A DNA stretch of 64,000 nt, from the NCBI RefSeq assembly GCF_000024965.1, contig NC_013530.1, forward strand, positions 2,914,001-2,978,000. The letters are read 5' to 3'. Of the stretch, positions 1 to 64,000 are shown piece after piece. Position 1 is the stretch's first letter; the number at the start of each line of letters is the position of its first letter. The position numbers were made by a program, and so were the translations under genes. The notes under the pieces were generated by a model, which saw only the letters and a program-made list of their open reading frames with translations, searched no databases and was not told the origin of the DNA. The stretch is from Xylanimonas cellulosilytica DSM 15894. GTDB lineage: Bacteria; Actinomycetota; Actinomycetes; Actinomycetales; Cellulomonadaceae.

Positions 1-278
1 TGCTGCGTGACGACGCCGGGCAGGGCGAGGAGCCCGCGAGCGCCGACCTGGTGCTGTGCAACCCGCCGTTCCACGACCGGGCGGCGGTGTCCACCGACGC
101 GGCGCACCGCATGTTCGCGGCGGCAGCGCGCGTGCTGCGTCCGGGCGGCGAGCTGTGGTGCGTCTACAACTCGGTGCTGCGCTACCGGCCTGCGCTGGAG
201 CGGACGGTGGGGCCCACCGAGCAGGTGTCGCGCGACCCGCGGTTCACGGTCACCCGCAGCGTGCGGACTGCTCGCTGA
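1..278 (+). CDS. RsmC/RlmG-family rRNA methyltransferase, C-terminal part
   Basis: This is the 3' end of a gene that begins before the window; the reading frame is open from base 3. It shows the NPPFH motif that binds the target guanine N2 in the RsmC/RlmG class of 16S/23S rRNA m2G methyltransferases. A 'VLRPGGELW' strand typical of the SAM-dependent Rossmann fold follows. These enzymes methylate a guanine of ribosomal RNA in the cytoplasm. Only about 90 residues are visible, so the exact target cannot be decided. Confidence 0.8.
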   Translation, partial: LRDDAGQGEEPASADLVLCNPPFHDRAAVSTDAAHRMFAAAARVLRPGGELWCVYNSVLRYRPALERTVGPTEQVSRDPRFTVTRSVRTAR

Positions 279-303
279 GCGCTTCTCATCACCCGGTCGG
301 TGC

Positions 304-354
304 TTGACATCGTTTTCAGCACCGGTCTAGCCTCCGATTCTGAAAACGGTTGCA
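304..354 (+). promoter_or_regulatory. Promoter with two LacI-type operators upstream of the first sugar-binding protein gene
   Basis: A -35 box TTGACA (304–309) and a -10 box TAGCCT (328–333) are separated by 18 bp. Two imperfect 14-bp dyads with a central CG overlap or follow them: TGACATCGTTTTCA (305–318, on the -35) and TGAAAACGGTTGCA (341–354, just past the -10). Their centres are 36 bp apart. The form matches LacI-family operators, and related dyads precede uxaC and uxuB in this window. Binding by the LacI protein encoded at 17217–18236 is an inference. Confidence 0.6.
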
Positions 355-421
355 GGGCAGTGCTGCCCCGCCCGGTTCGCCCGACACGGTGCATGGCACC
401 GAGGAATGGAATGGGGACGCA

Positions 422-1762
422 ATGACGCGTGCACATCGTTCGTCCGCGGGAAAGGCCGCCGTCGCGCTGGCCGGCTCCGCGATGCTCCTGCTCGCCGGCT
501 GCTCGTCGTCCTCGGAGGCGGCGGATCCGACGGGTGAGGCCGACGGTTCGCAGGAACCCGTGACCCTCGAGATGTCCTGGTGGGGCAACGACGAGCGCGC
601 GGCGCTGTTCGACGAGGTCATCAAGGCCTTCGAGGACGAGTACCCGCACATCACGGTCACCCAGACGCCGGTGCCCGACCCGGACACGCTCTTCAACCGG
701 CTCGCCACGGACTTCGCCGCGGGCGGGGACACCGCACCGGACGTCTTCGCTCTCGGTGGCGCCAAGCCGCAGGAGTACGGCGACGCGGGCGCGCTGCTCG
801 ACCTGGCGGAGGTGGCCGACACCGTCAAGCTCGACAAGTACCCCGACTTCTCGCTGACCAACGCCACGGTCAACGGCACCGTCTACGGCCTGCCGACCGG
901 CGGCAACGCGACCGCCGCGTTCGTCAACACCGACATCTTCGAGGAGGCCGGGGTCGAGGTCCCGTCCGACGACTGGACGTGGGACGACTTCGTCGCCGCC
1001 GGCAACGCGATCGGCTCGGCGGGTCTGACGACCGACTCGGGCGCCCCGATCATGGGCGTCGACATGCGGATCCAGGACATCCTCGGCACGTACGCGGGCC
1101 AGAAGTCGGAGTTCGGCGTCTACGACTGGGACGGCAAGCTGTCCGTCGAGCCGTCGGTCATCGCCGAGTGGCTGGACATCGAGCTCGCGCTGCGCGACGG
1201 CGGCGGCCTGCCCGACCCGTCGATCGTGGTCCAGAACTGGAACATCAGCACCGACCAGCAGCCCTACGCGCTGGGCCAGGCGGGCATCGCCTTCGGCTAC
1301 AGCAACCTCATCGGCACCTACGCCGCGGGCGGCACCACCAAGATCCTGCTGCCGCCGCACGACGCGGGTGACACGACCGGCGTGGCGCTGCTGCCCTCGG
1401 CGTTCTGGTCGGTCAACGCCAAGAGCGCCCACCCGCAGGAGGCCGCGCTGCTGGTCGACTGGTTCCTCAACCAGCCCGAGCCCGCCAAGCAGATCCTCGA
1501 CACGCGTGGCGTGCCGTTCAACCCCGACACGCTCGCCGTCGTCGCGCCGCTCCTGGAGGGCGACGCCAAGGCTGCCGCCGAGTACGTGCAGACGACGCTC
1601 GACTCGGGCACGGTCGCACCGCCGCAGCCGAACGGTGGCGCCAACATGAACAAGTACGCGCAGGACGCCGAGTCCGACGTCCTGTTCGACAAGGCCTCGC
1701 CTGCCGATGCCGCCCAGAGCTGGGCGGACAAGCTCACGGCCGACCTGAACGCGGCCGGCTGA
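422..1762 (+). CDS. Sugar ABC transporter substrate-binding lipoprotein (CUT1 family)
   Basis: The protein has 446 residues and a lipoprotein signal peptide: basic start, hydrophobic core, lipobox LAGC followed by a serine-rich spacer. It is expected to be anchored outside the membrane and to deliver an oligosaccharide to the two permeases encoded next. The body fits the extracellular solute-binding protein family 1 (MalE/UgpB-like), of normal length. An in-frame TTG exists at 350, but the ATG at 422, preceded by GGGGA and directly before the signal peptide, is the better start. Context (uxaC downstream, shared operator type) suggests a uronic-acid-containing ligand; the exact sugar is unknown. 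Confidence 0.85.
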   Translation: MTRAHRSSAGKAAVALAGSAMLLLAGCSSSSEAADPTGEADGSQEPVTLEMSWWGNDERAALFDEVIKAFEDEYPHITVTQTPVPDPDTLFNRLATDFAAGGDTAPDVFALGGAKPQEYGDAGALLDLAEVADTVKLDKYPDFSLTNATVNGTVYGLPTGGNATAAFVNTDIFEEAGVEVPSDDWTWDDFVAAGNAIGSAGLTTDSGAPIMGVDMRIQDILGTYAGQKSEFGVYDWDGKLSVEPSVIAEWLDIELALRDGGGLPDPSIVVQNWNISTDQQPYALGQAGIAFGYSNLIGTYAAGGTTKILLPPHDAGDTTGVALLPSAFWSVNAKSAHPQEAALLVDWFLNQPEPAKQILDTRGVPFNPDTLAVVAPLLEGDAKAAAEYVQTTLDSGTVAPPQPNGGANMNKYAQDAESDVLFDKASPADAAQSWADKLTADLNAAG

Positions 1763-1775
1763 CCCGCACCGGCAA

Positions 1776-1830
1776 GGGACCGCGGGGCGGTCCCGGAGCC
1801 TGACCCTCAGGCGACGGGGCCGCCCCGCGG
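1776..1830 (+). terminator. Stem-loop between binding-protein and permease genes (probable attenuator)
   Basis: Two alternative GC-rich hairpins are possible. GGGACCGC/GCGGTCCC (1776–1794) is perfect with a 3-nt loop. CCGCGGGGCGG (1780–1790) pairs perfectly with CCGCCCCGCGG (1820–1830). There is no T-run. Placed between the binding-protein gene and the permease genes, such a structure would lower read-through and keep the binding protein in excess, as in many importer operons. This role is inferred. Confidence 0.5.
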
Positions 1831-1872
1831 CGCGACGGCACTCAGATCCGCTCGAACGACAAGGACTCAACG

Positions 1873-2820
1873 GTGAGTAGTCTCGGTGAGCTGCGCACGC
1901 TTGCTCAGGAACGCAGGAGCGGGAAGGCGGGGAAGCCGGCGGTCTCGCGGCGGGAGAACCTCGCGGGGTACCTCTTCCTGTCCCCGTGGATCGTGGGGAT
2001 GCTCGTCTTCACGATCGGGCCGATGCTGGCGTCGCTGTACCTGGCGTTCACGCGGTACCGGCTGCTCAAGCCCCCGGAGTGGATCGGCGGTCAGAACTTT
2101 GCCGACATGCTCAACGACCCGGTGCTCGCCCACTCCCTGCGGGTGACGTTCACCTACGTGTTCGTCGGGGTGCCGCTCCAGCTCGCCGTCGCCCTGGGGC
2201 TGGCCCTGCTGCTCGACCGCGGTCTGCGCGGCATGGGGTTCTACCGTTCCGTGTTCTACCTGCCGAGCCTGCTGGGCGGGTCCGTGGCGATCGCCATCCT
2301 GTGGCGCCAGGTCTTCGGGAAGAACGGCATCGTCAACGCGGCGCTCGGCCTCATCGGCATCCACGACGCCCCCGGGTGGATCGGCCACCCCGACTACGCC
2401 CTGGGCACGCTGATCATCCTGCACGTGTGGACGTTCGGCTCCCCGCTCATCATCTTCCTGGCCGGCCTGCGGCAGATCCCGGAGATGTACTACGAGGCCG
2501 CGGAGATGGACGGGGCGGGCAAGATCCGCCGGTTCGTCTCGATCACCGTGCCCCTGCTCACGCCGATCATCTTCTTCAACCTGGTGCTCCAGGTCATCTT
2601 CGCCTTCCAGAGCTTCACCCAGGCCTACATCGTCTCAGGCGGCACCGGCGGGCCTTCGGACTCGACGATGTTCTACACGCTGTACCTGTACCGCAAGGCG
2701 TTCGTCGACCTGCAGATGGGGTACGCCTCCGCGATGGCGTGGCTGCTGCTCGTCATCATCGGCGCGCTGACGGCCCTGATGTTCTGGCTGTCGAAGTTCT
2801 GGGTCTTCTATGACGACTGA
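1873..2820 (+). CDS. Sugar ABC transporter permease (MalF/UgpA-like)
   Basis: This 315-residue inner-membrane protein has about six transmembrane segments and the EAA loop (EAAEMDGAG, then a proline) that contacts the ATPase. It should form the channel with the next permease. The GTG start at 1873 has AAGGA eight bases upstream. The gene lies 110 bp after the binding-protein gene and 63 bp before the second permease gene. No ATP-binding subunit gene is present nearby, so the pair probably borrows a shared MsiK-type ATPase encoded elsewhere, as known for other actinobacterial CUT1 importers. Confidence 0.87.
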   Translation: MSSLGELRTLAQERRSGKAGKPAVSRRENLAGYLFLSPWIVGMLVFTIGPMLASLYLAFTRYRLLKPPEWIGGQNFADMLNDPVLAHSLRVTFTYVFVGVPLQLAVALGLALLLDRGLRGMGFYRSVFYLPSLLGGSVAIAILWRQVFGKNGIVNAALGLIGIHDAPGWIGHPDYALGTLIILHVWTFGSPLIIFLAGLRQIPEMYYEAAEMDGAGKIRRFVSITVPLLTPIIFFNLVLQVIFAFQSFTQAYIVSGGTGGPSDSTMFYTLYLYRKAFVDLQMGYASAMAWLLLVIIGALTALMFWLSKFWVFYDD

Positions 2821-2883
2821 CCTGCGCATGACGACCGACCCGCGCCCCGACAGCACACCCCGATCCACGAGAGGCCAAGGCCG

Positions 2884-3786
2884 ATGACCGCGACGACGAC
2901 GCTCCCCCCACGCCCGGCGACGGTCGCGAACGAGCGGAACATCCGGCGCTACCGCCGTCGTCGGATGATCACCGCGGCCCTGCGGCACCTGGGGCTGATC
3001 GCGCTGGCCGCGCTGATGATCTACCCGCTCGTGTGGCTGATCGTGTCCTCCTTCAAGCCCAACGCGGACATCTTCCGCGACCTGTCGATCTTCACGACCA
3101 ACCTCACGACCGAGAACTACCCGCACGCCTGGAACGCGCAGAAGTACCCGTTCGGTCACTACCTGATGAACTCGATGATCATCTCGGGTGCGGCGATCGT
3201 CGGGAACCTCGTCTCGTGCTCCCTGGCGGCCTACGCCTTCGCGCGGCTGCGGTTCCGGGGCCGCAACCTCATGTTCGCGGCGATGCTCATGTCGATCATG
3301 CTGCCGTTCCACGTGGTACTCGTGCCGCAGTTCCTCATCTTCAAGCAGCTCGACTGGCTCAACACGTTCCTGCCGCTCATCGTCCCGAAGTTCCTCGCGG
3401 CCGATGCGTTCTTCGTGTTCCTCATGGTGCAGTTCATCCGCGCGCTGCCCAAGGAGATCTTCGAGGCGGCGCGCATCGACGGCGCAGGCCACCCCCGCAT
3501 GTACGCGTTCATCACGCTCCCGCTGATGGTGCCCGCGCTCGCGACGACCGCGATCTTCACGTTCATCTGGACGTGGAGCGACTTCTTCGGCCCGCTGATC
3601 TACCTGCGCACGCCCGAGGTGTTCACGGCCGCCATCGCGCTCAAGGGGTTCCTCGACTCGCAGGAGTCGTCGAACTACGGGGCGATGTTCGCGATGTCGA
3701 TCGTCTCGCTGATCCCGTTGTTCATCATCTTCCTCGTCGGCCAGCGGTACCTGGTCAAGGGGTTCGCCACCACAGGGATCAAGTAG
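2884..3786 (+). CDS. Sugar ABC transporter permease (MalG/UgpE-like)
   Basis: The protein has 300 residues with a basic N-terminus, about six membrane segments and the EAA loop 'EAARIDGAG' with the usual downstream leucine/proline pattern. It is the second half of the heterodimeric CUT1 permease formed with the gene at 1873. Length and motif are typical. The gene ends 122 bp before uxaC, and a separate promoter and operator lie in that gap, so uxaC can be transcribed with the importer or alone. Confidence 0.87.
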   Translation: MTATTTLPPRPATVANERNIRRYRRRRMITAALRHLGLIALAALMIYPLVWLIVSSFKPNADIFRDLSIFTTNLTTENYPHAWNAQKYPFGHYLMNSMIISGAAIVGNLVSCSLAAYAFARLRFRGRNLMFAAMLMSIMLPFHVVLVPQFLIFKQLDWLNTFLPLIVPKFLAADAFFVFLMVQFIRALPKEIFEAARIDGAGHPRMYAFITLPLMVPALATTAIFTFIWTWSDFFGPLIYLRTPEVFTAAIALKGFLDSQESSNYGAMFAMSIVSLIPLFIIFLVGQRYLVKGFATTGIK

Positions 3787-3843
3787 CAGCCGGGCAGGCG
3801 ATCGCCACGAGCCCGACCCCGAGGCGTGGCGACCCCGGATCGC

Positions 3844-3862
3844 TAGACTGAAAACGTTCGCA
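3844..3862 (+). promoter_or_regulatory. -10 box and LacI-type operator of uxaC
   Basis: A -10-like TAGACT (3844–3849) is followed at once by the 14-bp dyad TGAAAACGTTCGCA (3849–3862), five of seven positions symmetric around the central CG. The same arrangement of -10 then dyad occurs before the first importer and before uxuB. I see no convincing -35 box. Confidence 0.55.
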
Positions 3863-3908
3863 TCCGTGGCGCCGACGCCGCCGATCCGCCTTACGAGGAG
3901 CATCTGAC

Positions 3909-5336
3909 GTGACCCAGCCCTGGACCCTGCACGACGACCGCGCACTGCCTGCGGATCCCGTCACCCGGCCGATCGCGCGGGAGATCTACCAGGAGATCAG
4001 GGACCTGCCGATCGTCTCGATGCACGGCCACGTGCCGGTCGAGTGGTTCGCCGACGACACCCCGTTCCCGGACCCGGCCGCGCTGCTCGTCACGCCCGAC
4101 CACTACCTCATGCGCATGCTCGTCTCGCAGGGCGCCGCCACCCTGGCGCAGCTGGGCGTGGCCCCGCTCGACGGCTCCGGGACCGCCGAGGCCGACCCGC
4201 GCGCCATCTGGCGCCGGTTCTGCGAGAACTGGAAGGCGTTCCGCGGCACGCCGACGCGCTTCTGGATGGAGCACGAGCTCGTCACCATCTTCGGCGTGAC
4301 GCACCGCCCGTCCGCTCAGACCGCGGACGTGATCTACGACCAGATCGCCGCCGAGATCGCCAAGGCCGACTTCCGCCCGCGCGCGCTGCTCGACCGCTTC
4401 AACATCGAGGTCATCGGCACCACCGACCCGGCCTGGGCGTCGCTCGAGCACCACCAGGCGCTCGCGGCGGAGGGCTTCGGCGAGCGCATCCTGCCGACGT
4501 TCCGCCCCGACCCGGTGCTGCACCTCGACAACCCGACGTTCACGCGCGACGTCCTCGCGACGGGTGCCGCGGCCGGCGTCGACGTCGTCGACTACGCCAC
4601 GTACCTGGACGCGCTGCGCGCCCAGCGCCTGCGCTTCAAGGCCGCCGGCGGCACCGCCACCGACCACGGCCACTCCACGGCCGACACCACCCCGCTGCCC
4701 GACGACGAGGCCGCGCGCCTGTTCACCGCGGCCTTCACGGGGAAGCCGGTGAGCGCGGCCGAGGTCAGCGCCTTCGCCGCGCACATGCTGTTCCAGATGG
4801 CCGCGATGGCCACCGAGGACGGCCTGGTCATGCAGATCCACCCCGGCGTCGAGCGGGGTCACTCGCGCGAGATGACCGCCCGGTACGGCGCCGACAAGGG
4901 CTACGACATCCCCTTCGCCGTCGAGTACACCCGCGCCCTGCGCCCGATGCTCGAGGCGTTCGGCCACCACCCCAACTTCCGCACCATCGTGTTCACGCTC
5001 GACGAGGACGTCTACTCGCGCGAGCTCGCCCCGCTCGCGGGCGTCTACCCGGCGATGCGGCTCGGCGCCCCGTGGTGGTTCATCGACTCCCCCGAGGCGA
5101 TGCGCCGCTTCCGCGAGACGGCCACCGAGACCGCCGGGTTCCTCAACCTGTCGGGCTTCGTGGACGACACGCGCGCGTTCTGCTCGATCCCGGCCCGCCA
5201 CGACCTGGCCCGCCGCATCGACGCGGGCTACCTGGCCCGCCTGGTCGCGGAGCACCGCCTGGACCTCGACGAGGCGATCGACACGGCGCACGACCTGACA
5301 TACCGCCTGCCGAGGCTGGCCTACGCGGCCCGCTGA
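3909..5336 (+). CDS. uxaC: Glucuronate isomerase (uronate isomerase)
   Basis: UxaC converts D-glucuronate to D-fructuronate and D-galacturonate to D-tagaturonate, the first cytoplasmic step of uronate breakdown. The 475-residue length is normal for the family. The N-terminal metal-binding motif of the amidohydrolase fold is visible as MHGH (residues 38–41), and the usual conserved DNPTF and 'QIHPG' stretches follow. The GTG start at 3909 has GAGGAG eight bases upstream. With tagaturonate reductase (11897), fructuronate reductase (26520) and mannonate dehydratase (28115) it covers most of the uronate route to 2-keto-3-deoxygluconate; an altronate dehydratase was not found in the window. Confidence 0.95.
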   Translation: MTQPWTLHDDRALPADPVTRPIAREIYQEIRDLPIVSMHGHVPVEWFADDTPFPDPAALLVTPDHYLMRMLVSQGAATLAQLGVAPLDGSGTAEADPRAIWRRFCENWKAFRGTPTRFWMEHELVTIFGVTHRPSAQTADVIYDQIAAEIAKADFRPRALLDRFNIEVIGTTDPAWASLEHHQALAAEGFGERILPTFRPDPVLHLDNPTFTRDVLATGAAAGVDVVDYATYLDALRAQRLRFKAAGGTATDHGHSTADTTPLPDDEAARLFTAAFTGKPVSAAEVSAFAAHMLFQMAAMATEDGLVMQIHPGVERGHSREMTARYGADKGYDIPFAVEYTRALRPMLEAFGHHPNFRTIVFTLDEDVYSRELAPLAGVYPAMRLGAPWWFIDSPEAMRRFRETATETAGFLNLSGFVDDTRAFCSIPARHDLARRIDAGYLARLVAEHRLDLDEAIDTAHDLTYRLPRLAYAAR

Positions 5337-5432
5337 TCGGCTCAGGTAGCGCGTCGTCATCCTTGGTGCTTCTACGGTGGTCAGGACTTCGACGCCGCAG
5401 TTGGCTGAGACCCCGCACCGTGTGGTCCTGGC

Positions 5433-6287
5433 CTACAACTCCAGGAGTTCCACCCAGGCGTCGGTCTGCTTGGCGATGACCGCCTCGACCTTCGAGACGA
5501 ACCCGCCACGCCTGGACGGTGGCTCGCCTGGATCAAAGTTGGCAAGCAGGACGTCCAGGCTACGGGCGGTGCGTACGTATGACCCGGCAATCCGCTCATG
5601 CTGTTCGCCTGCCACGTGCGCGGCGACCGCCGCCGCGATCGTCGCCAGTGCACCGACCCACGCCGAAACCTGGAGGCCCTCGACCGCGCCCCCGACTGCC
5701 GCCAGTGCGCCCGCGGCGAGGGTGTCAGCGAGCTGCACGTAGCGCCACCGTCGGCCCGCGATATGGTGCTCTGCCGCACGCCGGGCGTGCCAGTCCCTCT
5801 GACTGCGCACGCGAGCTGCCGAGTAGTCCACGAGCGAGGACACCTTGGGTAGCTCGGGACCCGTGGCACATTCCTCAGCGAGCAGGAAGGCGTCGCCGTC
5901 TGTTCGATCCTCGATCGAGCGCAGCTTGCGCGCGAGCTCCTTGTCGCGGTCCGGCCGCGCGAAGGAAGCGGCGCCGACGAGATACATGTACGTCAGGCTC
6001 TTCAGCGACTCGGCGGTAACGCGCGCGGTCAGTCGCTGACGCACCCGCGCAGAGGTCAGGAACTGCGCCTGGATGAATGCCGCTGCCGACAGGGACACTG
6101 CGCTCAGCCCACCGATCCACCGAGCCGGGACGGCGGGCAGCCGCCCGGACGCGACGGTGACGGCTGTCACCGAGCCGAGGACGATCAGGCAGAGGTTCGC
6201 GATCCGCGCCCGCTGCAGCGCGCTCCGCAGCCGCTCGGCGACCGCCGACCACCGTTGTTGCTGTTCCCAAACCTGCTCGATTGTCAT
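5433..6287 (-). CDS. SLATT/DUF4231-like membrane protein, third gene of the TIR–SLOG–SLATT cluster
   Basis: The protein has 284 residues and two transmembrane hairpins: about 30–48 with 57–77, and 186–205 with 208–227. The first hairpin is followed by 'TAESLKSLTYMYLVGA', which resembles the conserved helix after the membrane hairpin in SLATT (SMODS- and SLOG-associating 2TM effector) and DUF4231 proteins. Those families are predicted to form or disrupt membrane pores when a nucleotide signal is sensed. It starts with ATG 30 bp after the SLOG gene, behind a GGGGG ribosome-binding stretch, so it is very likely co-transcribed with the two upstream genes. Effector function is inferred from family and context, not shown. 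Confidence 0.72.
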   Translation of the reverse strand: MTIEQVWEQQQRWSAVAERLRSALQRARIANLCLIVLGSVTAVTVASGRLPAVPARWIGGLSAVSLSAAAFIQAQFLTSARVRQRLTARVTAESLKSLTYMYLVGAASFARPDRDKELARKLRSIEDRTDGDAFLLAEECATGPELPKVSSLVDYSAARVRSQRDWHARRAAEHHIAGRRWRYVQLADTLAAGALAAVGGAVEGLQVSAWVGALATIAAAVAAHVAGEQHERIAGSYVRTARSLDVLLANFDPGEPPSRRGGFVSKVEAVIAKQTDAWVELLEL

Positions 6288-6317
6288 CCACGCCCCCTAT
6301 CCGGAGCCGCGCCGGGT

Positions 6318-7889
6318 CTAGACATGCAGCTCGACGTCGCGGTAGAGCATGCCGCCGTACCAGTCCAGGTTCTCTTGGGCAAGGTGTTCAGCGACCTGGC
6401 GACTGACGCCGTGGAGCTCCTCGCGCCGAGTGGCGACAGACAACCGTTCACTGAGCGTCGCCAAAGTCTCACCGCTGTGGCGCGCGCGAACGGCGTTCTG
6501 CTGGTAGTCCCGTTGTGCTCGCAGCGCCCCGAGCGCGGCCCCTACCGCTGGCAGCACGATCGCCACCAGGGCAAAGGTGCCCGCAAGCCACTCTTCGTCG
6601 TGCATGAGATCGGCGACCAGGTGGATCGCCACCGCCACGAGCGTCACGGCGAACAAGACGTACAGGACGCCCACACTCGCCTTCTCGCGCAACTCCAGAC
6701 GCCGGCTCCGTGAAAGCTGGTAACCGGACTGGTCGTCGACCCAACACCGCAACAGCAGGTCGCGCAGCTGCCCCACGTCTAGCGGCACCTCATCCTGCGG
6801 CCGTGTCAGCCACAACTCCTCTGCGGCACGGGGCACCCAGCGTCCCGTGCGCTGGCCGATCGACGTCCCCGTCCTGGCCCGGCCCGATGTCTCCTCGACC
6901 AGAGCAAGGAAGAAGGCACTCCGGCACAGCTCTGCCAGGGCGCGATACGAGAGCCAGCGCGCATGCAGCTCACCCCGCCGCGCAACGACCACCAGCGCCA
7001 ACAGCGCGATGAGGAGGACAAGCTCGGAACCGACGAGCCAGACCTGGTCGTGGAAAGCAATCACCTGGAACGCCCCGAGCGCGACGGCAAGCGCAGACCC
7101 GGCGAACAGGCCGCTGGTCGACAGGTTGTACAGCCGCTGGTACCGAACGGCCAGCGCATCCGCATGCGCGAAGGGCGGCGCAATCCACCGCAGCCAGGGG
7201 GCGAGCGCCTCGTCCGGGAGTCCGGCCATGCGACCCACGGTCTCCGCCAGGCCGGCGTCGGCAGCCACCGCCGGCGTCAGCTCGCTGTCGAACCTGGCGA
7301 GCTGGACGTACGGCGTGAGATCGAGGCTCCCGCCGTCCCGCTCCAGATGCCAGGTCCCCGGCACGATCCGGTACACGACAGGAGTCGGCGCGGCGCGCCT
7401 CGCAGCCGCGACGACGTCGGCGGTGCCACCCAGACCGCGTCCCGCGCGCTCGTCCCACACCGCGATGAGGACGTCGCTCCGTTCGACCACGCGATAGCCG
7501 GCCAGCATGTATGCGGACTCCCGTTCTGCCGCCGCAGGTTCCGTGCGCACGACGGCAGCCCGGTCCAGCAGCTGGCGGAAGTCCGCTCGCGACGCATCGT
7601 CGGCGAAGTCCTGCTCGTACTCGTCAGCCGGCAGCGGCAGCGTGACCTCGAGCACCGCACCGGGCTCGTCGAGCACGGTCCGAGCGATGACTCGGTCGGC
7701 TCCCTCGGCGAGCGCGGACACGACGCCGAACACGACCCCGTCGATCCCCACGGCCTGCACTGCTTCCCGTGTCTCGACGATCACCTGGCGGATCGCAGCG
7801 ACAAGGGCGGCCGCCTCAGGAACGTCCCGGTGGCCGGTGGCGCCGATCCACACACGGACCGGCACATGCCCCAAAGAGTGTGGTTCCAC
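6318..7889 (-). CDS. SLOG-domain protein fused to two transmembrane hairpins
   Basis: This 523-residue protein has an N-terminal Rossmann-like SLOG domain (about 10–180): glycine loop GATGHRD (16–22), SALAEGADR (58–66) and SDVLIAVWDE followed by GGTADVV (138–160). These are the landmarks of LOG/DprA-related nucleotide-binding domains. Four membrane helices follow in two pairs (about 257–278, 284–304, 404–427, 434–456), reminiscent of SLATT modules. SLOG domains are known to bind ADP-ribose-type signals, for example in ThsA of type I Thoeris. I infer a sensor that passes a TIR-made signal to the membrane. The GTG start lies three bases after the TIR gene's stop, without a clear ribosome-binding site, so translational coupling is likely. 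Confidence 0.75.
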   Translation of the reverse strand: MEPHSLGHVPVRVWIGATGHRDVPEAAALVAAIRQVIVETREAVQAVGIDGVVFGVVSALAEGADRVIARTVLDEPGAVLEVTLPLPADEYEQDFADDASRADFRQLLDRAAVVRTEPAAAERESAYMLAGYRVVERSDVLIAVWDERAGRGLGGTADVVAAARRAAPTPVVYRIVPGTWHLERDGGSLDLTPYVQLARFDSELTPAVAADAGLAETVGRMAGLPDEALAPWLRWIAPPFAHADALAVRYQRLYNLSTSGLFAGSALAVALGAFQVIAFHDQVWLVGSELVLLIALLALVVVARRGELHARWLSYRALAELCRSAFFLALVEETSGRARTGTSIGQRTGRWVPRAAEELWLTRPQDEVPLDVGQLRDLLLRCWVDDQSGYQLSRSRRLELREKASVGVLYVLFAVTLVAVAIHLVADLMHDEEWLAGTFALVAIVLPAVGAALGALRAQRDYQQNAVRARHSGETLATLSERLSVATRREELHGVSRQVAEHLAQENLDWYGGMLYRDVELHV

Positions 7890-7892
7890 GGA

Positions 7893-8957
7893 TCAGTAGG
7901 AGTAGTAGTCGCCGGAGGCGGCGAGCGCGATGAAGATGATCAACCCGATGATCGCCACGCCCAGGCTGGTCCACATCGCCGCCTTCGCGAGCCTCTCCTT
8001 GCGGCCCAGGCCGATGCCCGCCGCAACGACGCCGACCCACGCCGGAAGTCCGAAGGAGAAGATGCCGACTGCGGCAAGGACGAAGGCGACGATCGATGCG
8101 GGCGAGGAAGCCGGCACAGGGGTGGGTGCCACGATCGCGGCACCGGCGAACTGCAGCGTCGAGGTGCCGGGCGGGTGGGGTGTGCCCGGCTGGGCCGGAT
8201 TGACCTGGGGCTGCGCTGGCGCGGGGGCGTCGGCCATAGGCCGCGGGCTGGGGGACGGTTGCGCAACCACCGGAATGGGATCGGGCTTCCTTGGATCGGC
8301 CGACACCGTCTGCGCGAGGTAGTCGCCGATGGCAGCGTCGACGTCCTTCACCACGTCGGGACGGTTGCTCAGGCGCCGCAACAGGTCCATGAGGTCGTCT
8401 CGGGTGCGGGGGTCGTGCTCCTTCTTGAGGCTGAGCTTGATGTCCTCGAGCAGGCGCGTCTGCTGGGTCCAGCTCAACTCATCGGCTTCGAGCTGGACGA
8501 CGAAGTCGTGAATGTACGCACCCGGCACGGGCGGGCGTTCGGGCCTCGGCTCGACCGGCGTGCGCGGTCGGGCGCTCAGTCGTTTGACCTCGTTGAGCAG
8601 GGTGATGAACGAGTCGACTGACTGCGGGTCGTAGTCGAAGATCTGCTCGAGCGCCTCAGGCGTCCGGGTCAGCTCCACGTCATCGAGCCGGACGATGAGG
8701 ACGGGGATCCCGAGGGCTCGGGCGTAGACGCGCTCGGCCCGGCAGGCCTTCGACCTGCGCGAGTGCTGGGACAGCGCGTAGACGAGCACGTCGGACTGCT
8801 CGATCTGGTCGAGGATCTGGCTCCACCAGGTGCCGCCTCCGTGCAGCTCCTGGTCGATCCAGGTGTCGATATCCACGTTGCGCAACGACTTGGCCATGGT
8901 TTCGACGGACGGCCGGTCGAAGCTCGAGTAGCTGATGAAGACGCGGGGACCTTGCAT
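7893..8957 (-). CDS. TIR-domain protein with C-terminal membrane anchor
   Basis: The 354-residue protein begins with a TIR domain (residues 3–130): strand RVFISYSS, a 'DTWID' loop, and SKACRAE, where Glu75 sits at the position of the catalytic glutamate of NAD-cleaving TIR enzymes. A helical region (about 155–230, charged, 'DLLRRLSNRPDVV') and a proline-rich linker (232–285) follow. The end is strongly hydrophobic (288–318 and 327–347), like DUF4190-type two-helix proteins. The ATG start has AGGTGA upstream. It is the first gene of the cluster; prokaryotic TIR proteins typically make ADP-ribose-derived signals or deplete NAD. Activity and trigger are unknown. Confidence 0.8.
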   Translation of the reverse strand: MQGPRVFISYSSFDRPSVETMAKSLRNVDIDTWIDQELHGGGTWWSQILDQIEQSDVLVYALSQHSRRSKACRAERVYARALGIPVLIVRLDDVELTRTPEALEQIFDYDPQSVDSFITLLNEVKRLSARPRTPVEPRPERPPVPGAYIHDFVVQLEADELSWTQQTRLLEDIKLSLKKEHDPRTRDDLMDLLRRLSNRPDVVKDVDAAIGDYLAQTVSADPRKPDPIPVVAQPSPSPRPMADAPAPAQPQVNPAQPGTPHPPGTSTLQFAGAAIVAPTPVPASSPASIVAFVLAAVGIFSFGLPAWVGVVAAGIGLGRKERLAKAAMWTSLGVAIIGLIIFIALAASGDYYSY

Positions 8958-9116
8958 GATTCACCTGGCGGAAGATCGGCATGGCACGAGCACGCTGCAT
9001 GTCGAAGAGAGGGGCGGCCGCGCTCTCTGATACCGCGTGTGGCCGCACCGGCGGCAGAACTCGTCACCAGGCACGGGTGCGAGCGGCGCCGTCCCGGCTC
9101 CTGAAGTCCGGAGCGG

Positions 9117-10016
9117 TCAGCGGACGATCGTGCCGGTCGCGCGAAGGCTGCCCGTGGCGTCCTCCGCGACCGCCACGAAGACCGCCCGTTCGAGCGGGGT
9201 GGCGTTCGGGGTGTGCACGGCCAGGTAGCGGGTGCCGTCCGGGCCGTCGAAGAGCATGCCGTGACCGCCGTCGGCCGCGAAGACCGGCTCCGCCGCCTGC
9301 GTCCACGGGCCCAGGACGCCGCCCGACGACGTCGCCTCGCCGATGCGGTAGTCGCCCTCAGGGCCGAACGAGCTCCACAGGCACTTCAGGACCCCGGCGG
9401 CGTTGCGGTACAGGAACGGGCCGTCGGTCACGTACGAGTCGGGGGCCCGCCCGGTCAGGGGCGCCGACCAGAGCGCCTGCGACGCCGAGAACAGCGTGAC
9501 GGGCTCGGAGGCGGGCGCCCGCAGGTCGTCCGTCAGGCGCATCGCCTCGACGGTGCCGTCACCGACCTGCTGCCACTCGTGGCAGAACACCATCCACGGA
9601 CGGCCGTCGTCGTCGACGTGGAACGTCCCGTCGAGGCACTCCCACTCCGCCGGCGTGACCGGGCCGTCCGACCACGGCTCGTACGGGCCGAGGATCCCGC
9701 CCGTCGAGCGCAGGATCGCCGTACCGCGGCGGCCGTCGATCGGCTTGAAGGTGGCGAAGAGGTGGTGCACCCCCTGCCACTCGTGGACCTCCGGGGCCCA
9801 GAAGTTCTTCCGCGACCAGAAGCCGACGCCCGGACGGAAAACCTCGAACGGCCCCTCCAGCTCGGTGAGCACACCGGGCGCGACGCCGCGGTAGGCGTCG
9901 AAGCCGATCCCGTCGGCCTTCCAGATGTCCGGGTCGGTCGAGCCGAACAGGTGGTAGTACCCGTCCTCGACGACGACGAACGGGTCACGGAGCTGGATCT
10001 CGTCCAGGCGGGGCAT
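9117..10016 (-). CDS. Glycoside hydrolase family 43-like enzyme
   Basis: This 299-residue protein has the five-bladed beta-propeller signature of GH43: an early 'RDPFVVVEDGYYHLFG' strand carrying the candidate general base Asp, 'WAPEVHEW' and 'DGTFHVDDDGRPWMVF'. GH43 enzymes remove arabinose or xylose from plant hemicellulose and pectin side chains. No signal peptide is seen, so it likely acts in the cytoplasm on imported oligosaccharides. The ATG at 10016 is preceded by AAGGAGAG. It diverges from rhamnulokinase, with a 109-bp gap between them. The subfamily and substrate cannot be fixed by eye. Confidence 0.75.
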   Translation of the reverse strand: MPRLDEIQLRDPFVVVEDGYYHLFGSTDPDIWKADGIGFDAYRGVAPGVLTELEGPFEVFRPGVGFWSRKNFWAPEVHEWQGVHHLFATFKPIDGRRGTAILRSTGGILGPYEPWSDGPVTPAEWECLDGTFHVDDDGRPWMVFCHEWQQVGDGTVEAMRLTDDLRAPASEPVTLFSASQALWSAPLTGRAPDSYVTDGPFLYRNAAGVLKCLWSSFGPEGDYRIGEATSSGGVLGPWTQAAEPVFAADGGHGMLFDGPDGTRYLAVHTPNATPLERAVFVAVAEDATGSLRATGTIVR

Positions 10017-10077
10017 ATCTCTCCTTCGAGGGCTGGGCCGGAGCGTAGCGGTCCCGACGAGATGACTACCATCGACC

Positions 10078-10097
10078 CGGTCGCACCGTAGCGACCG
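10078..10097. promoter_or_regulatory. Inverted repeat in the gap between the GH43-like gene and rhaB
   Basis: CGGTCGC and GCGACCG form a perfect 7-bp dyad around a 6-bp centre, 29 bp before the rhaB start. Part of it (GTAGCG) recurs around 10044 on the same strand. Position between divergent genes suggests an operator; no regulator is assigned. Confidence 0.35.
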
Positions 10098-10125
10098 CTG
10101 CAAGCACAAAGGAGTGACACCGATC

Positions 10126-11865
10126 GTGCGAACCTCCCCCGGCACCGGCCCGGCGGCCTTCGCCGCCGTCGACCTCGGCGCCACCTCCGGCCGCGTCATG
10201 CTCGGGCTGCTGCACGACGGCGCCCGGGTCGAGCTGGTCGAGACGGGCCGGTTCGCCAACGGCCCCATCCCAGTCCCCACGCCCGACGGCGCGGACCTGC
10301 ACTGGGACGTGCTGCACCTGTGGCGCGGCATCCTCGACGGCTTGCGTGAGGCGGGCCGCGTCGCCGCCGCCCACGGCGCCTCGTTGGCGGGCATCGGCGT
10401 CGACTCGTGGGCCGTGGACTACGGCCTGCTCGACGCGCGCGGCGCCCTGGTCGCGTCCCCGCGCTGCTACCGCGACCCGGCGTTCCTGCCGGTCGCCGAC
10501 GAGGTGTACGCCCGCGTCCCCGCGGCGGAGCTGTACGCCGTCAACGGGCTCCAGCACCTGCCGTTCACCACGGCGTTCCAGCTCGTCGACGACGCCGCCC
10601 GCCCCGCGTTCGAGGGCGCACACGACCTGCTGCTGATCCCGGACCTGATCACCTGCTGGCTCACGGGGGTCAGGGTCGCCGAGGTCACGAACGCCTCGAC
10701 GACAGGACTCGTCGACGCCGCCACCCGCACGTGGGCCGAACCGCTGATCGACCGGCTGGGGCGGGAGTTCCCTGGGCTCGCCGGCCTGCGAGGCCTGCTG
10801 CCCGACCTGGTCGAGGCGGGCACCATCATCGGCCCGCTGTCCGCGACGGCCCAGAAACTGACGGGCCTCGGCGCGATACCGGTGGTCGCGGTCGCGTCGC
10901 ACGACACGGCCTCCGCCGTCGTCGGCACCCCGCTCCCACCCCCCACCCCGGTGGTTGAGCCTGTCGAAACCACCCCCACCTCCAACCCCACCCCGGTGGT
11001 TGAGCCTGTCGAAACCACCCCGCAGCGTGACGAACCCGTGGCTTCGACAGGCTCAACCACCGCGGGCGGGGTGGTTTCGACAGGCTCAACCACCGTAGGC
11101 GGGGTGGTTTCGACAGGCTCAACCACCGCAGAAGCGTCGACAGGCTCAACCACCGGGGCGGCCGCGTACATCTCCTCCGGGACGTGGTCGCTCGTCGGCC
11201 TCGAGCTCGACGCTCCCGTGCTGACCGAGGCCTCGCGCGAGGCCGGGTTCACCAACGAGCTCGGTCTGGACGGCACCGTGCGCTACCTGCACAACGTCAT
11301 GGGCCTGTGGGTCTTCGACGAGTGCCTGCGCGAGTGGGCCCGCTCGGGCGACGCGGAGGACCTCGACGAGCTGCTCGACGCCGCCGCGGCCGAGCCGGGC
11401 GGCCTCACGGTCGTGGACCTGGACGACCCCGCGTTCCTCGCCCCCGGCGACATGCCCCGCCGGTTCACCGCTGCGGCCGAGCGTGCGGGCCAGCCCGTCC
11501 CCGCGACCCGGCCCGCCCTCACCCGTGCGGTGCTCGACTCCCTGGCCGCGGCCTACGCCCGCACGATCCGGGCGGCGGCCGAGCTCGCGGGCGTGCGCAT
11601 CACCCAGGTCCACGTCGTCGGCGGCGGCTCGCAGAACGCGCTCCTGTGCCGCCTCACCGCGGACGCGACCGGCCTGCCCGTGGTCGCCGGCCCGGTCGAG
11701 GCGGCCGCGCTCGGCAACGTGCTCGTCCAGGCCCGTGCCGTCGGCGTCCTGGTGGACGATCCGTCGTCGGGCTCCGGGGCAGCCGGCGCCCCTCGCGGCC
11801 TGGGCGGCCTGCGCGACGTCGTCGCCGCGTCGTCGGACCTCGTCCGGTACGAACCCACGCACTGA
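10126..11865 (+). CDS. rhaB: Rhamnulokinase with an in-frame repeat insertion
   Basis: The protein belongs to the FGGY sugar-kinase family and fits rhamnulokinase, which phosphorylates L-rhamnulose at C1 in the cytoplasm. N-terminal ATP-binding loop ([15 protein letters not shown]), '[13 protein letters not shown]', '[10 protein letters not shown]' and the C-terminal '[17 protein letters not shown]' are all visible. GTG 10126 is chosen because AAAGGAG lies 11 bases before it; GTG 10114 overlaps that site. At 579 residues it is about 80–90 longer than usual: residues ~275–343 are encoded by six copies of the dispersed palindromic repeat, placed between '[12 protein letters not shown]' and 'AAYISSGTW'. 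The frame stays open, so the enzyme may tolerate the loop. Confidence 0.88.
10950..11155. repeat. Cluster of six dispersed palindromic repeats inside rhaB
   Basis: Two forward copies (10950–10974, 10995–11019) and four reverse copies (11038–11061, 11070–11094, 11103–11127, and a truncated one 11136–11154) of the GGTGGTT–11 nt–AACCACC element lie in tandem. Forward copies encode [10 protein letters not shown] and reverse copies encode VVSTGSTT. Spacers keep the rhaB frame open throughout. Confidence 0.9.
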
Positions 11866-11896
11866 CTCCATGACCGACCAGCAGAAGGAGCCCGCG

Positions 11897-13414
11897 TTGC
11901 GCGAGCTGACCGCCACCACCGCCCCCGCCCCGGAGCGCCCGACGACGATCCTGCAGTTCGGCGGCGGCAACTTCCTGCGCGCCTTCGTCGACCTCATGGT
12001 CCACGACGCCAACCGGGCGGGGGTGATGAACGCCGGGATCGCCGTCGTCTTCACCACCCCGAACGCCAACGGCACGTTCGAGCTGCTGCGCCGCCAGGAC
12101 GGCCGCTACCACGTGCTGCTGGAGGGCGTCCGGGACGGCGAGCCGGTGCGCGAGGTCACGCTGGTCGAGTCCGTCACCACGGCGGTACACGCCCACCGCG
12201 AGTTCGACGCGTACCGCGCCCTCTACCTCTCCCCCGAGCTGACCACGATCGTGTCGAACACGACCGAGGCCGGGATCGTGTGGGTCGAGGGCGACGACCT
12301 GACCGCGCAGCCACCGGCGAGCTTCCCCGCGAAGGTCACCGCGCTGCTGCACGACCGGTGGGAGCACTTCGGCGGCGCACCCGACAAGGGCCTGCGCATC
12401 GTGTGCTGCGAGCTCATCGAGGACAACGCGACCACGCTGCGCGAGTACGTGCTGCGGCACGCCGCCGCGGCCGGGCTGCCCGCCGCGTTCGTCGCCTGGG
12501 TCGAGACCGCCTGCTCGTTCCACGACACCCTCGTGGACCGCATCGTGCCCGGCTTCCCCCGCGACGAGATCGACGCCGTCCAGGCCGAGCTCGGCTACCG
12601 CGACGACCTGGTGGTCAAGGGAGAGCACTTCGGCGTGTGGGCCATCGCCACCGGCGAGCCGGGCGGCCCCGGCGAGGCGATCCGCGACGTGCTCCCCCTC
12701 GACCGCGCGGGCCAGCCGGTCGAGTTCCTGGCCGACATCCGCCCGTTCCGGGCCAAGAAGGTGCGCATCCTCAACGGCCTGCACACCGCGATGGCCGCCG
12801 TCGGCCTCCTTGCGGGCCGCAACGAGGTGAGCGACGCCGTCGCGAACCTCACCATCGCCTCGTACCTCGGCCACCTGCTGCACGGCGAGGTGCTGCCGTC
12901 CATCCCCGAGTACTCCGCGTCGGACGACGGCGCCGAGGCTCTGGCCGAGTTCGCGGACCGGATCACGGAACGCTTCACCAACCCCTCCCTGCACCACCGG
13001 CTCGCCGACATCTCGCTCAACTCGATCAGCAAGTGGCAGGCCCGCAACCTGCCGGTCGCGCTCGACGCCTGGGGCGCCGGCCGCGAGGCCCCGCTCACCG
13101 TGCTCGCCTTCGCGGCGCTCGCGGTGCTGTACAGCGGCCGGGGCTTCGACGCCGCCCGCGTCGCCGAGTCGGGTTTCGAGGTGCGCGACGACGCCGCCCT
13201 GGTCGCCCTGGTCCGCGACACGTTCCCGGCGGAGGGCACCGACGACGACGTCGAACGCTGGCTGCGCGGCGTGATCGACGCCGCAGGCTTCTTCTCGGCC
13301 GACGACGCCGCCGACGGTTACGCACCGGCGGCCCGCCTGGCCGCCGAGGCCGCCCCGCTCGCCCGCACGATCCTCGAGGAAGGCATCACCGTGACCCTGA
13401 AGACGAACGCCTGA
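11897..13414 (+). CDS. uxaB: Tagaturonate reductase (altronate oxidoreductase)
   Basis: The protein has about 505 residues and belongs to the polyol-specific long-chain dehydrogenase (mannitol dehydrogenase) family. The N-terminal 'ILQFGGGNFLRAFVD' dinucleotide-binding loop is the form typical of UxaB rather than UxuB. It reduces D-tagaturonate to D-altronate with NADH. The conserved 'VKGEHFGVWAI' and 'KVRILNGLHT' motifs near the active site are present. I prefer the TTG start at 11897, because AGAAGGAG sits six bases upstream; an in-frame ATG at 11870, four bases after the rhaB stop, has no such site. The next gene overlaps it by one base. Confidence 0.85.
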   Translation: MRELTATTAPAPERPTTILQFGGGNFLRAFVDLMVHDANRAGVMNAGIAVVFTTPNANGTFELLRRQDGRYHVLLEGVRDGEPVREVTLVESVTTAVHAHREFDAYRALYLSPELTTIVSNTTEAGIVWVEGDDLTAQPPASFPAKVTALLHDRWEHFGGAPDKGLRIVCCELIEDNATTLREYVLRHAAAAGLPAAFVAWVETACSFHDTLVDRIVPGFPRDEIDAVQAELGYRDDLVVKGEHFGVWAIATGEPGGPGEAIRDVLPLDRAGQPVEFLADIRPFRAKKVRILNGLHTAMAAVGLLAGRNEVSDAVANLTIASYLGHLLHGEVLPSIPEYSASDDGAEALAEFADRITERFTNPSLHHRLADISLNSISKWQARNLPVALDAWGAGREAPLTVLAFAALAVLYSGRGFDAARVAESGFEVRDDAALVALVRDTFPAEGTDDDVERWLRGVIDAAGFFSADDAADGYAPAARLAAEAAPLARTILEEGITVTLKTNA

Positions 13415-14916
13415 TGAGCGGCGACCAGAACCCCACCGCGCCGCGGCCGTCCTCGGCAGCGTCCGCCACGGGAGATCCCGCCGTCGTCCCGCAGTTCGCG
13501 CCCGTCCCGGCCGGGCGGGCCCGACGTCGCTACGCCGTCGTCGGCACCGGGCACCGCGCCGGGATGTACATGGACGCGATCACCGGCCCGCACGCCGACG
13601 TCGCTGAGCTCGTCGCCTGGTGCGACACCAACCCGGCCCGCATGGCGTACTACGACGCCGAGGTGGGCCGGGCGCTGGGCCTCGACGGTCCGGCCGGGCT
13701 CCCCACGTACGGCCCGGACGGGCTGGAGGCGATGGTGGTCGAGCAGCGCGTCGACGTCGTCGTCGTCACCACCCCGGACGTCACGCACGCCGACCTGGTC
13801 GCGCGGGCGCAGGCAGCGGGGGCCGACGTCGTCGTCGAGAAGCCGCTGACCACCACGGACGCCGGCTGCCGCACCATCACCGACTCGGTCAAGGCGACCG
13901 GCCGCGACGTCGTCATGACGTTCAACTACCGCTACTCGCCGCGGAACTCGAGCCTGCGCGAGGTCATCGCGTCGGGTGAGATCGGCGAGGTGACGAGCGT
14001 GCACTTCGAGTGGGTGCTCGACACGGTGCACGGGGCGGACTACTTCCGGCGCTGGCACCGGCAGCGGCAGAACTCCGGCTCGCTGCTCATCCACAAGTCG
14101 TCGCACCACTTCGACCTGGTCAACTGGTGGCTGGGCGACGTGCCCGCGCGCGTGTACGCGAGCGCCGGGCTGCGGTTCTACGGGGCGGCGAACGCTGCGG
14201 CACGAGGGCTGGGCGACCGGCCGGAGCGCGGCACCGGCGTCGTCGGCGACCCGTGGTCCTTCGACCTGACCGCCGACCCGCGGCTGCAGGCCCTCTACCT
14301 GGACGCGGAGCAGCACGACGGGTACCTGCGCGACCGGGACGTCTTCAGCGAAGGCATCACGATCGACGACAACATGGCGCTGGTCGTGGACTACGCGCGC
14401 GGCGCGACGATGACGTACTCGCTCAACGCGCACGCCCCCTGGGAGGGGTACACGGTCGCCGTCAACGGCACGAAGGGCCGGGCCGAGCTGACCGTCGTCG
14501 AGCGCGGCGTCGTCGTCATCGACGACCGCGGGCACGTGGTGCTGGACCCGTCCGCGACGCCGGAGACGCAGCAGGCCAAGCTCGACGCCGAGGGCATCCG
14601 GCCCGAGGGCGAGCGCCTGGTGGTGCAGAAGCACTGGCAGGCCGCACGCGAGTGGCCCATCCCCGCGGGCATCGGCGGGCACGGCGGCGGCGACGCCATC
14701 CTGCTCATGGACGTGTTCCGGCGCGACCTGCGGATCGGCGACGACCCGCTCGGCCGGGCGGCCGGCTACCGGGACGGCCTTGCGGCGGTCGCGGTGGGCA
14801 TCGCGGCCAACGAGTCGCTGCGCACCGGGCAGGCGGTACGGATCGCGGACCTCGACCTGGGCGAGAAGCTCACGGTGGTCGAGCCTGTCGAGACCACGCC
14901 GACAGACGCCGGATGA
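13414..14916 (+). CDS. Gfo/Idh/MocA-family oxidoreductase
   Basis: This 500-residue protein has an N-terminal NAD(P)-binding Rossmann domain (YAVVGTGHRAGMYMDAI, about 40–56), the 'EKPLTTTDAG' motif with the family lysine, and a C-terminal alpha/beta substrate domain with 'HKSSHHFDLVNWWLGD'. Relatives oxidise sugars, inositols or sugar acids, or act in glycoside cleavage. It starts at an ATG overlapping the uxaB stop and overlaps the next gene, so it is part of the rhaB operon. The last residues (487–495) are encoded by a copy of the dispersed repeat and read VVEPVETTP, a tail unlikely to belong to the original protein. The substrate is unknown. Confidence 0.8.
   Translation: MSGDQNPTAPRPSSAASATGDPAVVPQFAPVPAGRARRRYAVVGTGHRAGMYMDAITGPHADVAELVAWCDTNPARMAYYDAEVGRALGLDGPAGLPTYGPDGLEAMVVEQRVDVVVVTTPDVTHADLVARAQAAGADVVVEKPLTTTDAGCRTITDSVKATGRDVVMTFNYRYSPRNSSLREVIASGEIGEVTSVHFEWVLDTVHGADYFRRWHRQRQNSGSLLIHKSSHHFDLVNWWLGDVPARVYASAGLRFYGAANAAARGLGDRPERGTGVVGDPWSFDLTADPRLQALYLDAEQHDGYLRDRDVFSEGITIDDNMALVVDYARGATMTYSLNAHAPWEGYTVAVNGTKGRAELTVVERGVVVIDDRGHVVLDPSATPETQQAKLDAEGIRPEGERLVVQKHWQAAREWPIPAGIGGHGGGDAILLMDVFRRDLRIGDDPLGRAAGYRDGLAAVAVGIAANESLRTGQAVRIADLDLGEKLTVVEPVETTPTDAG
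14874..14898. repeat. Dispersed palindromic repeat at the 3' end of the Gfo/Idh/MocA gene
   Basis: One forward copy with a few changed bases (GGTGGTCGAGCC..., ...GAGACCACG) lies just before the stop codon and encodes VVEPVETTP. Confidence 0.8.
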
Positions 14917-17207
14917 CCTCCCCGTACGCGGCCCCCGCCACGGGCCGGGTCGACCGGGACGCCCTCCTGGACCGCCACTCCCCTCGCGTGACCGCGATCG
15001 ACCCGCGCTCGCCGCTCCAGGTGGGCAACGGGGAGCTCGCCTTCACCGCCGACGTCACCGGGCTGCAGACGCTGCCGGAGTCCTACCCCGTGGCGGGGAC
15101 CGGCACCCTGCTGGGCACGATGGCCCAGTGGAGCTGGCACAGCGTCCCGTTCGACACGCTGCCCGGCGTGCCGCCCGGCACCCCGGAACCGACGATCGAG
15201 TCGACGCTGCGCGAGTACGACTCGCCGCGCGGCCCGGTCCCCTACGTCGACCTGTCGACCGAGCAGTGGGGCGAGCCGGGCGGCGAGCCGTCGCTCGCCG
15301 AGGAGTGGCTGCGCAGCAACCCGCACCGCCTCGACCTGGGCCGCATCGGCCTGTGGCTGCCCGGCGGCGTCACCGCCGACGACGTCACCGACGTCGACCA
15401 GCGGCTCGACCTCGCCACGGGAGTGCTCACCTCGGCATTCACGGTGCGCGACCAGCGCTTCCGGGTGACGACGGCGGTGCACCCCGAACGCGACGAGCTC
15501 GCGATCCGCGTCGAGCGTGCCCCCACGGCGGTCGAGCCTGTCGAAACCACCCCACCCCCGGTGGTTGAGCCCACCGAACCCACCCCACCCCGGGCGGTCG
15601 AGCCCGCCCACACCACCCCACCCCCGGTGGTTGAGCCTGTCGAAACCACCCCACACCGCGATCCGGTCTCGACCACCCCGACCACCGGACCCGCCGCCGT
15701 CGGCCTCGAGCTAGCGTTCCCATACGGCTCGCAGGCCTGGGGCGACGCCCAGGACTGGAACCACCCCGAGGCGCACACCACCACGGTGACCGCGCTCGAC
15801 GGCGGGTTCGTCGTCGGCCGGGTGCTCGACGGGACCCGGTACACGGCCGCGATCACGGTCACAGGCGTGACGCTCACGGAACCCGCGCCGCACCACATCC
15901 GGCTCGTCGCGGAGGGCGGCTCGCTGCAGGCCGTCATCGCGTTCGCCCCCGCGGTCGCGGGCTCGCCTCAGGCTGCGCTCCCCGAGGACACGTTCCCCGA
16001 CGTCGTGCGCGCGTGCGCCGACGGGTGGGGCCAGTTCTGGGCCGACGGCGCCGCGATCTCCTTCGACGGCACCGCCGACCCGCGCGCGGCCGAGCTGGAG
16101 CGCCGCATCGTGCTGTCGCAGTACGTCACGGCGATCAACTGCGCGGGCTCGACGCCGCCGGCCGAGACCGGGCTCATGCTCAACTCGTGGCGCGGCAGGT
16201 TCCACCTGGAGATGACGTGGTGGCACACGGCGGCATTCCCGCTGTGGGGCCGCCCCGCACTGCTGGAGCGCACGCTCGCCTGGTACGCGACGATCCTCGA
16301 ACCCGCCCGCGCCACGGCCGCCCGGCAGGGTTTCGCGGGGGCCCGCTGGCCCAAGCAGACCGACCCGTCCGGCGCGGAGACGCCGTCGAGCATCGGCACG
16401 TTCCTGGTGTGGCAGCAGCCGCACCCGATCTACCTGGCCGAGCTGCTCTACCGGGCGTCTCCCACCCCGCGGACGCTGCGGCGTTGGGCGCCGATCGTGC
16501 GCGCGTCGGCCGAGTTCATGGCCTCCTTCGCCTGGCCCGACGGCGACGGGTTCCACCTGCCGGCGCCGCTGGTCCCCGCGCAGGAGTCCTACGCGCGCGA
16601 GCGGGCGACCACTCGGGACCCGACGTTCGAGCTGGCGTACTGGGCGTGGGGGCTGCGCGTCGCGGTGCAGTGGTGCGAGCGGCTCGGCGAGGAGGTGCCG
16701 CCGCTGTGGCGTGAGGTGGCCGCGGGGATGTGGCGCCCGCAGCCGCGCGACGGGGTCTACCCCGCGGTCGGCGTCGAGCCGTGGACGATCCGTACCGATC
16801 ACCCGTCGATGCTCGCGGCTCTCGGCGTCGTGCCCGAGACGGGCCTGATCGACCACGACGTCATGGCGGCGACGCTCGACGACGTCGTCGCCACCGGTGA
16901 GCAGGCGTGGGACTGGGACAGCACGTGGGGCTGGGACTACCCGATGGGCGCGATGACGGCGGCCCGCCTGGGCCGCCCGGAGGCGGCCGTGGACTGGCTC
17001 CTGGCGGATCGGGGCAAGAACGAGCACCTGCCCAACGGGCACAACTTCCAGACGCCCGAGCTGCCGGTGTACCTGCCGGGCAACGGCGGGCTGCTGACGG
17101 CGGTGGCGCTCATGGCGGGCGGCTGGGACGGCGCCCCGCACCGCCCGGCCCCGGGCTTCCCGTCCACCTGGCGGGTCCAGGCGGAGGGCTTCACCCGCCT
17201 GCCCTGA
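14913..17207 (+). CDS. Putative six-hairpin (alpha/alpha-barrel) glycoside hydrolase with a repeat insertion
   Basis: The 764-residue protein has no signal peptide. An N-terminal beta-rich domain starts with 'LQVGNGELAFTADVTGLQT'. The C-terminal half (about 390–750) is helical, with 'HLEMTWWHTAAFPLWGR', 'WPKQTDPSGAETPSSIG', 'WDWDSTWGWDYPMGAMTAA' and 'NFQTPELPVYLPGNGGLLTA', resembling GH65/GH95-type (alpha/alpha)6 enzymes. I cannot assign a family. The ATG overlaps the previous stop (ATGA). Residues ~205–246 come from four copies of the dispersed repeat and lie inside the N-terminal domain. Context suggests an intracellular enzyme acting on rhamnose- or uronate-containing oligosaccharides. Confidence 0.6.
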   Translation: MTSPYAAPATGRVDRDALLDRHSPRVTAIDPRSPLQVGNGELAFTADVTGLQTLPESYPVAGTGTLLGTMAQWSWHSVPFDTLPGVPPGTPEPTIESTLREYDSPRGPVPYVDLSTEQWGEPGGEPSLAEEWLRSNPHRLDLGRIGLWLPGGVTADDVTDVDQRLDLATGVLTSAFTVRDQRFRVTTAVHPERDELAIRVERAPTAVEPVETTPPPVVEPTEPTPPRAVEPAHTTPPPVVEPVETTPHRDPVSTTPTTGPAAVGLELAFPYGSQAWGDAQDWNHPEAHTTTVTALDGGFVVGRVLDGTRYTAAITVTGVTLTEPAPHHIRLVAEGGSLQAVIAFAPAVAGSPQAALPEDTFPDVVRACADGWGQFWADGAAISFDGTADPRAAELERRIVLSQYVTAINCAGSTPPAETGLMLNSWRGRFHLEMTWWHTAAFPLWGRPALLERTLAWYATILEPARATAARQGFAGARWPKQTDPSGAETPSSIGTFLVWQQPHPIYLAELLYRASPTPRTLRRWAPIVRASAEFMASFAWPDGDGFHLPAPLVPAQESYARERATTRDPTFELAYWAWGLRVAVQWCERLGEEVPPLWREVAAGMWRPQPRDGVYPAVGVEPWTIRTDHPSMLAALGVVPETGLIDHDVMAATLDDVVATGEQAWDWDSTWGWDYPMGAMTAARLGRPEAAVDWLLADRGKNEHLPNGHNFQTPELPVYLPGNGGLLTAVALMAGGWDGAPHRPAPGFPSTWRVQAEGFTRLP
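15527..15650. repeat. Four dispersed palindromic repeats inside the putative glycosidase gene
   Basis: Two well-kept forward copies (15527–15551 and 15626–15650) flank two degenerate ones (about 15560–15584 and 15594–15618). All are in the same orientation and frame and encode variants of [10 protein letters not shown]. The degenerate middle copies suggest an older expansion than in rhaB. Confidence 0.85.
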
Positions 17208-17216
17208 GCTGCGGGT

Positions 17217-18236
17217 TCAGCGGCGGGGCGGAGCCGTGCTGCCCCGGATCACCAGGTCGGACGGGAGGCTGATGCGGGGCGTGGCCGGCGTGCGGCCCGC
17301 CGCGAGGTCCAGGAGCAGGCGCGTCGCGACGGCACCCTGCGTCGCGAGCTTCTGGTCGACCGACGTCAGCGACGGCGAGACCCAGTCGACCACGGGCAGG
17401 TCGTCGTACCCCACCACCGACAGGTCGTGCGGCACGGAGACACCCAGCTCGGTGGCGGCACGCATGACGCCGAGGGCCTGCATGTCGGAGCCGGCGAAGA
17501 TCGCCGTCGGGCGCTCCCCCTCCGGCAGCGTGAGCAGCTCGCGCCCGGCGAGGTAGCCCGTCTCGACGTAGAAGTTGCCCGAGCGGATCAGGCGCGGGTC
17601 CGCGACGAGCCCCGCCTCCATGTGCGCGCTGCGGTAGCCGTCGAGCCGGGCGCGCACGCACAGCATGTCGGGCGGGCCGCCGATGGCGGCGATGCGCGTG
17701 TGCCCCAGCGCGATGAGGTGCCGGGTCGCCTGCAGGCCGCCGGACCAGTTGTCGGTGCCGACCGAGGGGACGTCCTCGGGCGGCTCCCCGTCGGTGTCGA
17801 CGACGACGACGGGGATCGACCGGCGGGCGAGACGCTCGCGCTGGTCGGCGGACAGCGTGGCCGAGACCATCAGGACGCCCAGCGGCGGGCGGGCGAGCGT
17901 CGTGTCGACCCAGGCGTCCGGCGGCCGGTGCTTGCCGCCCAGCTCGGTGAGGATCACGGAGACCCGGTGCTCGGCGGCGGCGTTCTCCACGCCCTGCAGG
18001 ATCTCGGTCGCCCAGGGCGAGCCGATGCGGTGGAAGACGAGATCGATCAGCCCGGTCCCCTGGATCGGGGGCCCGGTGCGACGACGGCGGTAGCCGAGCC
18101 GGTCGAGCGCTTCCTCGACGCGCGCCCGGGTCGACTCGGCGACGTCGGTACGGCCGTTGATGACCTTCGAGACGGTGGGTGCGGACACGCCGACAGCGTT
18201 GGCGATGTCGGCGATCGTCGGCCGGGGCGAGGACAT
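17217..18236 (-). CDS. LacI-family transcriptional regulator
   Basis: This 339-residue DNA-binding protein has the N-terminal LacI helix-turn-helix (TIADIANAVGVSAPTVSKVI, about residues 7–26), a hinge helix, and a periplasmic-binding-protein-like effector domain ending with 'PHDLSVVGYDDLPVVDWVSPSLTSV'. It probably represses the surrounding sugar genes until a sugar ligand binds. The ATG at 18236 has CGGAGA eight bases upstream; an earlier GTG (18254) would place that site inside the gene. It is transcribed away from the second importer. Candidate targets are its own upstream dyad and the TGNNAACGTTNNCA-like sites, but which motif it reads cannot be told by eye. Confidence 0.88.
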   Translation of the reverse strand: MSSPRPTIADIANAVGVSAPTVSKVINGRTDVAESTRARVEEALDRLGYRRRRTGPPIQGTGLIDLVFHRIGSPWATEILQGVENAAAEHRVSVILTELGGKHRPPDAWVDTTLARPPLGVLMVSATLSADQRERLARRSIPVVVVDTDGEPPEDVPSVGTDNWSGGLQATRHLIALGHTRIAAIGGPPDMLCVRARLDGYRSAHMEAGLVADPRLIRSGNFYVETGYLAGRELLTLPEGERPTAIFAGSDMQALGVMRAATELGVSVPHDLSVVGYDDLPVVDWVSPSLTSVDQKLATQGAVATRLLLDLAAGRTPATPRISLPSDLVIRGSTAPPRR

Positions 18237-18266
18237 CGGTGTTCTCCGGATCACGAGGGCTTCGCG

Positions 18267-18277
18267 CGAAAATTTCG
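18267..18277. promoter_or_regulatory. CGAAA-A-TTTCG dyad upstream of the LacI gene
   Basis: An 11-bp dyad, CGAAAATTTCG, lies 31 bp before the LacI gene start. It matches the CGAAANTTTCG form reported for xylan-utilisation operators of Streptomyces LacI-type regulators. Autoregulation is a reasonable inference. A similar site lies upstream of the xylanase gene that starts at 55687. Confidence 0.45.
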
Positions 18278-18395
18278 GCGCGCTCGGAGCCTATACAGAC
18301 GCCGCAGGCCGTAACCAAGCCGTTGCCATCTCATCGTGCAACCGGCACCGGAGGGGGGTGCAGAATCGGCCATCCCCCGTTTCGCGGCGCCTGCC

Positions 18396-18410
18396 GTGGA
18401 TAGCGTCCAC
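18396..18410 (+). promoter_or_regulatory. Dyad over a -10-like box upstream of the LplB-type permease gene
   Basis: GTGGA-TAGCG-TCCAC is a perfect 5-bp dyad whose centre overlaps a -10-like TAGCGT (18401–18406). It lies about 120 bp before the first gene of the importer operon. The remaining 18237–18532 gap holds the CGAAA dyad and no visible gene. Confidence 0.35.
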
Positions 18411-18532
18411 CTCGCAATGTTCACGGCTGGGCCTCCGAAACCTTCGGTCAGGGCACCCCGCGAACCCGCCGTCCGGCGGGGCCGCACCAGCCACAGACCC
18501 AGGGCACGGATGCCCGGAAACTGGAGTGCAGG

Positions 18533-19540
18533 GTGGCGCATCAGCTCACACCGGTACCAGTAGGTGCCGCGGTTGCGGGGGGCGGTGAAATCACCACCTC
18601 CGGCGAACCACGCTTCCTCGGTCCGACGACCGTGCGCAAGCGTGGCCTCCGCATGGCACTGCGCCGCAACTGGCAGCTCTACACGCTGGCCGTGCTGCCG
18701 ATCACGCACCTCATCCTCTTCGCCTACGTGCCGATGTTCGGCGCGATCATCGCGTTCCGCCGCTTCCGCCCGGGCGGCTCGCTGATCGGCGACGAGTGGG
18801 TCGGCCTCCACTTCTTCCGCCTCGCGTTCTCGACGCCGGACTTCTGGTCGGCGTTCTGGAACACGGTGATCCTCGGCGGTCTCTGGTTCGTCATCGGGTT
18901 CCCGCTGCCGATCATCCTGGCGCTGCTGCTCAACGAGGTGCGCGCCCGGAAGTTCAAGCGGACCGTGCAGACCATCACGTACCTGCCGCACTTCATGTCG
19001 ATCGTCATCGTGTCGGGTCTGGTGCTCCAGCTCGTCTCGCGTGACGGTGCGTTCAACCAGATGCTCGGCTGGTTCGGTGCCGAACCGGTGATCTGGATGC
19101 AGCAACCGGAAGCGTTCCGGCCCATCTGGATCATCTCCGAGGCCTGGCAGACGGTCGGCTGGGGCACGATCCTCTATCTCGCCGCGCTGACGACGGTCGA
19201 CGATCAGCTCTACGAAGCGGCCCGCATCGACGGCGCCAACCGCTGGCAACAGACGTGGCACGTCACGTTGCCAGGCATCCGGCCGACCATCGTCGTGCTC
19301 ATGGTCCTGAACATCGGCACCTTCATGGGCGTCGGGTTCGAGAAGGTCCTGCTGCTGCAGAACCCGCTGATCAACTCGACGGCCGACGTGCTCTCGACCT
19401 ATCTGTTCCGGATCGGTATCGCGGGCGGGCAGTTCTCGTTCGCCACCGCCATCGGCCTGATGCAGTCGGTCATCGGCCTCATCCTCATCGTGAGCGCGAA
19501 CTTCGTCTCGCGGAAGCTTGTTGGGAGCTCGCTGTGGTGA
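18533..19540 (+). CDS. ABC transporter permease, LplB/YteP type
   Basis: The 335-residue protein has an extended N-terminus, about six membrane helices and the EAA loop 'EAARIDGAN'. It matches the LplB/YteP branch of CUT1 permeases ('VPMFGAIIAFRRFRPG' and 'FEKVLLLQNPL' are typical). In Bacillus, relatives import pectin-derived or complex oligosaccharides. The GTG at 18533 has GGAG seven bases upstream. It begins an operon with the LplC-type permease, binding protein, GH39 enzyme and YesL protein. Confidence 0.87.
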   Translation: MAHQLTPVPVGAAVAGGGEITTSGEPRFLGPTTVRKRGLRMALRRNWQLYTLAVLPITHLILFAYVPMFGAIIAFRRFRPGGSLIGDEWVGLHFFRLAFSTPDFWSAFWNTVILGGLWFVIGFPLPIILALLLNEVRARKFKRTVQTITYLPHFMSIVIVSGLVLQLVSRDGAFNQMLGWFGAEPVIWMQQPEAFRPIWIISEAWQTVGWGTILYLAALTTVDDQLYEAARIDGANRWQQTWHVTLPGIRPTIVVLMVLNIGTFMGVGFEKVLLLQNPLINSTADVLSTYLFRIGIAGGQFSFATAIGLMQSVIGLILIVSANFVSRKLVGSSLW

Positions 19541-20460
19541 TCGATAACGCAACCCCCGACGTCTCGGCGGTCCGCCAGTCGCTGATCACCGTCAAGGACA
19601 CCCGCGGCACCAAGCTGTTCCGCTGGTTCAACTACGCGTTCCTGACGGTGCTGTGCGCGGTGACGATCTTCCCGTTCATCAACCTCATCGCGATGGCGTT
19701 CTCCTCGGAGGGCGCGATCCGCGCCCGCCGGGTCAACCTGTGGCCGGTCGGGTTCAACACGACCACGTTCCAGGGCGTGCTCAGCAACGAGCTGTTCTGG
19801 ACGAACTACCGCAACACGGTGGTCTACACCGTGCTGTACACGGTCATCGCGATGATCCTGACGACCTGCTTCGCCTACGTGATCAGCCGGCCCGACCTGC
19901 CGGGCCGCAAGGCCATGACCGGCCTGGCCGTGTTCACGATGTTCTTCGGCGGCGGCATGGTCCCCCACTTCGTGGTGGTGGGCACCTGGTACGGCCTGCG
20001 CAACACGATGTGGGCCGTGATCCTGCCGGGCGCGCTGAGCGTGTTCAACCTGCTGGTGATGAAGTCGTTCTTCGAGAACTTCCCCAAGGAGCTCGAAGAG
20101 GCCGCCTCCATCGACGGCCTGAACACCTACGGCGTGTTCGCCCGCATCGTGCTCCCGCTGTCGAAGGCCGTCCTCGCGACGATGACGCTCTTCTACGCGG
20201 TGTCGATGTGGAACTCCTGGTTCAGCTCCATGATGTTCCTCTCGGACCGCAATCTGCAGCCGGTCACCATGTTCCTGCGCAACCTGATCGCGGGCTCGCT
20301 GGCCCCCACCGAGGTCGGTGACCAGGCCGACTCCGCGCAGATCGGCGCGAACATCCAGGCCGTGACGATGCTGCTCACGGTGCTGCCGATCATGTTCGTC
20401 TACCCCTTCGTCCAGAAGTACTTCGTGTCGGGCGTCATGCTCGGCTCGGTCAAGGGCTAA
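19534..20460 (+). CDS. ABC transporter permease, LplC/YtcP type
   Basis: The 308-residue protein has six membrane helices and the EAA loop 'EAASIDGLN', the partner of the LplB-type permease with which it overlaps by seven bases. Two adjacent GTG codons (19534, 19537) can serve as start; GGGAG at 19523–19527 fits either. 'FTMFFGGGMVPHFVVV' is characteristic of this permease branch. No ATPase gene is present in the operon. Confidence 0.87.
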   Translation: MVIDNATPDVSAVRQSLITVKDTRGTKLFRWFNYAFLTVLCAVTIFPFINLIAMAFSSEGAIRARRVNLWPVGFNTTTFQGVLSNELFWTNYRNTVVYTVLYTVIAMILTTCFAYVISRPDLPGRKAMTGLAVFTMFFGGGMVPHFVVVGTWYGLRNTMWAVILPGALSVFNLLVMKSFFENFPKELEEAASIDGLNTYGVFARIVLPLSKAVLATMTLFYAVSMWNSWFSSMMFLSDRNLQPVTMFLRNLIAGSLAPTEVGDQADSAQIGANIQAVTMLLTVLPIMFVYPFVQKYFVSGVMLGSVKG

Positions 20461-20529
20461 GACACACCCCCTCTTTAGCGAATCCCCACCGCGTCGTACG
20501 ACGGCGTACCCCCAAGAAGGAGAAACACA

Positions 20530-22203
20530 GTGAGGATCAACCGAAAGGCCGCGGGTCTGACCGCGACCGCCATCACCGTGGCGATGCTCGCCGCGGCCTG
20601 CGGCGGCGGTGCCGCAGAGACCCCCGGCGACACCGACACCAACGGTGCCGCGGGCAACGGCTCGCTCATCCCCGAGTCGGGTCGCGTCGGCGCCATGGAG
20701 ACCTTCGAGGTCGGGGACACGTTCCAGGCCTCCGAGCAGATCACGCTCGACATGCTCTACCGCGTGCACCCGAACTACCCGATCGAGGACGACTGGCTGA
20801 TCGTCCAGACGTTCGAGGACATGGGCGTCACCCTGGACCGCGAGGACGTCCTCTTCGCCGACTGGGACACCCGTCGTTCCATGCTGATCGCCTCGGGTGA
20901 CTTCCCGACCTTCGTCCCCGTCGTCTGGGGCGGCCAGGAGGCCGCGTGGTGGGCCGGCGGCAACCTGCTGCCCATCTCGGACTTCCTCGAGTACATGCCG
21001 CACGCCTCGCACTACATCGAGGAGTGGGGCGTCGCGGACGAGCTGGAGACCCGTCGTCAGGAGGACGGCGCGATCTACAACCTCCCCGGCTTCCGCGAGA
21101 TGCCGAACATCGAGTCGTCGTTCCTCATCAACGTGGACATGTTCGAGGCGGCCGGCGCGCCGACCGAGTTCGCCACGTTCGACGAGTTCGCCGCCGCGAT
21201 GAAGCTCGTCCAGGAGCACGGCGAGGTCGACTACGCCTACTCCCCGCGCTGGAACACCCAGGCCGGTGGCGCGCTGGGCGGCGCCATGCAGATCGCCGCG
21301 CCGAACTTCGGCACCACGGCTGGCTGGAACCGTGAGGTCGCCATCTTCGACCACGACGCGGGCGAGTTCGTCCCGCGCGTGGCCACCGACGGCTACCGCG
21401 ACCTGGTCGCCTGGTTCGCTGGCCTGACCGAGGCCGGCGTGCTCGACCCCGAGGTCACGCAGGAGGACGACGCGGCGGTCGCGAAGTTCATCAACGGCCG
21501 CTCGGCCGTCATCGAGACCAACCCCGGTGAGATGGACGGTTCGATCCGTCGCGGCGCCGATGACCTGGGCATCGACCTGAACGTCAAGATGATCACGGTG
21601 CCCGCGGGCCCGGCCGGCAACTACATCACCGGTGGCCAGCTCGGCCCGGGCTTCGTGCTCAACTCCTCCATCCAGGACAGCCCGTACTTCCTGGCCACCC
21701 TGCAGTTCCTCGACTGGATCTTCTTCTCCGAGGACGGCCGCGAGTTCGCCCTCTGGGGCGTCGAGGGCGAGACCTTCGAGCGCGACGCCGACGGCTTCCC
21801 CGTCCTGGCCGAGGCCCTGGGCGGCGCCGACGCCAACGCGACCGAGATCCTGCAGCAGGAGTTCGGCTTCCGTGACGGTGTCTGGATGCAGAACTGGGGC
21901 GGCTCGAACGCCCTCCTGCAGTCGGGTATGACCCCCGAGGTCCGCGAGTGGCACTCCGCCATGAGCGAGATCAAGACCGCGCTCCCCGTCAACCCGGCGG
22001 CCCCGATGACGGAGTCCGAGAACGAGCAGATGACGCTCGTCGAGGAGAGCACGCGCGCCCGTACCGAGGAGGGCATCGCCCAGTTCATCCTGGGTAACCG
22101 CTCGATGGACGAGTGGGACGCCTTCGTCCAGGAGGTCCTCTCGGCCGGTGCCCAGCAGATCACCGATCTGATGAACACCGCCCACCAGCGGGCCCAGGGC
22201 TGA
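20530..22203 (+). CDS. ABC transporter substrate-binding lipoprotein (LplA/YesO-like)
   Basis: The 557-residue exported lipoprotein has a signal peptide ending in lipobox LAAAC and a glycine-rich linker. It is large, as usual for binding proteins paired with LplB/LplC permeases, and should bind an oligosaccharide at the cell surface. The GTG start has AAGGAG upstream. It lies 69 bp after the permease gene, and a strong hairpin follows it. Its link to GH39 xylosidase and YesL suggests xylo-oligosaccharide or rhamnogalacturonan fragments; the ligand is not certain. Confidence 0.85.
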   Translation: MRINRKAAGLTATAITVAMLAAACGGGAAETPGDTDTNGAAGNGSLIPESGRVGAMETFEVGDTFQASEQITLDMLYRVHPNYPIEDDWLIVQTFEDMGVTLDREDVLFADWDTRRSMLIASGDFPTFVPVVWGGQEAAWWAGGNLLPISDFLEYMPHASHYIEEWGVADELETRRQEDGAIYNLPGFREMPNIESSFLINVDMFEAAGAPTEFATFDEFAAAMKLVQEHGEVDYAYSPRWNTQAGGALGGAMQIAAPNFGTTAGWNREVAIFDHDAGEFVPRVATDGYRDLVAWFAGLTEAGVLDPEVTQEDDAAVAKFINGRSAVIETNPGEMDGSIRRGADDLGIDLNVKMITVPAGPAGNYITGGQLGPGFVLNSSIQDSPYFLATLQFLDWIFFSEDGREFALWGVEGETFERDADGFPVLAEALGGADANATEILQQEFGFRDGVWMQNWGGSNALLQSGMTPEVREWHSAMSEIKTALPVNPAAPMTESENEQMTLVEESTRARTEEGIAQFILGNRSMDEWDAFVQEVLSAGAQQITDLMNTAHQRAQG

Positions 22204-22237
22204 CCTGACGCCCTGAGCACCACCCCGCAGCACCCGT

Positions 22238-22275
22238 GACCGCCGCCCGTCAGCCTCGTCTGGCGGGCGGCGGTC
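22238..22275 (+). terminator. GC-rich hairpin after the binding-protein gene
   Basis: GACCGCCGCCCGTCAG (22238–22253) pairs with CTGGCGGGCGGCGGTC (22260–22275), 15 Watson–Crick pairs plus one G·T, loop of 6. No T-run follows. It probably trims transcription between the binding-protein gene and the GH39 gene. Confidence 0.6.
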
Positions 22276-22309
22276 CGCATATCCACCCCCACACCCGCAA
22301 GGAAGTCCT

Positions 22310-23842
22310 GTGAGCACCGTCGTCGTCCCCCAGACCCCGATCGCGTCCCAGTCCGATGCCTGGCGCAAGGTGGTGGGCACCTGCCACATGGTGATGGGCC
22401 TGCGCAAGGACTATCTGGACTCGCTGCGTGTGGTGCAGGCGGAGATCGGGTTCGAGCACATTCGTGGGCACGGCATCTTCCATGACTGGATGGGGGTGCT
22501 GCGCCGGTATGACGTGGCCGGGCATGCGGGGACCCGGTATGTGTGGACGTATCTGGACCAGATCGTCGATGCGTATCTGGAGGTGGGGATCAAGCCGTTC
22601 CTCGAGCTGGGGTTCATGCCCGAGGCGCTCGCCTCGGGTCCGGAGACGGTGTTCTGGTGGAAGGGGAACATCACCCCGCCGGCGGACTACGCCGAGTGGA
22701 ACGCGTTGGTGGCGGCCACGCTGCGGCATCTGATCGCCCGGTACGGGCGCGATGAGGTGTTGTCCTGGCCGGTCGAGGTGTGGAACGAGCCGTCCCTGCC
22801 CGAGTTCTGGAAGGACGCGTCCAAGGCGGAGTACTTCCGCCTGTACGAGGAAACGGCGAAGACGGTCAAGGATGTCGATGCCGGGTTCCAGGTCGGCGGC
22901 CCGGCCACCTCCCCGCAGGCCGACGACTGGTATGTGCCGTTCGCGGAGCACACCGACGCCACCGACACCCCGGTGGACTTCTTCTCCTTCCACGCCTACG
23001 CGACCGGCCCGGCCCAGCACGTCCCGTTCGGGGTCTACCAGACCATGCACGGTGCGGGCAGCCTGCTCGAGCAGTTCGCCCGGCCCCGCACGATCCTGGG
23101 CGGGCACCGCCTGGCGTCGGTGCCGCACCACGTCACCGAGTTCAACACGTCCTACCGGCCCGACAACCCGGTACACGACACCGCGTACAACGCGGCCTAC
23201 CTCGCCCCGACCCTGGTCGGTGGCGGGGACCTGGTGGACTCGTTCTCCTACTGGACGTTCTCGGACATGTTCGAAGAACAAGGCGTGCCCGCGGCGATCT
23301 TCCACGGCGGGTTCGGGCTGCTGACCCACCGGCAGATCAAGAAGCCCACCTACCACCTGTACGCGTTCATGGCCCGCCTGGGCACCCAGGTCCTGGCCCG
23401 CGGGGATGACCACCTCGTGACCCGGCACGACGACGGCCGCATCACCGTGCTCGCCTGGCAACCCGTGGGCGGCACCGACGACCCCACCGAGCCCGACACG
23501 CACACCCTGCGCCTGTCCATCCCCCTGACCCGGCCCGACGGCACCACCCCCGCCACCGCGTACGTCCACCGCCGCCGCGTCAACAACCACGACGGCAACG
23601 CGTTCACCGCCTGGCAACAGCTCGGCCGCCCCGCCTCACCCACCACCCGCCAGCTCGACCGCCTCTACGAAGCCGCCGAACCCACCGTGACCCACCACGC
23701 CACCGACGTCGCCCCCGGCATCGGCCGCATCGATCTGCCCCTGACCCTCGCCCACCACGAGATCACCCTCATCGAGATCGACCCCGTCACCGACGAAACC
23801 CCCACCTGGATCGACGACACCCGCATCCTCGGTAGGTTCTGA
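22310..23842 (+). CDS. Glycoside hydrolase family 39 beta-xylosidase
   Basis: The 510-residue enzyme has a TIM-barrel with GH39 hallmarks: 'VEVWNEPSLPEFW' with predicted acid/base Glu160, and 'HHVTEFNTSY' with predicted nucleophile Glu277, followed by a C-terminal beta-domain. It should release xylose from xylo-oligosaccharides. No signal peptide, so it acts inside the cell on imported substrate. GTG 22310 has AAGGAAG upstream. Codon choice in the first third looks more T-rich at third positions than in neighbours. It is followed after two bases by the YesL-like gene. Confidence 0.85.
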   Translation: MSTVVVPQTPIASQSDAWRKVVGTCHMVMGLRKDYLDSLRVVQAEIGFEHIRGHGIFHDWMGVLRRYDVAGHAGTRYVWTYLDQIVDAYLEVGIKPFLELGFMPEALASGPETVFWWKGNITPPADYAEWNALVAATLRHLIARYGRDEVLSWPVEVWNEPSLPEFWKDASKAEYFRLYEETAKTVKDVDAGFQVGGPATSPQADDWYVPFAEHTDATDTPVDFFSFHAYATGPAQHVPFGVYQTMHGAGSLLEQFARPRTILGGHRLASVPHHVTEFNTSYRPDNPVHDTAYNAAYLAPTLVGGGDLVDSFSYWTFSDMFEEQGVPAAIFHGGFGLLTHRQIKKPTYHLYAFMARLGTQVLARGDDHLVTRHDDGRITVLAWQPVGGTDDPTEPDTHTLRLSIPLTRPDGTTPATAYVHRRRVNNHDGNAFTAWQQLGRPASPTTRQLDRLYEAAEPTVTHHATDVAPGIGRIDLPLTLAHHEITLIEIDPVTDETPTWIDDTRILGRF

Positions 23843-23844
23843 CC

Positions 23845-24591
23845 ATGACGACCGACGCACACATCAACCCGTTCGAGCCACCAGAGCAGCGGCGGGTCAA
23901 GATCGCGGGCGACTTCAACGAGGGCGTGCTCGGCCGGGCCACCAAGGCCATCTACTGGTACATCGTCCTGACGCTGCTGCTCGCGATCGCAGCCCTGCCG
24001 ACGCTGGTGCTCACGATGCTGCTCGTGCCCGAGCCCTCGAACATCCCCTTCTTCGCCCTGGCGTGCCTGCCGCTGGGCCCGGCCCTGTCCGCCGGTCTCT
24101 TCACGGTGCGGGCGCGATACACGGACGAGGACCTCGCCCCGTCGAGGACGTTCTGGCGCGGCTACCGGCGCAACTGGAAGGACGCGCTGCGGCTGTGGGT
24201 GCCGGCCCTCGTGGTGGTGGGCATCATCGGCTACTCCGTCGCGTTCGCGGACCTCGCCGGCATCGGCGCCGCGTACCGGATCGTGCTCATCGTGATCGCG
24301 GTGGTGGTCGCGCTGTTCGCGATGCACGCCCTCGTCATCTCGACGTTCTTCAGCTTCCGGGTGCGCGACGTCTCCCGGCTCACCGCCTACTACCTGGTGG
24401 TGCTGCCCAAGACGACGTTCGGCATCGCCGCCATGCTGATCATCTCGGCGACGGCGGCGTACTTCTCGCCGCTCCTGCTCGGGCTGCTCGGCGGCATCCT
24501 CACCTGGTTCTGGTACCAGATCGACAAGGTGATGCTCACCGACATCTGGACGCGCTTCACGAAGCCGTCCGAGGAGCAGGCCGCAGGCTGA
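23845..24591 (+). CDS. YesL/DUF624-family membrane protein
   Basis: The protein has 248 residues and about five or six membrane helices. Length and pattern (N-terminal 'GVLGRATKAIYWYIVLTLL', central 'FWRGYRRNWKDA', C-terminal 'MLTDIWTRF') match the DUF624 family, named after Bacillus YesL. These proteins are regularly encoded beside LplB/LplC importers. Their biochemical role is unknown. The ATG lies two bases after the GH39 stop, so the two genes are co-transcribed. Confidence 0.8.
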   Translation: MTTDAHINPFEPPEQRRVKIAGDFNEGVLGRATKAIYWYIVLTLLLAIAALPTLVLTMLLVPEPSNIPFFALACLPLGPALSAGLFTVRARYTDEDLAPSRTFWRGYRRNWKDALRLWVPALVVVGIIGYSVAFADLAGIGAAYRIVLIVIAVVVALFAMHALVISTFFSFRVRDVSRLTAYYLVVLPKTTFGIAAMLIISATAAYFSPLLLGLLGGILTWFWYQIDKVMLTDIWTRFTKPSEEQAAG

Positions 24592-24634
24592 GGTCCAGCG
24601 CGCACGGGCGTCTCGCGCGCCCTGGCCACCGACG

Positions 24635-24670
24635 GAAGGCCCCGATCCCGCTGCTGGGACCGGGGCCTTC
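24635..24670 (+). terminator. Strong hairpin ending the importer–GH39–YesL operon
   Basis: GAAGGCCCCGATCCC pairs with GGGACCGGGGCCTTC (one mismatch) around a 6-nt loop. It lies 44 bp past the YesL stop and immediately before the promoter of the next gene. Confidence 0.75.
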
Positions 24671-24674
24671 GGCA

Positions 24675-24690
24675 TAGGCTCCCGCGCGTG
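24675..24690 (+). promoter_or_regulatory. -10 box placing the GH35-like gene on a leaderless transcript
   Basis: TAGGCT (24675–24680) ends seven bases before the GTG start at 24688. Transcription would begin at or beside the start codon, and there is no ribosome-binding site. This is the leaderless arrangement common in actinobacteria. No clear -35 box is seen. Confidence 0.5.
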
Positions 24691-26292
24691 ACTTCTCTCC
24701 CGCGCCTGCAGCGCACCGGCAACGCGACCCTTCTCCTGGTGGACGACCAGCCCTTCGTCGTCCGCGGCGGCGAGCTCGGCAACTCCAGCATGGAGCGCGC
24801 GTACCTCGCCCCGTACTGGCCCCGCCTGGCCGCGATGGGACTGAACACCGTCGTCGCCCCGGTGTACTGGGACGTGCTCGAGCCCGTCGAGGGTCAGTTC
24901 GACTGGACGACAGTCGACGAGCTCCTCGAGGACGCCCGGGCGCACGGCATGCGCCTGGTGCTGCTGTGGTTCGGGTCGTGGAAGAACTCCATGTCCTGCT
25001 ACGTCCCGGGCTGGGTCAAGTCCGACGTCGAACGGTTCCCGCGGGCGCGCACCTCGCGCGGGGAGGCCCTGGAGATCCTGTCACCGTTCAGCGCCGCCAA
25101 CCGCGACGCCGACGCCCGCGCCTTCGCCGCGCTGATGGCACACCTGCGCGACGTCGACCACGCCACCGACGGCGAATCGACGGTCGTCATGGTGCAGGTC
25201 GAGAACGAGATCGGCATGATCCCCGAGGCGCGCGACCACACGGCCGACGCCGTCGCCGCGTTCGAGGGTCCGGTGCCGGCAGAGCTGATCGACCACCTGG
25301 TGGCCCACCGGTCCACGCTCGGCACGACGCTGGCCGCCCGGTGGCAGGCCGCGGGCGGCCGCGAGGAGGGCACCTGGACCGAGGTGTTCGGCGACAGCGC
25401 CGCCACCGAGGAGATCTTCCAGGCGTACGCGTTCGCCCGCTACGTCGACGTCGTCGCCGCCGCCGGGAAGGCCGAGCTCGACCTGCCGATGTTCACCAAC
25501 GCGGCCCTCGTCCGCCCGGGCGCGCAGCCCGGGCAGTACCCGAGCGCGGGCCCCCTGCCGCACCTCGCGGACATCTGGCGTGCGGGCGCCCCGGCCCTCG
25601 ACTTCATCGCTCCCGACATCTACTTCCCGAACTTCGCGCACTGGGCCGACGCCTACGTCGAGTCCGGCAACCCGCTGTTCGTCCCCGAGGCGCTGCGGTC
25701 CGTGGACGCCGCCGCCAACGCCCTGTACGCGTACGGCAAGCACGGCGCCATCGGCTTCTCCCCGTTCGGCATCGAGTCCGTCGAGGGCAACGAGGCGGCC
25801 ATGCTCACCGGGGCGTACGACGTCGTCGCGCAGCTCACCCCGCTCATCGCCGAGCACGCGGGCGACGGGTCGATGACCGGCCTGCTGCCGCCCGCCGAGG
25901 ACATGCGTGCCCCGCACCGCGTGCGGCTCGACGACGTGGTGCTCGAGGCCACCTACGAGAAGGCGCCCGCGCCCGCGCTGGCCGACGGCGTCATCAACGA
26001 GACGGGCCAGGCGCACGGCACCGAGAAGCTGCCCGCCGCCGCCATCGTGATCCGCACCGGCCCGGACGAGCTGGTGGTCGCCGGCATCGGCGTCACGCTC
26101 ACGTTCCACGACCACGTCCACGGCCGCGACGTCGTCGGCATCCTGTCCTGCGAGGAGGGCCGGTACGACGCCGACGGCGCCTGGCAGCGCCTGCGCCGGC
26201 TGAACGGCGACCAGACCCACCAGGGCCGCCACGTCCGCCTGGAGCCGGGCCGCTTCACCGTCCAGCGGGTGCGCCTCTACCGCTACCGCTGA
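24688..26292 (+). CDS. GH35-like beta-galactosidase family protein (DUF5597-type)
   Basis: The 534-residue cytoplasmic enzyme has a TIM-barrel of the GH35/GH42 clan: 'AAMGLNTVVAPVYWDVLEP', 'VQVENEIG' with predicted acid/base Glu174, and 'NPLFVPEALRS' with predicted nucleophile Glu334. A beta-rich C-terminal domain follows, as in DUF5597-containing relatives. These enzymes cleave beta-galactosides or related side chains of plant polysaccharides. It stands alone between a terminator and a palindromic element and appears leaderless. The precise substrate is unknown. Confidence 0.78.
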   Translation: MTSLPRLQRTGNATLLLVDDQPFVVRGGELGNSSMERAYLAPYWPRLAAMGLNTVVAPVYWDVLEPVEGQFDWTTVDELLEDARAHGMRLVLLWFGSWKNSMSCYVPGWVKSDVERFPRARTSRGEALEILSPFSAANRDADARAFAALMAHLRDVDHATDGESTVVMVQVENEIGMIPEARDHTADAVAAFEGPVPAELIDHLVAHRSTLGTTLAARWQAAGGREEGTWTEVFGDSAATEEIFQAYAFARYVDVVAAAGKAELDLPMFTNAALVRPGAQPGQYPSAGPLPHLADIWRAGAPALDFIAPDIYFPNFAHWADAYVESGNPLFVPEALRSVDAAANALYAYGKHGAIGFSPFGIESVEGNEAAMLTGAYDVVAQLTPLIAEHAGDGSMTGLLPPAEDMRAPHRVRLDDVVLEATYEKAPAPALADGVINETGQAHGTEKLPAAAIVIRTGPDELVVAGIGVTLTFHDHVHGRDVVGILSCEEGRYDADGAWQRLRRLNGDQTHQGRHVRLEPGRFTVQRVRLYRYR

Positions 26293-26338
26293 CCCACCCC
26301 CGGTGGCCGAGCCTGCACCGCACACGCCGCCGCACCCC

Positions 26339-26363
26339 GGTGGTTGAGCCTGTCGAAACCACC
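26339..26363. repeat. Dispersed palindromic repeat, single forward copy
   Basis: A full forward copy of the GGTGGTT–11 nt–AACCACC element lies 46 bp after the GH35-like gene. A decayed half-copy (CGGTGGCCGAGCCTG) is at 26301–26315. Confidence 0.85.
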
Positions 26364-26378
26364 CCGTCGGCCGCCGAC

Positions 26379-26447
26379 GGCCTTTGAACGTACGCCTCGC
26401 TGGCGTTCTGAGCGGCAGAACGCCAGCGGGGCATACGTTCAAAGGCC
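26379..26447. repeat. Large palindromic element, TTTGAACGTA family, copy 1
   Basis: Two 32-nt arms (26379–26410 and 26416–26447) pair at 30 of 32 positions around a 5-nt loop. The arms begin GGCCTTTGAACGTA and end TACGTTCAAAGGCC. A related element lies at 44520–44580, with nearly the same left-arm sequence. It sits between the GH35-like gene and the uxuB promoter. It may act as a terminator, but the shared sequence points to a dispersed repeat. Confidence 0.8.
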
Positions 26448-26475
26448 GGGCGTCGATGGGGTTGCGTGGGATCGG

Positions 26476-26498
26476 TAGGCTGAGTGCGAACGTTTGCA
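26476..26498 (+). promoter_or_regulatory. -10 box and LacI-type operator of uxuB
   Basis: TAGGCT (26476–26481) is followed by TGCGAACGTTTGCA (26485–26498), a 14-bp dyad symmetric at six of seven positions. This is the best-kept copy of the dyad also found before uxaC and the first importer. Confidence 0.6.
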
Positions 26499-26519
26499 TC
26501 GGCGTCGAAGGAGCCCCCT

Positions 26520-28019
26520 GTGACCACCACCTCCCTGCGTCTCGGCGCCGGAACCCCGCTGCCCGACGGCGTCCTCGCGCCCCCGGTGGTGCCCACCGGC
26601 GTCGGCATCGTGCACCTGGGCTGGGGCGCCTTCCACCGCGCCCACCAGGCCCTGTACACGCAGGAGGCGATGGCGGCGTCGGGCGACCTGAGCTGGGGCA
26701 TCCTCGGGGACGTCGAGCGCACCCCACAGCTCGTCCCCGCGCTGCGCGAGCAGGACGGGCGCTACACGGTGCTGTCGGTGGGCCTGGAGGGCGGCGAGCT
26801 CGTCGAGCAGGCGACCGTCGTCGCGTCGGTGCTCGACGTCGCCTACCCGGGCGACGAGACGCCCCGGCTGCTGGCCGCGATGGCCGCGCCGACGACGCAC
26901 CTGATCACGCTGACCGTCACCGAGAAGGGTTACTGCCGCACCGGTGACGGGCACCTCGACCTCGGCCAGGCACAGCCCGACGTCGACGCGTTCGTGGCCG
27001 AGCTCGGCGGCGCCGGCGAGCAGGTCCCCGCGGCCACCGCCATGGGCCTCCTCGTGCGCGGCCTCGCGGCCCGGTTCCTGGGCGAGGGCACCCCGGTGAC
27101 CGTGCTGAGCTGCGACAACATGGCGCACAACGGCAAGGTCCTCAAGCGGATCGTCGACGAGTTCATCGCCGCCGCAGGCCCCGCCGCCGACGCGTTCTCC
27201 GCGTGGCTGGCGGCGAGCACCACGTGGCCGTCGTCGATGGTCGACCGCATCACCCCGGCCGTCACCCCCGCGACCCTGGACCGCGTCGAGGAGATCCTCG
27301 GCGCCCGCGACGAGGCCGCCATCAGCGGCGAGCCGTTCCGCCAGTGGGTCATCGAGGACAGCTTCGCCGCCCCGCGCCCGCAGTGGGAGCTGGTGGGTGC
27401 CGATCTCACGGACGATGTGGCCCCCTGGGAGGAGGCCAAGCTGCGGATGCTCAACGGCACCCACTCGCTCATCGCGTACTCCGGCCGCCTGTTCGGCTAC
27501 GCCACGATGGCGGAGGCCGTCGTCGCCCCCGAGATCGCCGACCACGCGCGGGCGTACATGTTCGAGGACGCGCTGCCGTCCGTGACGCCGCCCGCCGGCG
27601 CGGACCTGCCCGCCTACGGTGAGGGCCTGCTCGAGCGCTTCGCCAACCCGGCCACCGGGCACTCGACCCGCCAGGTCTCCACCGACGGCACCCAGAAGAT
27701 CCCGTTCCGCTGGGGCGGTGCGCTCCAGTTCGCGCTGTCGAACGGCCGGGTGCCCCAGGGCATCGCGTTCGGCCTCGCTGCCTGGAGCGAGTTCGTGCGC
27801 CGCGCGGTGCGCGACGGCGTCGACCTCGGCGACCCCGCGGGCACCGAGGCGCTCACCGCCGTCGTCACCGAGCACGGCAACGACGTCGAGGGCGTTGCGC
27901 GCGGGCTGCTCGCGCTGCCCGGCGTGCTGCCCGGCGGCGCCGGCAACCACCCGGAGCTCGCCGACGCCGTCGTCGCGCACGCCCAGGCGCTCGCCGCGGC
28001 GTCGTCCGGCCTCCTCTGA
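26520..28019 (+). CDS. uxuB: Fructuronate reductase (D-mannonate oxidoreductase)
   Basis: The 499-residue protein is a mannitol-dehydrogenase-family oxidoreductase with 'IVHLGWGAFHRAHQALYTQ' at the N-terminus, the variant seen in UxuB and mannitol dehydrogenases. It should reduce D-fructuronate to D-mannonate with NADH, and mannonate dehydratase is encoded next, which supports this choice over mannitol dehydrogenase. 'VTEKGYC' and 'KLRMLNGTHS' are conserved active-site stretches. GTG 26520 has GAAGGAG six bases upstream. Expression is probably controlled through the dyad at 26485. Confidence 0.85.
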   Translation: MTTTSLRLGAGTPLPDGVLAPPVVPTGVGIVHLGWGAFHRAHQALYTQEAMAASGDLSWGILGDVERTPQLVPALREQDGRYTVLSVGLEGGELVEQATVVASVLDVAYPGDETPRLLAAMAAPTTHLITLTVTEKGYCRTGDGHLDLGQAQPDVDAFVAELGGAGEQVPAATAMGLLVRGLAARFLGEGTPVTVLSCDNMAHNGKVLKRIVDEFIAAAGPAADAFSAWLAASTTWPSSMVDRITPAVTPATLDRVEEILGARDEAAISGEPFRQWVIEDSFAAPRPQWELVGADLTDDVAPWEEAKLRMLNGTHSLIAYSGRLFGYATMAEAVVAPEIADHARAYMFEDALPSVTPPAGADLPAYGEGLLERFANPATGHSTRQVSTDGTQKIPFRWGGALQFALSNGRVPQGIAFGLAAWSEFVRRAVRDGVDLGDPAGTEALTAVVTEHGNDVEGVARGLLALPGVLPGGAGNHPELADAVVAHAQALAAASSGLL

Positions 28020-28035
28020 CCCTGAACGCCGCTGT

Positions 28036-28091
28036 GTGGTTTCGACAGGCTCAACCACCGGGCACCGGTGGTTGAGCCTGTCGAAACCACC
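28036..28091. repeat. Head-to-head pair of dispersed repeats between uxuB and uxuA
   Basis: A reverse copy (28036–28059) and a forward copy (28067–28091) face each other with a short CCGGGCACC-like centre. Together they form a nearly perfect hairpin of about 26-bp arms inside the uxuB–uxuA gap, 23 bp before the uxuA start. It could act as a processing or termination signal. Confidence 0.88.
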
Positions 28092-28114
28092 CCACCCCTG
28101 AGAGGTACTCCGCA

Positions 28115-29236
28115 ATGAAGATGGGCTTCCGCTGGTACGGCGACGGCAACGACACCGTGTCGCTCGACGACATCCGCCAGATCCCGGGCGTCGAGACGAT
28201 CGTGTGGTCGCTGCACCACAAGCAGGCGGGCGAGGTGTGGACCGAGGAGGAGATCGCGGCGGAGATCGCGAAGATCGAGAACCTCACCGAGGAGCACCGC
28301 GCCCGCGGTATCACCAAGACGTTCAAGGCCGACGTCGTCGAGTCGGTCAACGTGCACGAGTCGATCAAGCTGGGCAAGACCGTGCTCGGCCTGGACCGCG
28401 ACACGGCGATCGAGAACTACAAGCTCTGCATCGAACGGCTGGGCCGCGCCGGCGTCAAGGTCATCTGCTACAACTTCATGCCCGTCTTCGACTGGCTGCG
28501 CACGGACATGTTCCACCCGCTGCCCGACGGCTCGACGGCCCTGTTCTACGAGAAGGCCATCGTCGACGAGCTCACCCCCGAGTCACTGATCGCGTCGATG
28601 AACCTGGACGACGGCGGCATGACCCTCCCCGGCTGGGAGCCCGAGCGCCTGGCGAGCTTCCAGGAGCTCAAGGAGGCGTACGTCGGCGTCACCCGCGAGG
28701 ACATGTACGCGAACTACAAGTACTTCCTCGACGCCGTCATCCCCGTCTGCGAGGAGTTCGACGTCAAGCTCGGCGTGCACCCGGACGACCCGGCGTTCGA
28801 CATCTTCGGCTGGCCGCGCGTCGTCTCCCGCAAGGAGGACCTGGCCCGCGTGCTCTCCCTCAACGAGAGCCCGTACAACGGCCTGACCCTGTGCCTGGGC
28901 TCCTTCGGCTCGAACCCGGACTCCGACCCGGTCGACGCCGTCAAGACGTTCATGGACCGCATCCACTTCTCCCACGTGCGCAACATCAAGCACTTCGAGA
29001 ACGGCGACTTCATCGAGGTCGGCCACCGGGCGTGCGAGGGCTCGATCGACACCACGGGCATCATGAAGGCCTACGCCGAGGCGGGCTACGAGGGTTACGT
29101 CCGCCCCGACCACGGCCGCCACCTGTGGGACGAGAACCGCGGCAACACCCCGCGCCCCGGCTACGGCCTGTACGACCGCGCGCTGGGCATCCAGTACCTG
29201 CTGGGCGTCTGGGACGCGTACCGCTACGAGCGCTGA
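28115..29236 (+). CDS. uxuA: Mannonate dehydratase
   Basis: The 373-residue cytoplasmic enzyme dehydrates D-mannonate to 2-keto-3-deoxy-D-gluconate, the last common step of glucuronate breakdown. N-terminal 'MGFRWYGDGNDTVSLDDIRQ', 'VICYNFMPVFDWLRTD', 'LGVHPDDPAFDIFGWPR' and 'YVRPDHGRHLWDE' are all family-conserved; the His and Asp residues there form the metal site. The ATG is preceded by GAGAGG. It is 95 bp after uxuB, with the double repeat between them. Confidence 0.95.
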   Translation: MKMGFRWYGDGNDTVSLDDIRQIPGVETIVWSLHHKQAGEVWTEEEIAAEIAKIENLTEEHRARGITKTFKADVVESVNVHESIKLGKTVLGLDRDTAIENYKLCIERLGRAGVKVICYNFMPVFDWLRTDMFHPLPDGSTALFYEKAIVDELTPESLIASMNLDDGGMTLPGWEPERLASFQELKEAYVGVTREDMYANYKYFLDAVIPVCEEFDVKLGVHPDDPAFDIFGWPRVVSRKEDLARVLSLNESPYNGLTLCLGSFGSNPDSDPVDAVKTFMDRIHFSHVRNIKHFENGDFIEVGHRACEGSIDTTGIMKAYAEAGYEGYVRPDHGRHLWDENRGNTPRPGYGLYDRALGIQYLLGVWDAYRYER

Positions 29237-29262
29237 GAAGCTCCCGGAAACCTGACCGTCTG

Positions 29263-29291
29263 CTGACAGGTCAGTAACCACGCGCTAGGTT
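29263..29291 (+). promoter_or_regulatory. Promoter of the secreted beta-helix protein gene
   Basis: CTGACA (29263–29268) and TAGGTT (29286–29291) are spaced by 17 bp. The -35 box lies within a small inverted repeat (CTGACC ... GGTCAG, 29252–29274). Confidence 0.5.
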
Positions 29292-29331
29292 CTGTGGCGT
29301 GCCTCGTGAACGTGAGGCACGCCACAGAACC
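29288..29331 (+). promoter_or_regulatory. 18-bp perfect inverted repeat in the 5' leader
   Basis: GGTTCTGTGGCGTGCCTC (29288–29305) and its exact complement (29314–29331) enclose an 8-nt loop. The left arm overlaps the -10 box and the right arm ends just before the AAGGAG ribosome-binding site of the gene at 29349. It could be an operator, a leader hairpin or the uxuA terminator; the sequence alone does not decide. Confidence 0.6.
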
Positions 29332-29348
29332 AAGGAGCCAGTCAATCA

Positions 29349-31307
29349 ATGAAGACTCGCCACATCGCGCCTGCGGGCGCACTGGCGCTCGCTCTCGTCG
29401 TGAGCGGCAGCATGGCACCAGCGTCTGCGGGCTCCGGAGGCCCACACCACCGGCACCCGGCACCCGACCCGAACTTCGGCCCGAACGTCACGTTCATCGA
29501 CCCCTCGTGGACCACCGACGAGATCAACGCCCTGCTCGACTCGATCAACGACGAGGACGAGTTCTCGCTGAACCGCCACCAGGTGTTCTTCGAGCCCGGT
29601 GTCTACGGCAGCGCCGCGGGCCAGGACGACCCCGCCACAGCGACGGACATCGTCAACCAGACCGTCGGCTACTACCAGTCGATCGCGGGCCTCGGCGCCC
29701 AGCCGGGCGACGTGCTGATCAACGGCGCGTTCCAGGTCAACCCCGTGGTGCGCTGCCCCGACACCCCCTGGGACTGCCAGGACCCGGGCTCGCTCACCCG
29801 CTTCTGGCGGTCGCTGTCCAACCTGGCGATCAACCCCATCCAGACGTCCGTCGGAGCGGACCGCTACCTGCCGTTCCCGCCCGGGACCGTCGACCCCCAC
29901 CAGATGCGGTGGGCGGTCTCGCAGGCCGCGCCCATGCGCCGCGTCGACATCCGCGGCGACCTCACCGTGTTCGGCCAGATGGGCGAGTACGCCTCGGGCG
30001 GCTACCTGGCCAACTCGCGCGTGACGGGCACGCTCACCACCGGGTCGCAGCAGCAGTGGTACACGCGCAACTCCGAGGTGGGCACCTGGGAGGGCGGCGT
30101 CTGGAACATGGTGTTCTCCGGCGTCGAGGGCGCACCCGCCACCGACTTCGGCCCGCTGCCCGACGGCGGTGCCGGCAACAAGACCACGCTCGACACCACG
30201 CCGCTGAGCCGTGAGACCCCGTTCCTGTACCGGGCCGACGACGGTGGCCTCAAGGTGTTCGTCCCCGCCGCGAAGCGCGACTCGCGCGGCGTCGACTGGT
30301 CGACGTCGTCGAAGGCCGGGAAGTCGATCCCGATCAAGGACTTCTACGTGGCCCGGGCCGACCGGGACGACGCCAAGTCCATCAACTCCCAGCTCGCACG
30401 GGGCAAGCACCTCATCCTCACGCCGGGCGTCTACGCGCTCGACCGGGCGATCGACGTCAAGCGCGGCGGCACCGTGGTGCTCGGGCTCGGCTACGCCTCG
30501 CTCACCCCGACGCGCGGGAACGCCGCACTGACCATCGCCGACGTCACCGGTGTGAAGGTTGCCGGGATCACCGTCGACGCCAACGTGCCCGAGTCCAAGG
30601 TTCTGGTCCAGGTGGGCAAGCGCAACGCGCACAAGTCCGACCCGCGCGACCCCACGACGCTCACCGACGTCTTCATCCGGATCGGCGGACCCTGGGCCGG
30701 CAAGGCCAAGACGTCCATCGAGGTCAACAGCGACGACGTCCTGCTCGACCACACGTGGGCGTGGCGCGCCGACCACGGCGCGGGCGTGGGCTGGGACGTC
30801 AACACCGCAGCGCACGGCGTCGTCGTCAACGGCGACGACGTGGTGGCCACCGGGCTGTTCGTCGAGCACTACCAGGAGAACCAGACGATCTGGAACGGCG
30901 AGCGCGGCGTGACCGTGTTCTACCAGTCCGAGCTGCCCTACGACCCGCCGTCGCAGAAGGCCTGGTCCGAGGGATCGGGCAAGGGCGGGCCGCACAAGGA
31001 CGCGTCGCACCAGGGCAAGGGCTCGTCAGGCAAGGGCTCGTCGCGGCTGGGCTTCGCCTCCTACCGCGTCGCCGACGACGTCAAGAAGCACGAGGCCGTC
31101 GGCCTGGGGGTGTACTCGTTCTTCAACCAGGGCGTGGACATCCGGGCCACCTCAGGCATCCAGACGCCGGTCCGCCGGGGCATCACGTTCCGCTCGATGA
31201 CGTCCGTGTTCCTCAACGGCAGCGGCGGCATCGAGCACGTCATCAACGACACGGGCGACCCGGCGGTCGGCAGCTTCGCCAGCCCGCAGGTCGTGGCCTA
31301 CCCGTAG
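29349..31307 (+). CDS. Secreted right-handed beta-helix protein, putative polysaccharide-active enzyme
   Basis: The 652-residue protein has a Sec signal peptide (about 1–27, ASA cleavage site). The body carries repeated beta-strand rungs ('GGTVVLGLGYASLTPTRG', 'IADVTGVKVAGITVDAN', 'VLLDHTWAWRADHGAGVG') of a right-handed parallel beta-helix, as in GH55 and pectate-lyase-like proteins. Actinobacterial homologues are often given misleading names such as 'adenylyl cyclase'. No catalytic residue can be assigned with confidence. A glycine/serine/lysine-rich stretch occurs around residues 540–560. It likely acts outside the cell on a polysaccharide; this is inferred. Confidence 0.6.
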   Translation: MKTRHIAPAGALALALVVSGSMAPASAGSGGPHHRHPAPDPNFGPNVTFIDPSWTTDEINALLDSINDEDEFSLNRHQVFFEPGVYGSAAGQDDPATATDIVNQTVGYYQSIAGLGAQPGDVLINGAFQVNPVVRCPDTPWDCQDPGSLTRFWRSLSNLAINPIQTSVGADRYLPFPPGTVDPHQMRWAVSQAAPMRRVDIRGDLTVFGQMGEYASGGYLANSRVTGTLTTGSQQQWYTRNSEVGTWEGGVWNMVFSGVEGAPATDFGPLPDGGAGNKTTLDTTPLSRETPFLYRADDGGLKVFVPAAKRDSRGVDWSTSSKAGKSIPIKDFYVARADRDDAKSINSQLARGKHLILTPGVYALDRAIDVKRGGTVVLGLGYASLTPTRGNAALTIADVTGVKVAGITVDANVPESKVLVQVGKRNAHKSDPRDPTTLTDVFIRIGGPWAGKAKTSIEVNSDDVLLDHTWAWRADHGAGVGWDVNTAAHGVVVNGDDVVATGLFVEHYQENQTIWNGERGVTVFYQSELPYDPPSQKAWSEGSGKGGPHKDASHQGKGSSGKGSSRLGFASYRVADDVKKHEAVGLGVYSFFNQGVDIRATSGIQTPVRRGITFRSMTSVFLNGSGGIEHVINDTGDPAVGSFASPQVVAYP

Positions 31308-31325
31308 AACCGGCCCCTCCGGCGG

Positions 31326-31498
31326 TTGAGCCACCCCGGTGGTTGAGCCACCCCGGTGGTTGAGCCTGTCGAAACCACCCCACTGGTCAAGGTGGTTTCG
31401 ACAAGCTCAACCACCGGAGGGCGGTCGGAGTGGTTTCGACAAGCTCAACCACCGGAGAGGGGAGGCTCAACCACCGGAGGGGGCAGGCTCAACCACCG
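31326..31498. repeat. Array of dispersed palindromic repeats between convergent genes
   Basis: The array holds full copies forward at 31355–31379 and reverse at 31391–31415 and 31430–31453; the two reverse copies share an A variant (ACAAGCTC). Truncated halves lie at 31338–31352, 31463–31476 and 31484–31498. It fills most of the gap between the beta-helix gene and the FKBP gene. Confidence 0.88.
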
Positions 31499-31511
31499 GT
31501 GGGTGGTGCCG

Positions 31512-31922
31512 TCAGCGGACGCCGACGACGTCCACCACGAAGACCAGCGTGGCTCCCCCGCCGATGCCGGCCTGGGGGACGCCGCGCGCGCCGTAGCCGT
31601 GCTCCGGCGGGATGGACAGCAGCACGCGGTCGCCCACGTTGCGGCCCACGAGACCCTTGTCCCAGCCGCCGATGACGGCACCGACGCCGATCGGGAAGTC
31701 GATGGGGGCGCCGCGGTCGTACGAGTTGTCGAACACCTGGCCGTCCCAGGTCTGGCCCAGGTAGTTCACGACGATGGTGCGGCCGGACTCGACGACGGGG
31801 CCGGTGCCCTCCTGGAGGACCTGGACCTGCAGGCCGGCGGGCGCGCCGCCCGCGGGGAAGCTCAGGGCGGGCTTGTCGCCGAAGGAGCCCGAGGCGGTGG
31901 GAAGGACGGAAGACTCGGTCAC
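31512..31922 (-). CDS. FKBP-type peptidyl-prolyl cis-trans isomerase
   Basis: This 136-residue protein has an FKBP fold: 'GRTIVVNYLGQTWDGQVFDNSYDRG', split here by position, with the aromatic and Asp pocket residues, then 'GVGAVIGGWDKGLVGRNVG' and 'IPPEHGYGARG'. It speeds proline isomerisation during protein folding. No signal peptide is seen, so it is cytoplasmic. GTG 31922 has GAGAGG upstream. It runs toward the repeat array and diverges from the GH15 gene. Confidence 0.9.
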   Translation of the reverse strand: MTESSVLPTASGSFGDKPALSFPAGGAPAGLQVQVLQEGTGPVVESGRTIVVNYLGQTWDGQVFDNSYDRGAPIDFPIGVGAVIGGWDKGLVGRNVGDRVLLSIPPEHGYGARGVPQAGIGGGATLVFVVDVVGVR

Positions 31923-32027
31923 GAGGGGTACCTCTCGTCGGGGAAACGAACCCGTCCAGCCTACGGGGGCGCCGCCTCGGCCCGCCCGCGCTGGCCCCGT
32001 GGCCGCGGACGTGTGCACGCTGGGGTC

Positions 32028-34007
32028 ATGTCTCACGAAGGCACCAGCTCGTCGCACCTGGCCGCACCCGTCGGGGCGGGGGGCGCGATGACGCCGGAAG
32101 GCCGCAGCCCGTTCCCCGCGATCGCGGACTACGGGTTCCTGTCCGACTGCGAGACGAACGCCCTGGTGGCGCCGTCGGGCGCGGTCGAGTGGATGTGCCT
32201 GCCGCGCCCCGACTCCCCCAGCGTGTTCACGGCCCTGCTGGACCGCGGCGCGGGCCTGTTCCGCGTCGGCCCGTACGGGGTCCGGGTGCCGGTGGCCCGC
32301 CGCTATCTGCCGGGCACGCTGGTGCTCGAGACGACGTGGCAGACGTCGACGGGGTGGCTGGTGGTGCGCGACGCGATGCTGATGGGGCCGTGGCACCACA
32401 CGGCGTCACGCTCCCCCACGCACCGCCGCACGCCCACGGACGACGACGCCGAGCACGTGCTGCTGCGCACCGTGAAGTGCGTGTCGGGCGCCGTCGACCT
32501 GGAGGTGATGTGCGAGCCGCGCCCCTCGTACGGGCGCGATGCCGCCCGGTGGGAGTACGACGGCGACGGCTACGGCACGGCGGTGACCCGCGCGGACGGC
32601 GTCCCGGCCGCCGACGGCGCGTCGCCGCCCGCGCTGCGCCTGACGTCGAGCCTGCGCATCGGGCTGGGGGAAGGCCGGGCGACCGCCCGGAGCCGGATGA
32701 CCGAGGGTGACGAGCACTTCGTCGCGCTCTCCTGGTCGGAGCAGCCCGCCCCCGGGACGTGGTCCGACGCCGTCGACGCGATGTGGCGCACGGAGCAGTT
32801 CTGGCGCGGCTGGATCACCCAGGGAGTGTTCCCGGACCACCCGTGGCGCACCCACCTGCAACGGTCCGCGCTCACGCTCAAAGGGCTCACGTACGCACCC
32901 ACCGGCGCGCTGCTCGCGGCCGCGACGACGTCGCTGCCCGAGACCCCGCACGGCCCGCGCAACTGGGACTACCGCTACTCGTGGATCCGCGACTCGACGT
33001 TCGCGCTGTGGGGCCTGTACACCCTGGGCCTGGACCGGGAGGCGAACGACTTCTTCGCGTTCATCCAGGACGTCGCCCGCGACCAGCTCCAGGTCATGTA
33101 CGGCGTGGGCGGCGAGCAGCGGCTCGACGAGTCGGAGCTGGACCACCTGTCGGGGTACGAGGGCGCACTCCCGGTCCGCATCGGCAACGCCGCCTACGCG
33201 CAGGCGCAGCACGACGTCTGGGGTGCCGTGCTGGACTCGGTGTGGGTGCACGCCAAGTCGCGCGACCAGCTCCCCGAGTCGGTGTGGCCGCTCCTGCAGC
33301 GGCAGGTGGAGGAGGCGGCGAACCACTGGCGTGAGCCCGACCGCGGCATCTGGGAGGTGCGCGGCGAACCGCAGCACTTCACGTCGAGCAAGCTCATGTG
33401 CTGGGTGGCCCTGGACCGCGGGTCGCGTCTGGCCCGCCTCTACGACGAGCCCGACGTCGCGGACCTGTGGCAGAAGATCGCCGAGGAGATCCGGGCCGAC
33501 ATCTGCACCCACGGCGTCGACGACCGGGGCGTGTTCGTGCAGCGGTACGGCTCCGACGCCCTCGACGCCTCGCTGCTGCTGGTGCCGCTGCTGCGGTTCC
33601 TGCCGCCCGACGACGCCCGCGTGGTCGCGACGGTGCACGCCATCGCCGACGAGCTCACCGACGACGGTCTGGTGCTGCGCTACCGGGTCGACGAGACGGA
33701 CGACGGGCTCGACACCCGGGAGGGCGCGTTCGCGATCTGCTCGTTCTGGCTCGTCTCCGCCCTGGTCGAGATCGGCGAGGTCGACCGGGCCCGTTCGCTG
33801 TGCGAGCGGCTGCTGGGGTACGCCAGCCCGCTGAGCCTGTACGCCGAGCAGATCGACAGCGCCACGGGCCGGCACCTGGGCAACTTCCCGCAGGCGTTCA
33901 CCCACCTGGCGCTCATCAACGCCGTGGTGCACGTGATCCGCGCCGAGTCCGTGCACGGCGAGCGGTTCTCCTTCGAGGCCGCCCACCGCCCGGCCACCGG
34001 TGGTTGA
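32028..34007 (+). CDS. Glycoside hydrolase family 15 protein (trehalase/glucoamylase-like)
   Basis: The 659-residue protein has the typical two-part GH15 layout: an N-terminal beta-domain opening with 'PAIADYGFLSDCETNALVAPSG' and a C-terminal (alpha/alpha)6 barrel with 'RNWDYRYSWIRDSTFALWGL' and 'LGNFPQAFTHLALINA'. Actinobacterial members include trehalases and dextran- or glucan-cleaving enzymes; the activity is not certain. No signal peptide. The ATG at 32028 has no clear ribosome-binding site. The gene's stop codon (TGA) lies within a copy of the dispersed repeat, so the final 'TGG' residues derive from it. Confidence 0.82.
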   Translation: MSHEGTSSSHLAAPVGAGGAMTPEGRSPFPAIADYGFLSDCETNALVAPSGAVEWMCLPRPDSPSVFTALLDRGAGLFRVGPYGVRVPVARRYLPGTLVLETTWQTSTGWLVVRDAMLMGPWHHTASRSPTHRRTPTDDDAEHVLLRTVKCVSGAVDLEVMCEPRPSYGRDAARWEYDGDGYGTAVTRADGVPAADGASPPALRLTSSLRIGLGEGRATARSRMTEGDEHFVALSWSEQPAPGTWSDAVDAMWRTEQFWRGWITQGVFPDHPWRTHLQRSALTLKGLTYAPTGALLAAATTSLPETPHGPRNWDYRYSWIRDSTFALWGLYTLGLDREANDFFAFIQDVARDQLQVMYGVGGEQRLDESELDHLSGYEGALPVRIGNAAYAQAQHDVWGAVLDSVWVHAKSRDQLPESVWPLLQRQVEEAANHWREPDRGIWEVRGEPQHFTSSKLMCWVALDRGSRLARLYDEPDVADLWQKIAEEIRADICTHGVDDRGVFVQRYGSDALDASLLLVPLLRFLPPDDARVVATVHAIADELTDDGLVLRYRVDETDDGLDTREGAFAICSFWLVSALVEIGEVDRARSLCERLLGYASPLSLYAEQIDSATGRHLGNFPQAFTHLALINAVVHVIRAESVHGERFSFEAAHRPATGG

Positions 34008-34046
34008 GCCCCCGAGCCCTCGGTGGTTGAGCCTGTCGAAACCACC
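33999..34046. repeat. Dispersed repeats over the GH15 gene end
   Basis: A truncated forward copy (GGTGGTTGAGCC, 33999–34010) provides the TGA stop of the GH15 gene. A full forward copy follows at 34022–34046, 11 bp before the end of the convergent cystathionine beta-synthase gene. Confidence 0.88.
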
Positions 34047-34056
34047 CGAGCCCCGG

Positions 34057-35463
34057 TCAGCTCGCAAGGAACCCCAGCACGTCGTGCCGCGTCAGAACCC
34101 CCACGGGGTTGCCGTCCTCGACCACCAGCAGCGCGTCGGCGTCGTGCAGCGCGGCACGGACCGCGTCGATGTCCTCACCCGTGCCGACCAGCGGGAACCG
34201 CGGCTCCATGTGGGCGCTGACGGGGTCCGCGAGCCCGGCCTTGCCGCTGAACACGAGGTCGAGCAGCGCGCGCTCGGTGAGCGACCCGGCGACCTCGCCG
34301 ATCTTCACCGGCGGCTCGGCCACGACGACGGGCATCTGCGAGACACCGTACTCGCGCAGCATCCCGATGGCGTCGTGGACCGTGTCCGTGGGGTGCGCGT
34401 GCACGAGCTGGGGCAGGTCGCCGGCCTTGGCGCGCAGCACGTCCCCGGCGGTCGCCCCCTGCGACGCGTCGAGGAACCCGTACGAGCGCATCCACGCGTC
34501 GTCGAAGATCTTCGACATGTACCCACGCCCGGAGTCGGGCAGCAGGACGACGATGACGGCCTTCGCGGCGGCCTGCGGGTCCTCGTCCTCGAGCCGCTGG
34601 GCCAGGCGCAGCGCAGCCGTCACGGCCATGCCGCAGGAGCCGCCGACCAGCAGCGCCTCCTCCCGGGCCAACCGTCGGGTCATGGCGAACGACTCCGCGT
34701 CCGTGACCGCGATGATCTCATCCGGCACCGCGGGGTCGTAGGCCGCTGGCCAGAAGTCCTCACCCACCCCCTCGACGAGGTAGGGCCGCCCGTCGCCGCC
34801 CGAGTACACCGAGCCCGCGGGGTCGACGCCGACGACGCGCACCCGGCCGCCGTCGTCCTCGGACCGGGAGCCGGACACGTCGTGCAGGTACCGCCCGGTC
34901 CCGGTGATGGTGCCGCCGGTGCCGACGCCGGCGACGAAGTGTGTGACCCGCCCGTCGGTGTCGTCCCAGATCTCGGGGCCGGTGGACTCGTAGTGCGAGG
35001 CGGGCCCGTTGGGGTTGGCGTACTGGTTGGGCTTCCACGCCCCCGGGATCTCGCGCATCAGGCGGTCGCTGACGGAGTAGTACGAGCTCGGGTCCTCGGG
35101 CGGCACCGCCGTCGGCGTCACCTCGACGCGGGCGCCGTACGCGGCGAGCACGTCCCGCTTGTCCTTGCTGACCTTGTCGGGGCAGACGAACACGCACTGG
35201 TAGCCCTTGCGCTGCGCCACGAGGGCGAGGCCGACGCCGGTGTTGCCCGACGTCGGCTCGACGATCGTGCCGCCCGGTTCGAGCTCCCCCGACGCCTCGG
35301 CGGCCTCGATCATCTTGAGTGCGATGCGGTCCTTCACGGAGCCGCCCGGGTTGAGGTACTCGACCTTGGCGAGGACGGTCGCGGAGAGTCCTGCGGTCAC
35401 GCTCGTGAGCCGCACCAGGGGGGTGCCGCCTACCAGCTCGGAGATGTGCTCGGCATAGCGCAT
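34057..35463 (-). CDS. Cystathionine beta-synthase
   Basis: The 468-residue PLP enzyme condenses serine and homocysteine to cystathionine in reverse transsulfuration. The PLP lysine is Lys44 in 'NPGGSVKDRIAL'; 'PTSGNTGVGLA' and the glycine loop 'GVGTGGTITGTGRYL' hold the cofactor phosphate. A C-terminal pair of CBS domains (about 335–460) is present, as in regulated cystathionine synthases, while the heme domain of animal enzymes is absent. The ATG at 35463 gives a normal N-terminus. O-phosphoserine-using relatives are possible but less likely given the CBS pair. Confidence 0.9.
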   Translation of the reverse strand: MRYAEHISELVGGTPLVRLTSVTAGLSATVLAKVEYLNPGGSVKDRIALKMIEAAEASGELEPGGTIVEPTSGNTGVGLALVAQRKGYQCVFVCPDKVSKDKRDVLAAYGARVEVTPTAVPPEDPSSYYSVSDRLMREIPGAWKPNQYANPNGPASHYESTGPEIWDDTDGRVTHFVAGVGTGGTITGTGRYLHDVSGSRSEDDGGRVRVVGVDPAGSVYSGGDGRPYLVEGVGEDFWPAAYDPAVPDEIIAVTDAESFAMTRRLAREEALLVGGSCGMAVTAALRLAQRLEDEDPQAAAKAVIVVLLPDSGRGYMSKIFDDAWMRSYGFLDASQGATAGDVLRAKAGDLPQLVHAHPTDTVHDAIGMLREYGVSQMPVVVAEPPVKIGEVAGSLTERALLDLVFSGKAGLADPVSAHMEPRFPLVGTGEDIDAVRAALHDADALLVVEDGNPVGVLTRHDVLGFLAS

Positions 35464-35485
35464 GCGCCCATCGTGCCCCACGCGA

Positions 35486-35520
35486 ACGCCCCCCTCAGGT
35501 CGTGGACCTGAGGGGGGCGT
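35486..35520 (-). terminator. Hairpin after the Bax-1 family gene
   Basis: Perfect 16-bp arms (ACGCCCCCCTCAGGTC and its complement) enclose a GTG loop, starting 12 bases past the Bax-1 gene stop. It separates that gene from cystathionine beta-synthase on the same strand. Confidence 0.78.
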
Positions 35521-35531
35521 CCGAGCGACGG

Positions 35532-36431
35532 TCAGTCGCGGCCCTGCAGCAGCGCCAGCAGGCGCAGGAACTCCAGGTAGAGCCAGACCAGCGTGACCAG
35601 CAGGCCGAACGCCGCGGCCCACGCGAAGCGGGCCGGGATGCCCTGCTCGACGCCGCGCTTGATGGAGTCGAAGTCGACGATGAGCGACGCGGCGGCCAGG
35701 CCGACGGCCACGAGCCCGACGACGACGCCCAGGGTGCCGCCGCGAGCGCCCGCGCCCGCCAGGACGCCGGTCCACACGAGGACCAGGTTGATGAGCTGGA
35801 ACCCGAGGAAGCCGACGAGCGCGATCATGAGCCAGCGGGTGAACTTGGGCGTCACGCGCACGCGGCCGGACTTGTAGAGGAACAGCGCGGCGGCGAACGT
35901 CACCATGGTCGCGAGCACGGCCTGCACGACCAGCCCGTCGACCGGCTGGCCGTTGACGCCGAAGTTCTGGAACGCGTACGAGATGCCGCCCAGGAACACG
36001 CCCTGCGCCACCGTGTACAGGCTGATCAGCACGGGGCTGGGGTTCTTCTTGAAGGCGTTGACCAGGCCCAGCACGAGGCCCACGATCATGCCGACCGGCC
36101 AGATCTGCGGTGCGATCTGCCACGTGGCCGCCGCGACGACGACGAGCAGGGCCAGGAGCCCGCCGGTCTTGACGATGACGTCGTCGTAGGTGAGGCGCTT
36201 GGTGTCCGCCGTCGTCGCCGCCGGGGCGTTGTACAGGTTCTCCAGGCTGGCGGCGTCGGCAGTCTGCGCACCGTGGGCGCCGCCCTGGGGGGCGGTCTGG
36301 CCGTAGCGCGGCTGCGTCGTCGTCATCCCGGGAACGGTGCCGGTGCCGCCTGGGCGGCGTGCGCCCTGGCGTCCACCCTGCCGGCGCGGCTCGCCGAAGA
36401 CGTCACTGTTCGAGAAGTAGGGGTTGCTCAC
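35532..36431 (-). CDS. Bax inhibitor-1/YccA-family membrane protein
   Basis: The 299-residue protein has a polar glycine/glutamine-rich N-terminus (about 1–85) and seven hydrophobic helices, ending 'WLYLEFLRLLALLQGRD', which is typical of the actinobacterial Bax-1-like (YccA/TMBIM) family. Relatives may conduct calcium or protons, or protect membrane proteins; the role here is unknown. The GTG at 36431 is preceded by AGGAGG at ideal distance. Confidence 0.85.
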   Translation of the reverse strand: MSNPYFSNSDVFGEPRRQGGRQGARRPGGTGTVPGMTTTQPRYGQTAPQGGAHGAQTADAASLENLYNAPAATTADTKRLTYDDVIVKTGGLLALLVVVAAATWQIAPQIWPVGMIVGLVLGLVNAFKKNPSPVLISLYTVAQGVFLGGISYAFQNFGVNGQPVDGLVVQAVLATMVTFAAALFLYKSGRVRVTPKFTRWLMIALVGFLGFQLINLVLVWTGVLAGAGARGGTLGVVVGLVAVGLAAASLIVDFDSIKRGVEQGIPARFAWAAAFGLLVTLVWLYLEFLRLLALLQGRD

Positions 36432-36481
36432 GAGCTCCTCCTGGTCAGGCCCTAAGGCGGGGTCACGTCTCGTCACCCCGT

Positions 36482-36504
36482 CCCCCGGTGCAACGCACCG
36501 GGGG
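36482..36504. other. Perfect hairpin between divergent Bax-1 and ABC ATPase genes
   Basis: CCCCCGGTGC–AAC–GCACCGGGGG is a perfect 10-bp stem with a 3-nt loop. It lies between two divergently transcribed starts, where a terminator is not expected. The rest of 36432–36637 shows no gene. Confidence 0.5.
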
Positions 36505-36623
36505 TGCGGGCAGTTCCCATCCTCGCGGTTCGGCGCGTCGCTGCGCCACCTGCTGGCCAGATCTGTGGACGAAGCCAGGGCCAGGTCGGGGTTTTCCCGG
36601 TTCCGGGGTCCGGTGCGAGCGCC

Positions 36624-36640
36624 TACGCTCGGTTCTCATG
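36624..36640 (+). promoter_or_regulatory. -10 box placing the ABC ATPase gene on a leaderless transcript
   Basis: TACGCT (36624–36629) ends eight bases before the ATG at 36638, and no ribosome-binding site precedes the start. Confidence 0.45.
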
Positions 36641-37678
36641 ATCGAGGCACACGGCCTGACCAAGCGGTACGGCCCCAAGACGGCCGTCGACGACATCACC
36701 TTCACCGTCCGACCCGGCATCGTCACGGGCTTCCTCGGCCCCAACGGCGCCGGCAAGTCGACGACGATGCGCATGATCATGGGCCTCGACCGGCCCACGG
36801 CCGGTGCGGTGACCGTCAACGGACACCCCTACTCCCACCACAAGTCCCCGCTCACCCAGGTGGGCGCGCTGCTGGAGGCGCGCGCGGTACACCCGGGCCG
36901 CTCGGCGGAGCAGCACCTGCGCGTGCTCGCCGCGACGCACGGGCTCCCGTCGTCCCGCGTCGGCGAGGTCATCGAGCTGACCGGCCTGGAGTCGGTGGCC
37001 CGCAAGCGCGTCGGCGGCTTCTCGCTCGGCATGGGCCAGCGTCTGGGCATCGCGTCCGCGCTGCTCGGCGACCCCGCGACGCTCATCCTCGACGAGCCGG
37101 TCAACGGCCTCGACCCCGAGGGTGTGCTGTGGGTCCGCAACCTGGCCCGCTACCTGGCAGGTCAGGGCCGCACCGTGTTCCTGTCGTCGCACCTGATGAG
37201 CGAGGTGGCGCTCACCGCCGACCACGTCATCGTCATCGGCCGGGGCAAGATCCTCGCGGACACGTCCGTCAAGGAGTTCACGTCCGGTGCTTCGCGCCGG
37301 GCCGTGCGGGTGCGCACGCCCGGCGCGGCCGCGCTGGTGGAGTCGATCGGCCGCGCCGGCGGCACCGCCGTCGTGCTCCCGTCTGACGACGACGGCGCCG
37401 CGCACGGGCTGCTGGAGGTCACGGGCCTCGGTGCCCCGGAGATCGGCGAGCTGGCCCTGACCACCGGCGTCGTCCTGCACGAGCTGACGCCGGTCGCGTC
37501 CACGCTCGAGCAGGCCTACATGGAGCTGACCGCCGACTCCGTCGAGTACCGCACGGAGGACGTGTCGCACGTCGACGGCGCGACGAGCCACGCGGGGGCA
37601 CCCACGCCGGGCACACCGAGCACCACGATCCCGGGCACCACGATCCCGGGCACGACCACCGACGGAGAGCAGCGATGA
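36638..37678 (+). CDS. ABC transporter ATP-binding protein
   Basis: The 346-residue ATPase has Walker A GPNGAGKSTT, signature FSLGMGQRLG, Walker B 'LILDEPVNGLDP' and the switch histidine in 'SSHLMSE'. The single-domain DrrA/CcmA-like type drives an exporter with the permease encoded next, which it overlaps by four bases. The C-terminal tail (about 315–346) is low-complexity: a tandem 18-bp repeat encodes TTIPG twice. Substrate is unknown; antibiotic, lipid or peptide export are all possible. Confidence 0.88.
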   Translation: MIEAHGLTKRYGPKTAVDDITFTVRPGIVTGFLGPNGAGKSTTMRMIMGLDRPTAGAVTVNGHPYSHHKSPLTQVGALLEARAVHPGRSAEQHLRVLAATHGLPSSRVGEVIELTGLESVARKRVGGFSLGMGQRLGIASALLGDPATLILDEPVNGLDPEGVLWVRNLARYLAGQGRTVFLSSHLMSEVALTADHVIVIGRGKILADTSVKEFTSGASRRAVRVRTPGAAALVESIGRAGGTAVVLPSDDDGAAHGLLEVTGLGAPEIGELALTTGVVLHELTPVASTLEQAYMELTADSVEYRTEDVSHVDGATSHAGAPTPGTPSTTIPGTTIPGTTTDGEQR

Positions 37679-38553
37679 GCGCGGCCACCACCACCTTCGA
37701 CTCCCCCTTCGCCGGCTCGAAGGTCACGTTCCCCCGACTGCTGGTCTCCGAGTGGCGCAAGCTGTGGAGCCTGCGCTCCACCTGGTGGGTGCTGGGCATC
37801 ACGGTCCTGCTGATCATCGGCTTCGCGCTGATCTTCTCGGCGGCCGTCGCCGGCCAGCTCAGCGACCCCGACCTGCAGGCCGAGGTGGGCGGACTCTTCT
37901 CGCCGACCCTGTTCGTCACGATCGGGTACTCCTTTGCCGCGCTCGTCGCCGCGGCACTGGGCGCGATCGCGATGACGGGCGAGTACTCGACGGGCATGAT
38001 CCGGGCGACGCTCTCCGCGGCCCCCACGCGCCTGCCCGTCCTGTGGTCCAAGCTCGTGGTCATCGGCGTCGTCGTCTTCCTCGTCGTGGCGGTGTCGACG
38101 GCGGTGGCGTACCTGGTGACGGACCCGATCCTCGCCAACCACGACGTGACCGTCGACCTGTCCGACTCCACCCAGCTGCGCTCGCTCATCGGCGTCCCGC
38201 TGTACGTGACGATGGTGGCGCTGCTCGCCGTCGCCGTCGGGGTGCTCGTACGCAGCACGCCGGGCACGATCGTCATCGTCGTCGGACTGTTCTTCCTGGT
38301 GCCGGGCATCATCGGCGGCATCGCCGGCGCCACCGGGCAGGCCTGGGCGGAGAACATCAACAAGTGGCTGCCGAGCGCGGCGGGCGAGCGGATCGTCACG
38401 CAGGTCGGCGACGTGGCCCCCATCAACGGCCCGGCAGGGCCCGGCATGAGCCTGCCGCTCTTCGACGCGTGGCCGGGTTACGGCGTGCTCGCGGCCTACA
38501 CGGTCGTGCTGATCGCCGCCGCGGCCTTCGTCATCAAGCGCCGCGACGCCTGA
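37675..38553 (+). CDS. ABC transporter permease (ABC-2 type)
   Basis: The 292-residue membrane protein starts 'LLVSEWRKLWSLRSTWWVL', the usual opening of ABC-2 family permeases, and has about six membrane helices. It overlaps the ATPase gene (ATGA) and forms its membrane half. It ends with 'AAAFVIKRRDA', as these proteins often do. Confidence 0.87.
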   Translation: MSAATTTFDSPFAGSKVTFPRLLVSEWRKLWSLRSTWWVLGITVLLIIGFALIFSAAVAGQLSDPDLQAEVGGLFSPTLFVTIGYSFAALVAAALGAIAMTGEYSTGMIRATLSAAPTRLPVLWSKLVVIGVVVFLVVAVSTAVAYLVTDPILANHDVTVDLSDSTQLRSLIGVPLYVTMVALLAVAVGVLVRSTPGTIVIVVGLFFLVPGIIGGIAGATGQAWAENINKWLPSAAGERIVTQVGDVAPINGPAGPGMSLPLFDAWPGYGVLAAYTVVLIAAAAFVIKRRDA

Positions 38554-38560
38554 CCTGGCA

Positions 38561-38597
38561 CGCGACAGGCCCGCCGGGGGACGGCGGGCCTGTCGCG
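38561..38597. terminator. Bidirectional terminator between convergent genes
   Basis: CGCGACAGGCCCGCC (38561–38575) pairs exactly with 38583–38597 around a 7-nt loop. It lies between the ABC permease gene and the convergent MFS gene and can serve both. Confidence 0.8.
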
Positions 38598-38613
38598 TTC
38601 CTGGCGCGCGGTG

Positions 38614-39822
38614 TCACAGCACCGCCAGGGCCTCTTCCGGGGTGCCGACCTCGGCCTCGACGTCGTCGGCCGTCGCGGCCGCCTCGATGCGGCGGCGGAA
38701 GACGACGAGGACCACGATGCCCACCGTCAGGACGACCGCCGCCACCCAGAACGGCGACGACATGCCGACGTGCTCGGCGAGCAGGCCCGAGACCACGGGC
38801 GCCGGGGCAGCGAACCCCCAGCGCACCACGTTGAACGCACCCGTCGTGACGCGGCGCTCGGGGTCGCCGGTGGCCAGGGCCAGGTCGGTGACGTTGGCGT
38901 TGGTCACGCCCATGCACAGACCGGCGACGACGAGCATGGCGATCGAGAACCACGTCGCGGGCGACAGCGCCAGGCCCACGAGCGTGGCGAGCAGCACCAC
39001 GAACGCGGCACCCACCGTCGGCACCGCGCCGACTCGGTGCGCCAGGCGGTGTCCGATGACGAGGATGCCGACGGCGAGGCCCGCGCCCCACCCCGTGAAC
39101 ACCAGGCCGAGGGGTACGACGCCCAGGCCGAGCGCCACCGGGCCGAACCCGAGCACCGTGAAGAACACGAAGTTGTAGGTGGCCACGACGATCGCGACGA
39201 CGACGAACGCCGGGCGGCGGAACGCGGCGAACGCGCGGCGCACCGTCAGCGGGGCCGGGCGCTCGGCGGGATCCTTGAGCCGGGTCACCGCCAGGACGAG
39301 CGCGCCGATCATGAACACGCCGCAGGCGAAGAAGGGCACCCGCCACGAGATCTGCCCGAGCAGCCCGCCGATCAGCGGGCCGAGCGCGAGTCCCAGGCCG
39401 AGGCACGCCTCGTACAGCTCGACGACCCACTCACGGTCTCTGGCCAGCGCGATGAGCAGCACCATCGCAGTCACGAAGAACATCGCGTTGCCGAGGCCCC
39501 ACAGGCCGCGCAGCGCGGCGAGCGCACCGATCGACCCGGCGAACGAGGCCGCGATCGCCGCGACGGCGACGACGCCCACCCCGGCGGCCAGAACCTTCTT
39601 GTACCCGAACCGGCCGGTCGAGATGGTCACCGGGATCATGAAGACGGCCATGACCGCGATGTAGGCGGTGAAGAGCAGCTCGATCTGCCATGTCGTCGCG
39701 CCGATCTCCGCGCCGATGACCGGCAGGATCGGATCGACGACGCCGATGCCGGCGATCGCGAAGAACGCTGTCAGGGCGGTGGCGTAGATGGCTGTCTTGT
39801 TCGGTTCGTCGCGTGTGGGCAC
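38614..39822 (-). CDS. Major facilitator superfamily transporter
   Basis: The 402-residue protein has twelve predicted membrane helices and the MFS inter-helix signatures ('GRFGYKKVLAAG' after helix 2, 'GLALGPLIGGLL' in helix 5). It is a probable drug or metabolite efflux pump of the DHA1 type. GTG 39822 has GAGGAGG upstream; an in-frame ATG at 39888 would add 22 residues unlike an MFS N-terminus. The substrate is unknown. Confidence 0.85.
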   Translation of the reverse strand: MPTRDEPNKTAIYATALTAFFAIAGIGVVDPILPVIGAEIGATTWQIELLFTAYIAVMAVFMIPVTISTGRFGYKKVLAAGVGVVAVAAIAASFAGSIGALAALRGLWGLGNAMFFVTAMVLLIALARDREWVVELYEACLGLGLALGPLIGGLLGQISWRVPFFACGVFMIGALVLAVTRLKDPAERPAPLTVRRAFAAFRRPAFVVVAIVVATYNFVFFTVLGFGPVALGLGVVPLGLVFTGWGAGLAVGILVIGHRLAHRVGAVPTVGAAFVVLLATLVGLALSPATWFSIAMLVVAGLCMGVTNANVTDLALATGDPERRVTTGAFNVVRWGFAAPAPVVSGLLAEHVGMSSPFWVAAVVLTVGIVVLVVFRRRIEAAATADDVEAEVGTPEEALAVL

Positions 39823-39902
39823 GCCAGAGCCTCCTCGGCCTGCGATGGGATGCCGCCCACGGTACGCCTTGTTTATTGCTCGGGGCAACCAACTGAGCCG
39901 AG

Positions 39903-39976
39903 TGCCCCCGGCCGGGTTCGAACCGGCACTGTGCCGGGTTTAAGCCGGCTGCCTCTGCCAGTTGGGCTACGGGGGC
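39903..39976 (-). tRNA. tRNA with anticodon UAA and a short variable loop (nominally Leu)
   Basis: A complete cloverleaf reads on the minus strand: acceptor GCCCCCG/CGGGGGC, anticodon stem GCCGG/CCGGC with loop CTTAAAC (anticodon TAA, 39942–39940), variable loop ACAGT, T arm GCCGG-TTCGAAC-CCGGC, discriminator A. CCA is not encoded. The D arm is slightly irregular (three pairs plus a C·A). UAA reads UUA (leucine), yet bacterial leucine tRNAs, including actinobacterial bldA, have a long variable arm. This one does not, so the amino acid is uncertain. Confidence 0.75.
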
Positions 39977-40020
39977 GCTGCGCCGTCGTCGGGCTGCCCG
40001 CTCAGCAGACCCGCAGACGG

Positions 40021-40055
40021 CGAGAGCACCGCACGCCGGGCGTGCGGTGCTCTCG
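40021..40055 (-). terminator. Hairpin after the NADH dehydrogenase gene
   Basis: Perfect 15-bp arms (CGAGAGCACCGCACG and its complement) with a 5-nt loop begin 19 bases past the stop codon of the NADH dehydrogenase gene. Confidence 0.78.
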
Positions 40056-40073
40056 AAGCCTATCGGGCGGACG

Positions 40074-41540
40074 CTACTGGACCTCGACCGGGTGCCCCTC
40101 GGCCGCCGTCTCGGCGGACGACTCCGCCTTCTGCTCGACCTTGGTGCCGGCCGGCGCGGGCGGCACGGCCGCCTTGCGGAACTCGTCGCGCGGGTCGTGC
40201 ACGGAACCGAGCGAGACGATCTCGCGGCCCATGAGGAACTGTCCGATCCAGCCGATGATGATGCGGATCTTGCGGTTGCCCGTCGGCATCGCCATCACGT
40301 GGTAGGCGCGGTGCGCCGCCCAGGCGAGGAAGCCGCGCAGCTTGAGGAAGCCGAACAGCTCCGCAACACCCTTGTACAGGCCCAGCGAGGCGACGACGCC
40401 GACGCTCTTGTGCTTGTACTCGACCGGCACGTGACCGGCACGCTTGGCGACGATGTTGTCGGCCAGCTTCTTGGCCTCACGGATCGCGTGCTGCGCGTTC
40501 GGCGGGCAGAACTTGCCCGGGTTGAGCACGTCCGGCACGGCCGCGCAGTCACCCGCGGACCACGCGTCGGCGACGACGTTGCCGTCCTCGTCCGCAACCT
40601 CGAGCGTCGGCAGCACGATGACGCGGCCGAGCTTGTCGACGGGCAGGTCGGACGCGTCCTTGAGCACCGGGTTCGCCTTGACGCCGGCCGTCCACACGAT
40701 GGTGTCCGACTCGAACTCCACGCCCGTCGACGTCTTGACGTGACCGTCCACGCACGACGACAGGAACGTGTTGAGGTGGAACTCGATGCCGCGCTTCTTC
40801 ATCTCTTCCAGGGCCCACAGGCCCATCGGCTCGGAGACCTCCGGCAGGATGCGGCCCGAGCCCTCGATCATCACGAAGCGCAGGTCCTCGGGGGTGATCG
40901 TCGCGTAGTTGCGCGTCGCGTAGCGGGCCATGTCCTCGATCTCGGCGATCGCCTCGACGCCGGCGAAGCCGCCGCCGACGAACGTGAACGTGAGCATCCG
41001 CTTGCGCAGGTCGGCGTCCCACGTCGAGGAGGCGACGTCCATGCGGTTGAGCACGTGGTTGCGGACCGCGATGGCCTCCTCCACGTTCTTGAAGCCGATG
41101 GCCGCCTCCGCGAGCCCGGGGATGGGCAGCGTGCGCGACACGGACCCGAGGCCCACGACCAGCTCGTCGTACGTGACCTCGTACGCCTCGCCCGCCTCGG
41201 GCTGGATGGTGACCTTCTTGGCGCCGTGCTCGATCCCCGTGACCTTGCCCTGCAGCACGTCCACGCCCTTGAGCGCCCAGCGGTGCGGGGCGACGACGTC
41301 ACGCGCCTCGATGTTGCCCGCGCCGGCCTCCGGGAGGAACGGGGCGTAGGTCATGTACGGGCGGGGGTCGACGACGACGATCGCGGCGTCGGACTTGCGC
41401 AGCTTCTTGCGCAGGCGGCGCGCGACGTACAGCCCGACGGAGCCGCCACCGAGCACCACGATGCGCGGAACCTTGCGGGTGCGGTGGGAACCCGCCGCAT
41501 CCTGGGCAGGGGTGACCGAGGTCAGGTCGTTCTGAGGCAT
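40074..41540 (-). CDS. ndh: Type II NADH dehydrogenase (NAD(P)/FAD-dependent oxidoreductase)
   Basis: The 488-residue flavoprotein passes electrons from NADH to menaquinone without pumping protons. The FAD loop 'VLGGGSVGLYVARRL' (about 28–42), the second nucleotide loop 'FVGGGFAGVEAIAE' and the flavin-contact 'WSAGDCAAVPD' are all present. An amphipathic C-terminal region ('IRIIIGWIGQFLMGREI') fits the membrane-binding part of NDH-2. The start is ATG 41540, directly behind a -10 box, so the mRNA appears leaderless. Confidence 0.88.
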   Translation of the reverse strand: MPQNDLTSVTPAQDAAGSHRTRKVPRIVVLGGGSVGLYVARRLRKKLRKSDAAIVVVDPRPYMTYAPFLPEAGAGNIEARDVVAPHRWALKGVDVLQGKVTGIEHGAKKVTIQPEAGEAYEVTYDELVVGLGSVSRTLPIPGLAEAAIGFKNVEEAIAVRNHVLNRMDVASSTWDADLRKRMLTFTFVGGGFAGVEAIAEIEDMARYATRNYATITPEDLRFVMIEGSGRILPEVSEPMGLWALEEMKKRGIEFHLNTFLSSCVDGHVKTSTGVEFESDTIVWTAGVKANPVLKDASDLPVDKLGRVIVLPTLEVADEDGNVVADAWSAGDCAAVPDVLNPGKFCPPNAQHAIREAKKLADNIVAKRAGHVPVEYKHKSVGVVASLGLYKGVAELFGFLKLRGFLAWAAHRAYHVMAMPTGNRKIRIIIGWIGQFLMGREIVSLGSVHDPRDEFRKAAVPPAPAGTKVEQKAESSAETAAEGHPVEVQ

Positions 41541-41546
41541 GGGACG

Positions 41547-41552
41547 AGTCTA
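41547..41552 (-). promoter_or_regulatory. -10 box of the leaderless ndh transcript
   Basis: TAGACT on the minus strand ends six bases before the ATG. No ribosome-binding site or good -35 box is visible. Confidence 0.5.
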
Positions 41553-41658
41553 CAGAGCGTCGGCTCGGCGCGCCGCCAACCCTTCCGTATACCTGCTCAC
41601 AGCGAGACGGGCAACGCGACACGAGGGTCTGGGGTGCCCGGGCGCCGCGCGAGGCACG

Positions 41659-43008
41659 TCATGCGCCGTCCGCCGACGTCAGGCTCGTCGGCTTCGGCTC
41701 GTGCCGCGTCTGCACGTCCTGCCCGGGCTCCGCCTTCTCCGGCGCGTCCTCGGGGTCCGGCGTCGGGGCCTCCGACTGCTTGGGCTCCGGCTGCTCCGAC
41801 TCCTGGCCCTCCGGCTCCTGGCTCTCCGGCTCCTGGCTCTCCGACTCCTCGGGCTCCGGCGCCCGCTCCGACGGCGCCGGGGTCGGCACGCCCTGCCGGA
41901 CGCTCGTCGGGGCCTTGAGGAACGGCCACGGCATGTCCTGCGGGCGCGCGCCCACCGCGGGCTTGGGCTCGCCCGTCTCGTCGTCGGTCGCCAGGTCGGT
42001 CTCGGGCAGCGCTTGGAGCGGGAACACGTTCCAGCGCGACCGGCCGTCGGTCGCGAGGCTGGGGCGGAAGAACCACTGGCCGTCGACGTCGGGCACCGCC
42101 CACGGCTGCCACTCCTGCCCCGGGGCGACCGTGCGGACCGCCCGCCCTCGGTCGTCGAAGAGCTGCACCCCGCGCAGCGGGTCGCCGTCGGCGTCGTAGG
42201 CGAAGAGGTTGGAGACCTGCTGGCCGTCCACCCAGACGCCGTCCATGCCCGACGGCGAGGCGGCGTCCCAGGCCACCGGGGTCCCTGCCGACCCGGTGGC
42301 CCTGCCCTCGGCGACCGCCGCCTGGTACCCGCGCGACCAGTCAGAGCCGTCGCCGTTCCGGATGCTGCGCTGCGTCGCGTCGACCAGCGGCAGCGCGAGG
42401 AGGACGGCGGCGACCGACGCCACCGTCACGAAGCGCGGCATCCACGCCCACGGCAGCCAGCGCCCGCGACCCCACTGGATGCTCACCGCCGTCGCCACGA
42501 CCACGACGACCAGGGACGACGTCTCGACTGGCACGAGCGTGAAACCGCGCCCGGTGAACGCGGCCGCGAACCAGCTGCCGATCACCCAGCCGCGCGCCAC
42601 CCACCACACCGGGACGAGATCGGCGAGCGCCTCGCGGAGCCGGTGCCAGCCGGGGGACGTGGTCAGCGGCGCCCAGGCCGAGGACCAGCCCTGACGGAGG
42701 CGAGACACCCGAGCGCGCACCGCCGTGCGCAGCCGCCCGCGACGCCGTGCCGCGACCGGGGCCGGCAGCCCGGCGGCGGTGCGCAGCTCGTCCGCGTACC
42801 GGGCGGGCGGCCCGAAGAGCTTCGAGAGGTCGAGAGCGACGTCGTCGGGCCCGTCGGACAGGACCGGGGTGCGGTCCGCGACCGCCTCGGCCAGGTCCGC
42901 CTCCAGCCCGCTCGTGAGGTCCTCGACCAGGTCGGGACCGAGGTGGGCCAGGTGGAGCCGCACGGCCTGGGCGTAGCCGCGCACGTGCGCGTCGAGCATG
43001 GTGGTCAT
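41659..43008 (-). CDS. Membrane protein of the PadR-associated (HAAS-like) type
   Basis: The 449-residue protein has an N-terminal soluble helical region ('HLAHLGPDLVEDLTSGLEADLAEA', read in parts) like the HAAS/DUF1700 domains that accompany PadR regulators. Three or four membrane helices follow (about 140–230), then an extracellular or cytoplasmic domain. The tail (about 375–449) is rich in Pro, Glu, Gln and Ser, with QEPESQEPEGQES-like repeats. The gene overlaps the padR-type gene by one base. Function is unknown; I infer a membrane partner whose level the PadR protein controls. Confidence 0.65.
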   Translation of the reverse strand: MTTMLDAHVRGYAQAVRLHLAHLGPDLVEDLTSGLEADLAEAVADRTPVLSDGPDDVALDLSKLFGPPARYADELRTAAGLPAPVAARRRGRLRTAVRARVSRLRQGWSSAWAPLTTSPGWHRLREALADLVPVWWVARGWVIGSWFAAAFTGRGFTLVPVETSSLVVVVVATAVSIQWGRGRWLPWAWMPRFVTVASVAAVLLALPLVDATQRSIRNGDGSDWSRGYQAAVAEGRATGSAGTPVAWDAASPSGMDGVWVDGQQVSNLFAYDADGDPLRGVQLFDDRGRAVRTVAPGQEWQPWAVPDVDGQWFFRPSLATDGRSRWNVFPLQALPETDLATDDETGEPKPAVGARPQDMPWPFLKAPTSVRQGVPTPAPSERAPEPEESESQEPESQEPEGQESEQPEPKQSEAPTPDPEDAPEKAEPGQDVQTRHEPKPTSLTSADGA

Positions 43009-43343
43009 CACGCCGCCTCGTTCCTCTGGGTGCCGAGCAGGCCGCCGAGCGCGCCGACGAACTCCTGCCATTCCTTGCGCTGGGTGGTGAGCATCTGCCG
43101 ACCGAGCGGCGTGATGCCGTAGTACTTGCGGTGCGGCCCCTCGGCGGACGGCAGCACATAGCTGGTCAGCGCGCCGGCCGCGTAGAGCCGCCGGAGCGTG
43201 CCGTACACCGAGGCGTCCCCGACGTCGTCGAGCCCTTGGGATCTCAGGCGGCGCACGACGTCGTACCCGTACCCGTCCTCCGCCTCGACCACGGCGAGCA
43301 CCGCCGCGTCGAGCACACCTTTGAGCAGCTGTGTCATGTCCAT
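43008..43343 (-). CDS. PadR-family transcriptional regulator
   Basis: The 111-residue winged-helix protein shows the PadR pattern: 'LDAAVLAVVEAEDGYGYDVVRRL', 'GDASVYGTLRRLYAAGAL' and 'GPHRKYYGITPLGRQML', in which the last part is the wing. Short PadR proteins of this type control the membrane protein gene that follows. The ATG has GGGAGG upstream. A direct repeat about 35–65 bp upstream is a candidate operator. Confidence 0.9.
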   Translation of the reverse strand: MDMTQLLKGVLDAAVLAVVEAEDGYGYDVVRRLRSQGLDDVGDASVYGTLRRLYAAGALTSYVLPSAEGPHRKYYGITPLGRQMLTTQRKEWQEFVGALGGLLGTQRNEAA

Positions 43344-43377
43344 CGCGTCCCTCCCGATGACGATCTGGCGAACCGCA

Positions 43378-43407
43378 CACTACTGCGCACCCCGCACTAC
43401 TGTGCGC
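43378..43407 (-). promoter_or_regulatory. Direct repeat upstream of the padR-type gene
   Basis: CACTACTGCGC (43378–43388) recurs as CACTACTGTGCGC (43395–43407), offset by 17 bp. The position, 35–65 bp before the start codon, suits an autoregulatory PadR site. Confidence 0.4.
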
Positions 43408-43439
43408 TGCGACACGCCGTTGCCGGATGCGGGGTCGAC

Positions 43440-43507
43440 GGCCTCGAACGTCCCACGATGTCGCCGTCGCACCGGGCGACGCCGACATCTCGGGACGTTC
43501 GACGGCC
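43440..43507. terminator. Long imperfect palindrome after ppx
   Basis: Arms of about 32 nt (left GGCCTCGAACGTCCC..., right ...GGGACGTTCGACGGCC) pair with few mismatches around ACCG. It begins 10 bases past the ppx stop, so it likely terminates ppx. Its CGAACGT ends recall the TTTGAACGTA elements, but the inner sequence is unrelated. Confidence 0.6.
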
Positions 43508-43517
43508 CGGGGTCGGG

Positions 43518-44501
43518 CTACCGGATCGAGAGGGCGATGCCGTCCAGGATGTCGTGCTCGCTGGTGACGACGTGGGTGAGCGTCCCGCCCACGGCGGCGA
43601 CCTCGTCGCGCACGCGGCGGATCACCTCGGCCCAGATCAGCGCACCCGCGCCGACGACGTCGGCCCGCAAGGGCTGCAGGAAGCCGAGGGCGAGGCGCTC
43701 GTCGCGGGACATGGCGAGCAGGCCCTCGCAGGCGCGCAGCGTGTCATCGACCGTGAGCACCGCGCCGCCGATGCGGCTGCGGTCGTACTCGCGCAGGCCC
43801 AGCGCGAAGGCCGTCACCGACGTGACCGAGCCGGCGAGCCCGACGAGCGTCGTGGTGCGTCCGAGCGGCACTCCCCCGGCTCCCGTGGTGGCGGCGTCGA
43901 GGGCGGCGTGCACGTCCGCGCGGGCGGCCGCGACCTCGTCCGCCGTCGGCGGGCTGGTGTGCAGATGACGTTCCGTGAGCCGGACGGAGCCGACGTCCAT
44001 GGAGACCGCGGCCTCCGGCGTCGAGCGCCCGAGCACCAGCTCGGTGGAGCCGCCGCCCAGGTCGACGACGAGGAACGGCGCCTCGTGGGTGGCGCTCATC
44101 GGGCCGGTGGCCCCGAGGAACGAGAGCTGCGCCTCCTCGTCCCCCGAGATCACCTCGGCCTCGACCCCGAGGGCAGCGCGGATGCCGTCGAAGAACGCGT
44201 CCCGGTTGCGGGCGTCGCGCGTCGCCGACGTGGCGACGAAGCGGACCGCCTCGGCGCCCAGCGCCTCGATCACCTGCGCGTACTGGCGCGTCGCGTCGAC
44301 GGTGCGCTCGAGGGCCTCGGGGGCGAGCTCGCCGGAGCGGTCCACGCCCTGCCCCAGCCGCACGATCGTCGTGCGGCGGTCCACCTCGGTCAGCGTGCCG
44401 TCGTCGGCGACGTCGGCCACGAGGAGTCGCAGGGAGTTGGTGCCGCAGTCGACGGCGGCGACACGCCGGGCGCCGGCGGGAGCGGAGGCAGGCAGATTCA
44501 C
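43518..44501 (-). CDS. ppx: Exopolyphosphatase / pppGpp phosphohydrolase family (Ppx/GppA)
   Basis: The 327-residue protein has the ASKHA phosphate loops of Ppx/GppA: 'VAAVDCGTNSLRLLVADV' at the N-terminus and 'FLVVDLGGGSTELVLG' (about 145–160), with the catalytic Glu region 'VISGDEEAQLSFLGA'. It releases phosphate from polyphosphate or pppGpp. It is the short actinobacterial form. GTG 44501 has GGGAAGG eight bases upstream, and this excludes the palindromic element lying just before it. It follows DUF501 and ftsB, the usual actinobacterial order. Confidence 0.9.
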   Translation of the reverse strand: MNLPASAPAGARRVAAVDCGTNSLRLLVADVADDGTLTEVDRRTTIVRLGQGVDRSGELAPEALERTVDATRQYAQVIEALGAEAVRFVATSATRDARNRDAFFDGIRAALGVEAEVISGDEEAQLSFLGATGPMSATHEAPFLVVDLGGGSTELVLGRSTPEAAVSMDVGSVRLTERHLHTSPPTADEVAAARADVHAALDAATTGAGGVPLGRTTTLVGLAGSVTSVTAFALGLREYDRSRIGGAVLTVDDTLRACEGLLAMSRDERLALGFLQPLRADVVGAGALIWAEVIRRVRDEVAAVGGTLTHVVTSEHDILDGIALSIR

Positions 44502-44519
44502 GCGGACAACCTTCCCACG

Positions 44520-44580
44520 TTTGAACGTAGCGCCCGCTGTCGTTCTGGCGGCCAGAGCGGCAGTGGGCGATACGTTCAAA
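44520..44580. repeat. Large palindromic element, TTTGAACGTA family, copy 2
   Basis: Arms of 29 nt (44520–44548 and 44552–44580) pair with four mismatches or wobbles around CGG. The left arm TTTGAACGTAGCGCCCGCTG closely matches that of the element at 26379–26447. Both lie between a gene end and the next gene start. Confidence 0.8.
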
Positions 44581-44589
44581 GGGGGTAGG

Positions 44590-45111
44590 TCAGCAGGTGC
44601 AGCGGTCGCGGGACCACATCGGGGCGGCCCGCTCCAGCACCTCGTCGCCCAGCGGGTTGACGCCCGGGCGGGCCAGAGCGTGGGCCATCAGCACGTGCAG
44701 GCACTTGACGCGCGTGGGCATGCCGCCGGCGGAGATCCCGTCGATCTCGTCGACGTGCCCCAGCTCCTCGCGGTCGGCGAGGTACGACTCGTGCGCCCTC
44801 GCGTACGCCGCGGCCAGCTCCTCGTCCTGCGTGAGCCGCTCCGACATCTCCTTCATCAGACCGCTCGTCTCGAGCGTCGAGGCGGCCGCGACCGCGCGCG
44901 GGTGCGTCAGGTAGTACGTCGTCGGGAAGGGCGTCCCGTCCGGCAGGCGGGGCAGCGTGCGCGCCACCAGCGGGCGGCCGCACACGCACCGCGCGGCGAT
45001 GCCGGCGACGCCGCGGGCCTCCCGCCCGAGCTGCTCCGCGAGCACCTCGAGGTCGGCGGGAGTGACGGCGGAGCCGTCGGGGCTGGGGGTCTCAGGGACG
45101 GCGTCGGTCAC
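44590..45111 (-). CDS. DUF501 domain-containing protein
   Basis: The 173-residue protein of unknown function has the family pattern 'DLEVLAEQLGREARGVAGIAARC', read in parts, then 'PTTYYLTHPRAVAAASTLE' and a C-terminal 'GMPTRVKCLHVLMAHALA' with conserved Cys and His. Two cysteines near the N-terminal half (CVCG) might bind metal. The gene lies 20 bp after ftsB and is followed by ppx, a neighbourhood kept across actinobacteria. The GTG at 45111 has no clear ribosome-binding site. Confidence 0.85.
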   Translation of the reverse strand: MTDAVPETPSPDGSAVTPADLEVLAEQLGREARGVAGIAARCVCGRPLVARTLPRLPDGTPFPTTYYLTHPRAVAAASTLETSGLMKEMSERLTQDEELAAAYARAHESYLADREELGHVDEIDGISAGGMPTRVKCLHVLMAHALARPGVNPLGDEVLERAAPMWSRDRCTC

Positions 45112-45131
45112 CCGCCGATTGTCGCAGACGG

Positions 45132-45989
45132 CTACCCGCCCGCCCTGTCGCCGTCGTCGCCCTTCGCGCCGTCGCCGCCGTCCTCGCCGTCCTCGCCGGA
45201 CTCGCCCGGCTCCCCCGCGGTCTCGGCGTCGTCGCCCGTCTCCGCCGGCACGGCATCGGGCGTCCGCGGGCCGTCCGCCACCTGGACCGAGTCCCACAGC
45301 GTCGCGTACCACGGCGTGCCCGCCCCGCCGTGCCCGCCGACGACGCCCGCCTCGACCTGCTTGCCCGTCGCCGGGTCGATGTCCTCGACCACGTCCTCGC
45401 CGCCGATGGTGCGCCACACGTTGTCACCCGGCATGACGTACAGCAGCCGCTCGCGCGCCTGCCGCTCGATGAACGCACCGTCCTCCCACCGCTCCAGCTC
45501 ACGCTGCAGCCCGTCCGCCTGCGCCTGCCGCGCCTCCAGCTCGCCCCGGAGCTGGTGCAGCTCCATGGACTGCTGCACCGCCGCACGCACCGTCGGCACC
45601 AGCAGCACCGCGGCGATGAGCACGACGACGGAGAGCACCAGCAGCCGGACCGTGACCACCTCGGGGAGCACCAGCCCGTTGTGGGCCCGACGACGATCGC
45701 CGCGGGCCGGGCCGCCCGGCCGGTTGAGGATCGCGCGCACCCCCGCACCGCGGGCAGAGGCGGGGACGGAGCCGTTCGCCGTCGCCGAGGGGCGCGGGGC
45801 CGCCGGTCGAGCTGCCGCGCCACGTCCCGTCGTCGATCGGCCCGACGACGCCGCACCCCGTCCGCCCGCCGTCGTCGAACGCCCCGCCGTCGTCGGGCGT
45901 GAGGACGCGGACCGTCCGGTGGCACCACCCCGGGCCGCCGGCCGGGAGGCCGGGCGGTGCGACGACGAGGGTGGGCGGCGGGCAGTCAC
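45132..45989 (-). CDS. FtsB/DivIC-family septum formation initiator
   Basis: The 285-residue protein has a long, disordered, Arg/Ser/Ala-rich N-terminus (1–105), one membrane helix (about 110–132), a coiled coil ('LHQLRGELEARQAQADGLQREL') and the FtsB/DivIC motif 'IERQARERLLYVMPGD'. It would act in the FtsQ–FtsB–FtsL divisome complex. The C-terminal tail is highly acidic and Gly/Glu/Asp-rich. The gene lies between enolase and DUF501, as is usual in actinobacteria. Confidence 0.85.
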   Translation of the reverse strand: MTARRPPSSSHRPASRPAARGGATGRSASSRPTTAGRSTTAGGRGAASSGRSTTGRGAAARPAAPRPSATANGSVPASARGAGVRAILNRPGGPARGDRRRAHNGLVLPEVVTVRLLVLSVVVLIAAVLLVPTVRAAVQQSMELHQLRGELEARQAQADGLQRELERWEDGAFIERQARERLLYVMPGDNVWRTIGGEDVVEDIDPATGKQVEAGVVGGHGGAGTPWYATLWDSVQVADGPRTPDAVPAETGDDAETAGEPGESGEDGEDGGDGAKGDDGDRAGG

Positions 45990-46080
45990 CCCCCGATTCT
46001 GCCGACCCGCGGCGGATGACCTGGCCCGGCGCGCCGACGGTGGCCCGGCCGGGGAACGTCACACGGCGCCGGGGCCGGAA

Positions 46081-46129
46081 CGCACGACGGCGGGCCGGCC
46101 CTCCGGGTGGAGGGGCGGCCCGCCGTGCG
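46081..46129 (-). terminator. Hairpin downstream of enolase
   Basis: CGCACG..GGCGGGCC..CCCTCC pairs with GGAGGGGCGGCCCGCCGTGCG, with a small bulge. It lies about 75 bp past the enolase stop, beyond two copies of the dispersed repeat. Confidence 0.6.
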
Positions 46130-46136
46130 CGGGACG

Positions 46137-46192
46137 GGTGGTTTCGACAGGCTCAACCACCGGGTCGGGTGGTTTCGACAGGCTCAACCACC
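46137..46192. repeat. Two dispersed repeats downstream of enolase
   Basis: Two reverse copies in tandem (46137–46161 and 46168–46192) lie between the enolase stop and its hairpin. Confidence 0.9.
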
Positions 46193-46205
46193 CGGGAGGG
46201 GTGTG

Positions 46206-47591
<1,386 letters not shown>

Positions 47592-47716
47592 TCACTTGTG
47601 GTCTGACCGTAACACGCGCACCCCCGGCCGGGTCCTGGCCCCGGCTCAGTTCGCACCACCCGGCGAGCGCGGACGTCGCCCCAGGTGGGAGCAGTCCCGC
47701 GCGCCGGCCCCACGAC

Positions 47717-47758
47717 GACGCGCACCCCCCGGGAGCCTCGTCCCGGGGGGTGCGCGTC
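47717..47758 (-). terminator. Terminator of the first xylanase gene
   Basis: Perfect 18-bp arms (GACGCGCACCCCCCGGGA and its complement) with a GCCTCG-type loop lie 20 bp past the xylanase stop. The rest of 47490–47716 is the enolase promoter region; no gene is seen. Confidence 0.82.
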
Positions 47759-47778
47759 AGGAGCGGTTCAGGGCTTCG

Positions 47779-50700
47779 TCAGAGGCTCCCGATCCTCTCC
47801 CACGGGCCGTAGACGTCGCCCGGGGGCTGGTTGCGGGTCCACCAGCGGGCCCGCCAGACGTCGCCGTCGTGCGCGACGACGTCACCGTTGTCGAACACCC
47901 ACGAGTTCGTCCACGCACGGACGGGCTCGCCGTCGAACGTGCCGACGACCGCGCCGAGCTCCATCCACGAGCCCCACGGGCCGGACGTGACCGGGGACTG
48001 GTTCTGCGTCCACCACTGCGCCTCGAACACGCGGCCGTCGACGACGACCCGGTCACCCGCGAGGTAGACCCGCGAGGCGTCCCAGGCGTCGTACTCCGGA
48101 ACCTCCGGGGCCGCCGCCTCGACCAGGTGCCCCACGCCCCAGCGGGCCGTGGACTGGTAGCCGGTGCCCGTGGGCTCGGCCCACGTGTGCACCGCGTAGC
48201 GCGACCCGTTCCGGCCGTCGTTGACCTGGAAGTCCAGACCCTGGAACGTGTCCGCACCGCCGAACGGCACGTCGTCCTGACCGCCCGACTGACCCCGCAG
48301 CACGACGGCGAGCTCGACGACGTAGCCGGTGTCGGTCAGCGTGGTGGCCGAGGTGAGGCGGGCCGCCTGCGTGGCCGCGTCCCCGGTGCCGAACGACGTG
48401 GCGTTCTGCGCGGAGATGCGCATCTGCGCATCGTTCGGGCCGTAGTTGCCGGACTTGGTGTTGCCCAGGTCGAGGAACAGCTCGAGGGAGTCCTGGTTCC
48501 ACGGGTCGGGCGACGAGACGTCGACGACGGCGTCGGTCACCTCGGCCAGGACGTACAGCGTGTCCTCGCCGGCCCACAGGGTGCGGACCTCGGCGGTCGC
48601 GCCGTCGGCGGCACCCTCGACCGTCTTGGCCGTGGTCACCACGTTGGCGTCGGCCCACGCCGCGTCGATCACGCCGTCGACGACCGGCGCTTCGGCCGCC
48701 TCGACGACGTCGACGGTGGACAGCTCCTCCAGGAACGTGAGCGTCCCGGTCGAGCCCGGGCTGTTCCAGGCGCCGACGGCGGTGCCCGCCGCGGAGACCC
48801 GCACGTCGAGCTGAGCCGAGTCGCCCTCGGCGACGCCGGACAGCGGGACCTGGAGCACGGCACGCCAGCCGTCGCCCTCGTCGTCGATCACGAGGCCCTC
48901 GGCACCGCCCGAGACCGTGCCGTCCTTCGCGATCGAGACGACCGTGCCGTCCAGCTCGACCTCGACGGCGTCGGACGCGTCCGACGCCACCGACACGAGC
49001 AGCGTCAGGTGCTCCGGCGTCCAGCGCGGCACGAACGAGCCCGCGCTGCCGGTCAGAGGCTCGGCCGGCAGGTTGCGCCAGGCGGCGTCGTCACCCGCGG
49101 ACTCGTCGAGCGCGACGTCGCCGCCGAACACGTTGGCCGCGGTGAGCAGCGGCGAGACCTCGAGGCCGGCGGCACCGAAGTACGCCTCCTTGGCCTGCAG
49201 GCCGGCGTCGAACAGCACCGGTGCCTGCGCCGCACGCCACGACCGGTTGTCGGTCAGGCCCCACACCGTCACGCCGAACAGGTCCTCGGCGTGCGCGCGG
49301 AACACGTCGAACGCCTCGGCGTACCAGTGCCCCTGCTTGATGAGGTTGGCCTGGGTGACCGGCGTGCCGATGGTGACGTCGAGCTCGGTGACCGCCTGCA
49401 CCACGGGCAGGTCCGCGAAGCGGGCCAGCGCGGCGTCGAGCGAGGAGATCGGCGTGGAGATCGAGGCGTGGAACTGGTGGCCCACGCCGTCGACCGGCAC
49501 ACCCGCGGCGAGCAGGCGCTGCACGAGCGCGAAGTAGCGGTCCTGCTTGCCCGACTGCTCGGTGTTGTAGTCGTTGATGAACAGCGTCACCGGGCGGTCC
49601 GAGCCCTCGGCGGCATAGGTGTGGTTGAACGCCTCGTCCGCGTACTCGAAGGCCAGCGAGATGAACTCCTCGCCGAGCAGGTTGTACCAGGGGCTGCGGC
49701 GCAGTCCGTCACCGGCCTCGTTGGCGTCGGAGACGACCTCGTTGACGACGTCGATGCCGACCATCGGGTTGGTGTCCGAGCCGAACAGGCCGGAGTTGTC
49801 CGTGATCGCCTTGGCGACGTCGTCGATGTGCGTCCTGAGACGGTCGCGCAGGAACTGCTTGTCCGCCTCCGACGTCGTCAGGTCCGTGCCGTCCTCACGC
49901 TGGAAGAACCAGGCCGGCGTCTGCGAGTGCCACAGCAGGACGTGGCCGTACAGGCGCAGGTCGTTCGCGGCGGCGAAGTCGAGCAGCGTGACGGCCTCCG
50001 GGTGGATCCGGAAGTTCTGCTCCGCGTCGTACCAGGCCTCGACCTTCATGTGGTTCTCAGGCGTGATCTGGTTGAAGTGGTGCAGCAGCAGCTCGGACGC
50101 GTTGCCCGTGGTCTCCCGCGAGTCGATCGCCACGCCCGTGCCCGGGATGTCGATCGTGTCCTTGAGCGGGGGCAGCGACGTGTCGACGACCGGGGGCTCC
50201 GGCACCCACACGCGCACCTCGTCGACGAGGAACGGCGACACGTTGCCCGAGTTGTACTTGGCCTCGAAGTAGATCTCGGCTTCCGTCTCGTAGGTGGGCA
50301 TGGCGAACTGGCCGCCGACCTTGACCCAGCCGTCGTTCCGGACGCCGGTGATGGCGCTGAGGTTCGAGAAGGAGGCCGAGCCGTCCTTGACGGTGCGCGC
50401 CGACAGGGTGAGCTCGCCCGTGGGCTGGCCCTCGGCGAACCGCACCCAGGCCTCGAACTCGAGCGTCGCGCCGCCCACGCCCGCCGCGGCGACGTCGAAC
50501 TGCAGGCCGTCGCCGTCGGAGTCACGGTCGGAGACCTGCGCGGCGTGAGCGGTGTCGTTCGCGCCACCCTCGACCACGGCCAGCGTGGGCGTGGTGTCGT
50601 CCGGCTGGCGCGGGGTCCAGCCCTGCGTGGTCTGGTCCTCGAAGTCGGTGTCGATGACGACGGTGCCCGGCGTCGGGCCGTCCGGCGTGGTGGACGGCGT

Positions 50701-51774
50701 CGTGATGACGACGTCGTCGACCAGCAGCGTTCCCTCGACGGCGGCGTTGAGCCGCACGATCGGGTTGGTGAAGCCCACGACCTTGAACGTGCCGCCGATC
50801 GTCGTCCACTCGCTGTCCGTGACGGCGGTGTTGCCGATCCACGACCAGCCGGCGCTGCCGCCGTCGGAGCTCACGAAGCGGACGTCGCCCGTGGTGCCCT
50901 CGGCCCAGCGCACGCGGGCGCTGATCGTGTACTCGACGTCGTTCTGGATGACGCCGGGCGGGGTCTCCAGGCCCTGCCAGTCGGCCGTCTGGGCGAACGA
51001 CAGCACGGTGTTGTCCGCGTCGTCGGGGTCGCCGACGAACTCCGGCGTGATGCCCGCCTGCGCCCAGGTGACGCCCTGCGCGTCAGTGAGCGAGCCGGTC
51101 GAGAAGTCGTGCGAGGCGACGGTCGTTACGCCGGGCTCGGCCGGTCCTTCCGTCGTGACGAGGATGTCGTCGACGAGCACCTCGTACGCGCCGCCGTCCG
51201 TGAGGTCCGCGGTGCCGAGGTAGGCCTGGAACTCGGCCGGGTCGCCGTCGGCGGGGGCGGTCCACGAGCCGGAGACCGTGGTCCACTCCGCGTTCGTGAT
51301 GGTCGTGTTGCCGATCCACGAGTACGCGGGCTTGGCCACGAACCGGATGCCGGCAGACTCGGTGACGTCGGCGCCCAGGCGCGCGCGCATCGAGAAGTCA
51401 TAGGTGACGCCCGGCTCGAAGATACCGGTGGGCGACTGGATGCCCTCGTAGTCGGCGGCACGGGTGATCGACAGCACCTTGCCGTCGTCTGCACCGTCGG
51501 GGCTGTCGACGACGGCGAGCGTGGCGGCACCGGACGGAGTCCAGTCGCCCGTGGTGCCGTCCTCGAAGTCGACGGCGGTGACGGTGGTCGGGGCAGCCGA
51601 GGTGGCCGGAGACGCGGCGATCACGCCGCCCGCCACCACGCCACCGACTGCCACCGCGGCGGCGGCCACGGAGGCGACCGTCTGCCGCCAGCCGCGCGGG
51701 CCGGTGGCCCTCGCCCGGGCAGGGGATCCCCCACCTCTTGCACGCCGATTCTTCGGCGCCAGCATGGATTCCAT
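47779..51774 (-). CDS. Secreted multi-domain GH10 endo-1,4-beta-xylanase (1)
   Basis: The 1331-residue protein has a long signal peptide with a twin-arginine-free basic start, followed by three CBM4/9-type beta-sandwich modules (about 45–175, 180–330, 345–505). A GH10 catalytic barrel follows (about 520–870; acid/base Glu679 in 'DVVNEV', nucleophile Glu797 in 'VTELDV'), then a linker domain, a CBM9-like module (about 1010–1195) and two CBM5/12-type repeats ('YDAWDASRVYLAGDRV', 'RAWTNSWVFDNGDVV'). It cuts xylan outside the cell. ATG 51774 is chosen because AAGGAG lies eight bases upstream; the ATG at 51780 is too close. Confidence 0.9.
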   Translation of the reverse strand: MESMLAPKNRRARGGGSPARARATGPRGWRQTVASVAAAAVAVGGVVAGGVIAASPATSAAPTTVTAVDFEDGTTGDWTPSGAATLAVVDSPDGADDGKVLSITRAADYEGIQSPTGIFEPGVTYDFSMRARLGADVTESAGIRFVAKPAYSWIGNTTITNAEWTTVSGSWTAPADGDPAEFQAYLGTADLTDGGAYEVLVDDILVTTEGPAEPGVTTVASHDFSTGSLTDAQGVTWAQAGITPEFVGDPDDADNTVLSFAQTADWQGLETPPGVIQNDVEYTISARVRWAEGTTGDVRFVSSDGGSAGWSWIGNTAVTDSEWTTIGGTFKVVGFTNPIVRLNAAVEGTLLVDDVVITTPSTTPDGPTPGTVVIDTDFEDQTTQGWTPRQPDDTTPTLAVVEGGANDTAHAAQVSDRDSDGDGLQFDVAAAGVGGATLEFEAWVRFAEGQPTGELTLSARTVKDGSASFSNLSAITGVRNDGWVKVGGQFAMPTYETEAEIYFEAKYNSGNVSPFLVDEVRVWVPEPPVVDTSLPPLKDTIDIPGTGVAIDSRETTGNASELLLHHFNQITPENHMKVEAWYDAEQNFRIHPEAVTLLDFAAANDLRLYGHVLLWHSQTPAWFFQREDGTDLTTSEADKQFLRDRLRTHIDDVAKAITDNSGLFGSDTNPMVGIDVVNEVVSDANEAGDGLRRSPWYNLLGEEFISLAFEYADEAFNHTYAAEGSDRPVTLFINDYNTEQSGKQDRYFALVQRLLAAGVPVDGVGHQFHASISTPISSLDAALARFADLPVVQAVTELDVTIGTPVTQANLIKQGHWYAEAFDVFRAHAEDLFGVTVWGLTDNRSWRAAQAPVLFDAGLQAKEAYFGAAGLEVSPLLTAANVFGGDVALDESAGDDAAWRNLPAEPLTGSAGSFVPRWTPEHLTLLVSVASDASDAVEVELDGTVVSIAKDGTVSGGAEGLVIDDEGDGWRAVLQVPLSGVAEGDSAQLDVRVSAAGTAVGAWNSPGSTGTLTFLEELSTVDVVEAAEAPVVDGVIDAAWADANVVTTAKTVEGAADGATAEVRTLWAGEDTLYVLAEVTDAVVDVSSPDPWNQDSLELFLDLGNTKSGNYGPNDAQMRISAQNATSFGTGDAATQAARLTSATTLTDTGYVVELAVVLRGQSGGQDDVPFGGADTFQGLDFQVNDGRNGSRYAVHTWAEPTGTGYQSTARWGVGHLVEAAAPEVPEYDAWDASRVYLAGDRVVVDGRVFEAQWWTQNQSPVTSGPWGSWMELGAVVGTFDGEPVRAWTNSWVFDNGDVVAHDGDVWRARWWTRNQPPGDVYGPWERIGSL

Positions 51775-51872
51775 CCTCATCGCTCCTTCGCGACCTCGTG
51801 CCCAGGCGCGGCGTCGCACCTGGCGAGGCCGACACTAGAGGCGGCGAGGGGTTAAAGGCAACGGCTGAACGA

Positions 51873-51892
51873 ATCGAAACCGGATCGAAACC
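51873..51892 (-). promoter_or_regulatory. Direct repeat and promoter region of xylanase 1
   Basis: ATCGAAACC occurs twice, at 51873–51881 and 51884–51892, one helical turn apart. On the minus strand TTGCCT, an 18-bp spacer and TAGTGT follow, giving a plausible promoter. Confidence 0.4.
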
Positions 51893-51904
51893 TCGCCGCG
51901 ACGA

Positions 51905-51944
51905 GGATCGGGGGGCCCTGGCCGCGGCCAGGGCCCCCCGATCC
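51905..51944 (-). terminator. Terminator of the second xylanase gene
   Basis: A near-continuous palindrome with 19-bp perfect arms (starting GGATCGGGGGGCCCTGGCC) and a 2-bp centre lies 15 bp past the stop of the second xylanase gene. Confidence 0.82.
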
Positions 51945-51958
51945 TGCACCCCGGCGTG

Positions 51959-54900
51959 CTAGAGGCGCACCCAGGGGCCGTGCGGGTCGCCCGGGGCCTG
52001 GTTGCGGGTCCACCAGCGGGCCCGCCAGACGTCGCCGTCGTGCGCGACGACGTCACCGTCGTCGAACACCCACGAGTCGGTCCACGCGCGGACGGGCTCG
52101 CCGTCGAGCACGGTCACGACCGCGCCCAGCTCCATCCACGAACCCCACGGGCCGGAGGTGTCCGGGGACTGGCCCTGCGTCCACCACTGCGCCTCGAACA
52201 CGCGGCCGTCGACGACGACCCGGTCACCCGCGAGGTAGACGCGCGAGGCGTCCCAGGCGTCGTAGGACGGGACCTCGGGCTCCGTCTCCAACGTGTCGAC
52301 GAGCCGCGCGACGCCCCAGCGGTAGGTGGACTGCCAGCCGAGGCCGGTCGGGTCCGCCCACGAGGCGTGGGAGACGCGGTCGCCGCCGCGGGCGTCGTTG
52401 ACCTGGACGTCGAACCCGAAGACCGCACCCTCGCCGCCGAACGCGGTGTTCCACTGGCCCTGGAGGTGACCGGTGTCGGTGCGCAGGTCGATGGAGGCCT
52501 CGACCACCCAGCCGGTGTCGGTCAGGGCGACCTCGGCGTTCAGACGCTGCGCGTGGATCGCCGCGTTCGCCGAGCTGAAGGTCAGCTCGCCGTCGGCGCT
52601 GATCCGGAACTGCGCGTCGTACAGGCCCACGTAGCTCGTGTCACGGCTGTTCAGCAGCGAGAGGAAGAACTCGATGCTGTCCCGGGTGTGCGGGGCCGCC
52701 GCGTCCGGGTTGGAGGTGTCTACCACCTCGTCGGTGATCTCCGCGAACAGGTAGATCCGGTCGAACTCCTCGCCGTCGTACCACAGGGTGCGGACGTCGG
52801 CGGTGGCGTGCTCGTCCGTGCCCGACAGGCGGTTGCCCGTGGTGATCGCCGGGGCCGTGGCCCAGACGTCGTCGAGGACGCCGTCGAGCAGCGGGGCGGT
52901 CTCGGTGCGGGCAATCTCGACGACCGACAGGTCCTCGCGGAAGGTGACCACGCCGTTCCAGTAGCCGTGCTCGAGCGGCGACTGCTCCGACCCGTGGATG
53001 GAGGCAACGCGCAGCGACGCGTGGTCGTCCTCGGCGACGTCGTGCGGGATCCGCACGAGGAAGCGGTCGCCGTCGACGAGCGCCTCGATGCCGTGATCGC
53101 CGTCCGTGACGACCGAGCCGTCGCGCAGGACCACCAGCTCCAGCTCGCCGTAGGTGATCCGCAGCCGCGAGGGCACGGTGGCGTGCGTCGACGGGCCGAT
53201 CTCCGCGAGGACCGTCAGGTGCTCCGGCGTCCAGCGGGTGGTGAAGCCCCGGTCGGCGGTGCCGAGGGCCTGCGGGTTGAGGTGCGTCCAGTACGGCGCG
53301 GCGAACGTCGCGGCGTCGAACGGGACGTCCGCACCGAACACGTCGGCGGCCTCGACGAGGACGGGCAGGGCCCACTCGATCGGGCGGCCGGCAGCCTCCT
53401 CGGCAGCGGCGATCAGCTCCGGGGTCAGGCCCCCGTAGATCGAGCCGAAGAACGCCGGCTTGGCCGTCAGGTCGTCGTTGAAGAGCAGCGGAGCCTGGGC
53501 GGCACGCCACGAACGACCGTCGGTCAGGCCCCAGATGGTGACGTTGTCGATGTCACCGTGTGCGGCCTGGTGGGCGCGGATGATGTCGAAGGCCTCGCGG
53601 TAGTAGTGCCCCTGACGCAGCAGGTTCCGCTCGGTCGCCTCCCCACCGGGGATGGTGACGTCGACCTCCGTGATCGCCTGCAGCAGCGGCCGGCTCTGGT
53701 GGATGTGCCCGTTGTCGAACGCGAACAGGTTCAGGGCGTCCGCGAGACCGGAGACCGGCCACTCGAGACCGGCGTGGAACTGGTGGCCCACCCCGTCGAT
53801 CGGCGCATCGTTCTCGAGCAGCTCGTTGACCAGCTCGAAGAGCACCCAGCGCTTGGTGTTCTCGTTGAGGACGCCCAGCCCGCGCTCGGTGTTGTAGTCG
53901 TTGATCCACAGCGTGATGCGGTTCGGGTGCCCGTGCGGGACAGGGGCGTCCGCGTCCTGCGAGTCCACGTGGAACTCGCCGTTGAAGATCGCGTCCGCGT
54001 GGCGGAACGCCATGTCGACGAAGTCGCGGCCGAAGATCCGGAACCACGGCGACGCCTCACGCATGCCGGACGCCACCGCCGGGTTGCCGGCCACGACCTC
54101 GTTGACGACCTCCCACGAGTTCATCGGGTTGCCGTCCGTGCCGAACAGGCCGTAGTCACGCGTGATGTCCTCGGCGATCAGGCGGAAGAACTCGACCGTG
54201 CGAGCCTCCATGAACGCCCGGTCGGCCGGGTTGTTCTGCAGGTCGCGACCGTCCTGCTGGAAGAACCAGCTCGGGGTCTGCGAGTGCCACACCAGCACGT
54301 GGCCGAAGAGCGTCAGGTCGTTCGCGACGGCGAAGTCGAGCATCGCGGTCGCCTCGGGGTGACGACGGAAGGTGTCCATCGACGACCCGGCGAACCAGGA
54401 TTCGGGCTTCATGTGGTTCTCGCCCACGATGTGGTTGAAGTGGTGCGTGACCAGCTCCGCGTGCGAACCCGACAGCTCGCGCGAGTCCACGGCGACGCCG
54501 ACGGCGTCGATGTCGAGGGTCTCCTGCAAGCCCGGCAGGTACCGCTGCCACTCGAGCGGGGCGGGCTCGACGATGCGGATGTTGTCGACCTCGAAGGCAG
54601 TCGTGTCGCCGGCCGCACCCGACTGCCACGGCGTCTCGAGGTAGAGGTTCGCCACGGTGGTGAAGGCGGGCATCATGAACTCGCCGCCCACACGTGTCCA
54701 GTCGTTGCCGACCTGCATGTTCTGCACGAGGTTGGTGAACGTCGAGGCGCCCGTCTGCGAGGACAGGGTGATCGCACCCGAGCCGTCCGCGTGGTCGACG
54801 AAGCGGATGTCGGCCTCGAACTGCAGGCGCGTCATCGGGGCCAGCAGGTCGACGACGTCGAGCATGGGGCCGTCGCCCTGGGTGCCGCGGCCGTCGACCC

Positions 54901-55687
54901 GCAGGGCGTGGCCGGAGCCGTCGGCGCCCGGCGAGACGACCTCGAGGGTCGGGCCCTGGCCCGAGGCGTCGCGGGCGAACCAGCCGCCCGGCGCTCCGTC
55001 CTCGAAGTCGAAGAACAGGTCCTCGAACTCGAAGTCCTCGTCGACCTGCGGGGCGGCCTCGAGGCGCCACAGCTCGACGTTGTCGAGGTAGTACGTCGAG
55101 CCGGCCGCGGCGCCGCCGCCGCCGAGCTGGACCATGATCGCGTCGACGGTGCCGCCGGCGCGGAACTCGCCGGAGACGATCGGCGTCCACGCGTCGGCCG
55201 CGACGTCCGCGCCGCCGGCGTAACCGAAGCCACCCATGCTGCGGAACTCGAGGCGGGCGTCGGGGGCGTCGGCGCTGACCCGGGCGTCGGTGCGCAGCTC
55301 GTAGAGCGCGCCCGCCTCGGTGAACCCGGCGCCGAAGACGGGGGCACGCCAGTCGTCCGCACCGCGGGCGACCTGCAGGACGTACCCGTCACCGTCGAGG
55401 TTCGGGACGCGGCTGAGCTCGACCCCGCCGTTGGCGTCGACCGTCGCCAGGTCGGCGGCGGTCTCGAACGTCCACGTGTGGACGAGCTCGGCGGGCGCGG
55501 CCGGGTCCTCGGCCGTGCCGACGACGGTCGGCTCGTACGCCGGCTCGACGGGCGCTGCGACGGCGGAACCCGCCGTCGTCAGCAGGCCCCCGGCCAGCAG
55601 GACGCCGGCGGTCCCGGCCGCGGTGACCCGCTGCCAGGTCTTGGTCCGTGCTCTGCGGGGGTTCCCCGGCCTGAGCAGTTGATGCAT
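51959..55687 (-). CDS. Secreted multi-domain GH10 endo-1,4-beta-xylanase (2)
   Basis: The 1242-residue protein has a signal peptide (about 1–46, ending AVAAP), two CBM4/9-type modules (about 65–215 and 235–385), a GH10 barrel (about 395–770; acid/base Glu530 in 'EVVNEV', nucleophile Glu674 in 'ITEVDV'), a linker domain, a CBM9-like module (about 925–1110) and two CBM5/12-type repeats. The layout mirrors xylanase 1 minus one N-terminal module, so the genes are paralogues. The tail DNA is nearly identical to that of xylanase 1. ATG 55687 has AAGGGG upstream; an adjacent GTG at 55690 is possible. Confidence 0.9.
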   Translation of the reverse strand: MHQLLRPGNPRRARTKTWQRVTAAGTAGVLLAGGLLTTAGSAVAAPVEPAYEPTVVGTAEDPAAPAELVHTWTFETAADLATVDANGGVELSRVPNLDGDGYVLQVARGADDWRAPVFGAGFTEAGALYELRTDARVSADAPDARLEFRSMGGFGYAGGADVAADAWTPIVSGEFRAGGTVDAIMVQLGGGGAAAGSTYYLDNVELWRLEAAPQVDEDFEFEDLFFDFEDGAPGGWFARDASGQGPTLEVVSPGADGSGHALRVDGRGTQGDGPMLDVVDLLAPMTRLQFEADIRFVDHADGSGAITLSSQTGASTFTNLVQNMQVGNDWTRVGGEFMMPAFTTVANLYLETPWQSGAAGDTTAFEVDNIRIVEPAPLEWQRYLPGLQETLDIDAVGVAVDSRELSGSHAELVTHHFNHIVGENHMKPESWFAGSSMDTFRRHPEATAMLDFAVANDLTLFGHVLVWHSQTPSWFFQQDGRDLQNNPADRAFMEARTVEFFRLIAEDITRDYGLFGTDGNPMNSWEVVNEVVAGNPAVASGMREASPWFRIFGRDFVDMAFRHADAIFNGEFHVDSQDADAPVPHGHPNRITLWINDYNTERGLGVLNENTKRWVLFELVNELLENDAPIDGVGHQFHAGLEWPVSGLADALNLFAFDNGHIHQSRPLLQAITEVDVTIPGGEATERNLLRQGHYYREAFDIIRAHQAAHGDIDNVTIWGLTDGRSWRAAQAPLLFNDDLTAKPAFFGSIYGGLTPELIAAAEEAAGRPIEWALPVLVEAADVFGADVPFDAATFAAPYWTHLNPQALGTADRGFTTRWTPEHLTVLAEIGPSTHATVPSRLRITYGELELVVLRDGSVVTDGDHGIEALVDGDRFLVRIPHDVAEDDHASLRVASIHGSEQSPLEHGYWNGVVTFREDLSVVEIARTETAPLLDGVLDDVWATAPAITTGNRLSGTDEHATADVRTLWYDGEEFDRIYLFAEITDEVVDTSNPDAAAPHTRDSIEFFLSLLNSRDTSYVGLYDAQFRISADGELTFSSANAAIHAQRLNAEVALTDTGWVVEASIDLRTDTGHLQGQWNTAFGGEGAVFGFDVQVNDARGGDRVSHASWADPTGLGWQSTYRWGVARLVDTLETEPEVPSYDAWDASRVYLAGDRVVVDGRVFEAQWWTQGQSPDTSGPWGSWMELGAVVTVLDGEPVRAWTDSWVFDDGDVVAHDGDVWRARWWTRNQAPGDPHGPWVRL

Positions 55688-55761
55688 CACTTCGCCCCTT
55701 CGCGATCTCGCTGGCCACGGTGCTGTGGCCCCGCGACAACGCTAGAAGTTAGGCAAAGAGT

Positions 55762-55774
55762 CGTAAAAGTTTCG
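55762..55774 (-). promoter_or_regulatory. CGAAAC-TTTTACG dyad upstream of xylanase 2
   Basis: On the minus strand CGAAACTTTTACG overlaps the -35 of a likely promoter (TTTACG, 17 bp, TAGCGT). It is an imperfect form of the CGAAANTTTCG xylan operator and resembles the dyad before the LacI gene. Confidence 0.4.
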
Positions 55775-55830
55775 GCGCGCGAACGGTCCCTCTCCTGTCC
55801 GCCTCCGACCTCCGCGGGGCCCAGCAGGGC

Positions 55831-58800
55831 TCAGCGGGTGCCGACCGCGGCCGCGGCCGAGACCTCGCCGCGGATGACGGCGTCGACGAGCTGGCGGGCC
55901 CAGGTGAGGACCTCGGCTCCGCGCAGGGGTCGGCCGCCGATGCGCGCCGTCGTCGGGAAGGGGACCAGGAACGCGCGGATCGCGGGCTTGAGGATGACGC
56001 CGGGGTAGAGCCGCTTGAGGCGCAGCTGCGCCGACTCGGCCAGGTCCACCGGGGCGAACCGCACGTACTTGCCCTGCGCGGTGACGTCCGAGAGCCCTGC
56101 CGCGCGGGCATGGTTGCGGAAGTCGGCCACGTCGAACAGCGCGGAGGCGACGTCGGGCAGCGGGCCATACCGGTCGACCAGCTCGGCACGGACCTCCGCG
56201 AGCGCCGCCGCGTCCGTGGCCGCGGCGATCTTCTTGTACGCCTCGAGCCGGAGCCGCTCGGTGGCGATGTAGGACTCGGGCAGGTGGGCGTCGACGGGCA
56301 GCTCGATGGTGACCTCGGGCTGCTCCTCCGGGGCGTCGCCGCGGAAGTTCTGCACGGCTTCCCCCACCATGCGCACGTACAGGTCGAACCCGACGCCCTG
56401 GATGTGGCCGGACTGCTCGCCGCCGAGCAGGTTGCCGGCGCCGCGGATCTCGAGGTCCTTCATGGCGATCTGCATGCCCGCGCCGAGGTCGGTGTGGGCG
56501 GCCATGGTGGCGAGCCGGTCGTGGGCCTGCTCGGTGAGCGGCTTCTCGGGCGGGTACAGGAAGTAGGCGTAGGCGCGCTCGCGGCCACGGCCGACGCGGC
56601 CGCGCAGCTGGTGCAGCTGGCTCAGGCCCAGCATGTCCGCGCGTTCCAGGATGAGCGTGTTGGCGTTGGAGATGTCCAGGCCGGTCTCGACGATGGTGGT
56701 GCACACCAGGACGTCGAGCTCCTTCTCCCAGAACCCGCGGATGACCTGGTCGAGCTGGTGCTCGCCCATCTTGCCGTGCGCGACGCCGATGCGGGCCTCG
56801 GGCACCAGCTCGGCCAGGCGCGACGCCGTCCGCTGGATCGACTCGACGCGGTTGTGGACGTAGAACACCTGGCCCTCGCGCAGGAGCTCGCGGCGGACGG
56901 CGGCGGAGATCTGCCGCTCCTCGTAGGCGCCCACGTAGGTGAGCACGGGGTGGCGTTCCTCGGGCGGGGTCGCGAGCGTGGACATCTCGCGGATGCCGGT
57001 GACGGCCATCTCGAGCGTGCGCGGGATGGGCGTCGCCGACATGGCGAGCACGTCCACGTTGGTGCGGAGCTGCTTGAGGGTCTCCTTGTGCTCGACGCCG
57101 AAGCGCTGCTCCTCGTCGATGATCACCAGGCCGAGGTCCTTGAACTGCACGGCCCCGGTGATGAGCCGGTGGGTGCCGATGACGACGTCGACGGTGCCGT
57201 CCTTGAGGCCCTTGATGGTCTCCTCGGACTCGCGCGGGTTCTGGAAGCGGCTCAGCGCCGCGACCTTCACGGGGAAGCCCTGGTAGCGCTCGGAGAAGGT
57301 CTCGAAGTGCTGCTGGACGAGCAGCGTCGTCGGGACGAGCACGGCGACCTGCTTGCCGTCCTGGATCGCCTTGAACGCGGCCCGGATCGCGATCTCGGTC
57401 TTGCCGTAGCCGACGTCGCCGCACACCAGGCGGTCCATCGGCGTCGGCTTCTCCATGTCGGCCTTGACCTCGTCGATGGTGGAGAGCTGGTCGGGCGTCT
57501 CGATGTACGCGAAGGCGTCCTCGAGCTCGCGCTGCCACGGGGTGTCGGCGCCGAACGCGTGACCCTGGGTGGCCATGCGCGCGGAGTACAGCCGGATGAG
57601 CTCGCCCGCGATCTCCTTGACGTGCTTGCGGGCCTTGGCCTTGGTGTTCTTCCAGTCGGCGCCGCCCATCTTGCTGAGCGACGGGGCCTCGCCGCCGACG
57701 TACTTGGTGACCTGGTCGAGCTGGTCCATGGGCACGAAGAGCCGGTCGCCGGGCTGCCCGCGCTTGCTGCTCGCGTACTCCAGCACCAGGTACTCGCGGG
57801 TGGCCGCGTTGGAGCCGGCCCCGAGGGTCCGCTGCACCATCTCGACGAACCTGCCGACGCCGTGCTGCTCGTGCACCACGTAGTCCCCGGCCCGCAGCTG
57901 GAGGGGGTCGACGACATTGCGGCGTCGGGACGGCAGCTTGCGCATGTCGCGTGTGCCGGTGCCCTGGCGGCCGGTGAGGTCGGACTCGGAGAACACGGCG
58001 AGCTGGAGATCTGGGGCCACGAAGCCCTTGCCCACCAGGGCGGGCAGCACCAGGACGACGCCGGGATCGGGCTGCTCGTCGAGCACCGAGACCAGGCGGG
58101 CGGGGCAGTCGGCGGCCATGAGCTGCTCGACCATGCGCTTGGCCGGGCCGTGGCCCTCGGTGGTGAGCACGAGCCGCCACTGGTCACGCTGCAGGCGGCG
58201 CACCTCTTCCAGCGCGCGCTCCAGGTCGCCGCGGTACGACTCGACCTCGCGGGCCTTGATGGTGTGCGTGGTCACGCCGTCGGTGGTGACGCCCTCGGTG
58301 GTTGAGCCTGTCGAAACCACCTGACCGGCACGCTGTGGGGTGGTTTCGACAGGCTCAACCACCGCGTCCGCGGCGTCGGGGTCCAGGCCGAACGCCGACA
58401 GCGTCCACCAGCCCAGGCCGCGGCGGGCCGCGACCGCCCGCGTGTCGGCGAAGCTCGCGAACGACGCCGAGGACAGGTCGATGGGTGCGGCACCGCCGGC
58501 CACCGCGCCCGTCCACGCCGCGGCGAGGAACTCCTCCGTCGTCGCCACCAGGTCGTGGGCCCGACGGCGCACCCGCTCCGGTTCGTCGATGACCAGGAGC
58601 GCGTCGTCGGGCACCAGGTCGAGCACCGGCACCAACTCGTCCACGAGCACGGGGGCGAGCGACTCCATGCCCTCGACGGCGACGCCCGCCGCGAGCCGGT
58701 CGAGCATCTCGACGGCGCCCGGCATCGTCTCCACGAGCGCCGCGGCGCGGGCCCGGACGCTCGCGGTGAGCAGGATCTCGCGGCACGGCGGAGCCCACAG

Positions 58801-59487
58801 GCCCTGTTGCGCGATCTCCAACGAGCGCTGGTCGGCCACGGAGAACCAGCGGATCTCGCTGACCTCGTCGCCCCAGAACTCCACACGCAGCGGGTGGTCC
58901 TCCGTGGGCGGGAACACGTCCAGGATGCCGCCGCGCACCGCGAACTCGCCGCGCCGCTCCACCATGTCCACGCGCGAGTAGGCGGCCGCGACGAGGCGCT
59001 CCGCGACGTCGGTGAGGTCCGCGACGTCGCCGTCGTGCAGAGCGACCGGCTCCAGCTCGCCCAGCCCCGAGACCACCGGCTGCAGCAGGGCGCGCGCCGG
59101 CATCACCAGGACCCGGATCGGCCCCGCCGGACCAGTCTCCGGCACGGGGTGCGCCAGCCGCCGGAACACCGCGATGCGCCGCGCGACCGTGTCCGCACGC
59201 GGCGAGAGCCGCTCGTGCGGGAGGGTCTCCCACGCCGGGAGCACCGCGACCTCGTCGGCCTGCTCGTCCGGCAGGTACGCCCGCACGGACGCGGCCAGCT
59301 CGTCGGCCTGCCGCCCCGTCGCCGTGACGACCACGACCGGGCGCTGCTTCGCCGCCTCGACCAGCAGCGGTGCGCGCACCCCCTGCGGCCCGACGACGTC
59401 GACGAACCCGCGGGTGCGCACATCCTCGAGGGCGGCGGCGGCGCCCGGGTCGGCGAGGAGGGCGGGTACGAGGCCAGTGAGGTTCAC
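55831..59487 (-). CDS. mfd: Transcription-repair coupling factor with an in-frame repeat insertion
   Basis: The 1218-residue protein releases stalled RNA polymerase and recruits UvrA to damaged DNA. A UvrB-like N-terminal region, the RNA-polymerase-interaction domain ('AGDYVVHEQHGVGRF'), and a RecG-like translocase are visible: Walker A GDVGYGKTE, DEEQ box 'IIDEEQRFG' and 'LQRLxGRVGRG'-type motif VI ('QLRGRVGRGRERAY'). The GTG at 59487 has GGAG eight bases upstream. Residues ~376–398 (VVEPVETTP ... VVSTGSTT) derive from two copies of the dispersed repeat, placed before the polymerase-interaction domain. Confidence 0.95.
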   Translation of the reverse strand: MNLTGLVPALLADPGAAAALEDVRTRGFVDVVGPQGVRAPLLVEAAKQRPVVVVTATGRQADELAASVRAYLPDEQADEVAVLPAWETLPHERLSPRADTVARRIAVFRRLAHPVPETGPAGPIRVLVMPARALLQPVVSGLGELEPVALHDGDVADLTDVAERLVAAAYSRVDMVERRGEFAVRGGILDVFPPTEDHPLRVEFWGDEVSEIRWFSVADQRSLEIAQQGLWAPPCREILLTASVRARAAALVETMPGAVEMLDRLAAGVAVEGMESLAPVLVDELVPVLDLVPDDALLVIDEPERVRRRAHDLVATTEEFLAAAWTGAVAGGAAPIDLSSASFASFADTRAVAARRGLGWWTLSAFGLDPDAADAVVEPVETTPQRAGQVVSTGSTTEGVTTDGVTTHTIKAREVESYRGDLERALEEVRRLQRDQWRLVLTTEGHGPAKRMVEQLMAADCPARLVSVLDEQPDPGVVLVLPALVGKGFVAPDLQLAVFSESDLTGRQGTGTRDMRKLPSRRRNVVDPLQLRAGDYVVHEQHGVGRFVEMVQRTLGAGSNAATREYLVLEYASSKRGQPGDRLFVPMDQLDQVTKYVGGEAPSLSKMGGADWKNTKAKARKHVKEIAGELIRLYSARMATQGHAFGADTPWQRELEDAFAYIETPDQLSTIDEVKADMEKPTPMDRLVCGDVGYGKTEIAIRAAFKAIQDGKQVAVLVPTTLLVQQHFETFSERYQGFPVKVAALSRFQNPRESEETIKGLKDGTVDVVIGTHRLITGAVQFKDLGLVIIDEEQRFGVEHKETLKQLRTNVDVLAMSATPIPRTLEMAVTGIREMSTLATPPEERHPVLTYVGAYEERQISAAVRRELLREGQVFYVHNRVESIQRTASRLAELVPEARIGVAHGKMGEHQLDQVIRGFWEKELDVLVCTTIVETGLDISNANTLILERADMLGLSQLHQLRGRVGRGRERAYAYFLYPPEKPLTEQAHDRLATMAAHTDLGAGMQIAMKDLEIRGAGNLLGGEQSGHIQGVGFDLYVRMVGEAVQNFRGDAPEEQPEVTIELPVDAHLPESYIATERLRLEAYKKIAAATDAAALAEVRAELVDRYGPLPDVASALFDVADFRNHARAAGLSDVTAQGKYVRFAPVDLAESAQLRLKRLYPGVILKPAIRAFLVPFPTTARIGGRPLRGAEVLTWARQLVDAVIRGEVSAAAAVGTR
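58297..58363. repeat. Two dispersed repeats inside mfd
   Basis: A forward copy (58297–58321) and a reverse copy (58339–58363) face each other within the coding region, 17 bp apart. Both keep the mfd frame open. Confidence 0.9.
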
Positions 59488-59821
59488 GAGTGACGCTCCG
59501 GGGTGTTCAGCCAGATCGGTGGTGGGGCGCTCGCAGCGGTCGAGTGCGCGGCGGTCGAGCCGCCCCCGAAGGTCGAGCCACCCCCGAAGGTCGAGCCGCC
59601 ACCCGGTGGTTGAGCCTGTCGAAACCACCCCACCGTCATCGTGCGGGCACACGACGACGGGCCCGGATCTCCGCAAGGCGGGGTGTCCGGGCTGTGGGAC
59701 CAGGGTACGCGGCGAGGGCTGCGCGGGGTGGTTTCGACAGGCTCAACCCAGGGGTTTCGACAGGCTCAACCACCGGGACGGGGTGGGGTGGTTTCGACAG
59801 GCTCAACCACCGGGGGGCGGC
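59488..59821. other. Gap of 334 bp between mfd and the next gene, mostly repeats
   Basis: No gene is visible. The mfd promoter must lie in the first part. Short GGTCGAGCC half-units occur near 59536–59596, and the second half is filled by the repeat cluster listed separately. Confidence 0.6.
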
Positions 59822-59832
59822 TCAACCACCGG
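59605..59832. repeat. Cluster of dispersed palindromic repeats upstream of mfd
   Basis: A forward copy lies at 59605–59629. Reverse copies lie at 59727–59749 (short by a few bases), 59751–59774 and 59787–59811. A half-copy at 59817–59832 overlaps the end of the next gene and gives it its stop codon. Confidence 0.88.
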
Positions 59833-60424
59833 GGGGCGGGGTGATGCCTTCCGGGAGGCGGTCGAGCAGCGCCGTGCACGCGGACGGGTCGCCGTCGCGG
59901 CAGGAGCTCGCGAGGTCGCGCAGCTCCCCGGCGTCGGAGGCGAGCGTCGCCAGGCCGCTCGGCCCGAGGTCGCGGGCGAGGTCCCACGCGGCGCCCAGGT
60001 CGCCGTCGGCGAACCGGTCGACGGTCGCGGACAGCCCCGCGTACTGCTCGGAGACCCGCGCCACGCCGTGCAGTCCGCCCCGGAGGTCGTCCCCGTAGGC
60101 GTCCCACGCCAGGTACAGCACGATGCCGACGACGACCGTGAGGCCCAGCTGGAGGACACCGAGGGTGATGCCCGCCTTCGCCAGGCCGCGCCCACGGGTG
60201 CCGCGCCGCGACGCCCGGCCGACGCCGATCGCGCCGAGCAGGATCGCGACCAGGCACAGCAACGGGACGACCAGGCCGACCAGTGCGGTGACGAACGACG
60301 CGACGGACGGGCCGTCGGTCCGGTCGGGGGCGGGCGTGTGCGTCCCCGCGGCGGCGTGGCGCGGGACCGCCGGCAGCTCGCGGGTCGGCGGCTGGGACGG
60401 TTCGAGCACAGCGGAGTGGCTCAC
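59822..60424 (-). CDS. Small membrane protein, DUF4190-like
   Basis: The 200-residue protein has a proline-rich N-terminus (1–40), two membrane helices (about 41–68 and 83–106) with a small basic loop 'GRASRRGTRGRGLAKAG', typical of DUF4190-like proteins, and a soluble C-terminal part. GTG 60424 is preceded by GAGGAGG. The coding region ends inside a dispersed repeat: the last residues PPPGG and the TGA stop come from it, so the original C-terminus may have been lost. Function is unknown. Confidence 0.7.
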   Translation of the reverse strand: MSHSAVLEPSQPPTRELPAVPRHAAAGTHTPAPDRTDGPSVASFVTALVGLVVPLLCLVAILLGAIGVGRASRRGTRGRGLAKAGITLGVLQLGLTVVVGIVLYLAWDAYGDDLRGGLHGVARVSEQYAGLSATVDRFADGDLGAAWDLARDLGPSGLATLASDAGELRDLASSCRDGDPSACTALLDRLPEGITPPPGG

Positions 60425-60564
60425 AGGACCTCCTCGTCGTGGGCGTGCCTGACCGTAGCGGAGGTGGCACGCACGGCGAAAGCGAGTGCGGGCACGGGCC
60501 TCGAAGCACGAGCATCGCCCCTGCCCCGATGCCCGACATCCCCGGACTATCTGAAATGTAGAGA

Positions 60565-61770
60565 ATGCACAATGCGGAGAGCCGGCCCGGGATAATCACC
60601 CGCAAAGATCGCGTGTCGCAACAATCAATGACTGCTGTGAACTGCTGGGATGCCGGGGTGGAATCCAGACCGCCAACGGTTCTCGTCGTTCCGAACACCG
60701 TCTTTTTCCCCCCGTACCTTGAGGAGCTGCCCGCGCTCGCAGCCGACGGGTCGACCCCGCGCACGTGGATCTGCGACCTCACCAGCAAGGTCACGGTCCT
60801 CGACCAGCGTCTTCTCACGCTCCCGTCCCGGGCACGTCGGTCGGTCTACTCGCGACTGCCGATGTGGGTCGTCCAGGTGCTGGAGGTGTTTCGGGTCGGG
60901 CGCAGGTACGACGTGATCTTCTGCTGGGGCGTCGCGAATGTCGCGCTGGTCCTGGCCGTCATGCTTCGGCTCACTGGCCGCCGCATCACCGTCGTCGCTC
61001 TGCTGACACGCGTCTCGGAGTCCAAGAAAGCACGCCTCCTGCGCGTGGCGCACCCAGGGCTCGCGAAGATCGTGCTTCCGCCCGTCGTCCAGCGGGAGTA
61101 CGCCGTGGCACACCTCGGGGTTCCCGCGGAGAAGCTGGTCGGTCTCCCGTGGACCCTCGACCTGGACTTCTGGCGTTCCACGCCCGACACCGAACGGGTC
61201 ACCATCTGCGCGGCCGGCGGTGAGATGCGCGACTATCGCACCCTCATCCGTGCGCTGGAAGGACTCGACATCCCCTGCCACATCGCCGGCAGCCTCGATC
61301 TGGAGAGACGGGACTGGTGGAACGACGACGTCGAGGACCAGCGGACGAGCCTCCCGCCCAACATCACGCTCGGGCCGATGTCCGCCACGGATCTACGGGA
61401 CCTGTACGACCGGTCCCGTTTCGTCGTCGTCCCGCTGCGGCCGACGAACAGCGACAACGGCATCACCTGCATGAACGAGGCCTGGGCGATGGGCCGCGCC
61501 GTCATCGTCTCGGCGGTGGAAGGGCAGCGCGACGCCTTCGAGCACGGCCAGCACGGCGAGTGGGTCCCCGTCGGTGACGTGGAGGCTCTCCGGGACGCGA
61601 TCGTCCGGCTCTGGAACGACCCCGAGCGCACGGCGGCCATGGGCGCGCGGGGGCGCGAGCTCGTGGACCCGCACAAGAGCAACGCGGTGTTCAGTGCCGG
61701 CATGGACACCGTGCTGTCCGCGGCCGCGCAGGCCTCGCTCGGGACGAGCCGGGTCTACCGCCCACGCTGA
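60565..61770 (+). CDS. Glycosyltransferase (GT4-like, GT-B fold)
   Basis: The 401-residue protein has a C-terminal GT-B donor-binding half: 'NITLGPMSATDLRDLYDRSRFVVVPL' in parts, 'NGITCMNEAWAMGRAVIVS', 'GEWVPVGDVEALRDAIVRL'. The glutamate in 'CMNEAWAMG' matches the EX7E region of GT4 enzymes. It likely transfers a sugar during exopolysaccharide or envelope glycan synthesis. The start is uncertain: ATG 60565, ATG 60628 and GTG 60658 are all in frame and none has a good ribosome-binding site. The upstream stretch (60535–60625) is richer in A/T than its surroundings. Confidence 0.75.
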   Translation: MHNAESRPGIITRKDRVSQQSMTAVNCWDAGVESRPPTVLVVPNTVFFPPYLEELPALAADGSTPRTWICDLTSKVTVLDQRLLTLPSRARRSVYSRLPMWVVQVLEVFRVGRRYDVIFCWGVANVALVLAVMLRLTGRRITVVALLTRVSESKKARLLRVAHPGLAKIVLPPVVQREYAVAHLGVPAEKLVGLPWTLDLDFWRSTPDTERVTICAAGGEMRDYRTLIRALEGLDIPCHIAGSLDLERRDWWNDDVEDQRTSLPPNITLGPMSATDLRDLYDRSRFVVVPLRPTNSDNGITCMNEAWAMGRAVIVSAVEGQRDAFEHGQHGEWVPVGDVEALRDAIVRLWNDPERTAAMGARGRELVDPHKSNAVFSAGMDTVLSAAAQASLGTSRVYRPR

Positions 61771-61778
61771 GCGACGCG

Positions 61779-62375
61779 TCACTCCTCAGCGCTGGGACGC
61801 AGCACACCGTCGCTCTCGCTGTACAGCTCGCCGGTCGCCGGGCACGTCCACGAGCCGTCGCCTGCCGCGACAAGAGGAACGCCCGCACGCCCGACCCAGC
61901 GGATCCGCCGCGCCGGCACGCCCGCGACGAGGGCGAAGTCCGGCACGTCCTGGGTCACCACGGACCCGGCGGCGACGGTGGCCCAGCGCCCCACGGTCAC
62001 GGGGGCGATGCAGACGGCCCGCGCCCCGATCGAGGCACCCTCGCGCACCGTCACGCCGACGGCGTCCCAGTCGTGCGCGGACTTGAGCGAGCCGTCGGGG
62101 TTGATCGCGCGCGGGTAGAGGTCGTTCGTGAGCACGACGGCCGGCCCGATGAAGACCCCGTCCTCCAGGACGGCGGGTTCGTAGACCAGCGAGTAGTTCT
62201 GCAGCTTGCAGTTCGCCCCGATGCGCACCCCCGGGCCGACGTACGCACCGCGCCCGATGTTGCACCCGGGGCCGACGACGGCGTCCTCGCGCACCTGGGC
62301 GAGGTGCCAGACGGACGTCCCCTCCCCCACCGTCGCCCGCTCGTCGACGTCCGCGGACTCCGCGATCTTGGCCAT
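61779..62375 (-). CDS. Left-handed beta-helix acyltransferase (WbpD/WlbB-like sugar N-acetyltransferase)
   Basis: The 198-residue protein is built of hexapeptide repeats ('VVGPGCNIGRGAYVGPGV', 'IGARAVCIAPVTVGRWATV') forming a left-handed beta-helix, as in UDP-2-acetamido-3-amino-glucuronate acetyltransferases. 'NDLYPRAINPDG' is a conserved part of this group. It would acetylate a nucleotide-linked amino sugar for cell-surface glycan. ATG 62375 has GGAGGG upstream and overlaps the preceding stop. It converges with the glycosyltransferase gene, with only eight bases between. Confidence 0.82.
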   Translation of the reverse strand: MAKIAESADVDERATVGEGTSVWHLAQVREDAVVGPGCNIGRGAYVGPGVRIGANCKLQNYSLVYEPAVLEDGVFIGPAVVLTNDLYPRAINPDGSLKSAHDWDAVGVTVREGASIGARAVCIAPVTVGRWATVAAGSVVTQDVPDFALVAGVPARRIRWVGRAGVPLVAAGDGSWTCPATGELYSESDGVLRPSAEE

Positions 62376-63286
62376 CAGCTCGTTCCCTCCTGGGCCGTCG
62401 GCCCACCGTCCAGGGACGCCAGCGCGGCGCCCAGCTCGAGTGCTGCCGCGGCCGCGACGAGCGCCGCGCCGGCGAGGAGCACGGCCGCGGCGATCAGGCC
62501 GACCGCTGCGGCGCCGCCCGACGGGGTGACGCTCGCCAGGGCGAGCGCCCCGACCACCGTCACCCCGGCCCCCGCCGCCCCCACGCGGTTGCGCGCGGAC
62601 CGGTGCGCCACGCCACGCTCGCTCGCACGGCCTGAGGCCACCACCCGGACCACCCCGGAGGCGACCAGCGACCACACGGTGACCATCACCAGCGAGGCGA
62701 CGCCGTCCGCGACGGTGTGCCACCGGGCCAGCACGACGCCGACGCCGACGCCCGCGACGACGACCGCCGTCAGCGCGGCCACCAGCGCATGGCCGCGGCG
62801 CACCGCCACGAGCACGGGCACCGCCGCCGCCGCGGCGGCGGCGACGTGTCCGCTCATCTCATGCCACGAGGCCGCCTCCGCCACCCAGTCCGGTGACGGA
62901 GCGAAGCCCACCTTGACCGCCTCGACCGTGCCAAACGCACCGAGGGTCACGACGACGGCGACGACGGCCGCCCGACGTCGCCCGCGGGCGAGCAGGTCGC
63001 GCACGCAGACGGCGACGAGGACCAGCAGGGCGGGCGGGAGCAGGTACTTGATGCCGCCCCGCATGATCCGCCAGATCCCGTCCTGGTTGCCCCCGACCTC
63101 GTGTGCCACCACGGCATCCCAGGCGGGCAGGCGCGGCAGCAGCAGCGGCACCGCGTCGACCCGCGCCGCGACGAGCAGGGCGATCGCCGTCACGCCCGCC
63201 AGGACGGTCGCCGCGAGGCGCCCTCGGCCGCCCGCGGCACGTGGCGGCAGGGCCACGGTCGGGCGGTCTCCGGTCGGCGCATGCAC
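62375..63286 (-). CDS. PAP2-family membrane phosphatase-like protein
   Basis: The 303-residue protein has about eight hydrophobic helices. Two PAP2 motifs are visible: 'SWHEMSGHVAAAAAA' (SGH) and 'LARWHTVADGVAS' (R-x3-H-x3-D). The first motif (KX6RP) is weak ('KVGFAPSPDW'), so activity is uncertain. A lipid-phosphate role in glycan export would fit the neighbours. GTG 63286 has AAGGTGG upstream; an in-frame GTG at 63361 lies inside a palindromic element and is less likely. Confidence 0.68.
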   Translation of the reverse strand: MHAPTGDRPTVALPPRAAGGRGRLAATVLAGVTAIALLVAARVDAVPLLLPRLPAWDAVVAHEVGGNQDGIWRIMRGGIKYLLPPALLVLVAVCVRDLLARGRRRAAVVAVVVTLGAFGTVEAVKVGFAPSPDWVAEAASWHEMSGHVAAAAAAAVPVLVAVRRGHALVAALTAVVVAGVGVGVVLARWHTVADGVASLVMVTVWSLVASGVVRVVASGRASERGVAHRSARNRVGAAGAGVTVVGALALASVTPSGGAAAVGLIAAAVLLAGAALVAAAAALELGAALASLDGGPTAQEGTS

Positions 63287-63328
63287 CTGTCCACCTTGTC
63301 CGACGATGCGGGGCGCTCCGAGGCCTGA

Positions 63329-63393
63329 CGGGGTGAAATCGCCCCTGAGCGTCGCTTTCACCCGAATGGCGCACCGGTCGCCATTTCACCCCG
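63329..63393. promoter_or_regulatory. GGGTGAAA/TTTCACCC element between divergent surface-glycan genes
   Basis: CGGGGTGAAAT (63329–63339) is exactly complementary to ATTTCACCCCG (63383–63393). A third TTTCACCC (63356–63363) lies between. The last two share GTCGC upstream, forming a direct repeat offset by about 27 bp. It looks like a multi-site operator for the PAP2 gene and the WecG-type gene. Confidence 0.5.
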
Positions 63394-63503
63394 AGCCCCG
63401 AGGTTTTCGCCCGCTCCAGCCCGTGGCCAGCCGCGGACCGGCTACTAGCGTGACTGACGCCACGAGACGTCGAGAGCCGACGTCCCAGCGTCCGGAGGAC
63501 AAG

Positions 63504-64000
63504 ATGACGTCGGTCGTCGATCACATCACAACCCGACAGGTCACGGCCTCGACCGCCGCCCCCGCCACCGCGTCCCGCATCCTGCTCGGCGGCGTGCCGG
63601 TGGACCTGCACGACCAGGGCGGCGCCCTGGCAGCGATCCGCGCGCGCAGCGTCGCCACCGAGGGCAAACCTCTCGGGGTGGTCTCCGTGAACCTCGACCA
63701 CCTGCACTGGTTCGGGCACGGCACGGCGCTCAACGGCAACTTCGGCATCCACGAGGGTTCCGCCGCCCCGGTCGGCTGGCTGCACCTCATCGACGGCGCG
63801 CCCATCGCCGAGCAGGCACGGCGCGCGACGGGCCGGCACTGGCCCCGGCTGGCGGGCAGCGACCTCGTGGGCCCGATCCTCGCCGCGGCCGAGATCGACG
63901 GCGTGTCCGTCGGCTTCCTCGGTGGTGCTCCGTCGACGCAGGACGAGCTGCGCACCGAGCTCGCCGAGCGGTATCCGAACCTCCAGGTCGCCGGGATGTG
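63504..64000 (+). CDS. WecG/TagA/CpsF-family glycosyltransferase, N-terminal part
   Basis: The gene runs past the window end; 165 residues are visible. The family core is clear: 'VSVNLDHLHWF', 'VGWLHLIDGAPIA', 'HWPRLAGSDLVGPIL' and 'GVSVGFLGGAPST'. GT26 enzymes of this type add N-acetylmannosaminuronic acid, ManNAc or related sugars to a lipid-linked precursor in teichoic acid or exopolysaccharide synthesis. ATG 63504 has GGAGGA upstream. A -10-like TAGCGT lies near 63446. Confidence 0.85.
   Translation, partial: MTSVVDHITTRQVTASTAAPATASRILLGGVPVDLHDQGGALAAIRARSVATEGKPLGVVSVNLDHLHWFGHGTALNGNFGIHEGSAAPVGWLHLIDGAPIAEQARRATGRHWPRLAGSDLVGPILAAAEIDGVSVGFLGGAPSTQDELRTELAERYPNLQVAGM

Follow-up and report, generated by a model that had tools for sequence, protein, structure and literature searches.

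The six palindromes that expand the rhamnulokinase gene rhaB of the soil bacterium Xylanimonas cellulosilytica DSM 15894 probably form an array of mobile palindromes of a REP/REPIN-like, non-autonomous kind that grew locally and was filtered by selection at the protein level. The array lies in a window of 64,000 nucleotides (bases 2914001-2978000 of contig 1 of this genome, here G000), to which positions refer unless otherwise noted. According to the sections of the X. cellulosilytica XIL07T genome report considered here, the genome comprises 3,831,380 bp, including an 88,604-bp plasmid (PMC3035249).

An in-frame palindrome array in rhaB

The host gene (10114-11865, plus strand) encodes a protein of 583 aa that matches the NCBIfam rhamnulokinase profile TIGR02627 (E 2.4e-109) in two stretches and with a score below the curated cut-off, both of which the insert would explain. 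RhaB also contains the Pfam domains FGGY_N (residues 18-271) and FGGY_C (351-542), and its best fold match is the E. coli L-rhamnulose kinase (2cgk, TMt 0.92). An in-frame insert at about residues 275-349 (10936-11160, plus strand), delimited by BLAST breaks, loop lengths and pLDDT, is flanked by the SHDTAS and SSGTWSL motifs within one open frame, which agrees with an earlier sequence-only reading that placed the repeats between two conserved kinase motifs with the frame intact. The loop comes after the HDT motif, whose aspartate serves as catalytic base in kinases of this family. In an AlphaFold2 model built from 42 aligned sequences, mean pLDDT is 87.1 and residues 290-345 fall below 50, which would fit disorder at the insert. 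Kinase activity is putatively retained despite the insert.

The insert consists of two forward and then four reverse copies of GGTGGTTGAGCCTGTCGAAACCACC, which occupy 10953-11151 and share a single open frame. Their 19-bp cores are positioned at 10953 and 10998 on the plus strand and at 11040, 11073, 11106 and 11133 on the minus strand, with 0, 0, 1, 0, 0 and 3 mismatches, respectively. Copy 1 (10950-10974, plus) reads VVEPVETT, and copy 2 (10995-11019, plus) forms the left half of an inverted pair with tags outside, the right half of which is copy 3 (11037-11061, minus), located 42 nt away and reading VASTGSTT. Copies 4 (11070-11094, minus) and 5 (11103-11127, minus) each follow the preceding copy by 33 nt, and copy 6 (11130-11154, minus) is the degenerate one. 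The sequence-only reading had described six in-frame palindromes in alternating order, of which the count and frame hold but the order does not, as two PVVEPVETT units come first and V[AV]STGSTT then follows four times, shortened to ASTGSTT in the final unit.

We compared this region with rhaB-like genes from other genomes. A BLAST search covered 39 genomes (our own and 38 others), and most rhaB-like matches were split into an N-terminal segment ending at residues ~274-280 and a C-terminal segment starting at ~343-351, with few bases between. Measuring from SHDTAS to GTW gave a loop at 80 of 110 loci, 69 of them distinct, with the 30 loci lacking the motif excluded. The window's loop has 99 residues, whereas those of relatives have 27-44 in 68 of the 69 distinct cases and 84 in the remaining one (G023). 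The palindrome-derived segment is absent from all 69 distinct loops, which indicates that the insert is not a conserved protein domain; such conservation would, by the earlier reading's own terms, have refuted it. The G023 loop (L004) is an 84-residue Pro/Thr repeat at the same site with no palindrome copy within five mismatches, which shows that the RhaB loop can also lengthen by unrelated sequence, independently of the palindrome.

Palindrome inserts are more general than the earlier observation in rhaB. In-frame inserts are missing from the relatives' counterparts of rhaB and, in G009, from those of two further genes, the three host genes that comparison with orthologues covered. A Gfo/Idh/MocA oxidoreductase gene (13414-14916) carries a single copy in the same frame at its C-terminus (14874-14898, plus strand), where the G009 relative ends in DLDLGDDLS. 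The neighbouring gene (14913-17207), which has no Pfam match, contains an array in the VVEPVETT frame with degenerate copies between (15527-15650, plus strand), and the array region measures 193 nt compared with 37 nt in G009. An mfd/TRCF-type gene on the minus strand (55834-59487) contains a 67-bp inverted pair, that is, a REPIN-like unit, in the same frame (58297-58363, plus strand). Separately, the window holds a minus-strand ORF at 7893-8957, beginning MQGPRVFISYSSFDRPSVE, which looks TIR-domain-like by eye.

Copies, arrays and tag across the genome

Across the whole genome, exact matches to the 19-mer number 220 in forward and 217 in reverse orientation (437), compared with 0 for the reversed control, so the rhaB array is not a product of chance. 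We also used a 1.262-Mb sample (60 stretches of 20 kb plus the window, with overlap removed) and allowed up to three mismatches. This sample contains 227 copies, compared with 1 for the reversed control, and the copies group into 89 clusters of 1-8. Adjacent copies form 44 (+-), 10 (-+), 36 (++) and 48 (--) pairs, such that head-tail neighbours are commonest (84/138). Exactly 42 nt separates 18 of the 44 (+-) pairs, and certain (+-) centres recur, namely ACCCCACGCTGGAAGT, found on either strand at 3 separate sites, and ACCCCACGCGATCACGGTGGGGT, found at 2 sites separated by 6.7 kb. Spacers between direct copies are frequently the same inside one array and different between arrays. Most copies stand in arrays around an inverted pair, as in REPINs, and the pattern of pairs and spacers fits movement of the inverted pair as a single unit with tandem growth around it. 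One intergenic pair (28035-28091) has its tags inside, with the reverse copy preceding the forward copy. A CRISPR-like array was ruled out, as the spacers of direct copies are not only short and rich in C but frequently the same throughout an array, and both orientations are present.

The palindrome is tagged on one side. A left CGSY tag accompanies 208/227 copies in G000, 117/157 in G002, 51/87 in G010, 22/26 in G126 and 19/23 in G029, and CGSY occurs on the mirror side of only 4, 17, 10, 1 and 0 of the same copies, respectively. With respect to REPs, the palindrome is likewise short and high in copy number, and its 25-mer has a 7-bp stem; its dimers also have their tags outside, a frequent 42-nt spacing and some centres common to separate sites. 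Its tag is CGSY rather than the GTAG or CGTC of REPs. When folded as DNA, two examples of the inverted pair each formed one hairpin (-35 and -28 kcal/mol; z -11.3 and -8.3), and the bare 19-mer hardly folds.

Based on these features, we propose that the unit is CGSY-GGTTGAGC[C/T]TGTCGAAACC, which would have been widened to a 25-bp palindrome in Xylanimonas, and that the likely transposing form is the inverted pair of ~67 bp with both tags outside, which could fold into one long hairpin. After such a seed lands, tandem duplication would add copies at its outer flanks, which would give rise to (+)n(-)m arrays. Tandem growth would be the expansion step, and transposition of the pair would precede it.

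Partial copies also occur. Half-elements in tandem (e.g., CCGGTGGTTGAGCCACC, period 17) adjoin full copies at 31319-31366 and 59553-59616 of the window, and several intragenic arrays end in half copies. At L156:1464-1756 (contig 1 of G000, about position 2791464), two successive 116-nt steps have identical spacers and one palindrome each, which shows local tandem duplication of a segment larger than the element.

Reading frame and host genes

To assign reading frames, genes were called by a codon-usage script with repeats masked from scoring. In G000, 86 of 88 intragenic copies are in one favoured phase, reading VVEPVETT (55) or VVSTGSTT (31); the other two read GGFDRLNH, and none reads WLSLSKP or WFRQAQP. 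The stretches from the other genomes were picked around copies rather than randomly, and in these the favoured phase holds 26/28 copies in G002 (same genus), 9/10 in G126 (other genus) and 8/8 in G029 (other family), or 43/46 when pooled. Counted by cluster, 34/35, 16/18, 4/5 and 3/3 lie wholly in the favoured phase in G000, G002, G126 and G029 (57/61 pooled, with G010 left out). The preference is weaker in G010 (15/27 copies, 7/12 clusters), a same-genus draft (L240-L259) that is 65% complete and 58.8% GC in the part taken and for which a lower GC3 threshold gave weak, uncertain gene calls; this genome may use other frames. Spacings follow the same trend, as 46/47 are divisible by three inside genes compared with 28/91 elsewhere in G000, and 8/10 compared with 22/72 in G002.

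The sequence-only reading had argued for selection from both orientations being stop-free. That argument is weak alone, as five of six element frames are stop-free, yet the near-single phase within genes supports its conclusion. Stop codons were rejected as an explanation for the imbalance of phases 1 and 2, as intergenic arrays read as coding are similarly open in both (33/36 compared with 35/36 in G000; 38/40 compared with 37/40 in G002). Part of the skew may stem from codon composition. A related explanation, which we consider unlikely, is that the element lands by CGSY targets that fall mostly in one codon phase of GC-rich genes. If the tag is a pre-existing target, CGST in called genes predicts the favoured phase for 68% of forward and 55% of reverse insertions, and any CGSY predicts it for 57% in reverse orientation but merely 33% in forward orientation. 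When only phases 1 and 2 are considered, the forward value of 0.80 (9977/12530) makes 34 uniform clusters out of 34 improbable (p about 4e-4). The spacings of the other copies, which are likewise kept divisible by three, also speak against a target effect alone. Target choice may contribute to the skew yet hardly yields 57/61 clusters, and we consider protein-level selection its probable main cause. Under selection of this kind, genic insertions and expansions would survive almost only with spacings divisible by three and in the VVEPVETT/VVSTGSTT phase, and the encoded stretch would be tolerated in loops and near termini.

Clusters are scarce within genes overall: coding sequence makes up 89% of the sample, yet only 35/89 clusters are entirely genic (binomial p 1e-29). 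Pfam was run on 30 of the 33 copy-holding genes, two of which had no match, and hosts were named by domain. These include SMC (hinge), an FtsY-like GTPase, an Mfd-type helicase, an SdhA-like flavoprotein, a DUF3418 helicase that carries three clusters and a glutamyl-tRNA reductase (HemA type) that carries five tandem copies, as well as delta-aminolevulinate dehydratase (HemB type), NADH dehydrogenase chain 6, glycosidases, peptidases and transporters. Judged by these domain matches, the host genes include housekeeping types. In a separate observation, an annotated Gfo/Idh/MocA oxidoreductase on an Arthrobacter plasmid (NZ_CP012477.1, L281:1857-3137) has two C-terminal copies in the favoured frame, and the window's own Gfo/Idh/MocA gene likewise carries a C-terminal copy.

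The placement of intergenic clusters is compatible with retention of the element because of a function as DNA or RNA, such as a terminator, an mRNA stability determinant or a nucleoid or gyrase site, with genes as bystanders. These clusters comprise 22 convergent, 24 codirectional and 1 divergent in G000 (1/47, p 3e-6) and 23, 19 and 4 in G002, and the rhaB insert folds strongly as RNA (-149.9 kcal/mol compared with -90.8 for shuffles, z -12.4). However, copy numbers from 0 to 513 across family genomes argue against any general role, and a strong intragenic mRNA hairpin would be expected to hamper translation, which makes this explanation improbable. We give still less credence to the idea that the encoded peptide is useful as a linker or interaction segment selected per protein, even though these peptides turn up repeatedly across many unrelated proteins, in other genomes and in the Arthrobacter plasmid oxidoreductase. 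The hosts are unrelated, 69 distinct loops of relatives do without the peptide, 54/89 clusters are not wholly genic, the two orientations encode different middles, and the structure model is of low confidence in this segment, as expected for disorder. Finally, repeats can mislead assemblers, but an assembly or gene-call artefact is scarcely credible for a complete genome reported from Sanger and 454 data (in the sections of PMC3035249 considered here) in which 46/47 intragenic spacings keep frame with repeats masked in gene scoring, and the skew recurs in three other assemblies.

Distribution, mobility and known systems

Matches to a gapped pattern of the palindrome were found in 20/150 family genomes and 29/394 class genomes, although some of the class-level hits contain long gaps and resemble chance matches and the reversed pattern gave 6 matches in 5/394 genomes. 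Counts per family genome peak at the 513 of X. cellulosilytica, and two same-genus relatives have 194 (G010) and 181. The Y1 transposase domain (PF01797) was not found in our genome (0/1) or in any of 20 repeat-bearing family genomes (0/20), with control genomes positive, and the NF047646 profile gave no match in 6/6 genomes; these searches found no RAYT in the same genome as the repeats. Alignments to relatives revealed no clean insertion junction and no target duplication. The active spread suggested by the sequence-only reading gains from the patchy, lineage-specific expansion and from inverted pairs that have a centre in common at distinct sites, but our searches found no mobilising enzyme to go with it.

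We also searched viral sequences. The 19-mer (GG variant) occurs at 14 viral loci, several of which look like chance matches, and at 5/14 the copy is read in the favoured phase by the longest frame that spans it. L289 (VVSTGSTS frame) and L293 fit this phase, and the L280 copy lies in two overlapping frames. L280 (8836-8860) and L289 (about 12006-12024) are AT-rich contigs (38% GC) with one copy each; in L289, a related copy with CCC/GGG arms adjoins, which places both arm types side by side. Swapping the arms (CCTGAGCNTGTCGAAGG) gave matches in at least 120 stretches of viral sequence. The idea of a broader superfamily of this kind was rejected, as mismatched-arm controls gave 29 and 77 compared with 47 for matched GTT/AAC arms, which leaves arm covariation unsupported. 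The CC variant follows no strict phase rule, as 57 of 88 occurrences have a longest open frame of at least 200 codons and 29 of these 57 are in the equivalent phase.

The mobile-palindrome reading that we favour is weakened by the lack of a Y1 transposase, by the phase counts in G010 and at viral loci, by the part of the skew that codon composition would give, and by the G023 loop. The poor folding of the bare 19-mer and the lack of clean junctions in the alignments also count against it, and movement itself was not seen. A more far-reaching possibility, which we regard as doubtful, is that the palindrome is shaped for intragenic life, with both orientations open in one phase, benign disordered peptides and arrays growing even in core genes, and that a non-Y1 enzyme moves it as it is carried between distant bacteria, including several actinobacterial families and, judging by the AT-rich viral contigs, other hosts.

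As far as the open-access text goes, the Xylanimonas palindrome family appears previously undescribed. The literal repeat strings occur in no relevant paper in that text (figures and supplements aside), and no actinobacterial REPs are among the matches listed. With its high copy number, the family is a natural experiment on the capacity of proteins to take up insertion after insertion: copies run to the hundreds, one-third of the genome has dozens of host genes, and same-genus relatives with few or no copies provide contrast. Two questions become testable with it, namely whether the frame of mobile DNA inside genes is set by peptide selection or by the insertion target, and how REP-like elements lacking a transposase of their own are moved.

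Several features have counterparts in the sections of the sources considered here. Like GTAG/CGTC REPs (PMC3733652), the palindrome is short and high-copy, is tagged at one end, forms tags-outside dimers with conserved spacers, has convergent or codirectional intergenic placement and occurs inside ORFs; intragenic single units and clusters of those REPs code for up to 43-82 aa, and CGTC-type REPs, like our palindrome, have no known transposase. It differs in its CGSY tag and in its tandem neighbours (84/138), which are absent or rare in most genomes of that study, and in its single-phase rule, none being reported there, the supplementary intragenic table aside. The word Actinobacteria is missing from the text of that source as considered, but untagged REP-like sequences in M. 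tuberculosis are mentioned. As with REPINs (PMC3116915), an inverted REP pair is the likely moving unit and ordered tandem clusters occur, but unlike the REPIN/RAYT system described there, RAYT-type transposases are absent from 20/20 genomes and 35/89 clusters are wholly genic. The closest parallel for in-frame palindromes in genes of conserved proteins is Rickettsia RPE (review PMC2229807), of which one tested RPE-containing product was made and active; RPE units in Rickettsia measure 105-146 bp, in contrast to the 25-bp unit, ~67-bp pair and tandem arrays of these actinobacteria. Taken together, intragenic palindromes are known already from RPE and GTAG/CGTC REPs, and this family is set apart by its tag, the abundance of tandem copies, the lack of a Y1 transposase and a near-exclusive phase in 4/5 genomes.
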